From: Peptococcaceae bacterium
Lineage (GTDB): Bacteria > Bacillota > Desulfitobacteriia > Desulfitobacteriales > Syntrophobotulaceae
Assembly: GCA_012521215.1 (NCBI GenBank)
Contig: JAAYMU010000116.1
Coordinates: forward strand, 1 to 57,548
Length of the DNA: 57,548 nucleotides
Direction: 5' to 3'
Shown here one piece after another: positions 1 to 57,548 of this stretch (positions are counted from its first letter, which is position 1; each line of letters begins with the position of its first letter). The notes below the pieces were generated by a model. The model saw nothing but the letters and a program-made list of their open reading frames with translations, was not told the origin of the DNA and did not search any database. The position numbers and the translations under genes were made by a program.

Positions 1-87
1 GACGGACTGTCTGACACCGAATTTAAACGGCTGATCAGAAAGCAGTATAACAAGGTAAAAAGTGTTGCTGATGAAGGACTTTATTAA
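1..87 (+). CDS. 3' end of an unidentified gene (partial)
   Basis: The first 28 codons of the window are open in frame 1 and end in TAA at 85-87. The visible tail is charged (KRLIRKQYNKVKSV) and ends in EGLY. It does not resemble the conserved C-terminal peptide of FtsZ, which often lies upstream of spoIIGA. The frame and stop are seen directly. The product cannot be named from 28 residues. Confidence 0.5.
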   Translation, partial: DGLSDTEFKRLIRKQYNKVKSVADEGLY

Positions 88-239
88 TACCAACATTAAA
101 TAAGGTGCGGGGCTGTTTGACGCTTACGTCCCATCATTTAGAAAGCAGAATTTCTAAAAAGGGGAGATGGTGGTTGGTAATATTATCCAAAAGAGTAACT
201 GTTACATATTATGTACTGTTAAGGAGGTGAGTTTATTAA

Positions 240-470
240 ATGAGCTGTCATTGTGTTCGGCCTATTGTATGTCCTCCCCAGTATGTAGTCCGTGACTTCT
301 TTGTTCCTCAGGCAGTTCCGGTAATTCATCCGGTGGTAACAGTAAACAGAGAAAATATAGTTAATGTTCCCCAACATTATGTCCAACAGTTTTCGACGAC
401 AGAAGTGGTTGCAGCCCCTCAGATCGGATTTACTGGCGCGGCAGGTCTTTTCAACGGGCGTTTATTTTAA
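240..470 (+). CDS. CotD-like spore coat protein
   Basis: A 76-residue protein, rich in Val, Pro, His and Gln, starting at ATG behind a strong AAGGAGGTGAG ribosome-binding site. The N-terminus carries Cys and Pro (SCHCVRPIVCPP). The centre reads PVIHPVVTVNRENIVNVPQH, which follows the pattern of the CotD inner-coat family (Cys/His-rich start, then an HP-h-T-x-N-x-x-x segment). Such proteins are made in the mother cell and deposited in the spore coat. Its place beside the spoIIGA-sigE-sigG block fits a sporulation role. The assignment is by resemblance to a small, low-complexity family, so it is moderate. I found no convincing sigma-E or sigma-K promoter upstream. Confidence 0.6.
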   Translation: MSCHCVRPIVCPPQYVVRDFFVPQAVPVIHPVVTVNRENIVNVPQHYVQQFSTTEVVAAPQIGFTGAAGLFNGRLF

Positions 471-512
471 TCTCGTCTCATAATAATCTTGTCTCATAAT
501 ATTGTATAAGAA

Positions 513-553
513 CAGCGAATCTCCTGTACTGTGTACTCCCAGGGGGTTCGCTG
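513..553 (+). terminator. Possible weak terminator hairpin after the CotD-like gene
   Basis: CAGCGAA at 513-519 pairs with TTCGCTG at 547-553 around a 27-base loop. It is followed by CTTTCC rather than a real T-run. It separates the coat gene from the spoIIGA promoter region. The structure is visible; terminator function is doubtful. Confidence 0.3.
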
Positions 554-627
554 CTTTCCATAATAGTATATAATTTTCCATTATTTACGGATACTTCTCC
601 ATTAAAATCGCAGTTTAAACCAACCAA

Positions 628-662
628 TTGCGACAGAATTTATTAGGCCGGCAAGGTATAAT
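628..662 (+). promoter_or_regulatory. Candidate sigma-A/Spo0A-type promoter for the spoIIG operon
   Basis: A TTGCGA -35-like hexamer at 628-633 and a perfect TATAAT at 657-662 are separated by 23 bp instead of 17. In Bacillus subtilis the spoIIG promoter also has an over-long spacer (22 bp) and needs Spo0A bound over the -35. TGCGACA at 629-635 is, on the other strand, TGTCGCA, one mismatch from the Spo0A box TGTCGAA. The architecture is seen here. The regulation is inferred from the B. subtilis precedent. Confidence 0.45.
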
Positions 663-696
663 TTGTTAATAGAATCTAGGGTGAAAGGAATCAAAC

Positions 697-1599
697 ATGA
701 TTTACCTGGATATTACCCTGTTGCTTAATGGCTGCATGGATGCCTTTATACTAATCTATACAGCCTATTTGCTACGAAAGAAAGTAAAGGTCTTTAATGT
801 CTTAGTTGCAGTGGTTTTAGGAGAGATTCCGGTTGTACTTATTGTTTTCGGCTTCCCAGGACTCGCGGCTATATCCAAAGTGCTTGTTCCTGTGGCTATG
901 GTCCGCATAGGTTTAAGTACGCGAGGCTTAAGAAACTTGGGCAAGGGGCTTCTTTATTTCAGCTTGCTGTCAGCGGTTTGCGGTGGTATTTATTTTGCTC
1001 TTTCCGCTTGGACCGGCTTGAGTTTGGGGGTAAGAAGGCTACTGACCATAACCGGTTTATGGGTATTTCCTTTAATGGCAATCTTCTTAGTAGGGGGACA
1101 TAGAATTTGGGAAAAACTGCAGAAAGCCAATATTATTTTGGATAATATTCTGTACGATGTGGAATTGTTTTTTGAAGAAAGCCAAAGCGTCAAGCTTAAG
1201 GCTTTACTGGATACCGGCAATGAATTAAGGGATCCTTTAACCGGTACTCCAGTCTTGCTTTTGGAGGAAAAGGCCGTTCTTAAGTTCTTACCCGAAAAAA
1301 TAAGTCAGTTTTTGCAAATGCCTTGGCGAGAAAGCCCCAATCCCTGGTCCTATATCTGGAATAACGAAGAATACTGCCGGCAGAATATGGTTTTTATTTC
1401 AGCCAGGGGGATTAATGGTCAGACTTGGCTACCGGGCATAAGGATTGGTAAGGTTAAAATCAGTCAAGGAAAAAAAGAGTGGGAACTGCCGGTTACCGTA
1501 GCCTTTGTTCCGCAGACCTTGAGCACAGAAAGCAGATTTCAGGCTTTGCTTCATCCTGAACATATACCGAAACTCACCTGCAAGGAGGAGATAGCTTAA
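697..1599 (+). CDS. spoIIGA: Sigma-E processing peptidase SpoIIGA
   Basis: A 300-residue membrane protease that removes the pro-sequence of pro-sigma-E in the mother cell once signalled from the forespore. About the first 140 residues are hydrophobic and form several membrane spans (start [12 protein letters not shown], typical of the family). The C-terminal half is soluble and carries the aspartic-protease signature [12 protein letters not shown], with the catalytic Asp at about residue 172. The length matches the family. The stop codon overlaps the sigE start by one base (TAATG at 1597-1601), as expected for a translationally coupled protease-substrate pair. The upstream promoter looks Spo0A-dependent. 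Confidence 0.97.
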
Positions 1600-2324
1600 T
1601 GGATGAGTTCAAAAAAGTTACTGCTTTTTGCAAGAAGTTGTCCCTTGTCTTTATACTAAAATGGCAAAAAGTACGCCAAATATTTTATGTGGGCAGTAGT
1701 GAAGCTCTGCCTCCCCCTTTAAGTCTTGATGAGGAAGAAGAATTGATTTGTCGGCTGGAAAACGGAGATGTTTCGGTCAAAGATACCCTTATAGAACGCA
1801 ATCTTAGGTTAGTGGTTTATATTTCCCGCAAATTTGAAAATACCGGTATAGGAATTGAAGATCTTGTCTCTATCGGAACCATAGGACTTATCAAAGCAGT
1901 GAATACCTTTGATCCGGCGAAAAAAATTAAGCTGGCTACTTACGCTTCCCGTTGTATAGAAAATGAAATTTTAATGTACTTAAGGAGAAATAATAAAATT
2001 AGATCTGAAGTTTCCTTTGATGAACCTTTAAACATTGACTGGGACGGTAATGAATTGTTACTCTCTGATGTTTTAGGAACAGATAATGACATTATTTCCA
2101 GGCCTATTGAAGAAGAAGTTGACCGGTATTTATTATCTCAGGCTATGGCTAGTTTAACGGACAGGGAAAAACTTATTATGGAATTGAGATTTGGCATGGG
2201 AGGATCGGAAGAGAAAACTCAGAAAGAAGTTGCCGACCGTTTGGGAATATCCCAATCTTATATATCGAGGTTGGAAAAAAGAATTATCAGACGTTTACGA
2301 AAAGAATTTGTGCGTTTGGAATAA
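1599..2324 (+). CDS. sigE: Sporulation sigma factor sigma-E (precursor)
   Basis: 241 residues. This is the early mother-cell sigma factor, made as an inactive precursor. The first ~28 residues form the amphipathic pro-sequence ([20 protein letters not shown]), followed by SEALPPPLS where processing occurs in the family. Region 2 ([16 protein letters not shown], then [17 protein letters not shown]) and region 4 ([19 protein letters not shown], a helix-turn-helix) are intact. The ATG overlaps the spoIIGA stop and is preceded by AAGGAGGAG. It is cotranscribed with spoIIGA; sigG follows after 70 bp. Confidence 0.98.
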
Positions 2325-2331
2325 GTTCTTG

Positions 2332-2360
2332 GAATAACTTAACTGCAGTCAGGGAATACT
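2332..2360 (+). promoter_or_regulatory. Candidate forespore (sigma-F/sigma-G) promoter for sigG
   Basis: GAATA at 2332-2336 fits the forespore -35 pattern G-H-A-T-R. GGAATACT at 2353-2360, 16 bp downstream, fits the -10 pattern G-G-H-R-A-R-H-T with one mismatch. A transcript from here would start near 2366, at the end of the 5' arm of the hairpin at 2357-2387. The match is by eye against a degenerate consensus. Confidence 0.35.
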
Positions 2361-2387
2361 CTCCACAGAATAACCACGTGGAGGGTA
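2357..2387 (+). promoter_or_regulatory. Hairpin that sequesters the sigG ribosome-binding site
   Basis: TACTCTCCAC (2357-2366) pairs over 10 bp, with one G-U, to GTGGAGGGTA (2378-2387) around an 11-base loop. The 3' arm contains the whole Shine-Dalgarno sequence GGAGGG, 8-10 bases before the sigG ATG at 2395. In an mRNA read through from spoIIGA-sigE the site would be closed. A transcript starting at the candidate forespore promoter would lack most of the 5' arm and would be open. A comparable leader hairpin is described for B. subtilis sigG. Confidence 0.65.
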
Positions 2388-2394
2388 CCTGCTA

Positions 2395-3168
2395 ATGGCT
2401 TTAAACAAGGTTGAAATTTGCGGAGTTAATACTTCCAAACTGCCCGTCTTAAGTGGTTCCAAAATGAAAGAATTGTTTGTCCGACTTCAGAATGGAGAGA
2501 AGTCGGTGCGCGAGCAGTTGGTTAAAGGAAACCTTAGGCTCGTTTTAAGTGTTATTCAACGTTTCAGTAACAGGGGTGAACATGTTGACGATTTGTTTCA
2601 GGTAGGATGCATTGGGCTGATGAAAGCAATAGATAATTTTGATCTCAGCCAGAATGTCAAGTTCTCTACTTACGCTGTACCGATGATTATTGGGGAGATA
2701 AGACGTTATTTAAGAGACAATAACCCTATCAGAGTAAGCCGCTCCCTAAGAGATATTGCTTACAAAGCTTTGCAAATTAGAGATAAGCTGGCTACCGAAT
2801 GTTCCAGGGAACCAACTATTGCTGAAATAGCTTCTAAGTTGGAATTGCCCCAGGAGGAAGTTATTTTTGCGCTGGATGCTATTCAGGAGCCTGTTTCTTT
2901 GTTTGAACCTATCTACCATGATGGGGGGGATCCTATCTATGTAATGGATCAGATTGGAGATGACAAACAGTCGGACAGAGTCTGGCTGGAATCAATCGCC
3001 ATCAATGAAGGAATGGGAAAACTGGGAGAGAGAGAGAAGAAGATTATCAACTTGCGCTTCTTTCAAGGTAAAACCCAAATGGAAGTGGCGGAAGAAATAG
3101 GAATATCTCAAGCCCAGGTGTCTCGTCTGGAAAAAGCGGCGCTTAAACATATGCGTAAACATGTTTAG
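2395..3168 (+). CDS. sigG: Sporulation sigma factor sigma-G
   Basis: 257 residues. This is the late forespore sigma factor. The N-terminus MALNKVEICGVNTSKLPVLS matches the sigma-G signature that precedes region 2. Region 2 (NLRLVLSVIQRFSNRGEHVD, DLFQVGCIGLMKAIDNF, KFSTYAVPMIIGEIRRYLRD), region 3 and region 4 (EVAEEIGISQAQVSRLEK) are complete. It lies 70 bp after sigE, the usual spoIIG-sigG order, so read-through from the spoIIG promoter is likely. The leader hairpin and the candidate forespore promoter suggest that translation is withheld until forespore transcription starts. Confidence 0.98.
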   Translation: MALNKVEICGVNTSKLPVLSGSKMKELFVRLQNGEKSVREQLVKGNLRLVLSVIQRFSNRGEHVDDLFQVGCIGLMKAIDNFDLSQNVKFSTYAVPMIIGEIRRYLRDNNPIRVSRSLRDIAYKALQIRDKLATECSREPTIAEIASKLELPQEEVIFALDAIQEPVSLFEPIYHDGGDPIYVMDQIGDDKQSDRVWLESIAINEGMGKLGEREKKIINLRFFQGKTQMEVAEEIGISQAQVSRLEKAALKHMRKHV

Positions 3169-3225
3169 CTAATAGGTATGAATGAACCCCCTTCTCATAA
3201 AATAATAAATGAGGAGGGCGGTGTG

Positions 3226-3480
3226 ATGAAAGTCTCCGAATTAAGGGTGCTCGATGTAATAAACATTGAGGATGGCAGACGTCTGGGACCGGTTATTGAT
3301 TTAGATCTGGATTTTGATAAAGGGGTAGTCAAAGGGATTGTAATAATGGCCTCCATTCGGTCCAAAGGTTTTTTTGGCGGGAGGAATGAAGATATTTATA
3401 TTCCCTGGGATAAAATAGTTAAAATTGGCTTAGATACTATTTTGATTGACGGCCGGGATATTGTGGGTATTAATTACTAA
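3226..3480 (+). CDS. YlmC/YmxH family PRC-barrel protein
   Basis: 84 residues from the ATG at 3226, chosen over an upstream in-frame start because GAGGAGGGCGG lies 5-15 bases before it and the family begins MKVSELR. The whole protein is one PRC-barrel-like domain (LRVLDVINIEDGRRLGPVID, then YIPWDKIVKIGLDTILID). The family is linked with sporulation and cell division in Firmicutes and commonly sits next to sigG. Its biochemical function is unknown. Confidence 0.85.
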   Translation: MKVSELRVLDVINIEDGRRLGPVIDLDLDFDKGVVKGIVIMASIRSKGFFGGRNEDIYIPWDKIVKIGLDTILIDGRDIVGINY

Positions 3481-3589
3481 TAACCGTGTAAAACTTTAGG
3501 ATATTACCTAGGTTTTCGATAAAAAATACGGGAAAATATAATCAAAAGAATGTCGTAACATGATAATTTTTTCTTAAGAAGGGTAATAA

Positions 3590-4396
3590 ATGAGATGGCA
3601 ATTGTTTCATGGAAAAAATATTGACTACCTCACAATTCCGGAATGGTCAAAATTAGGGGCCATCTTGGCCTTTTCCTTAAGAGGCGGCGGAGTAAGTAAA
3701 GCCCCCTTTTTCTCTTTGAATTTGGCTTTACATGTGGATGACAAGCCGGAAAATGTTTTGCAAAACAGACGGATTTTTCTTGAGGATTTGGGATGCTCCT
3801 TTGCCGATTGTACTGCGGTCAGCCAGGTGCATGGCAATAAGGTTATTGAGGTTGGGGAGCAAGATAAAGGGATAGGAATAAAAGAATTAGATCCTAATAT
3901 TCCTGAATGTGACGGCATGGTTACCACTAGTAACATCGCGCTATTAGGTTTTTATGCTGACTGTGTGCCCCTGTATTTTTTTGAACCCCAAGCGAAAATT
4001 GTAGGCCTGGCCCATGCGGGCTGGAAAGGTACCGCCCTGAATATTAGTCAAAAAATCCTGCATAAAATACAATCTCTTGGCGGATCCCTGGAGAATTGTC
4101 TGGTGGCCATAGGCCCGTGCATCGGATCATGTTGCTATGAAGTTGGAGAAGAAGTAGCAGCAGTATTCACTAAGGAGGTAAACGGTTCTCAACTACTTAC
4201 TAAAACCGGTTTTGATCGATATAACTTGGATTTAGCAGGAGTAAATGAACTTCAGCTTATCCGGGAAGGCATTTGTCCGGAACATATTGTGCAGGCACCA
4301 TTTTGTACAGCCTGCCATAAGGATCTCTTCTTTTCCTACCGGCGGGAAGGGCGGACCGGCAGAATGGGAGCCTTTATTCAAAAGAAAGTGCTCTGA
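3590..4396 (+). CDS. pgeF: Laccase-domain peptidoglycan editing factor (YlmD family)
   Basis: 268 residues, one YfiH/YlmD (Cu-oxidase_4) domain. Family motifs present include SQVHGNKV, CDGMVTT, FYADCVPLYF and LAHAGWKGT, whose Cys and His residues form the metal/purine site, and the C-terminal FCTACHKDLFFSYRREG with its extra Cys pair. Members act as purine-nucleoside phosphorylase/deaminase-type enzymes or correct wrongly incorporated Ser in peptidoglycan precursors (PgeF in E. coli). The ATG follows AAGAAGGG. It heads the ylm-type cluster leading to sepF. Confidence 0.88.
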   Translation: MRWQLFHGKNIDYLTIPEWSKLGAILAFSLRGGGVSKAPFFSLNLALHVDDKPENVLQNRRIFLEDLGCSFADCTAVSQVHGNKVIEVGEQDKGIGIKELDPNIPECDGMVTTSNIALLGFYADCVPLYFFEPQAKIVGLAHAGWKGTALNISQKILHKIQSLGGSLENCLVAIGPCIGSCCYEVGEEVAAVFTKEVNGSQLLTKTGFDRYNLDLAGVNELQLIREGICPEHIVQAPFCTACHKDLFFSYRREGRTGRMGAFIQKKVL

Positions 4397-4454
4397 GGAC
4401 TTCCTTGTCGGCTAGCTTGTGCTTGGGAAGGCATTAATTTGGGGGAAAATAGAG

Positions 4455-5402
4455 ATGAGCAGGAAAAGTAAAGGTTTACTGCTTGGAGCACTCCTAGTCG
4501 CGACGTTTTTTTTGATCTGGAAGATTGGGTTTTTACAGCTTGGGTCTCGAGTGCTTTTGACAACTGCGGAAGAAGGATGGCTAAAACATGAAAAGGCGGC
4601 CAAAGCGGTTTTTGCCAATACAGAAATAGTTTTGACCGCTCCGATTGAAGGCCGGTTAGTTCCGGTACAGGAAAAGGAAGGACAAAGGTTTCGCAAAGGA
4701 GAGATGCTGGCCACATTATATCCTACCGGAGTAGATATCAGCCGTTCCGTAAAGGAAACAACTGTTAACGCCCCTATTTCCGGCTTGTTTTACCGCTCCC
4801 TGGATAATCTGGAACAGATTCTTACCCCTGAAAATTTAATGAAGCTGGAGCTTAATAAACTGTTGTCCCAAGCGGAAAGGGAGTTAACAGAGAAGTTAGC
4901 GGAGACTGCTAAACAAGTAGGCACTTCTCCTAAAAAGAATTTATTTAAGAAATATGAGTCCCTGGGCAAAATCGTTAATAATCTTTCTCCTAGCTGGATG
5001 TTTGTTTATTTGGAATCAGGCCCGCATATAAAGCCGGGTCAGACAGCGAGCTTTATTATTAACGACGAAGAATTTAGCGGTAGGGTAATGAAAATATCCG
5101 ATCGGCCCCGGGGGGCGGTAGTATGCTTTACTCAATTTATTGACGGAACGGTGGAAAATAGAATCCAGGATATTGTGTGGTGTTACAAACCTGCCAGTAA
5201 AGGGGTGTTGCTGCCTTTAAGCTCGCTTACTTACCTTGGAGAGGAGATAATTGTCTATGTTGAGGAGGGCAGAGTTGTTAAGTGTAAAAAGGTTGAGCTT
5301 ATAGATGCCAATGATTGCTGGGCCTGTGTAAAAGGACTCGAGGAAGGGGTACGGGTGGTTGTTAATCCCCGGCAGGGGATGGAAGGAACAAAATTATCCT
5401 AA
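4455..5402 (+). CDS. HlyD-like membrane-anchored adaptor protein
   Basis: 315 residues from the ATG at 4455. An in-frame GTG at 4419 would add 12 residues but lacks a better ribosome-binding site. One N-terminal membrane segment (about residues 7-25, LLLGALLVATFFLIW) is followed by a biotinyl-lipoyl-like hairpin segment (LTAPIEGRLVPVQEKEGQRF), a short Lys/Glu-rich helical stretch, and a C-terminal barrel ending in a second lipoyl-like half (VYVEEGRVVKCKKVEL). This is the layout of HlyD/MFP adaptors, but no transporter gene is adjacent. Similar genes occur between ylmD and ylmE in related clostridia. The function is unknown. Confidence 0.7.
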   Translation: MSRKSKGLLLGALLVATFFLIWKIGFLQLGSRVLLTTAEEGWLKHEKAAKAVFANTEIVLTAPIEGRLVPVQEKEGQRFRKGEMLATLYPTGVDISRSVKETTVNAPISGLFYRSLDNLEQILTPENLMKLELNKLLSQAERELTEKLAETAKQVGTSPKKNLFKKYESLGKIVNNLSPSWMFVYLESGPHIKPGQTASFIINDEEFSGRVMKISDRPRGAVVCFTQFIDGTVENRIQDIVWCYKPASKGVLLPLSSLTYLGEEIIVYVEEGRVVKCKKVELIDANDCWACVKGLEEGVRVVVNPRQGMEGTKLS

Positions 5403-5470
5403 GATAAGAAGGGAATTTAGCTGTAATGTAGAAGTTATTTGATATGCAAAATAGCTAATCGGGGTAGACT

Positions 5471-6163
5471 ATGAGTATTGCTGAAAACTTAAGACTAATA
5501 AATCATAATATTAACAAAGCTTTAGAAAGGTCGGGAAGAAAAGATTCTGTAAAACTGATTGCGGTATCCAAAACCATGTCTACTGATGTTATTCTTAAGG
5601 CCTATACCGCCGGGCAAAAGATTTTTGGGGAAAACAGAGTTCAAGAATGGCGGGAAAAATCGACTGTTCTTCCTGAAGATTGTGAATGGCATATCATTGG
5701 CCGCCTTCAGACCAATAAGGTCAAATATCTTAATAGTAGGGTTGCTTTGATTCATTCTCTGGACAGGTTTAATCTTTTGGAAAAACTCAATGTGGAAGGA
5801 GAAAAACAAGGACTTGTTTGGAAAACCCTTCTTCAAGTTAATGTGGCTCAAGACGTGGCTAAAGCAGGTGTGGGGATAGATGAAGTTGAAGACTTTTTGC
5901 TAACTGCCAGAAACTATCCCTTTGTGAACATAATTGGACTTATGACTATTGGCAACCTTGAGGCCAGCCCAGCGGAAACAAGATTGCATTTCAGGGCCTT
6001 GCGGGAAATCAGAGACAAGATGCTTGAAAAAGGGGTTTGTGATTCCCAAACATTCTTTCATCTTTCCATGGGGATGAGCCAAGATTATGAAACGGCTGTG
6101 GAAGAAGGAGCAACGTTTGTACGGGTAGGAAGTTCAATTTTTGGAGAAAGACAATATAACTAA
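5471..6163 (+). CDS. YggS/YlmE family PLP homeostasis protein
   Basis: 230 residues, a PLP-binding TIM-barrel protein. KLIAVSKTM contains the lysine (residue 34) that binds pyridoxal phosphate. FGENRVQEW, WHIIGRLQTNK and GLMTIGN with LSMGMSQDYE are the other conserved blocks. The family keeps free PLP and amino-acid pools balanced and has no demonstrated catalytic activity. The length is typical. It is followed by sepF after 22 bp, as in many Firmicutes, and is probably cotranscribed with it. Confidence 0.95.
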   Translation: MSIAENLRLINHNINKALERSGRKDSVKLIAVSKTMSTDVILKAYTAGQKIFGENRVQEWREKSTVLPEDCEWHIIGRLQTNKVKYLNSRVALIHSLDRFNLLEKLNVEGEKQGLVWKTLLQVNVAQDVAKAGVGIDEVEDFLLTARNYPFVNIIGLMTIGNLEASPAETRLHFRALREIRDKMLEKGVCDSQTFFHLSMGMSQDYETAVEEGATFVRVGSSIFGERQYN

Positions 6164-6185
6164 CCAAAACCAAGGGGGGATCAAA

Positions 6186-6719
6186 ATGGGTAGCATTTTT
6201 GATAAGCTAATCGGAATCATGGGTTTCGGGGACGATGATATGGATGATGATTATTCCTCAGAGCAAATACAAGATGATTACCCGGATAAAGCACAAAACA
6301 AATTCAGAAATAATAATTTAAGAGATAGTGGAATAAGAGAAAATGCTTCCAGGGATTCTTTTACCAGAGACATGGCGGTTCGGGAAATCCCTACTAAGCG
6401 CAAATCAGCTCCGGTAGTAAGTATCCATACCCAAAAACAAGTAAGGGTAATTGTAGTCGAGCCTGTTTCTTTTGAAGAGGCTCAGGGTATTGCTGAACAT
6501 CTTAAGGCCAGAAAATCTGTTATTCTCAATTTAGAAAGAACAGACGTCAATCTCTCGCAAAGGCTTGTCGACTTTATCAGTGGGACAACCTATGCTTTGG
6601 GTGGTAATATGCAGAAGGTTGGTAATGGGATATTCTTGTTTGTTCCCAATAATGTTGATATCAGCGGTGAATTGAGTTTTAAAAATGGAGATAAAGACTA
6701 TTCCTGGTCCAAGCGGTAA
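6186..6719 (+). CDS. sepF: Cell division protein SepF
   Basis: 177 residues from the ATG at 6186 behind AAGGGGGGATC; an upstream in-frame ATG inside ylmE is rejected. The N-terminal amphipathic membrane anchor (MGSIFDKLIGIMGFG) is followed by an acidic, then Arg-rich linker, and the conserved FtsZ-binding domain (VEPVSFEEAQGIAEHLKARK, VDFISGTTYALGGNMQKVGN, IFLFVPNNVDI). SepF bundles FtsZ filaments and tethers them to the membrane. The linker is longer than in B. subtilis but low in complexity. Confidence 0.95.
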   Translation: MGSIFDKLIGIMGFGDDDMDDDYSSEQIQDDYPDKAQNKFRNNNLRDSGIRENASRDSFTRDMAVREIPTKRKSAPVVSIHTQKQVRVIVVEPVSFEEAQGIAEHLKARKSVILNLERTDVNLSQRLVDFISGTTYALGGNMQKVGNGIFLFVPNNVDISGELSFKNGDKDYSWSKR

Positions 6720-6770
6720 ATAGCCTGAACCTAAATATTTTTAAGGCCGGTTAAAAAGATCGAGGAGGTA

Positions 6771-7079
6771 ATGGCAATAGCGATCACGACATTTACTTGG
6801 ATATTCAGAGTATTATACATGGTAATTAACATTTTGGAATGGGCTATTATTGCAAGGGCTATTCTCTCCTGGTTTCCCAGATCGCAAGGAAATCCTTTGG
6901 TTGGTTTGCTCAATGAAATAACTGATCCTCTGATTAGGCCATTCCAGCGTATACGTTTGGGCGGGGCAGCGGCGATGATTGATTTTTCACCGTTTTTTGC
7001 ACTTATCGCTTTAATTATTATTAGAACTATTATACTTCCTCCGGTTTACAGTATTTTAGCTCGTATTATTTTGACTTAA
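6771..7079 (+). CDS. YggT family membrane protein
   Basis: 102 residues with two hydrophobic segments (about residues 7-30 and 72-95) flanking the family motif ARAILSWFPRSQGNPLVGLL and TDPLIRPFQRI. This is the YggT/YlmG/CCB3 family, associated with cell division or osmotic tolerance; its molecular role is unknown. CGAGGAGGT precedes the ATG. The ylmH and divIVA genes often found next are absent here; the ileS leader follows directly. Confidence 0.9.
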   Translation: MAIAITTFTWIFRVLYMVINILEWAIIARAILSWFPRSQGNPLVGLLNEITDPLIRPFQRIRLGGAAAMIDFSPFFALIALIIIRTIILPPVYSILARIILT

Positions 7080-7119
7080 GCCCTTTTCTTGAATATAATA
7101 TAAAAATAATCAAAATAAC

Positions 7120-7380
7120 TAACTAAAATACTTTCTAAAATGTTGATGAGGAAAGACTCTTGTTCAGACTTTGACAGCGAGCAGGGATGGTGGGAGCCTG
7201 TAAAGATCGGCAAGAAGAAATCACCTCGGAGTGACCTGCTGAAAAGCAATGAGTAAGCGGTCCGGCTTGTTTCCGTTAAAAAACTTAGAGTGGTCCGACT
7301 TGTATTTATCATGTTCGGACAACTAAAGGTGGTACCGCGAGTAGGCTCGTCCTTTTTTAGGACGGGCTTAATTGGTTAAA
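7120..7380 (+). promoter_or_regulatory. T-box leader of ileS (isoleucine specifier)
   Basis: The region between yggT and ileS holds a T-box riboswitch. The T-box sequence AAAGGTGGTACCGCG is at 7325-7339. The antisequestering hairpin downstream (GGCTCGTCC, T-rich loop, GGACGGGCTT, about 7344-7369) is the terminator. Stem I lies around 7141-7245, and an ATC triplet at 7220-7222 in the context AGAAATCACC is the likely specifier codon for Ile. Uncharged tRNA-Ile binding would stabilise the antiterminator and allow ileS transcription. The motif and position are certain; the exact stem I pairing is inferred. Confidence 0.93.
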
Positions 7381-7414
7381 GGACACAGTTTTAGCTAAAA
7401 CAGGAGGTTTAGGT

Positions 7415-10183
7415 ATGGATTACAAAGATACTTTAAATTTACCCCAGACGGATTTCCCGATGAGAGGCAATCTGCCTCAAAGAGAACCGGAAATTCTTGC
7501 CAAATGGGAGAAAAATAAAATATACGAGAAGGTGCAGAAAGCAAGGGCCGGACGGGAAATGTTTGTCCTGCATGACGGTCCTCCCTATGCCAATGGGGAT
7601 ATTCATATGGGTCATGCCCTAAACAAGGTGCTGAAAGACATTATTATTCGCTATAAAACCATGGCCGGATATAATTGTCCTTATGTTCCCGGATGGGATA
7701 CCCACGGCTTGCCCATTGAGCAGCAGGTTATTAAAAAGCTGGGTGTAAATCGTCATGCAGTTTCTGTATTGGACTTTAGATCGAAATGCAAGGACTATGC
7801 TTTAAAATATGTCGAGGTCCAAAAGCAACAATTTAAAAGACTCGGTGTCAGGGGGGACTGGGAAAACCCTTACCTTACTCTGGTTAAAGAATATGAGGCC
7901 GAACAAATAGGCGTTTTCGGGGAGATGGTAAAGAAAGGGTATATTTACAAAGGACTAAAACCCGTTTACTGGTGTCCCACTTGTGAAACAGCTTTAGCTG
8001 AAGCGGAAATTGATTATGCCGATAAGAAATCCATGGCTATTTTTGTTAAATTCCCGGTTATAAACAGCAAAGGACTTTTCGAGGCCGAAAATAGCTATGT
8101 AATAATCTGGACTACTACCCCTTGGACGATTCCGGCCAACTTGGCGATCTGCGTTCATCCGGAGTATACCTATGCCCTGGTGAAGAAAGACAATGAACGT
8201 TGGCTGATAGCCAAGGAAATGCTCGCTTCTTTAGGCGAATTATGGGGTGTAGAGCTGGCAGTGGAAAAGACTTTCGAGGGTAAGGAATTGGAAGGCCTCA
8301 TCTGCCGTCATCCTTTGTTCGAGCGGGAATCTCTCTTAATCTGTGGCGAGCATGTTACCTTAGAACAGGGTACCGGCTGTGTTCATACTGCCCCGGGACA
8401 TGGGGAAGATGACTTTTTGGTAGGAAAGAAGTACGGGCTGCCTGTACTTTGTCCTGTAGATCATCAGGGAAGATTTACCGCCGAAATTGAGCCTTATGAA
8501 GGAATGAAGGTGGAAAAAGCTAACGAAGTTATTATTCAGGATCTTGAAGCCAATACGGCTTTGGTCCATTCATCTAAGATCAAACACAGTTACCCTCACT
8601 GCTGGCGCTGTAAGAACCCGATTATTTTCCGGGCTACCGAGCAATGGTTTGCATCCATCGATGGTTTCCGGCAAGCTACTTTGGAGGAGATTGATAAGGT
8701 CCAATGGATTCCGGCTTGGGGACGGGACCGCATTTACAATATGGTTGCCGACCGTGGCGATTGGTGTATTTCAAGGCAGAGGACTTGGGGTGTCCCTATC
8801 CCGATTTTTTACTGTGAACAATGCGATCAAGCGATTGTCAATGATGAGACCATTAAATCCGTACAAGAAATTTTCCGCCAGGAGGGTTCTGACGCTTGGT
8901 TTGCTCGTTCTGCCAAGGAGCTGCTTCCTCCAGGCTTTAAATGCGAGTGCGGCTGTAGTGAATTTCGCAAAGAGACAGATACCATGGATGTTTGGTTTGA
9001 TTCCGGCACCAGTCATGTCGGGGTTTTGCGCAACCGTGAAGATTTGAAATGGCCCGCTGATCTTTATCTTGAAGGTTCAGACCAACACCGGGGATGGTTT
9101 AATTCTTCCTTGTCTACCTCGGTGGCCGCTTTTGGCCAAGCTCCTTATCGTGCGGTGTTAACCCATGGTTTCCTGGTGGATGAAAAAGGACGTAAAATGT
9201 CTAAATCTCTGGGTAATGGTGTTGACCCCCTGCAGGTGGTCAGGGATATGGGAGCAGATATTTTAAGGCTCTGGGTATCATCGGCTGATTACCGAAATGA
9301 TGTAGCCGCTTCTCCCCGCATTATGACCCAAATGAGCGAGGCTTACCGCAAAATTCGAAATACCCTGCGTTTTATGTTGGGCAATCTGTATGATTTTGAT
9401 CCGGCCTCGAACCTTGTTCCTTATGCCGAACTTAAGGAGATCGACCGCTGGATTCTGCATAGACTGGCTAAAGTAATTGAAAGAGTGCTTAAAGCCTATC
9501 ATGATTATGAATTCCATGTGGTTTATCATACCTTGCATAATTTCTGTACAGTGGAATTAAGTGCTATCTACCTGGATATTATTAAGGATCGGGCCTATGT
9601 AGAAGGCAAAGAATCAAAGACCAGGCGGGCGGCGCAAAGTGTTATGTATGAGATTCTTAAAGCTCTGGTCTTGCTCATGGCTCCGATTTTAGTCTACACC
9701 GCTGACGAAATCTGGCCTTATCTTCCCGGCTACACTGAGGGATCAGAAGTCCAGACTGAGGAAATGCCCCAAATTAAGCCCGAGTGGCTGGATGAAAGCT
9801 TATCTGAAAAATGGGATAAAATTCTGGACCTGCGTTATGATGTAACCAAAGCTTTGGAACTGGCCCGTAGGGAGAAACTGATTAATCACTCATTGACGGC
9901 CAAAGTGGATCTTTATCCCGATAGTGAGGATAACTATGATTTCTTAAACAATATTGAAGATCTGGTAGACATCTTCATTGTATCGGATTTAGTTATCCAT
10001 CAACCGGGGGAAGAAGCACCTGCTGAGGCCCAGGACGGAGAGCACTATAAGGGTCTGAAAATTGCCGTAAGGACTGCTCCGGGCAAAAAGTGTGAGAGAT
10101 GTTGGATGTATAAGGAACAAGTCGGAGCAGATATTGAACATCCGGAGCTTTGCCCGCGCTGCGTCAGTGTAATCAAAGGCTGA
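7415..10183 (+). CDS. ileS: Isoleucyl-tRNA synthetase
   Basis: 922 residues, a bacterial-type class Ia synthetase that charges tRNA-Ile. The HIGH motif is HMGH at residues 64-67 (PPYANGDIHMGHAL) and the KMSKS loop is at 594-598. The CP1 editing domain (TTTPWTIPANLAI) is intact. A C-terminal zinc finger has Cys at about 893, 896, 913 and 916. AGGAGG precedes the ATG. Expression is controlled by the T-box upstream. lspA follows 43 bp downstream. Confidence 0.98.
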   Translation: MDYKDTLNLPQTDFPMRGNLPQREPEILAKWEKNKIYEKVQKARAGREMFVLHDGPPYANGDIHMGHALNKVLKDIIIRYKTMAGYNCPYVPGWDTHGLPIEQQVIKKLGVNRHAVSVLDFRSKCKDYALKYVEVQKQQFKRLGVRGDWENPYLTLVKEYEAEQIGVFGEMVKKGYIYKGLKPVYWCPTCETALAEAEIDYADKKSMAIFVKFPVINSKGLFEAENSYVIIWTTTPWTIPANLAICVHPEYTYALVKKDNERWLIAKEMLASLGELWGVELAVEKTFEGKELEGLICRHPLFERESLLICGEHVTLEQGTGCVHTAPGHGEDDFLVGKKYGLPVLCPVDHQGRFTAEIEPYEGMKVEKANEVIIQDLEANTALVHSSKIKHSYPHCWRCKNPIIFRATEQWFASIDGFRQATLEEIDKVQWIPAWGRDRIYNMVADRGDWCISRQRTWGVPIPIFYCEQCDQAIVNDETIKSVQEIFRQEGSDAWFARSAKELLPPGFKCECGCSEFRKETDTMDVWFDSGTSHVGVLRNREDLKWPADLYLEGSDQHRGWFNSSLSTSVAAFGQAPYRAVLTHGFLVDEKGRKMSKSLGNGVDPLQVVRDMGADILRLWVSSADYRNDVAASPRIMTQMSEAYRKIRNTLRFMLGNLYDFDPASNLVPYAELKEIDRWILHRLAKVIERVLKAYHDYEFHVVYHTLHNFCTVELSAIYLDIIKDRAYVEGKESKTRRAAQSVMYEILKALVLLMAPILVYTADEIWPYLPGYTEGSEVQTEEMPQIKPEWLDESLSEKWDKILDLRYDVTKALELARREKLINHSLTAKVDLYPDSEDNYDFLNNIEDLVDIFIVSDLVIHQPGEEAPAEAQDGEHYKGLKIAVRTAPGKKCERCWMYKEQVGADIEHPELCPRCVSVIKG

Positions 10184-10226
10184 TTTCGTAGCTCGTTAGG
10201 CGGCTGTTTAATAAGGGGGTGGGTGT

Positions 10227-10685
10227 TTGTATATTTGGGTGACGCTGGCTGTGGTCTTAATTTTAGATAGGGTAAGCAAATTTTTAGTGCAAAGCAATAT
10301 GGCTTTATTCGATAGTATTGTTGTTATTCCCCATTTCTTTCATCTCACCTATATTCAAAACCCAGGAGCCGCTTTCGGAATTCTTAGCGGGCAAAGATGG
10401 TTGTTAATTATTATCTCCATTATCTTTTTAGGGGCTCTGATTTATTTTCAGAAATTCGTTCCTCCGGAACAAAAGCTTATCCGGATATGTATGGGCCTTG
10501 TTGGCGGGGGAGGTCTGGGAAACTTAATAGACCGGCTGGCTTATGGTCAGGTTATTGACTTTTTAGATTTTAAAGTATGGTCCTATATTTTTAATGTTGC
10601 TGACAGCTGCCTGGTGGTGGGGGGCATACTTCTGGCCTTCCTCCATCTCAGGCTGGATAAACAAGTAAAACCTGAGAAAAAATGA
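10227..10685 (+). CDS. lspA: Lipoprotein signal peptidase
   Basis: 152 residues, starting at a TTG at 10227 behind AAGGGGGTGG. It is an integral membrane aspartyl protease that cleaves prolipoprotein signal peptides. Four hydrophobic segments are visible. The catalytic aspartates are D102 in GNLIDRLAYG and D126 in FNVADSCLVVGG, and the conserved block IQNPGAAFG is present. The ileS-lspA-rluD order is common in Firmicutes. Confidence 0.95.
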   Translation: MYIWVTLAVVLILDRVSKFLVQSNMALFDSIVVIPHFFHLTYIQNPGAAFGILSGQRWLLIIISIIFLGALIYFQKFVPPEQKLIRICMGLVGGGGLGNLIDRLAYGQVIDFLDFKVWSYIFNVADSCLVVGGILLAFLHLRLDKQVKPEKK

Positions 10686-10761
10686 TTTTTCAATAGCCGA
10701 AAGCCGGACAGTGTGATATTATGTATATAGATCGATTATCTGGGAAAGGTAGAATGTCAAT

Positions 10762-11715
10762 TTGATTCAGGGTGAAGAAAAGAGAGGTTTGGGAAAAAAT
10801 CTGCAATATGAGGAATGGCAGACTATTGCCCTGCCGGAGGGATTACGGCTGGATTTAGCCCTGTCTGAAAAAATAGCCAAAAGCAGGAACTTTGTCCAAA
10901 ACCTGATCGAGGAAGGCCAAGTATTGGTTAACGGGGAAGTTAAGAAAGCCAGTTACAAAATTGCGGCCGATGATCGGGTGGAAGTCTGTATTCCCCAGCC
11001 TCGGGAGCTTGATGTTCAGCCGGAAAACATAAAACTGGATATTGTCTATGAAGATGACGATGTAATTGTAGTCAATAAACCCCAAGGTATGACAGTTCAT
11101 CCGGCTCCGGGATCCTGGCACGGGACTCTGGTTAACGCCCTTTTGCATCATTGCCGAGATAATCTTTCCGGAATTAACGGCATAATCCGGCCCGGAATCG
11201 TCCATAGAATCGATAAGGGTACCTCCGGCTTATTGGTGGTGGCTAAAAACGATGATGCCCACAATGATCTGGCCCGGCAAATCAAAGAGTACAGCGCTAG
11301 GCGTACTTATCGGGCGATAGTCCACGGCGTACTTTCCGAGCCTTCCGGCACTGTTGATGCTCCTATCGGTAGAGACCCCAAAGATCGTAAAAAGATGGCT
11401 GTTGTTTTTAAAAACAGCAAAAATGCGATCACTCATTATTATGTTCTGCAAAGGCTGTCTGGATTTACCGAAATTAAAGCTGTGCTGGAAACAGGACGGA
11501 CCCATCAAATAAGGGTGCATATGGCCTATATCAAACACCCGGTTTTGGGCGATCCTGTATACGGCCCCAAAAAATGCCCTTATGATCTTCCCGGACAGGT
11601 TCTTCATGCTGAAACCTTAGTTTTTACCCATCCCAGAACCGGTGAAAAAATGGAGTTTAGGTGTGAACCACCTAAGTCCTACCAAGATGTATTGGAAAAA
11701 ATTAAATCCTTATAG
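10762..11715 (+). CDS. rluD: RluA/RluD family 23S rRNA pseudouridine synthase
   Basis: 317 residues from a TTG at 10762, the only suitable in-frame start near the N-terminus, with AAAGG 12 bases upstream. Residues ~30-80 form an S4 RNA-binding domain (NFVQNLIEEGQVLVNG). Residues ~100-310 are the synthase domain with the catalytic Asp151 in HRIDKGTSGLLV, and RTHQIRVHMAYIKHPVLGDP. It converts uridines in rRNA to pseudouridine; the exact target cannot be told from sequence. It precedes the pyr operon, the same neighbour as in B. subtilis (ylyB-pyrR). Confidence 0.9.
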   Translation: MIQGEEKRGLGKNLQYEEWQTIALPEGLRLDLALSEKIAKSRNFVQNLIEEGQVLVNGEVKKASYKIAADDRVEVCIPQPRELDVQPENIKLDIVYEDDDVIVVNKPQGMTVHPAPGSWHGTLVNALLHHCRDNLSGINGIIRPGIVHRIDKGTSGLLVVAKNDDAHNDLARQIKEYSARRTYRAIVHGVLSEPSGTVDAPIGRDPKDRKKMAVVFKNSKNAITHYYVLQRLSGFTEIKAVLETGRTHQIRVHMAYIKHPVLGDPVYGPKKCPYDLPGQVLHAETLVFTHPRTGEKMEFRCEPPKSYQDVLEKIKSL

Positions 11716-11778
11716 GGGCAGTAGCCTTCATAATTATCATAACTTTTCCATTAGTATGTTTTCGTTTGTTATATTTCA

Positions 11779-11807
11779 TTGACTTTTGCTTTGGAATAGA
11801 CTAAACT
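11779..11807 (+). promoter_or_regulatory. Candidate sigma-A promoter of the pyr operon
   Basis: TTGACT (11779-11784) and TAAACT (11802-11807) are separated by 17 bp, about 25 bp before the PyrR-binding hairpin. The -35 matches 5 of 6 bases and the -10 matches 4 of 6. The position suits a promoter for the attenuated pyrR leader. Confidence 0.45.
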
Positions 11808-11830
11808 AACCCTGATAGAATTAAATAGTT

Positions 11831-11940
11831 GCCTTTAAACTTTGTCCCGTGAGACAGGCAAGGCAGATTACTTGTAGTGAAATTGGAGAGTATTATATAC
11901 TTACCAACAATAGCTGTCTGCGTTCGCCGACAGCTTTATT
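11831..11940 (+). promoter_or_regulatory. PyrR-dependent attenuator before pyrR
   Basis: The 302-base gap between rluD and pyrR holds a PyrR-binding hairpin. GCCTT (11831-11835) pairs with AAGGC (11860-11864), and an inner stem TGTC/GACA closes the hexaloop CCGTGA (11847-11852), matching the PyrR loop pattern CNGNGA. A terminator follows: AGCTGTC (11912-11918) pairs with GACAGCT (11929-11935), then TTATTTAT. With UMP bound, PyrR should stabilise the binding hairpin and favour termination. This is the autogenous site of the operon. Confidence 0.88.
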
Positions 11941-11993
11941 TATGTCTAAAATACTAACAAAATCAGTTCGGACATTATTTACTTAGTAGTTAA

Positions 11994-12560
<567 letters not shown>

Positions 12561-12623
12561 ATTTTGCTAGATAGATTTATTAAATAGAATTAAATAGATT
12601 TATTAAATAGATTTTAAAAGATC

Positions 12624-12714
12624 ACCCTTTAAAGTTATCCCGTGAGATAACCAAGGGTAAGAAGAATTGTTATATGTATGCAATTCCTCCTGCCTTGGGG
12701 TGGGAGGATTTTTA
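12624..12714 (+). promoter_or_regulatory. PyrR-dependent attenuator between pyrR and pyrB
   Basis: This is a second PyrR-binding hairpin: ACCCTT (12624-12629) pairs with AAGGGT (12653-12658), and inner GTTATC (12634-12639) with GATAAC (12646-12651), closing the same CCGTGA hexaloop as the first site. The terminator is CCTCCTGCC (12686-12694) paired with GGTGGGAGG (12699-12707, two G-U), then ATTTTTA. It gives a second UMP-dependent control point for the biosynthetic genes. Confidence 0.9.
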
Positions 12715-12741
12715 ATTATCGGTAAGGAGGGAGTTTGCACC

Positions 12742-13677
12742 ATGCGATGGAGGCACAAAGATTTACTTGATTTAGACAATTTATCGGCCCAGGAAATTGA
12801 ACTGGTTTTACAAAGCGCTCTTTCCATGAAAGAAGTATTATTCCGCCCTATAAAGAAGCTGCCTACTCTCAGGGGAAAGTCTATTGCCTTAATGTTTTAT
12901 GAAAACAGTACCAGAACCAGGACGTCCTTCGAAACGGCTGCCAAAATTCTGGGAGCGGATGTTACCAACTTTTCCGTGGCCCAAAGCAGCGTCAATAAAG
13001 GAGAAAGCTTGTTGGATACAGCAAAGACCCTGCAGGCTATGAATATTGATTTGGTAATTATCCGGCATGCCTGCTCAGGAGCTTCCGAGTTTTTAGCCAA
13101 ACAGTTAAAAGCCGGAGTTATTAATGGCGGGGATGGACAGCATGCCCATCCGACGCAGGCCCTGTTGGATTTTTTCACCATGAAGGAACGCTGGGGAGAA
13201 TTTAAAGGGAAAAAGGTTCTGATTGTGGGGGATATACTTCATTCCAGAGTAGCCCACAGCAATGCTCTGGGACTGAAGAAGCTTGGTGCTGAGGTTGTAT
13301 TAATCGGACCGCCCACCCTTCTTCCACCGGAAATGAGTTATTTGGGAGTTAAGACTTCCTATGATTTGGACAGCGAATTACCGGGGGCTGATGCTGTGAT
13401 GGCTTTGCGCCTTCAATTGGAACGCCAGCAGAGTGGCTTGTTCCCTTCCCTTAGGGAATATAACCGGCTTTACGGCCTAACCCGGGAGAAAATAGCTAAG
13501 ACGGGCAAGGATACCATTATCCTGCACCCGGGGCCGCTGAACAGAGGAGTGGAAATCTCCAGCGATCTGGCCGACAGTGTTCAGTCCGTGATTGAAGAAC
13601 AAGTCACTAATGGAGTAGCTGTCAGAATGGCCTTGATTTATTTGCTGATAGGGGGAACAAGCAATGTTATGGCTTAA
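12742..13677 (+). CDS. pyrB: Aspartate carbamoyltransferase catalytic subunit
   Basis: 311 residues from the ATG at 12742 behind GGTAAGGAGGGAG; upstream in-frame codons lie inside the attenuator. It joins carbamoyl phosphate to aspartate. Carbamoyl-phosphate-binding STRTRTSFE, the catalytic-site block GDGQHAHPTQALLDFFT and the HPGPLNRGVEI end motif are intact. No pyrI regulatory subunit is present, as in Bacillus. It overlaps pyrC by 14 bases. Confidence 0.97.
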   Translation: MRWRHKDLLDLDNLSAQEIELVLQSALSMKEVLFRPIKKLPTLRGKSIALMFYENSTRTRTSFETAAKILGADVTNFSVAQSSVNKGESLLDTAKTLQAMNIDLVIIRHACSGASEFLAKQLKAGVINGGDGQHAHPTQALLDFFTMKERWGEFKGKKVLIVGDILHSRVAHSNALGLKKLGAEVVLIGPPTLLPPEMSYLGVKTSYDLDSELPGADAVMALRLQLERQQSGLFPSLREYNRLYGLTREKIAKTGKDTIILHPGPLNRGVEISSDLADSVQSVIEEQVTNGVAVRMALIYLLIGGTSNVMA

Positions 13678-15001
13678 AAATGTGCATCTGGTTGATCCGG
13701 GGCAAGGGATATCGGATAAGGCGAGTCTGTTGATTAAGGACGGTAAAGTGGCCAAGGTGTGCCGGGGAGAAAAACAATTGACGGAAGAGGAAGTACTGGC
13801 AACCTTAGGGGTTTCTGAACTTAAGGAAGTAAGCCAAGTAGACGGAGAAGGAAAATTTTTGTTTCCGGGACTGGTGGATGTTCATGTTCATTTTAGAGAA
13901 CCGGGGCAGGAAGATAAGGAAGATATCAACAGCGGTTCCCGGGCAGCCGTCAGGGGCGGTTTTACCTCTGTTCTAGCCATGGCCAACACCCAGCCTGTTA
14001 TTGATACCAGGGCCCTTGTGGAGTTTGTGCGCTTACAGGGCGAAAGAGCCGGCCTGGCCAGGGTCTATCCTGTGGGCGCCGTAACTAAGGGTTTTCAAGG
14101 CCGGGAACTGACGGAAATGGTTGATCTTCAAAAAGGGGGAGCGGTGGCTTTTTCCGATGACGGTCTTGGGATTCAAAGCGCGGAAACTATGCGTCTGGCC
14201 TTGGAATATGCCAAACTTACCGGTTGCCCGCTTATCAGTCACTGTGAAGACAACAGTTTAGCCGGTCAGGGTGTAATGCGCAAGGGTGAAGCAAGTGCCA
14301 GATTAGGGTTAAAGGGTATTCCGGCCAGCGCTGAAAGCGTTATGGTGGCCCGTGATGCCTTGCTTGCCGGGGAAACCGGTGGCAAAGTTCATATCGCTCA
14401 CGTTTCAACCAAAGAAAGTGTCTGGATTATCAGAACGGCTAAGAAACTGGGCATAAATATCAGCGCTGAAGTAAATCCTCATCACCTATTATTGACAGAT
14501 GAGGATGTGCAGTTGACTGATACTTCGTATAAAGTAAACCCGCCCTTGCCTAACAGAGAGGATCAGGAAGCACTGTTAGAAGGTCTGCTGGATGGGACCC
14601 TCGATATGCTGGCGACGGATCACGCTCCTCATACCTGGGAAGAAAAAATGAGACCCTTTGCGGAGGCTCCTTTTGGCATTAATGGTTTGGAGGCTGCTTT
14701 AGCCGCTTTGTGGCAGGAGTTAGTGCTCAAAGGTAAAATGAAACCGGAAAAACTAATCGAGCTTTGGTCCCTTAACCCGGCCAAACGCTTTGCGCTCCAA
14801 GGTGGAAGCTTAAAAGCAGGAAGTCCGGCCGATATGGTTTTGTTTGATCCCAAGTGGCGGGAAAAAATCACGGCTGAATCCCTGGAATCCAAAGCCCAAA
14901 ATACACCTTTCTTAGAAAAAGAGCTGCAAGGATTTCCGATAATGGTTTGGGTGGAGGGTAAGCTGGTTATGGAGAATAGAAAGATTGTTGGGAAGAAATA
15001 A
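13664..15001 (+). CDS. pyrC: Dihydroorotase (class I)
   Basis: 445 residues, a zinc amidohydrolase that cyclises carbamoyl aspartate. The metal-binding DVHVHFREPGQEDKEDI near residue 75 and the C-terminal ATDHAPHTWEEK, with HCED and IAHVSTKESV between, are conserved. The start overlaps the 3' end of pyrB by 14 bases, so translation is probably coupled. The length is typical for the Bacillus-type enzyme. Confidence 0.96.
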   Translation: MLWLKNVHLVDPGQGISDKASLLIKDGKVAKVCRGEKQLTEEEVLATLGVSELKEVSQVDGEGKFLFPGLVDVHVHFREPGQEDKEDINSGSRAAVRGGFTSVLAMANTQPVIDTRALVEFVRLQGERAGLARVYPVGAVTKGFQGRELTEMVDLQKGGAVAFSDDGLGIQSAETMRLALEYAKLTGCPLISHCEDNSLAGQGVMRKGEASARLGLKGIPASAESVMVARDALLAGETGGKVHIAHVSTKESVWIIRTAKKLGINISAEVNPHHLLLTDEDVQLTDTSYKVNPPLPNREDQEALLEGLLDGTLDMLATDHAPHTWEEKMRPFAEAPFGINGLEAALAALWQELVLKGKMKPEKLIELWSLNPAKRFALQGGSLKAGSPADMVLFDPKWREKITAESLESKAQNTPFLEKELQGFPIMVWVEGKLVMENRKIVGKK

Positions 15002-15089
15002 AATTGTTGGAGAAAATTACTTATAAATTATTGTTAGAAAAAATACTTAGTAAATTATGGCAAGAGGGAAATAGCAAGGAGGAAGTACT

Positions 15090-16172
15090 ATGGGCTGGCT
15101 GGTCTTACAAGACGGAAAAGCATTTGCAGGAGAGAAAATAGGTTTTTGGCCGCATAACGGGGATCAAGTAATTGGGGAAGTTGTTTTTAATACTTCCATG
15201 AGCGGTTATCAGGAAATAATTACGGATTTATGTTGCGCCGGCCAGATTCTAACCTTTACCCACCCCCATATAGGCAACTATGGCTGGCATCAGGAAGACA
15301 GCGAAGCCGCTAAAATCCTGTTAAAAGGAATTATTGTCCGAGAACTGTCCGGCGGAGAGGGAAGCCTTCATGCTGATCAAAGCTTGGAGGCTTTTTGCCG
15401 CAAGAAAAAAATTGCCGGCTTAAAAGGAGTAGATACCAGAGCTTTAACCAGACATATCCGCAACAATGGCACTATGCCGGGGGTTTTGGTTGAGGAAATG
15501 GCTGAAGGGCTTAAATTTTGGCAAGCAAATACCTCCCAAGTGATTCATCCGGCCATGCCTTGGGCATATCAAGCCGGTACCGCCGAAGAGTATGTTGTTC
15601 CGGGAAAAGGACCTGTTTTGGCCATTCTCGATTTGGGAGTTAAACGGAGTATTTTAAGCTGCCTACACAACAGAGGCTACAGCCTTCATGTCTTTCCGGC
15701 CGGAACTTTGGCTGAGGAAATTTTAGAAATAAAACCTCAGGGCTTGGTTATAAGCAACGGCCCGGGTAATCCGGCCGAATTGTCGAAAATTGCCGATAAT
15801 ATAAGCAATTTGCTGTCCAAATTACCGATTTTAGGAATTGGCTTGGGGCATCAGCTTATAGCCTTGGCCGCCGGAGCGGGGACCTACCGGCTCCCTTTTG
15901 GGCATAGGGGAGGCAACCATCCGGTTCAAAACAAAAATAGCGGTAAAGTTGTCATCACTTTTCAAAATCACGGCTATGCCGTAAGTGAAGAAACACTTCG
16001 CAGGACAGGTTTAGAAGTATTGTATACCAATCTCAACGACGGAACTGTCGAAGGCTTGCAGCATGAAAGATATAAGATCTTAACAGTGCAATTTCATCCT
16101 CAAACAGCTGGGGAACCGGCAGAACATGAAGAGATTTTTGCTTTGTTCGATGATATGGTGAAAAGGGGGTAA
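15090..16172 (+). CDS. carA: Carbamoyl phosphate synthase small subunit with altered glutaminase site
   Basis: 360 residues with the full CarA fold: N-terminal domain ([27 protein letters not shown]) and a C-terminal class I amidotransferase domain ([26 protein letters not shown]). Normally this subunit hydrolyses glutamine and sends NH3 to CarB. Here the nucleophile motif GICLGHQ reads GIGLGHQ, with Gly251 (codon GGC, 15840-15842) in place of Cys. The triad motif HPE reads HPQ, with Gln338 (CAA, 16101-16103) in place of Glu; His336 is kept. Both changes are in frame within a complete gene, so glutaminase activity should be lost while the structural role remains. AAGGAGGAAG precedes the ATG, and carB follows after 4 bases. 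Confidence 0.93.
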
Positions 16173-16176
16173 AAGA

Positions 16177-19100
16177 ATGCCTAAGCAAAATTGGCGGAAA
16201 GTTATGGTTATTGGTTCCGGACCGATAATTATCGGCCAAGCTGCTGAGTTTGATTATGCCGGTACCCAGGCCTGCCGGGCTTTACGCGAGGAAGGGATTC
16301 AAACGGTACTGGTTAATTCCAATCCGGCCACGATTATGACTGACCGTGAAATAGCCGATAAAATATATATCGAACCTTTGACGCTGGAATTTCTGGAGAG
16401 GATTATAGAAAAGGAAAGACCGGACGGCCTGCTGGCGACTATGGGCGGCCAAACAGGCTTGAATCTAGCTTTTCAGTTAGCGCGAGCGGGGGTTCTTGAA
16501 CGCTGCGGCGTTACTCTGCTGGGGACTTCCTTGGCCAGTATTAGCCGGGCCGAGGATAGAGAGCTGTTCCGCAGTCTCATGCAAGAAATTAATGAACCTG
16601 TCCCGGCTAGTACTATAGTCTCCCGGGTGGAAGAGGCCTTGAATTTTGCACAAGAAATAGGTTACCCCGTTATAATCCGTCCGGCTTTTACCCTTGGAGG
16701 GACGGGCGGAGGAATTGCTCATAATGAGCAAGAATTAAGATTAATTGCCCAAAGCGGCCTTCAGGCCAGCATGATTGGCCAGATCTTGGTAGAGAAAAGT
16801 GTCGCCGGTTGGAAAGAAATTGAGTTTGAAGTTTTACGGGACGGCAGCGGCAACAGCATTGCGGTCTGTCATATGGAAAACATGGACCCGGTAGGGATTC
16901 ATACCGGAGACAGTATTGTGGTTGCTCCTTGCCAGACTCTTACCCAAAAGGAGATTCAGGTTTTAAGGGCTTCGGCTTTGAAAATTGTCGAGGCTCTGGG
17001 AATAGAAGGCGGTTGCAATGTTCAGTATGCTTTGCATCCCGAAAGACTGGAGTATGTGGTAATCGAAGTTAACCCTAGGTTAAGCCGTTCCAGTGCTCTG
17101 GCCTCCAAAGCAACCGGTTATCCTATCGCTAAAATTGCAACCAAAATTGCCATTGGTTATACTCTGCCTGAGTTAAGCAATGCTTTGACCGGCAAAACAT
17201 CGGCTTGCTTTGAACCGACTCTGGACTATGTTGTGGTCAAAATACCGCGCTGGCCTTTTGATAAATTTTCTGACGCCGACCGTACTATCGGCACGCAAAT
17301 GAAAGCCACCGGGGAAGTAATGGGTCTGGGTCGCAATTTGGAAACAGCCCTGCTCAAGGCAGTACGTTCCTTGGAAACTAAAGCCTTCGGACTTTTAAAT
17401 CCCGATCTGGAAAGTTTAAACGATCAAGAGATAGAATTAAAATGCCGTAAGCCGGAAGACAATCAGCTATTCGTTATGGCCGAGGCCTTCCGCAGAGGGT
17501 GGACCATAGAAAGAATTAATAGCCTTAATCAATGGAATCCTTACTTTTTACAAAAGATAAAAAATATCGTATCGATGGCCCAAAAGCTTCAAGCCCATCC
17601 TTGGGATGTATTGGTCTTGAAAAAGGCTAAGAAAATGGGCTATGCGGATATGGAAATTGCCAGACTTTGGGGCACAACCGAGCAAGAAGTCTATGATTTC
17701 AGGCAAAAGAACGGTTTGCGGACCGTCTTCAAAATGGTGGATACCTGCGCCGGGGAGTTTGAAGCCGGCACACCCTATTTTTATTCCAGCTATGATGAGG
17801 AAGATGAAGGAGAGGTTGGTTACCGCCGAAAGGTTGTAGTCCTGGGTTCCGGCCCTATTCGCATCGGGCAAGGTATAGAATTTGACTACTGTTCGGTGCA
17901 TGCTGTCAAGGCCTTGCGGCGGGCAGGGGTAGAAAGCATTATTATTAACAACAATCCGGAAACGGTTTCTACGGATTTTGATACCGCTGACCGGCTGTAT
18001 TTTGAACCTTTGACTTTGGAAGATGTTTGTGCCGTATTGGAAAAAGAAAAACCGGAAGGAGTGATTGTTCAATTCGGTGGACAGACAGCCATTGGCTTGT
18101 GTAAGGGGCTGAAAGCCAGAGGATATAATATATTAGGGACTTCCGTGGAAGATACTGACAGAGCCGAAGAAAGAGGTCTTTTCGATGAGGTCTTGCAGGC
18201 CATAGGGGCTAAGCGTCCCCGCGGCGGCTGTGTCTCCGCTCTCAGGGAAGCGGAAGAATTGGCCGCGGAAATCGGCTACCCCTTAATTGTTCGGCCTTCT
18301 TATGTCCTGGGAGGCAGAGCTATGCAAATTGTTTATGATTTGCCGCAGCTGCGCGAAGTCTTGACTAAAGCTTTGCAGGAATTTCCCGGGCAGCAAATTT
18401 GGCTGGACCAGTACCTGTTGGGGCAAGAAGTAGAAGTGGACGCCATCTCGGACGGTGATACGGTTTGTATTCCGGGAATTATGGAGCATTTGGAACGGGC
18501 CGGTATTCATTCCGGTGATTCAATCGCCGTCTATCCGCCCCAAACTATTTCCGATAAAAAACAAGCCGAGATTGTGGATCTCACTGTGGCCATTGCCCGC
18601 AGCATTAACATTAAAGGTTTGTTGAATATTCAATACGTAATCTATCAGGATGAAGTTTATGTTTTGGAAGTAAATCCCCGCTCCAGCCGTACAGTACCGT
18701 TTTTAAGCAAAGTAACGGGAGTACCCATTGTGGACCTTGCCACCAGGGTTATTTTAGGCCAAAGCCTGGCCTCGCAGGGTATAAACAACGGTTTGTGGCC
18801 GGTAGGGGATAAAGTTGCGGTCAAAGCCCCGGTCTTCTCTTTTTCCAAATTGCTGCTGGTAGAACCCTCCTTGGGGCCGGAAATGAAATCCACAGGGGAA
18901 GTTATGGGGATTGATTACCAGTATCAAAAAGCACTTTACAAAGCTTTATTGGCTGTCGGCTTGCGCATGTCGGTTCATGGCACCCTGCTGGCAACCCTGG
19001 CTGATAGGGATAAAGAAGAGGGTCTAAAATTGGTAGAGCGTTTTTATAAACTTGGCTTTCGGATTATAGCCACCAAAGGAACGGCCCAAAGAATCAGGCA

Positions 19101-19350
19101 AGCCGGCATTGAAGTTACAACCGTGGAAAAGCTGCATGCCGGTTCGGAGGAAATCCCGGAAAAAATCCGGCAAGGCCAGGTTCAATGTGTTTTAAACACC
19201 ACCACTCACGGCCGTAAAATAGCCAGCGACGGCTTTGCGATCCGCAGGGCTGCCGTGGAGCAGGGGATACCGTGCTTCACCAGTCTGGATACGGCTGAAG
19301 CCTGGCTTAAGGTGCTGGAACTCAATTCACCCAGTTTAATAGCAATATAA
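16177..19350 (+). CDS. carB: Carbamoyl phosphate synthase large subunit
   Basis: 1057 residues, slightly shorter than the usual ~1070. It makes carbamoyl phosphate from bicarbonate, NH3 and two ATP. Two homologous ATP-grasp halves are visible. The first has [30 protein letters not shown] and [10 protein letters not shown]. The second has [31 protein letters not shown] and [11 protein letters not shown]. The last ~130 residues form the regulatory MGS-like domain ([20 protein letters not shown]). No active-site damage is seen, in contrast to CarA. Confidence 0.97.
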
Positions 19351-19465
19351 CAGGCAGAAGCAGTTCAATAGCAAGGTAACAAGCAGAAGGAATTAATTAT
19401 AAAAAAACGGCATCAAGTAAAGTATTTTAAAAGATATAAGTAGATAAAGAAACAAGCAAATATAT

Positions 19466-19500
19466 TTGATAAATAAACAAATATTGATAAATAAACAAAT
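19466..19500 (+). repeat. 17-bp direct repeat in the carB-pyrK gap
   Basis: TTGATAAATAAACAAAT occurs at 19466-19482 and again at 19484-19500 in an otherwise A+T-rich 200-base gap (19351-19554) that holds no gene. The gap is unusually long for this tightly packed operon. No promoter or attenuator could be assigned in it. Confidence 0.7.
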
Positions 19501-19554
19501 AAATATGTTAAAGTAAATATATTTATGAAAAATATTGATAGGTGTAAAGTAAGA

Positions 19555-20385
19555 ATGATCAACCAAGAAAAAGTAATTGAAAATAGAGCTCTGGACCCGG
19601 AGCTAGGCATCTATAGACTTATTCTCCGGGGCCAAACGGCAAAAACCGCCCGCCCCGGCCAATTTGTCCACTTAAAAGTCAGTTCAACCCTGGATCCTTT
19701 CTTGCGCCGTCCTATTAGTATTGCCGGCATTAACAGGCAGCAAGGCGAAATAACCCTTTTCTACCGGGTGGTGGGCAGGGGAACGAGTGAATTGACTAGG
19801 GTCAAAGAAAATCAAACTTTAAACCTTATCGGCCCATTGGGCAATGGTTTTACAGTTCCGCATGAAGGAAAGCTGCTTCTTTTGGCCGGAGGTATTGGGA
19901 TATTTCCGCTCTTTTCTTTAATTGAAGCTTTGGACACCTCCAAAGTAAAAGTTAAATTGCTCTGGGGGGCGGAAAACCGCCAATTTCTTGAAGCTGCCGG
20001 GCTGAAAACTCTGTTAGAAAAAAACTTGGATTATGAAGTTTCTACCTTAGATGGCAGTATAGGCCACAAAGGGTTAATTACCGATTTGTTAGAATACTAT
20101 TTACAAGGTTTTAACAATCCCTCGGAAAAAAAATCATCGATATTGGCCTGGAGGGCAGCAGCTTGTGGTCCTAAAGCTATGCTTCAAGCAGTAACCGCAA
20201 TTTGCCGGCGAGAAGGCATACCGATTGAAGTTTCTTTGGAGGAACGAATGGCTTGCGGTGTTGGCGCCTGTTTGGGCTGTGTCTGCACAGCTAGGGAGCC
20301 AAGCGGTACCCTGGTTAGAAAGCGGGTCTGTAAAGACGGGCCGGTGTTTGACGGCGGGGAGGTGGTCTGGGATGAAGAAAGTTGA
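19555..20385 (+). CDS. pyrK: Dihydroorotate dehydrogenase electron transfer subunit
   Basis: 276 residues from the ATG at 19555 (AGGTG 10 bases upstream; an in-frame ATG at 19525 has no ribosome-binding site). This is the flavoprotein subunit that passes electrons from PyrD to NAD+. It has an N-terminal FAD-binding barrel (PFLRRPISIAG), an NAD-binding block (LLLAGGIGIFPLFSLIEAL) and a C-terminal [2Fe-2S] cluster motif (ACGVGACLGCVC, then VCKDGPVF). It overlaps pyrD by 14 bases. Confidence 0.95.
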   Translation: MINQEKVIENRALDPELGIYRLILRGQTAKTARPGQFVHLKVSSTLDPFLRRPISIAGINRQQGEITLFYRVVGRGTSELTRVKENQTLNLIGPLGNGFTVPHEGKLLLLAGGIGIFPLFSLIEALDTSKVKVKLLWGAENRQFLEAAGLKTLLEKNLDYEVSTLDGSIGHKGLITDLLEYYLQGFNNPSEKKSSILAWRAAACGPKAMLQAVTAICRREGIPIEVSLEERMACGVGACLGCVCTAREPSGTLVRKRVCKDGPVFDGGEVVWDEES

Positions 20386-21289
20386 TCTGACTACGCAGTT
20401 GGCAGGGGTAAAACTTAAAAATCCGGTCATCACTTCTTCGGGGACTTATGGTTTTGGGGAAGAATATACCCCGTTTTATGATCCTGCCCTGCTTGGCGGC
20501 ATTACGGTCAAAGGAATCACTCCCTTACCCCGCTTAGGGAACCCGGTTCCCAGAATAGCGGAAACCCCTTCCGGAATGCTTAATTCCGTGGGGTTGGAAA
20601 ATCCGGGGCTGGAAGAATTCCTAAAAACTTACCTTCCCCGGCTGGAAAGGATAGGGACAGCCATAATCGTAAATATCTCCGGTTTTTCGCTGGACGACTA
20701 CGCCCTGATGGCTTCTTCTCTGCCGGAGCATTCCTGTATTAGCGCTTTGGAGGTAAATATCTCCTGTCCCAATATCCAACACGGGGGGATGGCTTTTGGT
20801 ACTGATCCTCGCAGTGCCGAGGAAGTTATAAAAGTAACCAGAAAACATACCCGCCTGCCCCTTATAGCCAAGCTTTCTCCCAACGTTACCGATATTGTGG
20901 AGATAGCTAAAGCGGTGGCCAGAGGGGGAGCGGATATCATATCTTTGATTAATACCCTTTTGGGCATGCGTATAGATCTTAAAACCCGTAAGCCTGTTTT
21001 GGCCAATACCATGGGAGGCCTTTCCGGTCCGGCTGTCCTTCCTGTAGCCGTCAGGATGGTTTATCAGGTTTATAAAGCGGTAGACTTGCCTATTATTGGC
21101 ATGGGCGGCATCAGCACTTGGCAGGACGCCGTGGAGTTTATGCTGGCCGGAGCTTCGGCAGTCAGCATAGGTACGGCAAATTTCGTTAATCCGCTGGCGC
21201 CATTAGAAATAATCAACGGACTGGAAGAGTATTGCCGTCGGGAAGGGTATGGTTCGGTCCAGGAATTGGTGGGTCTGGCCCATAGCTAA
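20372..21289 (+). CDS. pyrD: Dihydroorotate dehydrogenase B catalytic subunit
   Basis: 305 residues from the ATG at 20372 inside the end of pyrK. It is the FMN-dependent class 1B enzyme that oxidises dihydroorotate to orotate. VITSSGTYGFGEEY, the catalytic-Cys block LEVNISCPN, IAKLSPNVTDI and the FMN-phosphate motif IGMGGISTWQDAVEFMLAGA are present. Pairing with PyrK makes the enzyme NAD-linked, suited to anaerobes. Confidence 0.97.
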   Translation: MKKVDLTTQLAGVKLKNPVITSSGTYGFGEEYTPFYDPALLGGITVKGITPLPRLGNPVPRIAETPSGMLNSVGLENPGLEEFLKTYLPRLERIGTAIIVNISGFSLDDYALMASSLPEHSCISALEVNISCPNIQHGGMAFGTDPRSAEEVIKVTRKHTRLPLIAKLSPNVTDIVEIAKAVARGGADIISLINTLLGMRIDLKTRKPVLANTMGGLSGPAVLPVAVRMVYQVYKAVDLPIIGMGGISTWQDAVEFMLAGASAVSIGTANFVNPLAPLEIINGLEEYCRREGYGSVQELVGLAHS

Positions 21290-21332
21290 TTAGAAAGATT
21301 AAGAAAAGAGCAAGCTAGAAAGGAGCAAGCTT

Positions 21333-22043
21333 ATGTCTGAATCAGTTTTTGTTAACGAAATAAACCCGCTTAATGAAAAAGTAATAGTGGCTATAGATGT
21401 AGATTCTGAAGACCGAGCCCTAGGTCTGGCGGAAAAGCTGCAAGGTAGCGGCTGCTGGTTGAAAGTAGGTTTGGAACTCTATGCCTTATCCGGCCTGAAA
21501 CTAATTGATACTTTTAAAACCATGGGATTTTCCATTTTTTTAGACCTTAAGCTGCATGATATTCCTACCACAGTAGAAAGAACCCTTAAAGTCTTAACTG
21601 CTTCGGGAGTGGACATGGTGAACGTTCACTGCAGCGGAGGCTATGAAATGATGGCCAGAGCGGCCGAAGTGGTTCACAAGACCGGGAAGAAAATTATCGG
21701 GGTCACTGTTTTAACCAGTATGGACCGACCGGATCTTCTCGATATCGGCGTACAGGCCGCCACCCAAGAACAAGTGTTAAGACTGGCCCGGCTGGCGCAA
21801 AAAGCAGGGCTGGACGGAGTGGTGGCCTCAGCCCAGGAATCAGCTCTTCTCCGCCAAGAATTAGGCCGAGACTTCTTGCTGGTTACCCCGGGTATTCGTC
21901 CTGCCGGAAGCGAGAAAAACGATCAAGTAAGAGTATTAACTCCGGCTGAGGCGCTCCAAGCAGGGAGTTCTTACCTGGTGGTGGGCAGACCGATAACAAA
22001 GGCTCCGGATCCAAGGCAAGCTTTGGCCGAACTTTGGGGTTGA
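21333..22043 (+). CDS. pyrF: Orotidine 5'-phosphate decarboxylase
   Basis: 236 residues, the last step to UMP. The active-site motif FLDLKLHDIPTTV with the catalytic Lys/Asp network is intact, as are VIVAIDVDS near the start and LLVTPGIRPAG and YLVVGRPIT in the C-terminal phosphate-binding part. It starts at ATG behind AAAGGAGCAAG. It sits between pyrD and pyrE at the end of the operon. Confidence 0.97.
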   Translation: MSESVFVNEINPLNEKVIVAIDVDSEDRALGLAEKLQGSGCWLKVGLELYALSGLKLIDTFKTMGFSIFLDLKLHDIPTTVERTLKVLTASGVDMVNVHCSGGYEMMARAAEVVHKTGKKIIGVTVLTSMDRPDLLDIGVQAATQEQVLRLARLAQKAGLDGVVASAQESALLRQELGRDFLLVTPGIRPAGSEKNDQVRVLTPAEALQAGSSYLVVGRPITKAPDPRQALAELWG

Positions 22044-22108
22044 TTGTTTTTAACCGGCTCATGGCTCTACAGAAAAAATCTAAAAAAATTTCGAAAGGTG
22101 GACTTGTA

Positions 22109-22711
22109 GTGACTAACAGTGGTAAGGCCCCAGAAAAACAAATAGATATTTTGCAAATCTTTAGAGATACCCAGGCCCTTTTGGAGGGACACTTTTTGTT
22201 GACTTCCGGAAAACATAGCGCTCAGTATATGCAATGCGCTCAGGTTTTACAATATCCGCGGATTGCGGCCACCCTGGGGCAGGAATTGGCCAACAAATTT
22301 ATGGGTTTGGATATTGAAACGGTTATTGGTCCGGCTACGGGCGGGATTATCGTCGCTCATGAGGTAGGCAGAGCGTTGGGGGTTAGAGCCATTTTTGCGG
22401 AAAGGGAAAAGGGTGAGATGACTCTGCGACGTGGTTTTAAGCTTAAAGCGGGCGAAAAAGTCCTGGTGGTCGAAGACGTGATTACCACCGGCGGCTCAGT
22501 CCGGGAAGTAATCAAGGTTGTGCAAGAAGCCGGAGCTGAGCCGGTTGGAGTAGGGGTCTTGGTTGACCGCAGCGGGGGTCAAGCTGATTTTAACGGTATA
22601 CCGATGCACAGTTTGTTACAGATGAGCATCGAGGCGTTTGCCCCGGATAATTGCCCTCTCTGTGCTCAGGGTATTCCTTGGGTAAAACCGGGAAGCAGGG
22701 GAAGCAGATAG
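22109..22711 (+). CDS. pyrE: Orotate phosphoribosyltransferase
   Basis: 200 residues from a GTG at 22109, chosen because GAAAGGTGG lies 6-14 bases upstream; the open frame runs back to a TTG inside pyrF. It converts orotate and PRPP to OMP. LTSGKHSAQYMQ, the loop EREKGEMTLRRGF and the PRPP motif VLVVEDVITTGGSV are intact. It is the last gene of the pyr operon. Confidence 0.95.
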   Translation: MTNSGKAPEKQIDILQIFRDTQALLEGHFLLTSGKHSAQYMQCAQVLQYPRIAATLGQELANKFMGLDIETVIGPATGGIIVAHEVGRALGVRAIFAEREKGEMTLRRGFKLKAGEKVLVVEDVITTGGSVREVIKVVQEAGAEPVGVGVLVDRSGGQADFNGIPMHSLLQMSIEAFAPDNCPLCAQGIPWVKPGSRGSR

Positions 22712-22864
22712 AAAGTGTTTGCCTGTTTGTTTTTACCGTGCTAGTATTAATAATAAGGCTGCTTTATTAAAAGAATAAGACTAATTAATGAGTCTGATTT
22801 ATTATTAAAGGCAGATATCAAAAGTATTTTTAAAAAAGTTATTTATTAATTTTTTAATTAGTTA

Positions 22865-22902
22865 ATGTTGTGTTAATTAGTAAATGTTGTGTTAATTAGT
22901 AA
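22865..22902 (+). repeat. Tandem 19-bp repeat in the pyrE-radical SAM gap
   Basis: ATGTTGTGTTAATTAGTAA occurs twice head to tail (22865-22883 and 22884-22902), with partial copies on both sides. The 295-base gap (22712-23006) is very A+T rich and contains no gene I can support. The repeat is probably a slippage product. Confidence 0.75.
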
Positions 22903-23006
22903 ATGTCATAGCTCTTAAATTCAAATAGTTGGATATTAATTCATTTAAATTTATAAGCATGATTATTAATCTTTTAAATTTGTCTTTAAGATAGGAGTAA
23001 GAAGTC

Positions 23007-23876
23007 ATGGTTTATGTGGCACCTTTGTACAGGCCTCCCAGTGAAGCCTCCAGCTTGATTTTGCAGGTTACCATAGGGTGTTCTCACAATCAGTGCACCT
23101 TTTGCTATATGTACAAAACCAAAAAATATCGCATTAAATCTCTGGAGGAAATAAAACAACATATCCAATGGGGGCAAAGTGTCTATCCGCATGCCCGGAG
23201 AATTTTTCTGGCAGACGGCAATGTTTTGAGTATGCCTACTCAAGACTTAATTAATGTCTTGCATATTCTGTTTGAGGAGTTCCCCTATTTGGAAAGAGTC
23301 ACCGCCTATGCCGGTCCCAAAGATCTGCTGGCCAAAAGCGACGAGGAGCTGGCGCAGATCAGGCAGGCAGGCTTGTCTATGCTCTACCTCGGTGTTGAAA
23401 GCGGCAGCCCTAAAGTATTGGCCAATATTCAGAAAGGCGTCACCCCGGAGGAAATGATTCTAGCCGGTCAAAAAGCCCGTCAGGCAGGATTTCTCTTGTC
23501 TTGTACCATTATTCTGGGCATTGGGGGCAAAGAGCTAACCGCTGAACATGCAGTGGAGACGGCGAAAGTTATCAGTGCTATGCAGCCCCATTATTTAGGA
23601 GCCTTAACCTTGATGATAGAAGAAAAAACAGTATTGAAAACCCAAATCGAAAGCGGCGAGTTCCAATTATTAAATCCGTTAGAAGTTATCGATGAGCTAA
23701 TCATGATGATCGAGCCCATGGAACTGGAAAACTGTGTTTTCCGAAGCAATCATGCTTCCAATTATCTTTACTTAAAAGGCACCTTGAATAAAGATAAAGA
23801 AAAGCTTTTAAGAACTTTAAAAGAAGCTAAAAATAACAGTGCTATGTTGGCAGCCGAGGAAAGCAGACTTCTATAA
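23007..23876 (+). CDS. Radical SAM protein of unknown substrate
   Basis: 289 residues. The [4Fe-4S]/SAM motif is GCSHNQCTFCYMYK (C-x4-C-x2-C), a spacing seen in a clostridial subgroup related to the Elp3/HemN-like proteins. FLADGNVLSM, YLGVESGSPKVL and TIILGIGGKE are the further radical SAM barrel motifs. The C-terminus (FRSNHASNYLYLKGTLNKDK) matches the same subgroup. No substrate or partner can be named, and neighbours give no clear clue. Confidence 0.85.
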   Translation: MVYVAPLYRPPSEASSLILQVTIGCSHNQCTFCYMYKTKKYRIKSLEEIKQHIQWGQSVYPHARRIFLADGNVLSMPTQDLINVLHILFEEFPYLERVTAYAGPKDLLAKSDEELAQIRQAGLSMLYLGVESGSPKVLANIQKGVTPEEMILAGQKARQAGFLLSCTIILGIGGKELTAEHAVETAKVISAMQPHYLGALTLMIEEKTVLKTQIESGEFQLLNPLEVIDELIMMIEPMELENCVFRSNHASNYLYLKGTLNKDKEKLLRTLKEAKNNSAMLAAEESRLL

Positions 23877-24057
23877 CGAAGCAGACGGTCATCTTTAGAA
23901 CCCTGTTATCCATGTAATACTTGTCCATATAAGATATTATCCCGGTAGGCTGCAGGAATGCTACGGCATTAAACCACATATAAAATATAGGAATTCATTT
24001 AAGTCGGGCGGAATTGGGATAGATCGGGGCGGATTGTCGGGGTAGATTGGGGGTTAA

Positions 24058-24516
24058 ATGATGGCCGTGAGAACAATTCGTTTACTGGGGGATAATATCT
24101 TAAGAGAAAAATGTAAGCCGGTGGAAATTTTTGATGAGCAAATAACAAATCTTTTACAGGATATGCTGGATACTTTGCGCCATACGAAAAACGGAGCAGC
24201 TTTAGCTGCTCCCCAGGTAGGAGTATTAAGTCGGGCCGTTGTGATTGATCTGGAAAAAAATCCTATATTTCTTGTTAATCCGAAAATAATTGAACGGCAA
24301 GGATGTCAAAAAGTTACGGAAGGCTGTTTAAGCATTCCGGGGGTGTGGGGCAAATTGATGAGGCCAAAGAAGGTTAAAGTTAAAGCTTTTAACGAAAAGG
24401 GGACGGAGTTTTTTCTTGTGGGAGAAGGAGAATTAGCCAAGTGCCTTTGTCATGAGATCGATCATCTCGACGGCATCTTGTTTATTGATAAAGTGGATTC
24501 TAAGGTGGATTATTGA
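24058..24516 (+). CDS. def: Peptide deformylase
   Basis: 152 residues. It removes the formyl group from new proteins. The three metal-site motifs are present: GAALAAPQVG (third position Ala where Gly is usual), EGCLSIPG with the metal Cys, and HEIDHLDG with two metal His and the catalytic Glu. GGGGGTT precedes the tandem ATG ATG. It is not beside priA/fmt as in many genomes. Its 3' end overlaps the convergent rqcH by 7 bases. Confidence 0.95.
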   Translation: MMAVRTIRLLGDNILREKCKPVEIFDEQITNLLQDMLDTLRHTKNGAALAAPQVGVLSRAVVIDLEKNPIFLVNPKIIERQGCQKVTEGCLSIPGVWGKLMRPKKVKVKAFNEKGTEFFLVGEGELAKCLCHEIDHLDGILFIDKVDSKVDY

Positions 24517-26345
24517 AGTAGATTATTTAGTAGGCGTTCAATGGTTTCCTGCTGGGGAGTGATATACAATGACCAGTATTGTTCGTAAACAACCATCCCG
24601 GGTTTAGCACCTCGGGGTTTTTTTATTTGTCGCACATGAGTGTAATCCACCGCTACCTGGGAGGATGCTCTGGCTTGACTGAAATAGACGGCTAAAGTTG
24701 CCGCTTCCAGAAGGGTTTGGTCGTCGGGGAATTCTTCGTTTTCGTTAAGGGGCACAATAACGTGTGAGCCGGGAATATTCTTCACATGGAGCCACAGATC
24801 GCCCGGTTTGGCCTGCCGCCAGGTCAGGCGGTCGTTTTGCTTATTGTTGCGGCCGACGATAATGGTTTTACCCGCGGAGGATAAAAAACGGTGGGGTTGA
24901 GAATATATTTGCTCTTTTTCCTTTGCAGATTGTTTAGCCCCCTTCTTTTTCGTTGTTTGTTTTCCATATTTTTGATGTTTGGCTTGCTTGACGGATATAT
25001 AACCTTGTTCTGACAGTTCTTGGTGGATTTCCTTTAGTTCATTATCATTAGCGGCTTGTTCAATGCTATATATGATAGACTGCAGATAATTTATTTCTTC
25101 CAGAGCCGCTTGTTTAAAAGGTTCGGTTTTCTTGATGGCGGCCTTGGCTTTGTTGTAAATCTTATAGTAATGTTGAGCATTGTCAATCCCTTTTAAGCTG
25201 GGATCCAAGGGGATGGTTATTGACTTGTAATCCGGATCGGTATAGTCCTCGACCGTAATTTCTGTCAGGCCGGGAGTTAACTTGTAAAGGTTGGCCGTAA
25301 GAAGTTCCCCATACTTTTGATAGGTTAAGTCTTTTTGGGCTTTGGCCATAGTGTTTTCATACACTTCACATTTTCTATAGAGGCGTTTAAGGTGGTCTTG
25401 TACTAGCTTTAGCAGAGATGCTCGCTGGGCTTCACTTCGGTTATAATCTTCTTTCTGACGGTAATATAAGTTTATTGCTTCATTGAGGCTGGTTGTAGGC
25501 TGCCAAATTAAGTCCGCGTACTGTTCATAGGGGATAAAAGTGAAAACCAAGGGCATTTTTTTTGGCCCGGGCGGATAATAAAGACCGGGCTTTATAAAAT
25601 CAAGATCTTTAGTCGGGATAAACAAGGTATAAGCTTGATAAAGCCGGCTTAAATCAATTTCACCGCAGTCATCAAGGATAGCGTCATTTTCCAGCCCGGC
25701 ACGGAGAACAATTTCCCTAGCCAGTTCAGGACTGATTCCATTGAACAGATCAAGCAGCGCCTTGGTTACTTTTCTTTCCAAAGGATAGGTCAAAATCAGG
25801 CTCATAAACCGGTTTTCATCTTGGAGGGCTTCGGTTTTATTTTGGGGCGGTGGTGTAATGTAAGTTCTTCCCGGTAGCACCTCCCGGTGTCTGCTCACCA
25901 AATGGGAATACCTTCTTATACCATCCAGAATAGTGTTAGTCTCCGAGTCTACCAGAATTAAATTACTGTGCTTGCCCATAATTTCCAAGTGCAAAAAATA
26001 ATTCTGTAAGTCTCCTCTTTCGTTGTAATTTTGAATAATCAAAGTTACAACCCTTTCCAGGCCAGACTGAAAGATATCCATAATCTTGCCGCCTTCCAGA
26101 TGTTTGCGCAGAATCATGCAAAACATGGGAGGAAAGGCAGGATTTTTTTTAGCTTGCTCTGTTAGATGAATTCTGGCTGCTGTACTGCCGGCATTTAAGA
26201 GTAAGCGCTGAGTTTGTCCGGCACTGCGCACCAGAAGATGAATTTCATCTTTTTCCGGTTGCTGAATTTTATCAATACGTGTTCCTACCAATATGGGATG
26301 GAGTTCTTGGATTAAGTAACTGAGAGTAATGCTGTCTAAAGCCAT
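24510..26345 (-). CDS. rqcH: Ribosome quality control protein RqcH (NFACT family)
   Basis: 611 residues on the minus strand. The NFACT-N domain starts at MALDSITLSYLIQELHPILV; helical coiled-coil segments fill residues ~280-460; and the NFACT-R domain near the C-terminus has RFLSSAGKTIIVGRNNKQND and LWLHVKNIPGSHVIV. It was formerly called fibronectin-binding protein. The family binds stalled 50S subunits with tRNA-Ala and adds alanine tails. A Lys-rich linker (KQTTKKKGAKQSAKEK) precedes NFACT-R. Confidence 0.95.
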   Translation of the reverse strand: MALDSITLSYLIQELHPILVGTRIDKIQQPEKDEIHLLVRSAGQTQRLLLNAGSTAARIHLTEQAKKNPAFPPMFCMILRKHLEGGKIMDIFQSGLERVVTLIIQNYNERGDLQNYFLHLEIMGKHSNLILVDSETNTILDGIRRYSHLVSRHREVLPGRTYITPPPQNKTEALQDENRFMSLILTYPLERKVTKALLDLFNGISPELAREIVLRAGLENDAILDDCGEIDLSRLYQAYTLFIPTKDLDFIKPGLYYPPGPKKMPLVFTFIPYEQYADLIWQPTTSLNEAINLYYRQKEDYNRSEAQRASLLKLVQDHLKRLYRKCEVYENTMAKAQKDLTYQKYGELLTANLYKLTPGLTEITVEDYTDPDYKSITIPLDPSLKGIDNAQHYYKIYNKAKAAIKKTEPFKQAALEEINYLQSIIYSIEQAANDNELKEIHQELSEQGYISVKQAKHQKYGKQTTKKKGAKQSAKEKEQIYSQPHRFLSSAGKTIIVGRNNKQNDRLTWRQAKPGDLWLHVKNIPGSHVIVPLNENEEFPDDQTLLEAATLAVYFSQARASSQVAVDYTHVRQIKKPRGAKPGMVVYEQYWSLYITPQQETIERLLNNLLQ

Positions 26346-26539
26346 AGCTTGCTAGCTCCTTTCCCCAAAACTAATAAAATTATATCAATCCCGATACATG
26401 AAGACCAGCGTTTAAGCATGGCTTTTACAATTTGTTGATTTTTCCTGAGCAAAAAGTACGCAACGAGTAATTTTTTATGGACAGGCCGAATAGCATTTAC
26501 AAGAAGAATTACTATCAGAGGAAAGAAGGAGGAACAGAA

Positions 26540-29272
26540 ATGCAGCGGCAAGCGTGGCATATTTTAAGCGGCGGGGAAATATGCAAAAAACTTAAAGTAG
26601 ACCCGGAGAGAGGTTTAAATGATAGAGAGGTGACCCGTCGGCTGGTAGAATTCGGGCCTAATTCTCTGATTGTAAAAAAAGGGGTTAACCCGGTCTTCTT
26701 ATTTTTGGGTCAGTTTAAAGATTTTATGGTGTTGGTTTTAATGGTAGCCACGCTAATTTCGGGCCTTTTGGGTGAGGTAGCAGATGCTCTTACCATTTTA
26801 GCCATTATTCTGCTTAATGCTATTTTGGGCTTTATTCAGGAGTATAAGGCTGAAAAATCTATGGAATCTTTACGGTCCCTCACTGCCCCCGAGGCTACGG
26901 TCTTAAGGAATGGTACGGTATTGAAGATACCGGCTGAAGAACTCGTACCCGGGGACATTGTTATGATAGAAGCCGGAGATCGTGTTCCGGCCGACATCCG
27001 GTGGCTGAAATCAACCAGTTTGCGGGTAGAAGAATCCGCTCTTACCGGAGAATCCCAGCCGGTGGCCAAAAACAACCAGCCGTTGTTGGACGAATATGTT
27101 CCCATAGCTGATCGCAAAAATATGGGTTATATGGGTACAGTCGTCGTTAACGGACGGGGAATAGGAGTTGTTATTGCTACCGGGATGCAGACCGAGATGG
27201 GTATTATTGCCGATATGATTCAGGATATCAAAGAGGAAGAAACGCCGTTACAACGCAGATTAGCCCAGTTGGGAAAATGGCTGGTTTCTATTAGCCTGGC
27301 TGTTTGTGTGGTAGTAGTTATAACGGGTATTCTCCAAGGTGAGAGCTTAACCAAGATGTTTTTTGCCGGTGTTACATTGGCAGTTGCAGCCATTCCGGAA
27401 GGACTGCCGGCTATTGTTACAGTGGCCCTGGCTGTCGGCGTTCAGCGTATGGTTAAACGCCGGGCCATTATCCGTAAGCTACCGGCGGTAGAAACCTTAG
27501 GCTGTGCCACGGTTATTTGCTCTGATAAGACCGGGACTTTGACCCAAAACGAAATGACTGTTAGGAGAATTTATTGTGAAGACCAGATTATTACCGTCAG
27601 TGGACAGGGATATGACCCCAAAGGGGATTTCCATGGCATTGACCCCTATAAGGATAAAGGAACCTTTAAAGAATTGCTTAAATGCGCTGCTTTATGCAAC
27701 AATGCGGTCTTAACCAAAAAAGGATTAAGGGTAAGCGGTTTATTTCGAGGGAAACGGGAAAGTGTCTGGGGAGTTGACGGCGATCCCACCGAAGGAGCTT
27801 TGCTGGTAGCGGCCGCTAAAGCCGGCGTATGGCGGGAAGGATTAGAACGCAAAGAACAAAGAGTTGCTGAGATTCCCTTCGATTCGGAAAGAAAAAGGAT
27901 GACCGTGCTTTATAAAGGGAAAGGCGGGTTTAAAGCCTATGTCAAAGGCGCACCCGATATAATTTTAGAACTGTGCACCAAGGAAATGACCAAACAAGGA
28001 ATGAAAGAGCTTACCCCGGAGAGAAAAAAGCAGATTTTATTTATCAATGATGAGATGGCTTCTCATGCTTTGCGAGTCTTGGCTTTGGCTGTCAAAAACG
28101 TGGAAGAAGAAGATCAAGACGGGGAAATGGAAAAAAATCTGGTGTTTATCGGGTTAATGGGCATGATTGATCCTCCTCGTTTGAGTGCGCTTAAAGCCAT
28201 TAAGGTCTGCCGGGCTGCCGGAATAAAACCGGTGATGATTACCGGAGATCATAAGCTTACTGCTCAGGCGGTGGCCAAGGAATTGGGAATTATCAGGGGT
28301 ATGGAAAACAAAGTTATCACCGGGGCGGAGCTTGATAGGATGACGGAAGAAGAGTTACGCCAACAGGTCATGGATATTTCCGTTTTTGCCAGGGTTGCTC
28401 CCCGGGATAAGTTAAGAATAGTCAGAGCTTTAAAAGAAAATGGGCAAATAGTTGCCATGACCGGTGATGGAGTTAATGATGCGCCCGCTGTGAAGGAGGC
28501 TGATATCGGAGTAGCCATGGGCCAAACCGGAACCGATGTCACCAAAGAAGCATCATCCATGATAATTGCCGATGACAATTTCGCTACTATAGTAGCCGCA
28601 GTAGAAGAAGGGCGGGGCATTTACGATAATATCAGAAAGTTTATCCGTTATCTCCTTTCATGTAATTTAGGGGAAGTGCTTACCATGTTTCTTGGTACTT
28701 TGGTCGGACTGCCTTTGCCCCTTTTGCCGATTCAAATTCTATGGGTCAATCTGGTTACGGACGGCTTGCCGGCCATGGCCTTAGGGGTGGACGGAACTGA
28801 TCCTGACATAATGAGAAGAAAACCGCGCAAGCCTAATGAAAGTGTTTTTGCCAGGGGACTTGGCCGAAAAATCTTAATCCGGGGTACCATGATCGGTATT
28901 GGAACTCTCTTGGTTTTCGTTATTGGACTGTGGTCCGGTGTAGGCTTGCTGGAAGCAAGGACTATGGCTTTTACGACCTTGGTTTTCTCCCAACTTTTCC
29001 ATGTATTTGACTGCAAATCCGAAACCAGGAGCATTTTTGAAGTCGGAATCTTTTCCAATCCTTTGCTGTTGTTGGCAGTTGCCACCTCAATAAGCATGCA
29101 GTTAGCGGTTATCTATCTGCCGGTCTTGCAGGGCATATTTAAGACTGCGGCTCTTGGTGCTTGGCAGTGGGTATTAATTCTCCTTGTCGCCGGAGGACCC
29201 AGTGTGCTCCTTGGCCTTGCCAGGTCAGTTAGAAATGCTATGCGCCGCAGCAGGGTTATGGTTAGTCGTTAA
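26540..29272 (+). CDS. Calcium-transporting P-type ATPase (P2A type)
   Basis: 910 residues from the ATG at 26540 behind AAGAAGGAGG. It is a cation pump of the SERCA-like group. A cation-ATPase N-terminal domain is followed by the actuator motif ALTGESQPV, the ion-site helix [14 protein letters not shown], the phosphorylated Asp at about residue 329 in [15 protein letters not shown], nucleotide domain KGAPD, the hinge [21 protein letters not shown], and C-terminal helices with [16 protein letters not shown]. Ca2+ is the likely ion by family; Mn2+ is possible. Confidence 0.93.
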
Positions 29273-29299
29273 GTAGTATTAAATAAAAAACGGAGAGTA

Positions 29300-29470
29300 A
29301 ATTAACCAAGTACTTATAGAAGACGTCTTCATGTGCACTGACCCCCAATGATTAGATTTTTAGGTCTAAATTTTGGGCGTCAGTACACTTGAAGGCATCT
29401 TTTTTTGCCGGTGAACGTGTCCAAAAACTCCGCCTAAATGCTCAGCTTCATATTTCAGTTGAGGGTATTT
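29300..29470 (+). repeat. Dispersed intergenic repeat, copy A (with terminator hairpin)
   Basis: This is the main content of the 339-base gap between the ATPase and the CarD-like gene. An imperfect long hairpin (arms about 29320-29347 and 29374-29400) ends in seven T and probably terminates the ATPase transcript. Its arms and the next ~60 bases resemble those at 40239-40376: GTCTTCATGT, then ACTTGAAGGCATCTTTTTT, then AACGTGTCCAAAAACTCC and TGCTCA. Copy A carries an extra ~45 bases in the hairpin. Confidence 0.7.
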
Positions 29471-29502
29471 CAGTTGAGGTTGTCGGTTTTATAAGGTATT
29501 CC

Positions 29503-29531
29503 TTACTTAATTCATTTTTTTGTGATATAAT
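29503..29531 (+). promoter_or_regulatory. Candidate promoter of the CarD-like gene
   Basis: TTACTT (29503-29508) and a perfect TATAAT (29526-29531) are separated by 17 bp, with an extended -10 TG at 29523-29524. It lies about 80 bases upstream of the start codon. Confidence 0.45.
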
Positions 29532-29611
29532 ATAATTGTGATTGTAAATAGTGTAACTTATTAGTATATTACTATTCTCGTAAATAATGCAAGGGTTTGA
29601 GGGTAATTTTT

Positions 29612-30109
29612 ATGTTTAAAGTAAATGATTATGTCGTATACAACTCAACAGGGGTCTACAAAATTGTAGACATTAGGGAAGAAAAGGATATTAATGACAA
29701 TTATGTAGACTATTATGTCTTGCAGCCGGCCTACGGTCATAATCTGACAGTTAAAATCCCGATTAACAGCCGTAAGGTTTCCATGCGTAGGATAGTGAGC
29801 AAGGACGAGGTTCTAAACTTAATATCCGCAATGCCGGATATAGAACCTGTTTGGATAAATGACGATAGGAAAAGATATGAAGCCTTTAAGTCAGCTCTTA
29901 AAACTGCAGAATGCCTGGAATGGATAAAAATAGTCAAAACTATGTATCTCAAAAAAAAGGAAAGAATGAGTGACGGCAAAAAACTGGCGAAGGCCGATGA
30001 AGATATTATGAAAGCCGCCGAAAAGAATATTAACGAAGAGTTTGCAGCAGCCTTGAATATTTCACCCGAGGAAGTGATTCCCTATATCCGAAAAAGAATC
30101 TCCTCCTAA
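29612..30109 (+). CDS. CarD-like transcription regulator
   Basis: 165 residues from the ATG at 29612 behind GAGGG. Residues 1-65 form the CarD/CdnL RNA-polymerase-interacting domain (FKVNDYVVYNSTGVYKIVDI, then KIPINSRKVSMRRIVS). The rest is helical (FKSALKTAECLEWIKIVKTM, KKLAKADEDIMKAAEKNI), as in the DNA-binding part of the family. Members bind the RNAP beta subunit and stabilise open complexes. It is a single gene with its own promoter and terminator. Confidence 0.85.
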   Translation: MFKVNDYVVYNSTGVYKIVDIREEKDINDNYVDYYVLQPAYGHNLTVKIPINSRKVSMRRIVSKDEVLNLISAMPDIEPVWINDDRKRYEAFKSALKTAECLEWIKIVKTMYLKKKERMSDGKKLAKADEDIMKAAEKNINEEFAAALNISPEEVIPYIRKRISS

Positions 30110-30128
30110 AATTTGAGGGGAATATGGA

Positions 30129-30196
30129 GGAACACAATGGATAGCATCTCTTGTTTCCGTAAGAAGAAACAGGAGGACCGTCCTTGTGTTCCTTTT
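30129..30196 (+). terminator. Terminator-like nested hairpin after the CarD-like gene
   Basis: GGAACACAA (30129-30137) pairs perfectly with TTGTGTTCC (30184-30192), followed by TTTTC. Inside it, TTGTTTC pairs with GAAACA. It separates the CarD-like gene from dapF. Confidence 0.6.
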
Positions 30197-30283
30197 CTAG
30201 TTTCTGTTATCCTCTCTTGACCCTGGCCAATCTGCATAGTATTCTGTAAGAAAAGGTGTAAGCTTCACCAAGGAGGAAGACCT

Positions 30284-31141
30284 ATGGATTTTATTAAGAT
30301 GCATGGTCTGGGAAATGATTTTGTCTGCCTGGATCATTTTCTTTCCTCGCCGGAGATAAATTACCCTGAGACTGCCCGTCGTCTCTGCCATAGGCAGTTG
30401 GGCGTCGGCGGGGATGGATTAATTGTTGTTCTTCCCTCCGATAAGGCTGACGCCAGGATGAGAATTTTCAATCCTGACGGTTCGGAACCGGAAATGTGTG
30501 GTAACGGTATTCGTTGCTTTGCTCGTTATGTCTATGATCTTGGCTATGTGCCAAAAGAAACTATGACCGTAGAAACCTTGGCCGGAATTTTGACTATTGA
30601 TTTGGAAGTAAAAAACCGTAAATTCGAAGCCGCAACAGTATGTATGGGAAAGCCTATTCTGGAGCCTAAACTTATTCCGGTGATTACTGACCGGGAGGGG
30701 CCGATAATTGAGCAAGAAATAGAAGTATGCGGGCAAAAATTGTTATTTACGCCTGTTTCTTTGGGCAACCCGCACTGTGTGATATTTATCGACGATTTCG
30801 ATGGCCTTGAATTTGAGCTGCTGGGGCCGGCTCTGGAAAAACATCCGTTTTTTCCGCAAAAAACAAATGTTGAGTTTGTGAAAGTAGAAAATCCACACGA
30901 ACTGACCATGAAAGTATGGGAGAGAGGAGTGGGACCTACGCTGGCTTGCGGGACAGGAGCCTGTGCTTCCCAGGTGGCTGCTGTCTTAACCGGTCGGGCA
31001 GAAAGAAAAGCAACCATACACTTGCCCGGAGGCGACCTGCGGGTAGAATGGGGAAGGGATAATTTAATTTATATGACCGGGCCCGCAACCTATGTTTTTC
31101 AAGGCCAAATACTTGAAGATCTACTTCCGGATAATTTATAA
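30284..31141 (+). CDS. dapF: Diaminopimelate epimerase
   Basis: 285 residues. It interconverts LL- and meso-diaminopimelate for lysine and peptidoglycan. The two catalytic Cys lie in PEMCGNGIRCFARYV and in LACGTGACASQVAA. The N-terminal FIKMHGLGNDFV is typical. AAGGAGG precedes the ATG. dapL, the enzyme that makes its substrate, follows 73 bp downstream; together they form the aminotransferase route to meso-DAP. Confidence 0.97.
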   Translation: MDFIKMHGLGNDFVCLDHFLSSPEINYPETARRLCHRQLGVGGDGLIVVLPSDKADARMRIFNPDGSEPEMCGNGIRCFARYVYDLGYVPKETMTVETLAGILTIDLEVKNRKFEAATVCMGKPILEPKLIPVITDREGPIIEQEIEVCGQKLLFTPVSLGNPHCVIFIDDFDGLEFELLGPALEKHPFFPQKTNVEFVKVENPHELTMKVWERGVGPTLACGTGACASQVAAVLTGRAERKATIHLPGGDLRVEWGRDNLIYMTGPATYVFQGQILEDLLPDNL

Positions 31142-31214
31142 TAATAATCTATGTAGTTGTTCTGCCAAGAAAATTCATTTCATAGATTAGCGCTAATTAA
31201 GGGGGAATACTTAT

Positions 31215-32447
31215 ATGGCATTGGTAAATGAAAACTATTTAAAACTGCCGGGGAATTATCTTTTTTCAGAGATAGCTCGCAGGGTAAATGAGTTTAAAAA
31301 ACAAAATCCGGCGTCTGATATTATAAGAATGGGAATTGGCGACGTAACGAGGCCTCTCCCTCCCGCTGTTATTGCTGCTATGCATGAAGCGGTCGATGAA
31401 ATGGGTAACCCGGAAACTTTTAGAGGTTACGGACCTGAACAGGGATATGAGTTCCTGGCGGAAAAAATAATAGAAAATGATTTTAAACCCCTTGGTGTGG
31501 ACTTAAAGGTAGACGAAGTCTTTATTAGTGACGGAGCTAAGACTGATACTGCCAACTTCCAAGAACTACTGGGAGTGGATAATATTGTGGCCGTTACTGA
31601 CCCTGTCTATCCTGTTTATGTAGATAGCAATGTGATGGCCGGTCGGACGGGAAAAGTTAATGCCCAAGGACAGTTTGATAAATTGATTTATTTGCCTTGT
31701 ACCGAAGAAAATAACATGAAACCTGAGTTTCCCACCTCAAGGGTAGATATGGTTTATCTCTGTTACCCTAATAATCCGACAGGTACGACCTTAACCAAGG
31801 AAGATCTGAAAAAGTGGGTAGATTATGCCCGAGAAAACAAAGTGCTTATTTTATTTGATGCGGCTTATGAAGCCTTTATTCGCGAGGAAAATGTACCGCA
31901 CAGTATTTTTGAAATTGAAGGTGCCCGCGAAGTTGCGGTAGAATTTAGAAGTTTCTCCAAGACTGCTGGTTTTACAGGTACAAGATGCGCTTACACTATT
32001 GTTCCCCATGAACTTATGGCCTACGATTCCCAAGGGCAAGCTCACAGCTTGAATAAATTATGGCTAAGGAGACAGACAACTAAGTTTAATGGGGTATCCT
32101 ATCCGGTTCAAGCAGCTGCCGCTGCTGTTTATACCCCTGAAGGCCAGCAGCAAGTCAAAGAAACTATTGATTACTATATGGAAAACGCCAGGCTGATCAG
32201 AGAAGGATTGCAAAAAGCAGGCTTCAAAGTTTTCGGTGGCGTAAATGCTCCTTATATCTGGATGCAAACACCCAACAAAATGCCTTCTTGGGACTTTTTC
32301 GACAAATTAATGAAAGAAGCGGAAGTGGTAGGTACTCCAGGCGCCGGTTTTGGGGCCAACGGCGAAGGCTATTTCCGGCTTACTGCTTTTAATACGCGTG
32401 AAAATACGGAAAGAGCAATTGAAAGGATTATTAACAGGTTAAGCTAG
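31215..32447 (+). CDS. dapL: LL-diaminopimelate aminotransferase
   Basis: 410 residues, a class I PLP aminotransferase that converts tetrahydrodipicolinate directly to LL-DAP, bypassing acylated intermediates. [19 protein letters not shown] and [20 protein letters not shown] are DapL signatures. [11 protein letters not shown] and the PLP lysine (K249) in [15 protein letters not shown] complete the site. This route is found in clostridia, methanogens and plants. It pairs with dapF, and a strong terminator follows. Confidence 0.97.
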
Positions 32448-32482
32448 CAGAATTAAATCATACTGAGGGTGTTGTATTAACA

Positions 32483-32510
32483 AGGACAGGGGCATTTCCC
32501 CTGTCCTTTT
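32483..32510 (+). terminator. Rho-independent terminator after dapL
   Basis: AGGACAGGGG pairs perfectly with CCCCTGTCCT around a short CATTT loop and is followed by TTTT. On the other strand it can also stop the convergent MFS transcript. Confidence 0.88.
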
Positions 32511-32546
32511 AAAGGTCTATATCTATAATCTATATCCGTTCATCCT

Positions 32547-33788
32547 TTAATTGTTGGAGTCGAAATCTTTTATAAAAAGCACACAAATAACCGCTCCTGC
32601 TAAAGCTATGGCGAAGGTCATTAAAAATACCGGAGTAAAAGAGCCGAGGGCATCGGCCATAAACCCCCCCACGACCGGTCCAAATACCTGCCCGATCCCA
32701 AAGAATAAAGTCACAAAACCTAAGCCTGCCGAGGCTAGTTTCGGACCCAAAAGATCGCCGCAAACGACTGCCATAATCGCCGGGACACACACCGAAAAAC
32801 CGTAAAGAATAGTGGAAGGTATATAAAATAAAGGTATGTCACCTAGGGAAAAGAGTATGGAGGCTGCCGCCTGTAAAGTGAACAAAGAGACAAGAGTTTT
32901 TTTACGCCCGATAATATCCGATAGCCATCCCCATACAATCCCGGATATTAAACTAATCCATCCTAAGACCATAAACAGTCTGGCCGCCAGCACAGCCTCA
33001 ACCCCTATACCGGCCACCAAGTGTTTAACAAAAAAAGTCATATAGATAATATAAGAGAATCCGAACATAAAATATACAATTCCTAGAATCCAAACAGCGG
33101 GCAAAGAATACACCTGTTTCCAATCCGAGCTTTTGTTATAATTAGGAGGGAGGCTTATCTCTTCGATTTGACCTACTGGTTTCAAATTTTTTTCAGCCGG
33201 GTAATTGCGTATTAGGGAAAAAGTTAATAAGGCTGCCAGAAGTGTAATACTGCCAAAGAGAATCCAACTTGCTCTCCAAGCTGTTTGCCCGTAAAATATA
33301 ATAAAAACCGGGACGATGAAACCCGCCAGAACCATTCCGATCGGACCGCCGGATATGGCGATGCCTGATGCCAGGCCGCGTTTTGATTTAGAAAACCAGG
33401 CCGGCCATAAGCCGAAAATCGATAAATGTACGGCTCCGCTTCCTAGACCTGCTATCAGGCAAAAAACAGCGACCCAATGATAACCGGGAGATAATCCCTT
33501 CAAAACCATTCCTAAACCGGCCATAACAAGCCCGATAGTTGCGATCAGCCTGCTCCCGTACTTGGAAGCCAAGGCCCCACCAACAATGGCTAAGGTTAAA
33601 TATCCTAAAAAACTCATTGTTGCCAGGAATCCCGCCTGGCCATTGTCAATTCCCAGATCGGCCTGCATGCTGGGAAGTACGGCTGAAAAACTAAAGCGGG
33701 TAAAGCCTATGCCTCCAATAATGGCGAAAGTGCCGATGGCCAGGACTGCCCAACCATAGTGAATGGGAAAATTTTTTTTCTCTTTCAT
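32547..33788 (-). CDS. MFS transporter
   Basis: 413 residues on the minus strand with about 12 hydrophobic segments, starting at an ATG behind GAGGTAAATC. The N-terminus FPIHYGWAVLAIGTFAI resembles the group around the oxalate/formate antiporter family. The loop between helices 2 and 3 (GGALASKYGSRL) carries a degenerate MFS motif A. The substrate cannot be told from sequence; a small organic anion is possible. It is divergent from yicC. Confidence 0.85.
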   Translation of the reverse strand: MKEKKNFPIHYGWAVLAIGTFAIIGGIGFTRFSFSAVLPSMQADLGIDNGQAGFLATMSFLGYLTLAIVGGALASKYGSRLIATIGLVMAGLGMVLKGLSPGYHWVAVFCLIAGLGSGAVHLSIFGLWPAWFSKSKRGLASGIAISGGPIGMVLAGFIVPVFIIFYGQTAWRASWILFGSITLLAALLTFSLIRNYPAEKNLKPVGQIEEISLPPNYNKSSDWKQVYSLPAVWILGIVYFMFGFSYIIYMTFFVKHLVAGIGVEAVLAARLFMVLGWISLISGIVWGWLSDIIGRKKTLVSLFTLQAAASILFSLGDIPLFYIPSTILYGFSVCVPAIMAVVCGDLLGPKLASAGLGFVTLFFGIGQVFGPVVGGFMADALGSFTPVFLMTFAIALAGAVICVLFIKDFDSNN

Positions 33789-33921
33789 GATTTACCTCAT
33801 TGTTTTAAATTTTTATCATATAAGATTTTTATTAAACAAAATTCGGTTTAATCCTGCCAAGTAAAAAAAGATTTAAGTTAAGGCCAATTATGCAATAATA
33901 CTTTAAAGGGAGACGATCTTC

Positions 33922-34806
33922 TTGCTAAACAGTATGACCGGTTTCGGACGAGGCGAGGCCAAGGGTCTAGGATATCACTTTTCAGTGGAAATGAAATCCG
34001 TCAATTATCGCTTCCAAGAGACTATTGTCAAGATGCCGCGTACTTTTCTTTCTTTTGAAGACACGATTCGCAAAATTATTCAGGAAAAAGTCAAACGAGG
34101 AAGGATCGAAGTTTATGTAAATCTTAAGGAAACAGAAGAAAGAAAGAGAATGGTCAAAGTTGACAAAGATTTGACGCTGAAGTATGATATTTCTTTGAAG
34201 GAACTGGCTCAATCGTTAAATACCACCTATCATACCAATATTTTCCGCTTAGTAAATTTACCCGAGGTTTTGAGTGTCGAGGAAGAAGAAATTGAAGCGA
34301 AAATTTTATGGCCGGTTTTAGAAAATGCTGTTCAAATAGCCCTTGCTCAGCTTCTGGATATGCGCCTGCAAGAAGGCGAAAGGTTGAAAAATGATTTGCG
34401 GCAAAGGATTGTTTTTATGCAACAGCTGGTCCAAGCAATTGCCGACCGGGCTCCAAAGGTAGTGAACGAATACCAGGAGCGATTAAGGGAAAGACTAAAG
34501 GACTTGCTTGATAATAATAATATAGAAATTGACGAAAGCCGCGTAGCCATGGAGGTTGCGCTCCTAGCGGATAAAGCTTCTATCGATGAAGAAGTAGTCC
34601 GGCTTAAGAGCCATCTCGAAGAGTTTGCCCAAACCTTGTCATCCTCGGAACCGGTGGGCAGGAAGTTAGACTTTTTGGTTCAGGAGATGAATAGGGAGAT
34701 TAACACGGTTGGTTCTAAGGCCAATGATTTGGAAATAACAAAACTAGTGGTCGAAGGAAAATGCGAATTAGAGAAGATCAGGGAACAGATACAAAATATG
34801 GAGTAG
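33922..34806 (+). CDS. YicC/YloC family endoribonuclease
   Basis: 294 residues from a TTG at 33922 behind AAAGGGAG, because the family begins with a few residues before [22 protein letters not shown], the central coiled-coil-like region, and the C-terminal [21 protein letters not shown] are the conserved family blocks. E. coli YicC is an RNase involved in small-RNA turnover. The cluster yicC-remA-gmk-rpoZ-coaBC is conserved in Firmicutes. Confidence 0.92.
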
Positions 34807-34825
34807 TAACTGGAGGGTATTTTTA

Positions 34826-35095
34826 ATGGACATTAAATTAATAAACATCGGGTTTGGTAATATTGTCTCGGCTAACAGAATTATTGCTATAGTCAGTCCC
34901 GAATCAGCACCTATAAAAAGAATTATCCAGGAAGCACGGGATGCCAGAATGTTGATCGATGCTACCTATGGCAGAAGAACCCGGGCTGTTGTAATATGTG
35001 ACAGCCACCATGTTATCTTGTCTGCAGTTCAACCCGAAACTGTTGCTAACCGCCTTTCGGCCAAAGAAATCAACCATGAAGATTTTACGGAATAA
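34826..35095 (+). CDS. remA: RemA-type regulator (DUF370)
   Basis: 89 residues: [20 protein letters not shown], then [20 protein letters not shown] and [20 protein letters not shown]. In B. subtilis RemA is a DNA-binding activator of matrix and osmoprotection genes that forms ring-shaped oligomers. The basic RRTR segment is the DNA-contact region in that family. It lies between yicC and gmk, the usual location. Confidence 0.95.
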
Positions 35096-35132
35096 TTTTT
35101 GTTGGTTTAATACTATTGCCGGGAGGGTTAAA

Positions 35133-35735
35133 GTGAAAAATAATAAGGGGATGTTAGTAGTACTATCGGGGCCGGCCGGAGTTGGGAAAGGGACTATTTG
35201 CCGGGCCCTTCTTGCTCAAACGGCTGATCTGGAGTATTCCGTATCGGTTACGACCAGAGATTGTCGGCCGGGGGAAAATGAAGGGAAAGAGTACTACTTT
35301 CGCACCAAAGAAGAATTTCAGAAAATGATTGAAAACCAAGAGTTCTTGGAATGGGCGGAGTTTTGCGGCAATTATTACGGTACGCCAAAATTTCATGTCG
35401 AAAAAGCCTTAAATGATAATAAAACAATATTATTAGAAATAGACATTCAAGGTGCTAAACAAGTAAAAAAATTATACCCTGACGGAGTGTTTATTTTTAT
35501 TGTCCCTCCTTCCTTGAAGACGCTTTCGGAGAGACTTCATGGCCGGGGTACGGAAACAGAAGAAATTATTCAACTTCGTTTGGCTAAAGCCGTTCAGGAA
35601 TTAGACGAGATTAAGGATTATAACTATGTTGTAGAAAACGATTACATTGATGCAGCCGTAGAAAAAATACGGTGTATAATAACAGCAGAAAGATGTAGTG
35701 CCAGTCGCTATCCCTTGAAGATAAAGGAGGAATAA
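35133..35735 (+). CDS. gmk: Guanylate kinase
   Basis: 200 residues from a GTG at 35133 behind GGGAGGG; the open frame extends upstream into remA but the family starts here. It phosphorylates GMP to GDP. The P-loop is GPAGVGKGT, the GMP-binding part has VTTRDCRPGENEGKEYYF and FLEWAEFCGNYYGT, and LLEIDIQGAKQVK is present. rpoZ follows 2 bases after the stop. Confidence 0.95.
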   Translation: MKNNKGMLVVLSGPAGVGKGTICRALLAQTADLEYSVSVTTRDCRPGENEGKEYYFRTKEEFQKMIENQEFLEWAEFCGNYYGTPKFHVEKALNDNKTILLEIDIQGAKQVKKLYPDGVFIFIVPPSLKTLSERLHGRGTETEEIIQLRLAKAVQELDEIKDYNYVVENDYIDAAVEKIRCIITAERCSASRYPLKIKEE

Positions 35736-35737
35736 TT

Positions 35738-35941
35738 ATGAGGCAACCTTCTCTGGATATCCTAATGTCTAAAGTAGACAGCAAATATACCTTGGTAGTA
35801 GCTGCCTCCAAGAGAGCTCGTGCTTTAATGGAAAATACCGATCCTGAAGAGAGTAAAGATATAAAACCTGTAACCAGGGCTTTAGAAGAAATGGCACTTG
35901 ATAAAATAATAATTGATTATCCTCGCGAGGTAAAAAAATAA
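35738..35941 (+). CDS. rpoZ: RNA polymerase omega subunit
   Basis: 67 residues. MRQPSLDILMSKVDSKYTLV and VAASKRARALME are the conserved omega motifs that clamp the beta-prime C-terminus. AAAGGAGGAA precedes the ATG within the end of gmk. Its TAA overlaps the coaBC ATG by one base. Confidence 0.95.
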   Translation: MRQPSLDILMSKVDSKYTLVVAASKRARALMENTDPEESKDIKPVTRALEEMALDKIIIDYPREVKK

Positions 35942-37152
35942 TGTTAGATGGAAAACATATTCTACTTGGCATTACCGGTGGTATTGCCGCCTATAAATCC
36001 GCGGAAATTGCCAGCAGGCTCCGAAAACTTGGGGCTCAGATCAGTGTAGTCATGACCGAATCGGCCACAGAGTTTATTACCCCTTTGACCATGCGTAGTA
36101 TCTCTTCGGGGCCTGTTTATACGGATATGTTTGACGAGCCCAAAAGGTGGAATGTGGAACACATTGCTTTGGCCGAAGCGGCAGATCTGGTGCTTGTTGC
36201 TCCGGCCAGCGCCAATACTTTGGCCAAAATGGCCTTAGGCCTGGCTGACAATTTTCTGACTACGGTTCTTTTGGCAGTACAGGCCCCAATTTTTGTGGCT
36301 CCGGCTATGAACAATGCCATGTACCACCATCCTGCCACCCAGGAAAATTTAAAAATCTTAAGGGAGCGAGGTATACATATTATAGGGCCGGACAGCGGAT
36401 TCCAGGCCTGCGGTACTGAAGGCGACGGTCGCATGAGCGAGCCTTACCGTATTGTCGAGGAAATTGGAAATTACTTTAGAAGCTCCGTCCAACTGAAAGG
36501 TGAAAAGGTTCTTGTGACTGCCGGGGGAACTCGTGAAATGCTTGATCCGGTGAGATACCTGGGCAATTTAAGCTCCGGGAAAATGGGCTATGCCATTGCT
36601 CAGGCCTTTGCAGAAGCCGGGGCAGAAGTAACCCTTGTCACCGCCCCAACCAGTCTTACTCCGCCTTCAGGGGTAAAAACTGTCCCTGTTGTTTCTGCCC
36701 AAGAAATGCAGCAGGAAGTATTAAAACTGTTCGACGAACAGGATATAGTAATTAAAGCGGCAGCGGTGGCTGACTATCGTCCGGCTGTTTTCCAGGAACA
36801 AAAGATCAAGAAAACAGGACAGGGGCTTATTTTAGAGTTAGTGCAAAATCCTGATATTTTGCAGTCTTTAGGAGAGAAAAAAAACCACCAATTTATTGTC
36901 GGCTTTGCGGCCGAAACCCAAAATATTATCGAAAACGGCCTGGCCAAAATGCGCAAAAAAAAGACAGATATGCTGGTAGTAAATGATGTAACCGCTGAGG
37001 GAGCCGGTTTTGGTTCCGATACCAATATAGTGAGTATCCTTTTCCCCGATGGCCAAAGAATAGATCTTCCCCAAATGAGTAAGTTGGAAGTAGCCAAGCG
37101 ATTGGTTCAAATAATTACTGCGACCAGAAAGAAGCAGCAAGATAAGGAGTGA
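35941..37152 (+). CDS. coaBC: Bifunctional CoaBC (phosphopantothenoylcysteine synthetase/decarboxylase)
   Basis: 403 residues. Residues 1-185 form the FMN-dependent decarboxylase CoaC ([20 protein letters not shown], the catalytic His in [10 protein letters not shown], and [12 protein letters not shown]). Residues ~188-400 form the CTP-dependent synthetase CoaB ([43 protein letters not shown]). It makes 4'-phosphopantetheine for coenzyme A. The start overlaps rpoZ. Confidence 0.96.
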
Positions 37153-37157
37153 TAAGC

Positions 37158-38339
37158 ATGGGGTATAAATTATTTACTTCCGAGTCAGTAACTGAAGGGC
37201 ACCCGGATAAAATATGTGATCAGATTTCGGATGCAGTTCTTGATGCAGTTATTGAAAAAGACAAAAATTGCCGGGTTGCTTGCGAGACCTCCGTTACCAC
37301 CGGACTTGTCCTGTTAAGCGGTGAGATCACCACAAACTGTTATGTTGACATCCCCAAGATTGTCAGGGAAACCATCAGAAAAATCGGCTATACCAGAGCC
37401 AAATACGGTTTTGATGCCGAGACTTGTGCTGTTCTGACTTCTATTGAAGAACAGTCCAGCGATATAGCTATGGGGGTTAACCGGGCTTTGGAGGTTAGAA
37501 ATTCAGACAGTGAAGTTGAGGAACTTGGCGCCGGTGACCAGGGTATGATGTTCGGTTATGCCACCGCTGAAACAGAAGAATATATGCCGATGCCGATCTC
37601 TTTAGCCCATAAGTTGGCCCGTAGACTGGCCGAATTACGTAAGAATGAACAAATAAAATATCTAAGGCCGGACGGCAAGACTCAGGTAACTGTTGAATAT
37701 CGCGATGGACGGCCTTTTAGAGTAGATACAGTTGTTGTTTCTACCCAGCACCACCCGGATGTCTCCCAGGAACAAATTCGCAAGGATGTTCTGGAACAAG
37801 TGGTTTATCCGATTATCCCGTCCACCATGCTGGATAAGAATACTCGCTATTATGTCAACCCCACAGGTAGGTTTGTTATTGGCGGTCCCCATGGAGATGC
37901 CGGCTTAACGGGCCGGAAAATTATTGTTGACACCTACGGTGGTATGGCCAGACATGGCGGAGGTGCCTTCTCCGGCAAAGATCCTACCAAAGTTGACCGT
38001 TCCGGAGCCTATGCTGCTCGTTATGTCGCTAAAAATGTAGTTGCTGCGGGCCTAGCGGAACGCTGCGAACTTCAGATAGCCTATGCCATAGGAGTTGCCA
38101 GTCCGGTTTCTGTATCCGTGGAGACTTTTGGCACAGCCAAAATATCCGATGATAAAATTGCTGAATGCATTAAGCAAGTCTTTGATCTTCGTCCGGCCGC
38201 TATTATTAGAACCTTAGATCTGCTAAGACCCATTTATCAGCAAACCGCCGCTTACGGCCATTTCGGACGCCCGGATTTGGATCTTCCTTGGGAAAGACTG
38301 GACAAGGTCGAGGAATTAAGAGCATTAGCCGGTATATAA
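37158..38339 (+). CDS. metK: S-adenosylmethionine synthetase
   Basis: 393 residues from the ATG at 37158 behind AAGGAGTG. It makes SAM from methionine and [35 protein letters not shown] and the P-loop-like [15 protein letters not shown] are intact. It follows coaBC by 5 bases. No SAM riboswitch is seen, consistent with internal operon placement. A good terminator follows. Confidence 0.98.
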
Positions 38340-38347
38340 ACTACGAA

Positions 38348-38393
38348 AACTGCCATTTTTCAAGAATTTTAACTCTAAAATGGCAGTTTTTTT
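38348..38393 (+). terminator. Rho-independent terminator after metK
   Basis: AACTGCCATTTT (38348-38359) pairs perfectly with AAAATGGCAGTT (38377-38388), followed by TTTTT. It ends the yicC-metK operon. Confidence 0.9.
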
Positions 38394-38563
38394 GTTCCAA
38401 AATGTTAGCTTTTCCTCCTGCACTGTTATATAATTTACATATTAAACTTTACTATATATATAATAGTGAAGAAATTGTTAGCTTTGGGTATTGGAAATAA
38501 ACATCTTGACAATTACAGTTGCCGATTTTATGATGACAAAAACAGGTTCGGTAGGAGGATTGA

Positions 38564-39826
38564 ATGATGTCTCAGGAAGAATTATTAAATGGTTTAAGAA
38601 GAACTGTAGAACAGGTGTTAAAGGCACCTTATTACCAAAAAAAGTTGGCGGAGGTAGGAATCCATTATGCGGGTGATATAAAAACTCTCGATGATTTTCG
38701 CAAGATTCCTTTAACAGAAAAAGAAGACCTGCGTCAAAATTACCCTTTTGGTTTATTTGCCGAACCAATGGATAACATTATTCGAATTCATGCTTCTTCC
38801 GGTACAACCGGCAAACCTACGGTGGTCGGATATACCCGGGAAGATATCAAGTTATGGGCTAAAATTGTGGCCAAGGGCTTTAGGCGCTTAGGAATTACTT
38901 CTAAAGATGTTATCCAGGTTGCTTATGGCTACGGTCTCTTTACCGGCGGTATGGGTATTCATTACGGGGCAGAAGAATTGGGTGCCGTGGTGATCCCCAT
39001 GTCCGGAGGTAATACAGCTAAGCAACTTATGATTATGCGTGATTTTGGCACTACCGTATTGTGCTGTACTCCTTCTTATGCTCTTTACTTAGGCGAAAGC
39101 CTAGCTGAAGCCGGGATATCCAAAGATGAACTAAAACTAAGAATCGGGGTGTTCGGCGCGGAACCCTGGACCGATAAAATGAGACAAGAGATCGAAGCTC
39201 GTTTAGGTCTAACAGCGGTCGATATTTACGGTTTAAGTGAGACCATGGGCCCCGGTGTATCTCTGGAATGTTTAAAAGGCGTGGGGCTGCATATTGATGA
39301 ACACTTTTATCCTGAAATCTTAGATCCCCAGGGCAACCCTTTGCCTGAAGGGGAAGTGGGAGAATTAGTTCTTACTACTTTTGATAAAATGGGTTTTCCT
39401 TCCCTGCGCTATAGAACAAAGGATTTGACCAGTATTACCTATGGAACTTGTGTCTGTGGCCATACCGGCTGGACCATGCAAAGAGTTTCCGGCAGGGTTG
39501 ATGATATGCTTATTATCAGGGGCGTAAACGTATTCCCGAGCCAGATTGAGGAAGCTATTCTTTCCGTAGGCGGTATCGAGCCTCATTACTTGATTATCGT
39601 CGATAGAGAAGGCCCCTTGGACGTTATGGAAGTCCTTGTCGAACTGAGCGACGCCAGCTTCGAAGACGAAATTCGTGAGTTGGAAGAATTGCAGAGCAAG
39701 CTCAGGCAAAGAATTGAAAATATCACCGGCCTGTCAGCCAAAGTGCGCCTGGTCGAACCCAAAAGTATACCCCGCAGTGAAGGCAAGGCCAAAAGGGTTG
39801 AAGACAGGCGCAAGGGAAAAATATAA
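38564..39826 (+). CDS. paaK: Phenylacetate-CoA ligase family (aryl-CoA ligase)
   Basis: 420 residues, an adenylate-forming enzyme. The ATP-binding motif is HASSGTTGKPTVVGYT; YGYGLFTGGMGIHYGAEELG and DIYGLSETMGPGV follow; and the C-terminal hinge is RVDDMLIIRGVNVFPSQIE, all PaaK-like. It activates phenylacetate or a related aryl acid with CoA. In anaerobic clostridia such genes often pair with an ACT-domain gene, as here, and with indolepyruvate:ferredoxin oxidoreductase, not seen in this window. The exact substrate is inferred. Confidence 0.9.
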   Translation: MMSQEELLNGLRRTVEQVLKAPYYQKKLAEVGIHYAGDIKTLDDFRKIPLTEKEDLRQNYPFGLFAEPMDNIIRIHASSGTTGKPTVVGYTREDIKLWAKIVAKGFRRLGITSKDVIQVAYGYGLFTGGMGIHYGAEELGAVVIPMSGGNTAKQLMIMRDFGTTVLCCTPSYALYLGESLAEAGISKDELKLRIGVFGAEPWTDKMRQEIEARLGLTAVDIYGLSETMGPGVSLECLKGVGLHIDEHFYPEILDPQGNPLPEGEVGELVLTTFDKMGFPSLRYRTKDLTSITYGTCVCGHTGWTMQRVSGRVDDMLIIRGVNVFPSQIEEAILSVGGIEPHYLIIVDREGPLDVMEVLVELSDASFEDEIRELEELQSKLRQRIENITGLSAKVRLVEPKSIPRSEGKAKRVEDRRKGKI

Positions 39827-39842
39827 TAAAGGGGGAAGTACT

Positions 39843-40238
39843 ATGCTTCAACTATCTGTTTTTCTGGAAAATACGAAGGGACGGTTAGCAGAGGTACTTA
39901 ATCTTCTTGCCGAATTCAATGTTAATATTAGAGCCCTGTCGCTTGCCGATACCAAGGACTATGGGGTTTTAAGAGTAATTGTTGAAAACCCGGAGGAAGT
40001 GGCCGCCAAGCTTAAGGATCGTAATTGCGTTGTTAAGCTCACCCCTGTTTGGGTTTTGAAGGTACCGGATAAGCCGGGAGGGCTCGCCTCTATGCTTAAT
40101 AAGCTTGTGGCTGAAGGAATTGTAGTGGAGTACATGTATGCTTTTGTAGAACGGGAAAAAGAACAGGCTCAAGTAGTAATACGGGTACGGGATGTTGAAT
40201 TAATGCAAAAGGCTATAAAAAAATATAATTTAGAATAA
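39843..40238 (+). CDS. Tandem ACT-domain protein
   Basis: 131 residues from the ATG at 39843 behind AAAGGGGGAAG. It has two ACT domains: LSVFLENTKGRLAEVLNLLA (residues ~3-65) and VWVLKVPDKPGGLASMLNKL (~70-130). ACT domains bind amino acids. The gene follows paaK by 16 bases, suggesting that aromatic amino-acid or aryl-acid sensing regulates the ligase. No DNA-binding or catalytic domain is present. Confidence 0.85.
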   Translation: MLQLSVFLENTKGRLAEVLNLLAEFNVNIRALSLADTKDYGVLRVIVENPEEVAAKLKDRNCVVKLTPVWVLKVPDKPGGLASMLNKLVAEGIVVEYMYAFVEREKEQAQVVIRVRDVELMQKAIKKYNLE

Positions 40239-40376
40239 TAAATAAACCAGATACTTTAGGAAGGTGTCTTCATGTTGAAACTTGAAGGCATCTTTTTTAT
40301 TCACTCAACTTGCCCAAATACTCCATTCGCCCGGTCACGTAGCTAAGAACCTGCTCATTTCCGTATTTGGGCAAGC
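40239..40376 (+). repeat. Dispersed intergenic repeat, copy B (with terminator hairpin)
   Basis: A short hairpin (about 40261-40293, GGTGTCTTCATGT paired with ACTTGAAGGCATC) ends in TTTTTT and probably terminates paaK-ACT. It is followed by a perfect 13-bp inverted repeat: CTTGCCCAAATAC (40309-40321) with GTATTTGGGCAAG (40363-40375), 41-base loop. Both parts have relatives at 29300-29470. The rest of this 296-base gap (to 40534) shows no gene. Confidence 0.72.
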
Positions 40377-40534
40377 TTTCTTTATGATGAAGAAATCAGA
40401 AGTTGTGTTAGTTATACTCATGACATCGGCGGCTAGAGAGCTTTTTTGTCAGATGGGCCTATTCTAGTGACCGAATAATTAAATGCCCATATATTAGTTA
40501 AGAGAAAGTTCAGCAGGATTTGGGGGGGATAAGG

Positions 40535-41095
40535 GTGTTCAACTTCCGTAGACGTCTTCTGTTTCCAATACATATCGAGCATCCTGACGAAAAAATGGCC
40601 GCCCTATTAGCCAGAGATTTAAATGGCCCGGACGGCGAGTTTGTTTCTTTTGCCAATTATTTATATCACAGTGTTCATATAACCAATACTTATTTACGGG
40701 AACTTTTGGGCATGGTGGCTGCAGAAGAACTGGGGCATTGGGAAATAATTGCAGTTGTAATCAGGAAATTGGGCTTTGATTATTTACCCTCGCCTGATAT
40801 TTCCACTAGGATCAGTGTTGGTCAAAATAAAAGTAAGATCCAAGATTTTGAGGTCCTTAACATGCTAAGATACCATGAAGATTCTGAAATAAAGGCCAAA
40901 CAAAGGTATTTAAAACTTGTAAAGTCCACCGATGATCAGTCTCTGAAAAAAATATTCCAGTTTTTGGCCTGCCGGGAAACTGTTCATCAGAAGCTTCTCC
41001 ATAGAACAATCTCTCTGGTAAGTGAAAAGGCAGAAAATGAACAGTTCAGTGCCGTTATTCACGAGTACAAAATGAGTTTAAGGGTTGTTAAATGA
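40535..41095 (+). CDS. CotJC-like manganese-catalase-family protein
   Basis: 186 residues from a GTG at 40535 with a G-run 7-12 bases upstream. It is a ferritin-like four-helix fold of the CotJC/Mn-catalase group. Likely metal ligands are E35 (GPDGEF), E65 and H68 (AAEELGHWE), a Glu in YHEDSEIKAK, and Glu/His in CRETVHQKLLH. CotJC is a spore-coat protein in Bacillus. This one is not in a cotJABC cluster but stands before a cysteine-desulfurase-like gene. Catalase activity is possible but unproven. Confidence 0.75.
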   Translation: MFNFRRRLLFPIHIEHPDEKMAALLARDLNGPDGEFVSFANYLYHSVHITNTYLRELLGMVAAEELGHWEIIAVVIRKLGFDYLPSPDISTRISVGQNKSKIQDFEVLNMLRYHEDSEIKAKQRYLKLVKSTDDQSLKKIFQFLACRETVHQKLLHRTISLVSEKAENEQFSAVIHEYKMSLRVVK

Positions 41096-41122
41096 TGGTA
41101 GGTATTAGGAGGAGAAAATGAA

Positions 41123-42511
41123 ATGAATTTCACATTTTCCAAGATGGATTTTAAAAATTTAGTTGTCGGCCTAGACGCTCCGGTACTGTTGCGGAGCGGC
41201 AAAAGCATAAGGGGGATCAACTTCGATAATGCTGCTACAACCCCGCCCTTGATCAAGGTTATCGAAGAAATCAATAGCTTTGCACCTTACTATTCTTCCA
41301 TTCATCGAGGAGGTGGTTACAAGGCTAAAATTTCCTCAGACAGGTACGAAGAAGCTAGAAAAACAGTGCTCAAGTTCGTTGGGGGCAATCCTAACAAGGA
41401 TGTCGTAATCTTTGTGCAAAATGCTACTGCAGCCATAAACAAAGTTGCTCATAGATTGGCCCAGCAAGCTGAAGAGTACATAAACAGCGGTTCAAAAAAG
41501 AATAACCAAAACATGGAGAAAATGGTTGTTTTAGCGACCTCTATGGAGCACCATTCCAATGATTTGCCTTGGAGGAACAATTATGAAGTTAAATACATAG
41601 AAGTAGATGAATGTGGAAGACTTAGTCTTGACGATCTGAGGGCCAAACTGGAGAAATATAAAGGACTGGTTAAACTTGTTACAGTAACCGGCGCTTCCAA
41701 TGTTACGGGCTATGTTAATCCCATTCATCGTATTGCTGAATGGGCCCATAGATACGGGGCCCAAATCCTGGTTGACGCCTCCCAGCTTATTCCCCACGCC
41801 CCTTTTGATATGAAACCCTTTGCCTCGAACAAACATATCGATTTTGTGGTTTTTTCCGCTCATAAAATGTACGCTCCTTTTGGAGTAGGCGTACTCATCG
41901 GTCCCAAAGACTTTTTTGAACATGGAGATCCGGACTATTCAGGCGGCGGAACGGTCAAAGCCGTAACTCATGAGCAGGTTATTTGGAACGATCCTCCTTT
42001 CAAAGATGAGGCCGGGACGCCAAATTTGATGGGAGTTATTGCTTTGACGGCCGCTATCAACGCCTTGACCCATATTGGGATGAGAAATATAGAAAAACAT
42101 GAGAAAACGCTTACCAGACAACTAATCCAAGGACTTAAAAAAATCAGCTCCATCGAGTTGTACTGTACTGAGGATGAAGATCAGGAACGGGTAGGGATTG
42201 TTCCTTTTAACATGAAAGGGGTTTATTGCGACCACTTGGCTGAGATTTTAGCCGGGGAGGCAGGAATAGCGGTTAGAAGCGGCTGTTTTTGTGCCCATCC
42301 CTATATTCAGAGACTGTTAAAAATAGCACCGGATAAAGTGAATTCAGTAATGCAAAATCCCAATGGTATCAAGCCGGGCATGGTCAGGGTAAGTTTTGGT
42401 TTCTATAATGAGCACGAGGAAGTAGAAAAATTTATTGAAATACTGCGGGAAATAGGGAAAGACAGATGGCGTTATTTGAAACTTTATAGCAATAAACATA
42501 AGTCTGCATAA
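41123..42511 (+). CDS. Class V aminotransferase, cysteine-desulfurase-like
   Basis: 462 residues, longer than the usual ~400-410. NFDNAATTPP near residue 33 and MEHHSNDLPWR are typical of the SufS/CsdA branch. The PLP lysine is K248 in FSAHKMYAPFG. The catalytic-loop Cys pair is C388/C390 in RSGCFCAHPY. It should release sulfur from cysteine as a persulfide. Insertions lie around residues 120-140 and in the C-terminus. No sufU or iscU is adjacent; a DsrE-like protein is the next gene and may be the acceptor. AGGAGGAG precedes the ATG. Confidence 0.82.
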   Translation: MNFTFSKMDFKNLVVGLDAPVLLRSGKSIRGINFDNAATTPPLIKVIEEINSFAPYYSSIHRGGGYKAKISSDRYEEARKTVLKFVGGNPNKDVVIFVQNATAAINKVAHRLAQQAEEYINSGSKKNNQNMEKMVVLATSMEHHSNDLPWRNNYEVKYIEVDECGRLSLDDLRAKLEKYKGLVKLVTVTGASNVTGYVNPIHRIAEWAHRYGAQILVDASQLIPHAPFDMKPFASNKHIDFVVFSAHKMYAPFGVGVLIGPKDFFEHGDPDYSGGGTVKAVTHEQVIWNDPPFKDEAGTPNLMGVIALTAAINALTHIGMRNIEKHEKTLTRQLIQGLKKISSIELYCTEDEDQERVGIVPFNMKGVYCDHLAEILAGEAGIAVRSGCFCAHPYIQRLLKIAPDKVNSVMQNPNGIKPGMVRVSFGFYNEHEEVEKFIEILREIGKDRWRYLKLYSNKHKSA

Positions 42512-42574
42512 ACCCTTTTAACATTACCGAAAATATAGATATTAAATATATTTCGGTGATGGCGGTGAAGTGCA

Positions 42575-43087
42575 GTGCAGTCCCCAAAAAATAATTCCGG
42601 TCATAAACATGCCGGAAAGAAACTTAGTTTAATTCTTTTTAGTTGTGAATATGACAAAGCTTTAGCTGCTTTAATTCTGGCCAACTCCGCCAGGGAGATG
42701 AATATGACGGTCAATATTTTCTTTGCCTTTTGGGGTTTATGTTTACTTCGAGACCCTGATAAAATGTCAGCAGAGGATAAAACCACTTTAGAAAAAATGT
42801 TCGGTTTGGCAGCGCCCCGGGGGCCGAATGAACTGCCTTTATCCCGTCTGAACATGGCCGGTCTGGGGAAAGCCATGCTCGAAGAGATGATGGACGATCA
42901 GGATTCCCCGGATTTAAACGCTTTTCTGCAAGGTGCTCAAAAAAAGGGGGTAAATTTCCTGGCTTGCAAGTTATCCTTGGAAGTCATGGGCTTTAAACCT
43001 GAGGAGCTTTGGCCCGAAGTAAAGGTGTTAACAGCCAAGGAGTACTTGGAAGATGCCCTGGAGGCGGACATTCAGCTTTTTATTTAA
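42575..43087 (+). CDS. DsrE/DsrF-like sulfur-relay family protein
   Basis: 170 residues from a GTG at 42575 behind a weak GGCGGTGA. It is a DsrE/DsrF/DsrH-like (peroxiredoxin-like) fold: LSLILFSCEYDKALAALILA, MTVNIFFAFWGLCLL, the family block LSRLNMAGLGKAML and the conserved Cys (residue 131) in NFLACKLSLEVMGF. Such proteins carry persulfide sulfur. Position after the desulfurase-like gene suggests a sulfur-transfer pair. Confidence 0.78.
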   Translation: MQSPKNNSGHKHAGKKLSLILFSCEYDKALAALILANSAREMNMTVNIFFAFWGLCLLRDPDKMSAEDKTTLEKMFGLAAPRGPNELPLSRLNMAGLGKAMLEEMMDDQDSPDLNAFLQGAQKKGVNFLACKLSLEVMGFKPEELWPEVKVLTAKEYLEDALEADIQLFI

Positions 43088-43127
43088 AAGCGGTTTTATT
43101 GATTGATTTAAGTGATTTTATGGTTAA

Positions 43128-43373
43128 CTAGATTTTAGGGATTTTATATTCCTTTTCCATATTGTCGGCATCAATAACAATGGTATATTCCTGCGTGTCG
43201 GTCTTAGAACCATATCTTTGGTAACTCTTATTGCTAATATACTTTTGATATATTTGATTAGCCACTAAGATTAACAGTAATACAGGCAGTAAGAATAAAA
43301 AGAATACTCTAGCGATCATAAATAAACCCATAAAGAGGATTACCCAGAGTAACATTTTCATTATAGCCGGCAA
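43128..43373 (-). CDS. Small membrane protein of unknown function
   Basis: 81 residues on the minus strand from a TTG start behind AAAGGGGTG. Residues ~6-40 are strongly hydrophobic (LLWVILFMGLFMIARVFFLF) and the C-terminal half is charged and soluble. No family is recognised. It is convergent with the DsrE-like gene and divergent from the NfeD gene. It could be a real small gene or a fortuitous frame; the ribosome-binding site favours the former. Confidence 0.55.
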   Translation of the reverse strand: MPAIMKMLLWVILFMGLFMIARVFFLFLLPVLLLILVANQIYQKYISNKSYQRYGSKTDTQEYTIVIDADNMEKEYKIPKI

Positions 43374-43601
43374 ATTAAGTCACCCCTTTCTAAAAGGTAG
43401 GTCACTATCAATTATACCTTATTCTCAAAGGAAAAATAAGTTGGCAAAATCTATACTCCAAGGAAAATTTAAGTAAAAATAATTATTATTTATAAAATAT
43501 CATTTCTTAAATACTATTTATTAAACCATAATTTCCAGAGGTTTAAATTAGGTAATAGTGTTAAAATATGCTAAAATAACTCCAGAGAGGAGGGACATTA
43601 T

Positions 43602-44090
43602 TTGTTAACCGGAATTTCCCTAATTTTAGTAATGTTGGGATTAGCCTTGATTATAGTCGAAATTTTTTTAATTCCCAGCGTCGGCGTAGTTGGGCTTATG
43701 GGTTTTTTTGTGATGCTTTTTGGTATATTCCGCATGGCCGACAATTTTGCTCAAGGGGTAATCTATTTTCTCATTACTCTTTTGGCTACCGGACTTATTA
43801 TCTACATAGGTTATAAGACAGGGCATTTAGCTAGACTGTGGAATAGGCTTTCTTTGAGGGATAAACAAAAAAACGAGGATGGGTACGTGGCACCCAATCT
43901 GGAATATCAAAAGTATTTGGGTAAAACGGGTGTAGCCCTTACTCTTCTTCGACCTGCCGGTTCGGCATTAATTGACGGGCAGCGGGTGGACGTAGTTTCT
44001 GACGGGAGTTTTATTCCTAAAGATTCTCCAATTAAAGTCATAGCGGTAGAAGGTACCAGGATTATTGTGAATCGAATCGATACCCAATAA
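43602..44090 (+). CDS. NfeD family membrane protein
   Basis: 162 residues from a TTG start behind GAGAGGAGGG. Two or three hydrophobic segments fill residues 3-75 (LVMLGLALIIVEIFLIPSVG). A small OB-fold NfeD domain follows (YLGKTGVALTLLRPAGSALI, GQRVDVVSDGSFI). It is the short NfeD form without the serine-protease domain, the usual partner of flotillins; floA follows. The pair organises membrane microdomains in Bacillus. Confidence 0.9.
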   Translation: MLTGISLILVMLGLALIIVEIFLIPSVGVVGLMGFFVMLFGIFRMADNFAQGVIYFLITLLATGLIIYIGYKTGHLARLWNRLSLRDKQKNEDGYVAPNLEYQKYLGKTGVALTLLRPAGSALIDGQRVDVVSDGSFIPKDSPIKVIAVEGTRIIVNRIDTQ

Positions 44091-44146
44091 CTAACTATAT
44101 TGGGGAGGTTATTTTGGGAGGTTATTAATATTTAGGAGGTTATTAA

Positions 44147-45145
44147 ATGAGTCCTTTACTAGCGACAATCTTTCTTATTATTATCATTTTGATCCTCATC
44201 ATGGTGTTGTTTACGATCATTCCTGTAGGGCTGTGGATTTCCGCCCTGGCGGCCGGGGTTAACGTCGGAATCTTTACCCTGATTGGTATGCGCCTGCGTC
44301 GCGTAGTCCCCAGCAGAATTGTTAATCCGCTAATCAAAGCGCATAAGGCCGGCTTAAGCTTATCCACTGCGCAATTAGAAGCCCATCATCTGGCAGGCGG
44401 AAATGTAGACAAAGTGGTAAATGCCCTTATTGCTGCAGAGCGGGCGGCCATTATGCTTAGGTTTGAAAGAGCGGCGGCTATCGACCTGGCCGGTCGAGAT
44501 GTATTGCAAGCCGTTCAGATGTCCGTTAACCCTAAAGTTATTGAGACCCCCGTTGTCTCAGCAGTAGCCCAGAACGGGATCGAACTCAGAGTTAAAGCCA
44601 GAGTTACGGTGAGAGCCAATATTGATCGTCTGGTCGGTGGTGCCGGGGAAGAAACCATTATTGCTCGTGTCGGCGAAGGTATTGTAACCAGTATCGGTAG
44701 TTCAGTATCTCATAAAGATGTGTTGGAAAACCCGGATGTTGTTTCCCAGACGGTATTAAATAAAGGCTTAGACTCCGGTACGGCTTTTGAAATTCTCTCC
44801 ATCGATATTGCCGATGTGGATGTTGGCAAAAACATCGGTGCCCAACTGCAGACCGATCAGGCCGAAGCCGATAAGCGGATTGCCCAGGCGAAGGCCGAGG
44901 AACGCAGAGCCATGGCTGTAGCCAGAGAACAAGAAATGAAGGCAGCTGTACAGGAAATGAGAGCCAAAGTAGTTGAAGCGGAAGCAGAGGTACCCAAAGC
45001 TTTGGCCGCAGCTCTTAAAGAAGGTAATCTGGGAGTTATGGATTATTATAACTTACAGAATATTATTGCCGATACCAAAATGAGAGATAATATCGCCGGT
45101 ACGGCCAAGGCTAATACGCCTGACAGCACGACACCTAAAAAGTAG
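44147..45145 (+). CDS. floA: Flotillin-like protein FloA
   Basis: 332 residues. An N-terminal membrane hairpin (residues ~5-50) is followed by the FloA-specific segment [20 protein letters not shown], an SPFH domain ([20 protein letters not shown]), and a coiled-coil with Ala/Glu repeats ([20 protein letters not shown]). It scaffolds membrane microdomains. TAGGAGG precedes the ATG. It pairs with NfeD upstream; the next gene starts 10 bases after its stop. Confidence 0.96.
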
Positions 45146-45155
45146 GTGAGTGTTA

Positions 45156-45752
45156 ATGGGTGATATTTTTACGTTTATAGTTATCGGGGTTATATTTTAC
45201 ATGTTTTTTTCCAGAAAGGACCAGCCACCCCGGCGCAGCAGTCAGCCGCCTCGGCGCAGTACTCAGCCACTTCAACGTAGTACTGAGCTGCCCCGGCGTA
45301 GTCCTGTGCCTACTGAAAATTATCAGCCCTCAGCTGAAAAAATAAACAGGCAGCCTAAGATAAATACCCCAGAAACCAGTAAACAGGTTTACAAAAGGGT
45401 AGAGCGTCAAAGCTTAGAACCGACAGCCGGATTAGACCGGCAGCTTTACTGGGAAAGTGAAGAAGGATATTCGGATTACGGCAAGTACCCCAGTACGCAG
45501 GGTACTCAAGGAGTGGAGGGGACGAAAGGCCTTGAGGGTTCTGCCGGTGATGAAGGTTCTGCCGGTTATGAAGGATCTGCTGGCTATGAAGAGGTTAAAC
45601 AAGGTCCAATCAAAGAAAATCAAGCCTTTTCTGATCAGCCTAAACTAGAGCCTGTTTTGAGTTTTACGTCGCAAGACCTGGTTCGGGGTGTTATTTGGGC
45701 TGAAATACTTAAAAAACCCGGGGAAAGAGGTGTTTTATCCAAGAAGTTTTAA
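45156..45752 (+). CDS. Membrane-anchored low-complexity protein with collagen-like triplets
   Basis: 198 residues from the ATG at 45156 with AGGTGAG 6 bases upstream. One N-terminal membrane segment (residues ~3-17, IFTFIVIGVIFYMFF) is followed by a 7-residue repeat rich in Pro, Arg and Ser (residues 23-50), a charged linker, a collagen-like stretch of ten X-Y-Gly triplets (114-143) and a C-terminal segment LVRGVIWAEILKKPGERG that looks conserved and folded. No family is recognised. Tight spacing after floA suggests the same operon and a membrane role. Confidence 0.75.
   Translation: MGDIFTFIVIGVIFYMFFSRKDQPPRRSSQPPRRSTQPLQRSTELPRRSPVPTENYQPSAEKINRQPKINTPETSKQVYKRVERQSLEPTAGLDRQLYWESEEGYSDYGKYPSTQGTQGVEGTKGLEGSAGDEGSAGYEGSAGYEEVKQGPIKENQAFSDQPKLEPVLSFTSQDLVRGVIWAEILKKPGERGVLSKKF
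45222..45305 (+). repeat. 21-bp coding repeat, four copies
   Basis: Four imperfect 21-base units encode QPPRRSS, QPPRRST, QPLQRST and ELPRRSP. The conserved CGG-CGC/CGT-AG core shows recent tandem duplication within the gene. Confidence 0.8.
45495..45584 (+). repeat. Collagen-like Gly-every-third repeat
   Basis: Ten consecutive X-Y-Gly codon triplets run from Thr114 to Gly143 (TQG, TQG, VEG, TKG, LEG, SAG, DEG, SAG, YEG, SAG). The second half is an 18-base DNA repeat (GGTTCTGCCGGTGATGAA and variants) that could expand or contract. Confidence 0.8.
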
Positions 45753-45867
45753 TTTCAAAGAATTAAAGTATCTATAAAATCTTAACTTCAAAAAGAATAA
45801 TTAAATACGAAATAATAATTTAAAAAATGATTTAATAGTATATTTAAAAGAATTGGAGAAAGAGATA

Positions 45868-47112
45868 ATGCAAAAAAATAACTTTGTCCACTCACCATCC
45901 CCCTACCGCTGGGTGATATTATTACTTGTGGGATTCAGTAGTATGATCGGGGGATTTTCCCAGTATCAAATGTCAGCGTTAGCTTTTAAAATTATTCCCC
46001 AATTTGAGCTTACCTCCGTACAATTCTCCAGTTTAGTTACCGCCCCTATGCTACTCGCGGTTTTCGCCAGCTTGCCCGCCGGGGCCTTAGGCGACCGCTT
46101 CGGAGTAAAAAAGGTAGTCTCCGTCGGGGCTGTTATCTCTGTGATAGGCAATTTTTACAGGGTTATAGCCGATAGTTACTGGGAATTGTTTATAAGCATG
46201 GTTTTATTAACCCTGTGTATGACTTTAATTAATGCCAATTTTGCTAAATACTTAGGTATTTGGTTTCCAAAAAAACAATTAGGTCTGGCAGTTGGGATTT
46301 ATTATCTGCTCTGTATGTCCGGAGCTACTATTAGCCTGGCTGTAACAGCAGCTTTCTTTGAGTCCGTTCATGGGGCTTTTCTCACTGCTGCCGTGATTAT
46401 GTTAGGGCTGGCAGTATTATGGATTGTGTTCGCTAAAAATAAACCGCCAGGAGCCGAGGACTTACCGGTAATGCCCGTAATGAAATATGTTCGGGTGGCT
46501 GCTAAAAGCAGAAATGTCTGGCTGACCGGGCTAGCCACAGCTTTTGCTATGGGGGCTATGGTTACCATGATGACTTATCTGCCCACGGCTCTCACTATGG
46601 CCAAAGGCATCGCACCTTCCACAGCCGGCCTAATGGCCTCGGTATTTACTTTTGGCACTTTAATCGGAAGTTTGGTATTGACAGTTCTTTGTGACAAATT
46701 AGGGCTTATGAAGGCTTTTGTAATTTTTATTACTCTTACCGGAACCGCTGCTTTATACTTTTCTTGGATAATTCCGGAAGGGGCGTTGGTATGGATATTG
46801 CTGGCTATTGCCGGTTTTCTGGCCGGTAGTCCGCTGCCCATACTGTTTACAATACCTATCCGGCTTAAGGAAATCGGCCCGGTTTATGCAGGCAGCGCCG
46901 GCGGGATTGTTAGTACCATTCAAATGTTAGGAGGCTTTGTGCTGCCAACCTTTGTCATAGGTAAAATAGCCGGTGAAAACTATAACTTATTGATTATCCT
47001 TGGCTGTCTGGCTTTTGTGGTTATCGTTATATTCACGCTCTTTTTGCCCGAATTAGGGTGGAGAAGACAGGCGAAACTTCAGGGTGCAGACCCTCCTACG
47101 CAAACCTATTAG
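45868..47112 (+). CDS. MFS transporter
   Basis: 414 residues from the ATG at 45868 behind GGAGAAAGAG. About 12 hydrophobic segments are visible, with an MFS motif A loop (LPAGALGDRFGVKKV) between helices 2 and 3. The general pattern resembles the CynX/NarK branch. The substrate is unknown. It is a single gene followed by a good terminator. Confidence 0.85.
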   Translation: MQKNNFVHSPSPYRWVILLLVGFSSMIGGFSQYQMSALAFKIIPQFELTSVQFSSLVTAPMLLAVFASLPAGALGDRFGVKKVVSVGAVISVIGNFYRVIADSYWELFISMVLLTLCMTLINANFAKYLGIWFPKKQLGLAVGIYYLLCMSGATISLAVTAAFFESVHGAFLTAAVIMLGLAVLWIVFAKNKPPGAEDLPVMPVMKYVRVAAKSRNVWLTGLATAFAMGAMVTMMTYLPTALTMAKGIAPSTAGLMASVFTFGTLIGSLVLTVLCDKLGLMKAFVIFITLTGTAALYFSWIIPEGALVWILLAIAGFLAGSPLPILFTIPIRLKEIGPVYAGSAGGIVSTIQMLGGFVLPTFVIGKIAGENYNLLIILGCLAFVVIVIFTLFLPELGWRRQAKLQGADPPTQTY

Positions 47113-47134
47113 CAAAGATGTCCTGAGCTCACAT

Positions 47135-47159
47135 AAAAAGGCTGTAAAGCCTTTTTTTT
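47135..47159 (+). terminator. Rho-independent terminator before the his operon
   Basis: AAAAAGGCT pairs with AGCCTTTTT around GTAA and runs into a T-tract. It isolates the MFS gene from the histidine operon. Confidence 0.85.
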
Positions 47160-47171
47160 ATAAAAAAACCC

Positions 47172-47200
47172 TTGACAATACTTTACTACTTTAATATAGT
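47172..47200 (+). promoter_or_regulatory. Sigma-A promoter of the his operon
   Basis: A perfect TTGACA (47172-47177), a 17-bp spacer and TATAGT (47195-47200), 46 bases before the TrpR-like gene's ATG. It is the best sigma-A match I found in the window. Confidence 0.88.
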
Positions 47201-47206
47201 AAAGTA
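47179..47206 (+). promoter_or_regulatory. Palindromic operator overlapping the his promoter
   Basis: TACTTTACTA (47179-47188) and TAGTAAAGTA (47197-47206) form a perfect 10-bp inverted repeat around 8 bases. It covers the spacer and all of the -10, so a bound dimer would block RNA polymerase. The adjacent gene encodes a TrpR-superfamily protein, the obvious candidate ligand. The binding is inferred. Confidence 0.75.
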
Positions 47207-47245
47207 AACCTCGGAATAAGTAATGGATAATGGAGGTCAAAAAAT

Positions 47246-47587
47246 ATGATTGATGAAAGGCTGAAAGATAAGGCCACGGATTTTCTTTTTGAGGCCATCC
47301 TTCTTTTGGAAACTAAAGAAGAGTGTTACCGTTTTTTTCAAGACCTGGCTACAGTGGCTGAAATAAAAGCTCTGGCCCAAAGGCTGGAGGTCGCTCGTAT
47401 GTTGGAGGAGGACGTTACTTATTCTCGGATTGAAGAATTGACAGGAGCCAGTTCGGCGACGATCAGCAGAGTAAAAAGATGCTTGTACTACGGTGCTGAC
47501 GGGTACAAAACAGTTTTAGCCAAAATGGCAAAAAAGCAGAGCCAAAAAAATGGCCAAAAAACAACAAATGAGGTGGAAACTAGCTAA
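47246..47587 (+). CDS. TrpR-related repressor, YerC/YecD family
   Basis: 113 residues. It is an all-helical TrpR-superfamily protein: FFQDLATVAEIKALAQRLEV, then the helix-turn-helix YSRIEELTGASSATISRVKR. It is the first gene of the histidine operon and its TAA overlaps the hisZ ATG by one base (TAATG). By analogy with TrpR, histidine is the likely corepressor; I recall such proteins being predicted as histidine regulators in Firmicutes. A perfect palindrome lies over its own promoter. Confidence 0.88.
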   Translation: MIDERLKDKATDFLFEAILLLETKEECYRFFQDLATVAEIKALAQRLEVARMLEEDVTYSRIEELTGASSATISRVKRCLYYGADGYKTVLAKMAKKQSQKNGQKTTNEVETS

Positions 47588-48735
47588 TGAAACGTTCACC
47601 ATTAGGACTTAAGTTGCCCGAGGGAATGCGGGATATGCTCCCGGAGGAACTGGCCAGGCTGGAAGAGATGGAAGCTAAGGCGCTAAAGACCTGCCGGTTA
47701 TGGGCTTATCAAAAAGTAGCGACTCCGGGTTTGGAGTACAGGGCTTGTGTTGAACCGGACGCTTACAAGCATGACGATCTTTATAAGTTTTTTGATAAAA
47801 ATGGGCAAATTCTCGCTATCAGGCCGGAATTTACCACCCCGATAGCCAGAATGGTTGTGAGCAGACTTAAAAACCCATTACTGCCCTTGCGTTATTGTTA
47901 CAGCGGTGATGTTTACCGGAATAACGCAGCCCGTTACCGAGAATTCCGTCAGGTTGGGGTGGAACTTGTGGGCTCCGGGTCGGAGGTGGCTGATGCCGAG
48001 GTTATTGCTCTGGCGGTGGAAATAATGAAATCTCTCGACATCCCCAATTTCCAGATTAACCTTGGCCATAACGGTATTTTTTCCGGCCTGGCGGAGGAAC
48101 TAAGTATAAAGGACCAATTACGCCTGGAGTTGGAAGACGGCATCTCCCGCAAAGATATGGTCAGGTTGGAAGGGGTTATTTCCCAAAGCCCTTTGCCGTC
48201 CACGGTTAAAGAATTGCTGTTAGCTATGCCCCATCTAACCGGAGGAGATGAGGTTTTAGACAAGCTTAAAGGCTGGTCCCATCTTCAAGCTATTCAAAAA
48301 GCAGTGGAATCTTTGCAAAATATTTTTCAACATCTTGAAGATTTCGGGGTTAAGGATTATGTGGCCTTGGACTTAGGGATTTTAAGAGGTTTTTCCTACT
48401 ATACCGCTGCTATTTTTGAAGGGTACTTGCCCGGCGTGGGAATTCCGGTGATTGAAGGCGGACGTTATGATAATTTGTACGCCGATTTCGGAGTTAATAG
48501 CCCGGCCACCGGTTTTGCCGTTAACCTGGGAATTATCTTGGAACAGCAGACTGAATTCCGGGTTGAAAAGGCTGAGATCCTAGTTTACGGCGATTCCCAG
48601 AGAGAAGTTATTAAATATTGCTGCAAATTGCGCCAAGAAGGGAAAGTAGTAGAAATGGTGCTGGAGCCTTTGAGCGATCAGGACGTGACAAGCCTGGCTC
48701 AAAGCAAGGGGATAGATCAGGTTATTAAAGTATGA
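47587..48735 (+). CDS. hisZ: ATP phosphoribosyltransferase regulatory subunit HisZ
   Basis: 382 residues, a catalytically inactive histidyl-tRNA-synthetase paralogue needed by the short HisG. PEGMRDMLPEELARLEEMEA, FRPEFTTPIARM-like IRPEFTTPIARMVVSRL, and YREFRQVGVELVG are class II synthetase motifs 1 and 2, and GGRYDNLYADFG is motif-3-like. There is no anticodon-binding domain. Short HisG lies downstream with one gene between them. Confidence 0.93.
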   Translation: MKRSPLGLKLPEGMRDMLPEELARLEEMEAKALKTCRLWAYQKVATPGLEYRACVEPDAYKHDDLYKFFDKNGQILAIRPEFTTPIARMVVSRLKNPLLPLRYCYSGDVYRNNAARYREFRQVGVELVGSGSEVADAEVIALAVEIMKSLDIPNFQINLGHNGIFSGLAEELSIKDQLRLELEDGISRKDMVRLEGVISQSPLPSTVKELLLAMPHLTGGDEVLDKLKGWSHLQAIQKAVESLQNIFQHLEDFGVKDYVALDLGILRGFSYYTAAIFEGYLPGVGIPVIEGGRYDNLYADFGVNSPATGFAVNLGIILEQQTEFRVEKAEILVYGDSQREVIKYCCKLRQEGKVVEMVLEPLSDQDVTSLAQSKGIDQVIKV

Positions 48736-48749
48736 GGGGTTTGGAAAGA

Positions 48750-49832
48750 ATGACCAAGAGAATAGGAGTACTAACAGGAGGCGGGGACTGCCCGGGCCTC
48801 AATGCGGTAATCAGGGCTGTGGTAAAAAGCGCAACTTTTAAAGGAATAGAAGTAATAGGTATCAGAGACGGTTTCAAAGGTGCCGTGGAACAAGATTTCG
48901 TTAAATTAGGCTTACAGGAAGTATCCGGGATCTTGCACCGGGGTGGAACTATTTTAGGGACTTCCAATCGGGATAACCCCTTTGCCTATTGGGTAGAGGA
49001 AAAGGGCCGTAAAATTCAAAAGGATTGTTCGGACCGGGTGCTGGCCAATTTGGCCCAGCAGGGCATAGAAGACCTGATTGTGATAGGCGGCGACGGAAGC
49101 CTCCATATTGCTTTGGAACTTATGCAAAAAGGGTTAAGGGTGATAGGAGTACCTAAGACCATTGACAATGATCTAATGGCTACTGATTTTACCTTTGGCT
49201 TCCAATCTGCCGTGGATACGGCGCAAGATGCGCTGGACAAACTGCACACCACTGCCGAATCCCACCACCGGGTAATGATCCTGGAAGTTATGGGACGCTA
49301 TGCCGGTTGGATTGCTCTTTATGCCGGGCTGGCCGGCGGGGCGGATGTTATTTTAATTCCCGAGATTCCTTATAGCATTGAAAAAGTGGCGGAAGCTATT
49401 AATCTGCGCAAGGAAAAAGGCAAAAAGTTCAGTATTATTGTTGCTGCCGAAGGAGCCAGGCCGATTGACGGGGAAATGGTGGTTAAGACCAGGCTGGAAG
49501 GAAGAACGGATCCTGTTGTACTTGGCGGTATAGGAGCCAAAGTGGCTGATGATCTGGAAGGATTAATAGGACTTGAAACTCGAGTAACCGTTTTAGGCCA
49601 CATTCAGCGTGGGGGATCCCCGAATGCCTATGATCGGGTTCTGGCTACCAGGTACGGAACCGCAGCCGTAGACGCCGTAATTGCCGGAGAAACAGGAAAA
49701 ATGGTCGCTCTAAAAGGTACGGAAATTGTTACTGTTCCTTTAGCGGAAGCCGTAAGTCGCCTGAAGAAAATTCCTTTGCACCATCCCGTCTTGCTGGCGG
49801 CCAGGGCGGTAGGTCTTCGCTTTGGAGATTAA
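48750..49832 (+). CDS. 6-phosphofructokinase, GGDG/PKTIDND (group III-like) type
   Basis: 360 residues from the ATG at 48750 (GAGGGGT upstream); an in-frame ATG at 48732 overlapping the hisZ stop is also possible. TGGGDCPGLNAVIR and IGGDGSLHIA carry the Gly that favours ATP, while GVPKTIDND carries the Lys usual in PPi-dependent enzymes. This Gly/Lys combination marks the mixed group III PFKs, some of which are ATP enzymes. MGRYAGWIAL and LGHIQRGGSPNAYDR are standard. It is embedded between hisZ and hisG, an unexpected place for a glycolytic gene. Confidence 0.9.
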   Translation: MTKRIGVLTGGGDCPGLNAVIRAVVKSATFKGIEVIGIRDGFKGAVEQDFVKLGLQEVSGILHRGGTILGTSNRDNPFAYWVEEKGRKIQKDCSDRVLANLAQQGIEDLIVIGGDGSLHIALELMQKGLRVIGVPKTIDNDLMATDFTFGFQSAVDTAQDALDKLHTTAESHHRVMILEVMGRYAGWIALYAGLAGGADVILIPEIPYSIEKVAEAINLRKEKGKKFSIIVAAEGARPIDGEMVVKTRLEGRTDPVVLGGIGAKVADDLEGLIGLETRVTVLGHIQRGGSPNAYDRVLATRYGTAAVDAVIAGETGKMVALKGTEIVTVPLAEAVSRLKKIPLHHPVLLAARAVGLRFGD

Positions 49833-49866
49833 TAAACTAATACCAAGCAGGGAAGGAGCTTGAGCT

Positions 49867-50535
49867 GTGCCCAAAAACTTTTTAACTATTGCTTTACCTA
49901 AAGGAAAACTGTTAACGGATTCTGTTCAGTTATTAACTCAGGCCGGTATAGATTGCCGGGGAGTAAAGGAAGACTCCCGTCGCTTGCTGTTTGACTTGCC
50001 GCCAAACCAGGCCAGGATTATTATTTGCCGGCCCACCGATATACCGACTTATGTTGAACATGGAGCAGCCGATATCGGCTTTGTAGGTAAAGATACCATT
50101 ATTGAACAAAACTGTGATGTAGCGGAGCTGCTGGATTTGAAATTCGGTTACTGTCGCTTTGTAGTAGCCATGCCGGAAGAAAATCTTCCCCCGATATTGC
50201 CTAATGGCGAATATGATCTCAATTTTATTAACCATAAACGAGTGGCCACAAAGTTTCCGCGGGTTGCCCAGATGTTTTTCAGCTCCAAAGGAATGCAAGT
50301 AACTCCGGTCAAATTGCATGGCAATATAGAGCTGGCTCCCCGTGTAGGCTTGGCGGAGACAATTGTGGATATTGTTTCTACAGGCCGAACCTTAAGAGAA
50401 AATAATCTAAAGGAGGTAGCCCAAATCTTGGAAGCTACCACCAGGATGATTGCTAACAGGGTTTCTTACAGGATAAAATACGAACGGATCCAGGAACTGG
50501 TGGATAAATGCCGGGAATTACTCCAAGAGAAATAA
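49867..50535 (+). CDS. hisG: ATP phosphoribosyltransferase, short form
   Basis: 222 residues from a GTG at 49867 behind GGAAGGAG. It catalyses the first step of histidine synthesis, ATP plus PRPP to phosphoribosyl-ATP. [31 protein letters not shown] and the PRPP-binding [15 protein letters not shown] are conserved. The C-terminal regulatory domain of long HisG is absent, which is why HisZ is needed. Confidence 0.96.
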
Positions 50536-50628
50536 TTTAATAAATGAAAATATAAGAAGACAGAATTGTTAAATGAAAGTAGCAAAAAGCATTATCTTAA
50601 GAAAAAAACTGTTGTTAAAGAGGTAATT

Positions 50629-51912
50629 ATGAAAACAGTTATAAAATATCAGGATTTCGATCCCCGTAAACTGCGTCAAAAAGTTTACAGTCAAGATCAG
50701 AAAATAAAAAATACTGTGGTTGAAATTATTAGGGATGTCCAGACCCAAGGGGATGAGGCCCTCTTTCGGCTAACGGCCAAACTGGACGGGGCCGACTTAA
50801 AGACAAGGGGGCTTCAGGTTTCTCCTCAGGAGATTGAAGAGGCTTACCTTAAAGTTGACCAAAGCTTTCTGCAAGCTTTACGTCAAGCCAAAGATAATAT
50901 TTACAATTACCATGCCAAGCAAAAGCGCACTTCCTGGTTCGAAAGTAAAGAAGATGGCAGCCTGCTTGGCCAGTTGTATCGTCCGTTGGAGCGAGTGGGT
51001 ATTTATGTACCGGGAGGAACCGCAGCCTATCCTTCCTCCGTGTTGATGAATGCCCTGCCTGCGCTTGTAGCCGGAGTGGAACAAATAGTTATGGTTAGTC
51101 CTCCCCTTAAGGACGGTACCATTCTACCCGAAGTTCTGGTTGCCGCTCAAGAATGCGGTGTGACGGAGATCTATAAAATCGGAGGAGCTCAGGCTATAGC
51201 TGCTTTGGCTTATGGTACGGCAACCATAAGGCCGGTGGACAAAATTACCGGCCCGGGCAATATTTACGTTACTTTAGCTAAAAAAGAAGTTTATGGCACG
51301 GTCGATATCGATATGTTGGCCGGACCGAGTGAAATCCTCATTTTGACAGATCAAAGCGGGCGTCCCAGGGAGCTTGCTGCTGATCTTCTTTCTCAGGCCG
51401 AACATGATCTGCTGGCTTCTTCCATCTTGATTTCCCCGGACCTGAAACTATTAGAGGAAACGGCGGCTGAAGTGGAAGAGCAGCTGAAAAAATTGCCTCG
51501 CGCGGACATAGCCAGGGCTTCTTGGGAAAACAACGGGGCTCTCGTTCTGGTGGAAGATTTAAAACAAGGAATGGATTTGGCCAATAGCATTGCTCCCGAA
51601 CACTTGGAATTGGTGGTGGAAAATCCATTTTTGTGGTTGGGCCAGGTTAAGAATGCCGGGGCGGTTTTTCTGGGCCGCAATACACCGGAACCGGTAGGCG
51701 ATTATTTTGCCGGTCCTAATCATATTCTACCCACAGGGGGAACAGCCCGCTTTTATTCCGTTTTAGATGTGGATACTTTCTTGAAAAAAATAAGTATAGT
51801 CAGTTATTCGGCCCAGGCCTTGCAAAGGGACGCCGAACAAATTGCTTTACTGGCCCGTCGCGAGGGGTTGGAGGCCCATGCCAGAGCGGTAGAGGTCAGG
51901 CAAAAACAGTAG
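50629..51912 (+). CDS. hisD: Histidinol dehydrogenase
   Basis: 427 residues from the ATG at 50629 behind AAAGAGGT; an upstream in-frame start would add 21 atypical residues. It oxidises histidinol to histidine in two NAD steps. YVPGGTAAYPSSVLMNALPA, YKIGGAQAIAALAYGT, KITGPGNIYVTLAKK, MLAGPSEILILTD, the catalytic EHDLLASSILIS and IAPEHLELVVENP are all intact. Confidence 0.96.
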   Translation: MKTVIKYQDFDPRKLRQKVYSQDQKIKNTVVEIIRDVQTQGDEALFRLTAKLDGADLKTRGLQVSPQEIEEAYLKVDQSFLQALRQAKDNIYNYHAKQKRTSWFESKEDGSLLGQLYRPLERVGIYVPGGTAAYPSSVLMNALPALVAGVEQIVMVSPPLKDGTILPEVLVAAQECGVTEIYKIGGAQAIAALAYGTATIRPVDKITGPGNIYVTLAKKEVYGTVDIDMLAGPSEILILTDQSGRPRELAADLLSQAEHDLLASSILISPDLKLLEETAAEVEEQLKKLPRADIARASWENNGALVLVEDLKQGMDLANSIAPEHLELVVENPFLWLGQVKNAGAVFLGRNTPEPVGDYFAGPNHILPTGGTARFYSVLDVDTFLKKISIVSYSAQALQRDAEQIALLARREGLEAHARAVEVRQKQ

Positions 51913-51987
51913 TAAGAAGGGTTAGAGGAAACGGTAAGAAGTGTTATGGGAAAGGGTAAGAAAGGTTATGGAAAAGGAGGGATTAGG

Positions 51988-52572
51988 GTGCGCCAAGGGG
52001 TTTTAACCAGGAAGACTCTGGAAACGGATATCAAGGCTAAGCTGGTGCTTGACGGCCGGGGGGAAAGTAATCTGGATACAGGTCTTGGTTTTTTTGATCA
52101 TATGTTGAATTCTTTTTGTCGCTTTGCCTATTTTGATCTTGATCTAAAAGCTGTGGGCGACCTTGAAGTTGACCAGCACCATACCATAGAGGATTGTGGG
52201 ATTGTGTTGGGACAAGTTTTCAAGGAAGCCCTGGGGGATAAGAGGGGAATTCAGAGGGTTGCTGATTGCCTTTTCCCTATGGATGAGGCTCTGGCCCAGG
52301 TTGCAGTCGATATTTCCAACCGCGGCTATCTGGTTTGGCAAGTAGATTGTCCCCCGGGCATGGTTGGCGAGTTTCCGGTGGAAATGGCCGAGGAGTTTTT
52401 CCGGGCTTTTGCTTATAATGCCGGAATTACCTTGCATATTCGCCTGTTAAGCGGCAAGAACAGACATCATATTCTGGAAGCTATCTTTAAGGCTGTGGGC
52501 CGGGCGCTGGGACTGGCAGTAGGCTTAGATGGGCGTAACAGCGGTATTCCTTCCACCAAGGGAGTATTATAA
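51988..52572 (+). CDS. hisB: Imidazoleglycerol-phosphate dehydratase
   Basis: 194 residues from a GTG at 51988 behind AAAGGAGGG; the family's usual length of ~195 supports this start. It dehydrates imidazole glycerol phosphate. The two metal-binding repeats are visible: FFDHMLNSF plus DQHHTIEDCGIVLG, and the C-terminal RLLSGKNRHHILEAIFKAVG. hisH, often found next, is missing. Confidence 0.95.
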   Translation: MRQGVLTRKTLETDIKAKLVLDGRGESNLDTGLGFFDHMLNSFCRFAYFDLDLKAVGDLEVDQHHTIEDCGIVLGQVFKEALGDKRGIQRVADCLFPMDEALAQVAVDISNRGYLVWQVDCPPGMVGEFPVEMAEEFFRAFAYNAGITLHIRLLSGKNRHHILEAIFKAVGRALGLAVGLDGRNSGIPSTKGVL

Positions 52573-52674
52573 ATCTTAAAGTTAGTAACCATAAAGATAA
52601 TTACTGAAGGTCTAGGAAAATGACTTCCTTGGGACTTATGATGATAAAAAAATTAGGAAGTGGGTTGTAAGCAA

Positions 52675-53427
52675 GTGATTATATATCCGGCCATAGATTT
52701 AAAAGACGGTCAAGTTGTCCGGCTGCTGCAAGGAAACATGGAAAAAGCGACAGTGTTTGGGCATGACCCGGTTAAGGTAGCAGCTGACTTTTTAGAGCAA
52801 GGCACCAAGCACCTGCACCTGGTAGACTTAAATGGGGCTGTGGAAGGGAAGCCTGTTAACGACCAAGCGATTAGAAACATCCTGGCCCAAGTTCCTTTAA
52901 AGATTCAAGTCGGTGGGGGTATTCGTACTTTGGAGCGGATTGAAGAGCTGTTAGAATTAGGAGTATCAAGAGTAATCCTGGGGACGGTGGCCGTCAGAAA
53001 ACCCGAATTAGTGGCGGAAGCCGTGCGCCGCTACGGTGAGAGAATTATTGTGGGTATAGACGCTCATGAAGGGATGGTTGCGGTCCAAGGATGGGCGGAA
53101 AAAACGAAGCTTAAAGCCGAGGAACTGGGCTTAGCCATGAAAAAGGTAGGAGTTTCCCGGATTATATTTACGGATATTGCCAGGGATGGCATGATGACCG
53201 GGCCTAATATCAAAAGTACGGTTCAAATGGCTCAAGCTACCGGTTTAAAAATAATAGCTTCCGGCGGTATTTCCTGCTTGGAAGATTTAATCCGGCTTAA
53301 AAGCGAGGCTGACCGCGGCCATGGGATTGAAGGAGTTATTGTGGGCAAAGCACTTTATTCCGGTGCTTTTACCCTTAGGCAGGCTATGGAAGCAATGAAT
53401 AACCGGGGAGTATATAGGGGGGATTAA
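52675..53427 (+). CDS. hisA: ProFAR isomerase HisA
   Basis: 250 residues from a GTG at 52675, chosen because the family starts MIIYPAIDLKDG; an in-frame GTG at 52660 is less likely and neither has a strong ribosome-binding site. It isomerises ProFAR. The catalytic Asp lies in PAIDLKDGQVVRLLQG and the second in IFTDIARDGMMTGPN. VGGGIRTLE and ASGGIS bind the phosphates. hisF follows 5 bases after the stop. Confidence 0.95.
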   Translation: MIIYPAIDLKDGQVVRLLQGNMEKATVFGHDPVKVAADFLEQGTKHLHLVDLNGAVEGKPVNDQAIRNILAQVPLKIQVGGGIRTLERIEELLELGVSRVILGTVAVRKPELVAEAVRRYGERIIVGIDAHEGMVAVQGWAEKTKLKAEELGLAMKKVGVSRIIFTDIARDGMMTGPNIKSTVQMAQATGLKIIASGGISCLEDLIRLKSEADRGHGIEGVIVGKALYSGAFTLRQAMEAMNNRGVYRGD

Positions 53428-53432
53428 CATAG

Positions 53433-54200
53433 ATGTTAGCCAAAAGAATTATTCCCTGTCTCGATGTTCATGAAGGGCGGGTTGTCAAAGGTACAAATTT
53501 TGTGCAGCTCCGTGATGCCGGAGACCCGGTGGAACTCGCTTCTTTTTATGACCGGGAGGGGGCGGACGAACTTGTTTTATTGGATATTTCTGCTACGGTC
53601 GAAGGACGGGCCACTATGGTGGAAGTGGTTCGAAAAACAGCTGAACAGGTGTCCATTCCTTTTATCGTCGGCGGCGGATTGCGGACCATAGAAGATATTC
53701 GCCGCATCTTGAAAGCCGGCGCAGATAAAGTCTCTTTGAATACAGCTGCCATCCAAAACCCCAAGCTTATTGAGGAAGGAGCCTTAGCCTTCGGCAGGCA
53801 GTGTATAGTTGTAGCTATTGATGCCCGGCAGGTGGGAGAAATGCGCTGGGAGGTTTATACCCACGGTGGCGGGACTCCGACAGGGCTTGACGTTCTGGAA
53901 TGGGCCAAGCGAGTTGAAGATTTAGGAGCAGGAGAAATCCTACTGACTTCTATGGATCGGGATGGTACTAAAGACGGTTATGACAATGATTTGAACAGAA
54001 CAATCAGCAGAGCGGTGTCCATTCCGGTTATAGCCAGTGGCGGGGCCGGCAACCTTCAACATTTGGCGGACGCCTTGACTAAAGGAGAAGCAGATGCTGT
54101 GTTGGCAGCCTCAATTTTTCACTACCGGGAATATAGCATTCAAGAGGCTAAGAATTATTTAAAGGAGCGGGGAATTCCGGTAAAGCAGGGAAATTACTAA
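53433..54200 (+). CDS. hisF: Imidazole glycerol phosphate synthase cyclase subunit HisF
   Basis: 255 residues, a half-barrel duplication. It uses NH3 and PRFAR to form imidazole glycerol phosphate and AICAR. The catalytic Asp11 is in [19 protein letters not shown] and the second Asp in [31 protein letters not shown] and ASGGAGN are intact. The N-terminal Arg5 of the gate is kept. The enzyme normally receives NH3 from HisH, which is not encoded in this cluster. Confidence 0.96.
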
Positions 54201-54268
54201 AATAGAAAATCCGGCTTGTAAATGATCAAGAATATAAAATTTAAGAGAAATGTTGAAAGGTGACTAAA

Positions 54269-55009
54269 ATGAGTAATAAAATAGATGAGACGGTACTCGA
54301 GCAAGTCATAAAAGAAATCCGCTGGAATCAAGACGGCCTTGTTCCCGCCGTGGTCCAAGATATAGAAAGCGGCCAAGTATTAATGCTTGCCTATATGAAC
54401 GCCGAAGCTTTGAAAAGGACTATTAAGGAAGGCAAAGCCTATTACTTCAGCCGCTCGCGCCAAAGTCTTTGGCTGAAAGGGGAGACATCGGGCCACTTTC
54501 AGGAAGTTGTCGACTTGCGTTTCGACTGTGACCAGGATGCCATCCTCCTTCAAGTAAAACAAACCGGCATGGCTTGTCATGAAAACTATTTCTCTTGCTT
54601 TCATAATAAAATAAACCTTTGTGAACAGGAAAATAATAAGGAGCAAAAAAACCAAGGCTTTTGGGGCACGGTCGGTGAGCCCGGGCTTAAGCCCGCTATC
54701 CCTTTGGGCAGGATTTTGGAGATGCTCGCCGAAACTATTAAGCAGAGAAATCTAACAAGACCCGAAGGGGCTTATACTACTTACTTGTTTACTAAAGGTT
54801 TGGACAAGATACTGAAAAAAGTAGGCGAAGAGTGTGCGGAAGTTATTATTGCCGCCAAAAATAACAACCCGGAGGAGATACGGTATGAAACTGCGGACCT
54901 GCTTTATCATCTCTTGGTTCTGCTCGAGGATCGAAAAGTAGGGTTGCAGGAAATTGCCGCTGAACTTAACTCCAGAAGAGGAAAGAAAAGCGTGATCAAA
55001 GATAAGTAA
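54269..55009 (+). CDS. hisIE: Bifunctional phosphoribosyl-AMP cyclohydrolase/phosphoribosyl-ATP pyrophosphatase
   Basis: 246 residues from the ATG at 54269 behind GAAAGG. HisI part, residues ~15-118: [32 protein letters not shown] and the zinc Cys pair in [12 protein letters not shown] (the usual CHTG is CHEN here). HisE part, residues ~140-246: [20 protein letters not shown] and [28 protein letters not shown]. It catalyses steps 2 and 3 of histidine synthesis. Confidence 0.95.
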
Positions 55010-55102
55010 AAAACAAACTAAAAAAATAGCTAAGAAATAACAAAAAGTTAAGAAAAAGTAAGATCATCTATTTTAAAAACTTTGTAAAACGGAGAAAAGA
55101 GC

Positions 55103-55420
55103 ATGGAAAAGAATATTTCCAAGACTATTACCCTGCCACGTCTTAATAGGTTGAGCCCTTCTTTGGAAAGCACAGCTTTGAAAATCATGGAAGAATCCGG
55201 GGAGTTGGCTCAGGCCATAGGAAAGTTTAGAGGACTTAACGGGGAACAACGAAAAGTAAAAGAATCCGAAGCCATGCAGATGGTAGCCAGGGAGCTAATT
55301 GATGTGGCTCAGACAGCGGTTACCATGATGTTTGTGTTGGAGGAACAATACGGCATTGATTTGGCTAAAATTCTCGAAGATCATGTTCGCAAACTTCGTG
55401 AAAAAGGTTATTGTGATTAG
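55103..55420 (+). CDS. MazG-like nucleotide pyrophosphohydrolase-family protein
   Basis: 105 residues. The MazG/HisE-like all-alpha fold is suggested by ALKIMEESGELAQAIGKFRG (the E-x-x-E metal motif) and ARELIDVAQTAVTMMFVLEE (the E-x-x-D motif). Such proteins hydrolyse noncanonical NTPs or similar. It lies 93 bp after hisIE, whose HisE domain has the same fold. It could be a house-cleaning enzyme unrelated to histidine. Confidence 0.8.
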   Translation: MEKNISKTITLPRLNRLSPSLESTALKIMEESGELAQAIGKFRGLNGEQRKVKESEAMQMVARELIDVAQTAVTMMFVLEEQYGIDLAKILEDHVRKLREKGYCD

Positions 55421-55445
55421 GCTTACTTAGGAAAGGGGATTTCAT

Positions 55446-57548
55446 ATGTACTACCTTCAGGACCTGAATCCAGTCCAACGGCAAGCGGTTGAAAGCGGAG
55501 AAGGTCCTCTTCTTATCTTAGCCGGAGCCGGGTCGGGCAAGACCAGAGTACTCACTTACCGGATTGCCCATTTGATTGCCAACGGTGTGGACCCTTGGCA
55601 TATTCTTGCTATTACTTTTACCAACAAAGCGGCCCAAGAGATGAGAGACAGAGTTATTAATTTAGTCGGCAGTGAAGCTCGGCATCTCTGGATATCCACT
55701 TTTCACTCCGCCTGTGTTCGCATTTTAAGGCGTGAAATCAGCCTTCTTCCGGGTTATTCCCGGAGTTTCGTGATTTATGACTCTGCCGATCAGCTGGCTT
55801 TAGTGAAAGAATGCCTGAAATTATTAGATATTGATGAGAAAAAAATTGCGCCCAAGGCTGTGTTAGCGGTTATTAGCGAGGCCAAGAATAAACTGCTGGA
55901 TGCCCCTTCTTTTGAGGCTAGGGCTGAAGATTATTTCCAGCAAAAGGCTGCTCAAGTTTATGATCTTTACCAACGCAAACTGGTTGCCTATAACGCTCTT
56001 GATTTTGACGATCTAATAATGCTTACCGTGAAAATCTTTCAAGAAAACCCTGCTGTTTTGGAACACTACCAGGAAAGGTTTCGCTATATTCTGGTGGATG
56101 AGTACCAGGATACAAACCATGCCCAGTATGTTCTAATCAACACTTTAGCGCAGCGTTATCGTAATCTATGTGTGGTCGGCGACGATGATCAGTCGGTTTA
56201 CGGCTGGCGGGGTGCCGATGTCCAAAATATTTTAGATTTTGAAAGAGATTATCCTGAAGCCAAGGTTTTAAAACTGGAGCAAAATTACCGTTCCACTCAA
56301 AAAATCCTCCAGGCGGCCAATGAAGTCGTTAAGCATAATTTTAACCGCAAAGAAAAATCTCTTTGGACAGAAAATAACGAAGGTGAAAACCTTGTTCTTT
56401 ATAAAGCATGGAATGAACATGAAGAATCTCGGTTTGTAGTGCGGAAAATCCGGGAGTTAAGGGATAAAGAAGGAAGGCCAAATGCAGATTTCGCGGTGCT
56501 TTATCGTACTAATGCCCAATCCAGGGTTTTAGAAGAGCATTTAATGAAAGAGGGTATCCCCTACTGCATTTATTCCGGTACCAAGTTTTATGAACGTATG
56601 GAAATCAAAGATATTTTAGCCTATCTGCGTTTGGTACATAATCCCGCCGACAGGGTAAGCTTTGCCCGCATTGTCAATGTTCCCAAAAGGGGTATCGGCA
56701 GAACCAGCCTGGAAAATACCTTAGAATATGCGGAAGAACAGGGTATGCCGATATTAAATGCTTTGGCGGAAGCTGCTTATATTCCGGGGCTACAGACCAG
56801 GGCAGTTAAGGCTTTAACTTCTTTTCACGAAATGATATCCAAGTTCCGGGAAGAAGCCAGGAAAGGAATTCCGGTAACTGCTCTTACCGAGCTTATCCTT
56901 AAGGAAACCGGCTATCTAGCCGCCCTGCGTGCGGAAAATACCGTAGAGGCCGTATCCAGAATCGAAAACTTAAATGAATTCTTGTCCGTTACATCTGAGT
57001 ATGACAATAATATAGAAGACTATCTTCAAGACTCCGAGTTGCAGGAAGAACAGAATATGCTAATTCTGGGAGGATTCCTGGAACAAGTCTCCCTGGTGGC
57101 TGAGATTGATAATTATGAAGAGGGCGAGGACGCGGTAAAACTCATGACCATGCACAGTGCCAAGGGTTTGGAATTCCCCGTGGTCTTTGCAGTCGGTTGG
57201 GAAGAGGGGATTTTCCCCAGTAGCAGGAGTTTGCTGGAGGAATATGCCCTCGAAGAAGAACGCCGCCTTTGTTATGTGACTATTACCAGAGCTAAAGAAA
57301 AGCTTTTTTTGAGTTATGCGGAGCAAAGAATGGTTTATGGCCATATCCAGGCCTGTCTTCCTTCCCGCTTTTTGAATGAAATCCCGCCAGAACTCTTAGA
57401 GTTTGAAACCGGCGGGGAAGAAATCCTGGGGCGGGGATTTGGAAGTCAGAAGCCAGGAAGCTCTTTTTCCTATGGGCGGGATAAGAGTTGGCGGGAAAAA
57501 TCATCGCTGGTAGTGAGGTCAGATCCCGGAACTTTCCGGGTGGGGGAC
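55446..57548 (+). CDS. pcrA: ATP-dependent DNA helicase PcrA/UvrD (3' end outside window)
   Basis: An open frame of 701 codons from the ATG at 55446 (AGGAAAGGGG upstream) to the window edge without a stop. It is a superfamily 1A helicase: LNPVQRQAVE (Q motif), the Walker A AGAGSGKTRVLTYRI, FTNKAAQEM, the Walker B/DExx box VDEYQDTNHAQY, VVGDDDQSVYGWRGAD, LEQNYRST, MTMHSAKGLEFPVVF and EEERRLCYVTITRAK. It acts in DNA repair and plasmid replication. The C-terminal RNAP-binding tail lies partly beyond the window. Confidence 0.95.
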   Translation, partial: MYYLQDLNPVQRQAVESGEGPLLILAGAGSGKTRVLTYRIAHLIANGVDPWHILAITFTNKAAQEMRDRVINLVGSEARHLWISTFHSACVRILRREISLLPGYSRSFVIYDSADQLALVKECLKLLDIDEKKIAPKAVLAVISEAKNKLLDAPSFEARAEDYFQQKAAQVYDLYQRKLVAYNALDFDDLIMLTVKIFQENPAVLEHYQERFRYILVDEYQDTNHAQYVLINTLAQRYRNLCVVGDDDQSVYGWRGADVQNILDFERDYPEAKVLKLEQNYRSTQKILQAANEVVKHNFNRKEKSLWTENNEGENLVLYKAWNEHEESRFVVRKIRELRDKEGRPNADFAVLYRTNAQSRVLEEHLMKEGIPYCIYSGTKFYERMEIKDILAYLRLVHNPADRVSFARIVNVPKRGIGRTSLENTLEYAEEQGMPILNALAEAAYIPGLQTRAVKALTSFHEMISKFREEARKGIPVTALTELILKETGYLAALRAENTVEAVSRIENLNEFLSVTSEYDNNIEDYLQDSELQEEQNMLILGGFLEQVSLVAEIDNYEEGEDAVKLMTMHSAKGLEFPVVFAVGWEEGIFPSSRSLLEEYALEEERRLCYVTITRAKEKLFLSYAEQRMVYGHIQACLPSRFLNEIPPELLEFETGGEEILGRGFGSQKPGSSFSYGRDKSWREKSSLVVRSDPGTFRVGD

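Follow-up and report, generated by a model that had tools for sequence, protein, structure and literature searches.

A bacterial CarA without its glutaminase nucleophile, in a genome with wider losses of glutaminase residues, suggests carbamoyl phosphate synthesis from free ammonia

Textbooks and reviews name glutamine as the nitrogen donor for all bacterial carbamoyl phosphate synthetases (CPSases), and annotation pipelines label the proteins described here 'glutamine-hydrolyzing'. In Escherichia coli, the small subunit CarA hydrolyses glutamine by way of a thioester on Cys269, Cys269 and His353 being essential, and the large subunit CarB turns ammonia into carbamoyl phosphate (PMC6245113). 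What, then, would be the nitrogen source of a CPSase whose small subunit carries glycine in place of this cysteine? The question is raised by a pyr operon in the window, by which we mean the whole stretch of 57,548 nucleotides analysed, from the 2.5-Mb, 96% complete draft genome of a Peptococcaceae bacterium (G000).

The CarA of the window is 360 residues long and, besides its match to TIGR01368 (Table 1), scores 390 bits with PRK12838 (cut-off 221). Its nucleophile motif, expected as GICLGHQ, reads GIGLGHQ, and in sequence alignments Gly251 falls on the residue altered in the E. coli C269S structures 1c30 and 1c3o, while Gln338 falls on the Glu of the E. coli HPE motif. The triad His336 is retained, as are the equivalent of the tunnel residue Gly293 of E. 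coli and the remaining glutamine pocket. An earlier note on this DNA had claimed GIGLGHQ and HPQ in a complete CarA placed between pyrC and an intact carB; the two codons, the model scores, the order of the open reading frames and the length and score of CarB bear this out, and the operon reads pyrR-pyrB-pyrC-carA-carB-pyrK-pyrD-pyrF. Set against the glutamine-hydrolysing CPS II type, the protein has the curated-model match and a CarB in the same operon, and lacks both the nucleophile Cys and the Glu of the HPE triad.

Table 1. Location of the features discussed; positions are those of the window unless a contig or locus is named.
Feature	Position	Strand	Remarks
pyrB, aspartate carbamoyltransferase, carbamoyl phosphate user	12667..13677	+	named from sequence and operon order
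pyrC, upstream neighbour of carA in the pyr operon	13664..15001	+	named from sequence and operon order
carA, pyrimidine-type CPSase small subunit, without glutaminase nucleophile	15090..16172	+	full length; TIGR01368 381 bits (cut-off 307)
carA codon 227, AAT, Asp to Asn	15768..15770	+	GPGDP to GPGNP; common to three species of the genus
carA codon 251, GGC, Gly for nucleophile Cys	15840..15842	+	aligned with E. coli Cys269
carA codon 338, CAA, Gln for triad Glu	16101..16103	+	HPE to HPQ; kept in G001 and G002
carB, CPSase large subunit, intact, 1057 aa	16177..19350	+	1482 bits to TIGR01369 (cut-off 1027)
hisB	51946..52572	+	
87-bp gap at the hisH position of G002	52573..52659	+	same gap layout in G001
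hisA	52660..53427	+	
hisF, synthase subunit without glutaminase partner HisH	53433..54200	+	
80-bp gap in place of arg carA	G000:C212, L084 8355-8434		G001 counterpart G001:C160, L085
guaA	G000:C121, L094 436-1770		
purF	L136 1276-2643		
glmS	L143 176-1993		
purQ	L152 1498-2190		
nadE	L240 397-2403		

The genus, one of uncultured bacteria, was sampled through three draft MAGs, namely G000, G001 (the Peptococcaceae MAG JAAYOJ) and G002, the last of which is 5% contaminated. Their CarA proteins are 90% (G001) and 72% (G002) identical to that of the window, and Gly251, Gln338 and GPGNP are present in all three, with codon 251 read as GGC, GGC and GGT, respectively, and codon 338 as CAA throughout. 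In sister genera of the family and the order, every CarA examined has Cys, HPE and GPGDP, and the pyrimidine-type CarA of related genera have Cys and HPE in 17 of 17 cases. The earlier note had argued that two changes at once speak against a base-calling error. They are indeed no error, because the same changes recur in the independent assemblies of G001 and G002, and sequencing or assembly error was rejected on this ground. Decay as a pseudogene was also rejected, given intact frames and a dN/dS well below 1; although the genus is represented by draft MAGs only, the chance that error or decay accounts for this CarA is negligible. G000 and G001 have one carA each, and a search of the two genomes for a second, in G000 for an intact one, found none; a second carB does exist, without a carA.

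CarA evolves under purifying selection, with dN/dS values of 0.19 (G000-G001) and 0.11 (G000-G002), about twice those of CarB (0.078 for G000-G001, 0.07 for the other pair). The glutaminase domain is relaxed, in that its extra conservation, seen in intact pairs, is lost in the CarA of the window's genus (C/N distance ratio 1.04 vs 0.78 in intact pairs). The 17 intact pyrimidine-type CarA share 130 invariant columns. Of these, Cys251 alone is altered in every one of the five Cys-less relatives, with Gly as the replacement throughout; the other residues of the glutamine pocket are largely kept in these five.

With a probability of roughly 85%, we read these data to mean that CarB uses free NH3 and that CarA is its folded partner but no glutaminase, as part of a lineage-wide switch away from glutamine as amide donor. 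CarA would not hydrolyse glutamine because it has neither the Cys that forms the thioester nor the Glu of the triad, a loss of activity predicted from the chemistry of these enzymes; it would persist as a folded, conserved partner of CarB, kept for structure and perhaps for regulation. From sequence changes, conservation and gene order we infer that CarB would supply pyrimidine synthesis with carbamoyl phosphate made from bicarbonate, ATP and free cytosolic NH3, which may enter directly or via the old tunnel with its kept Gly293 equivalent. The likely driver would be constant high ammonium, in a presumably ammonia-rich niche. A natural ammonia-dependent CPSase with a non-catalytic small subunit had already been proposed from the window, and conservation in three species, a single carA, purifying selection, an intact carB and the glutaminase residues missing from many further amidotransferases in G000 (below) all argue for it. 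Since the CPSase of E. coli works with ammonia only at very high levels that are probably unphysiological (PMC6245113), a better NH3 affinity of CarB would be required. The retained glutamine pocket and tunnel Gly also weigh against this reading.

The second carB of G000 and of G001 ends an argC-argJ-argB-argD cluster and has no carA at its usual place, where sister genera and G002 show the order argD-carA-carB. In G002 the arg CarA reads GVGLGHQ and GPGNP, with a shortened HPE loop and NHS for NHG. The CarA tree groups it with the arg CarA of G005, which is intact, and places it far away from the pyr type, which argues that glutaminase function was lost separately in the two CPSases of the genus. 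Intact sisters, Cys to Gly in G002 and a deleted gene in G000 and G001 form a stepwise series, a natural experiment in glutaminase loss. G002 also has a further CPSase (L050, L086; G002:C123, C336), in which an intact-Cys CarA adjoins two glutamine synthetase genes. Native or contaminant, this system includes a 1347-residue CarB-like protein that has an additional C-terminal segment and shares 82% identity with a protein of G004.

The two loci bear on another reading of CarA, as a glutamine sensor that binds its ligand without cutting it and tunes an NH3-using CarB. The motifs SNGPG, GHQ and QNHGY near the lost Cys, kept in G000, G001 and G002 as in the E. coli C269S protein (1c30/1c3o), would be in keeping with such a role, whereas the change of Asp227 to Asn, the lost Glu and a decayed PGP loop weaken the site. 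Moreover, the arg CarA of G002 has altered the NHG itself, and in G000 and G001 arg CarA is gone with its carB retained. A sensor is unlikely on this evidence, and a CarA that is the folded, non-glutaminase partner of an NH3-using CarB remains the preferred reading.

Judged by the residues lost, glutaminase loss in the window's genome would be wider than CarA, a genome-wide pattern that spares PyrG. The earlier note had dealt with CarA alone, and had noted neither this pattern nor the lack of hisH in the same window. A PF00117 search found no hisH match anywhere in G000, and the his operon passes directly from hisB to hisA, also in G001; G002 retains hisH between them. The matches of this search were CarA, PyrG and a GuaA fragment in G000, and CarA and PyrG only in G001. 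The sole GuaA found in G000 has 445 residues and a truncated glutaminase domain, and its contig is without a match in G001 and could be foreign. PurQ of G000 reads GISNGFQ (Cys to Ser), where sisters and Thermotoga PurQ (3d54) have GICNGFQ. GlmS starts MGVFGYIG, with Cys1 absent and Arg26 changed to Gln. NadE, read within the genus in G000 only, has ELSEDLW, with Ser at the nucleophile position of the Mycobacterium tuberculosis enzyme; its best match, 3sdb, has Ala there. Nucleophiles are therefore missing from three unrelated folds of one genome, namely class I (CarA, PurQ), Ntn (GlmS) and nitrilase (NadE), the Cys to Ser sites of which could in principle retain weak activity. Together with the missing hisH and arg carA, this is a loss across several folds, not the loss of all glutaminases. 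All tested proteins still score above the curated NCBIfam cut-offs for glutamine enzymes.

The DNA of glmS is 100% identical between G000 and G001 (L143/L142) and that of the purQ region 98-100% identical (L152/L153), so each counts as one observation. Such identity, vs a dS of about 0.3 in other genes of this pair, is compatible with recent exchange or shared contigs. GuaA, TrpG, GlmS and PurQ are intact in G002, not every contig of this contaminated MAG being placed; the contigs with its CPSase, his, purQ and PyrG genes are consistent with the genus, at 82-90% identity for most proteins. In the proposed switch, CarA is one case among several: in its genome, mutation or loss has also struck the glutaminase parts of arginine CPSase, IGP synthase, GMP synthetase, FGAM synthase, GlmS and NAD synthetase, with PyrG kept.

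Several features speak against a full switch. PyrG of G000 is intact (GICLGMQ/HPE), a glutamine synthetase gene (glnA) is present, and the Cys of PurF is retained; glutamine is therefore still produced and consumed. The YSTTGSS motif of this PurF reads YSSKGLN; in PurF of G443, G296 and G217 it is also lost, differently in each. E. coli GlmS is not known to use free NH3, and the loss in GlmS is for that reason not simply explained. In favour of the switch, AsnB and GOGAT gave no match in G000 or G001, GOGAT being matched in G002, G008 and G013, and a glutamate dehydrogenase gene is present. The queries for NadE, AsnA, GatA, GltB and GDH were partly approximate E. coli or Bacillus subtilis sequences, which served as bait only, and the weak or missing match of the approximate AsnA query carries no weight as an absence.

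The presence of GlnA and the intact PyrG site would also suit a reading in which the ammonia still comes from glutamine, set free by a glutaminase acting in trans. Even then, the complex would remain an NH3-dependent CPSase, and spending ATP on glutamine only to release NH3 would be wasteful. We regard such a detour as quite improbable and retain direct use of free NH3 by CarB.

The survey covered 398 genomes of the phylum, with a pattern excluding Cys at the CarA nucleophile. Cys-less CarA was found in 10 of them, always with Gly, and the nine besides that of G000 are CarA by alignment. The second triad position varies by lineage (HPQ, YPE, QPE, DPE, HPR), which is expected for a dead site. 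This bears on whether a CarA with Gly251 and Gln338 might still be an active glutaminase, by another nucleophile or mechanism, as the conserved protein with its kept fold and pocket might allow. Gly gives no nucleophile, however, and the residues essential in E. coli CarA include both Cys269 and His353 (PMC6245113), which, with the varied losses, makes an active enzyme very improbable. A dead site in a folded subunit fits better, and in G443 and G296 (family f23) CarA has lost the triad His too, which also tells against a sensor.

Family f23 shows further changes: PurQ reads GLGNGFQ in G443 and GIADGFQ in G296, NadE of both has Gly in the nucleophile place, PyrG of G443 reads GIGLGLQ and GuaA of G296 AIGYGMQ. 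In G217 (f88), Cys is lost in both CarA, a TrpG-like protein, PyrG, GuaA and NadE (L194, L189, L197, L208), the most extreme case seen. Both families carry multi-enzyme losses similar to those of the window's genome, whereas f18 (G293) and f38 (G094) have only a single Cys-less CarA each, alongside intact ones. In the CarA tree, the f23 proteins (G296, G443; L178, L179) nest beside the window's genus with support of 99/98. An independent origin of their change was rejected on this basis, and the f23 Cys loss is probably shared with the window's genus through transfer of the pyr operon; the remaining f23 losses (PurQ, NadE, PyrG, GuaA) are its own. At least four changes are left on the tree, the branches of G217 and G094 being long and uncertain.

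Cys-less PurQ, mostly with Gly, was verified in 19 of the 398 genomes, from nine families (L246-L271), and is much wider across the phylum than Cys-less CarA; seven of 26 pattern matches were not PurQ and were dropped. The two occur together in three genomes vs about 0.5 expected (p = 0.009, hypergeometric over 398 genomes, kinship ignored). It seems fairly likely that several lineages of the phylum each exchanged glutamine for free ammonia as nitrogen donor across the proteome, with three folds (triad class I, Ntn class II, nitrilase) losing their nucleophiles together, the CPSases first (G002 has lost only its two genus-type CarA sites) and most amidotransferases last (G000 and G001), spread perhaps by transfer of Cys-less pyr operons.

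Because CarA and most other glutamine-using enzymes of the genus have lost the cutting residue, the pattern suggests that free ammonia replaces glutamine in their biosynthesis. If true, some bacteria use free ammonia directly for pyrimidines, arginine, histidine, purines and NAD, and the question why cells spend ATP on channelling glutamine nitrogen through tunnels despite plentiful ammonia becomes testable. In the open-licence literature we found no earlier reports of a Cys-less bacterial CarA or of joint glutaminase loss. Multi-enzyme glutaminase loss across one genome appears to be undescribed, and its recurrence in other families is the point for specialists.

Of the systems already described, vertebrate CPS I (human CPS1, 5dot/6uel) is like the window CarA in keeping, by sequence match, a glutaminase-like domain with the nucleophile Cys replaced. 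The earlier note had cited CPS I as an enzyme that lacks the Cys and uses NH3, rightly so: the glutaminase domain of human CPS I is dead, with Ser294 for Cys, and only NH3, taken from outside, is used (PMC4655335). CPS I is a fused single chain of about 1500 residues, mitochondrial and activated by N-acetylglutamate, whereas carA and carB of the window are separate genes in a pyr operon; the tunnel of human CPS1 is blocked by Gln at the position of E. coli Gly293, the Gly that the window CarA keeps. E. coli CarAB, a bacterial CPS II for which a passage in a review gives glutamine as the physiological nitrogen donor, is like the window in operon and subunit architecture, both window subunits being full-length and above curated cut-offs, and differs in having the nucleophile Cys and the triad Glu. 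The same position is altered in the C269S and C269G laboratory mutants of E. coli CarA, C269S being the protein of 1c30/1c3o. Such Cys269 mutants, as Rubino et al. are said to have found, lose the use of glutamine and keep that of NH3. They were made by hand, whereas the change in the window is natural, fixed in the genus and accompanied by the replacement of another triad residue. In another amidotransferase family, type N NAD synthetases set a precedent with NH3 as physiological donor (PMC3376133); they are without a glutaminase domain, whereas NadE of G000 keeps the whole domain, with its Cys replaced. From these comparisons we infer that the Cys-less CarA is a new bacterial variant on the known theme of a natural NH3-dependent CPSase, which would work like vertebrate CPS I.
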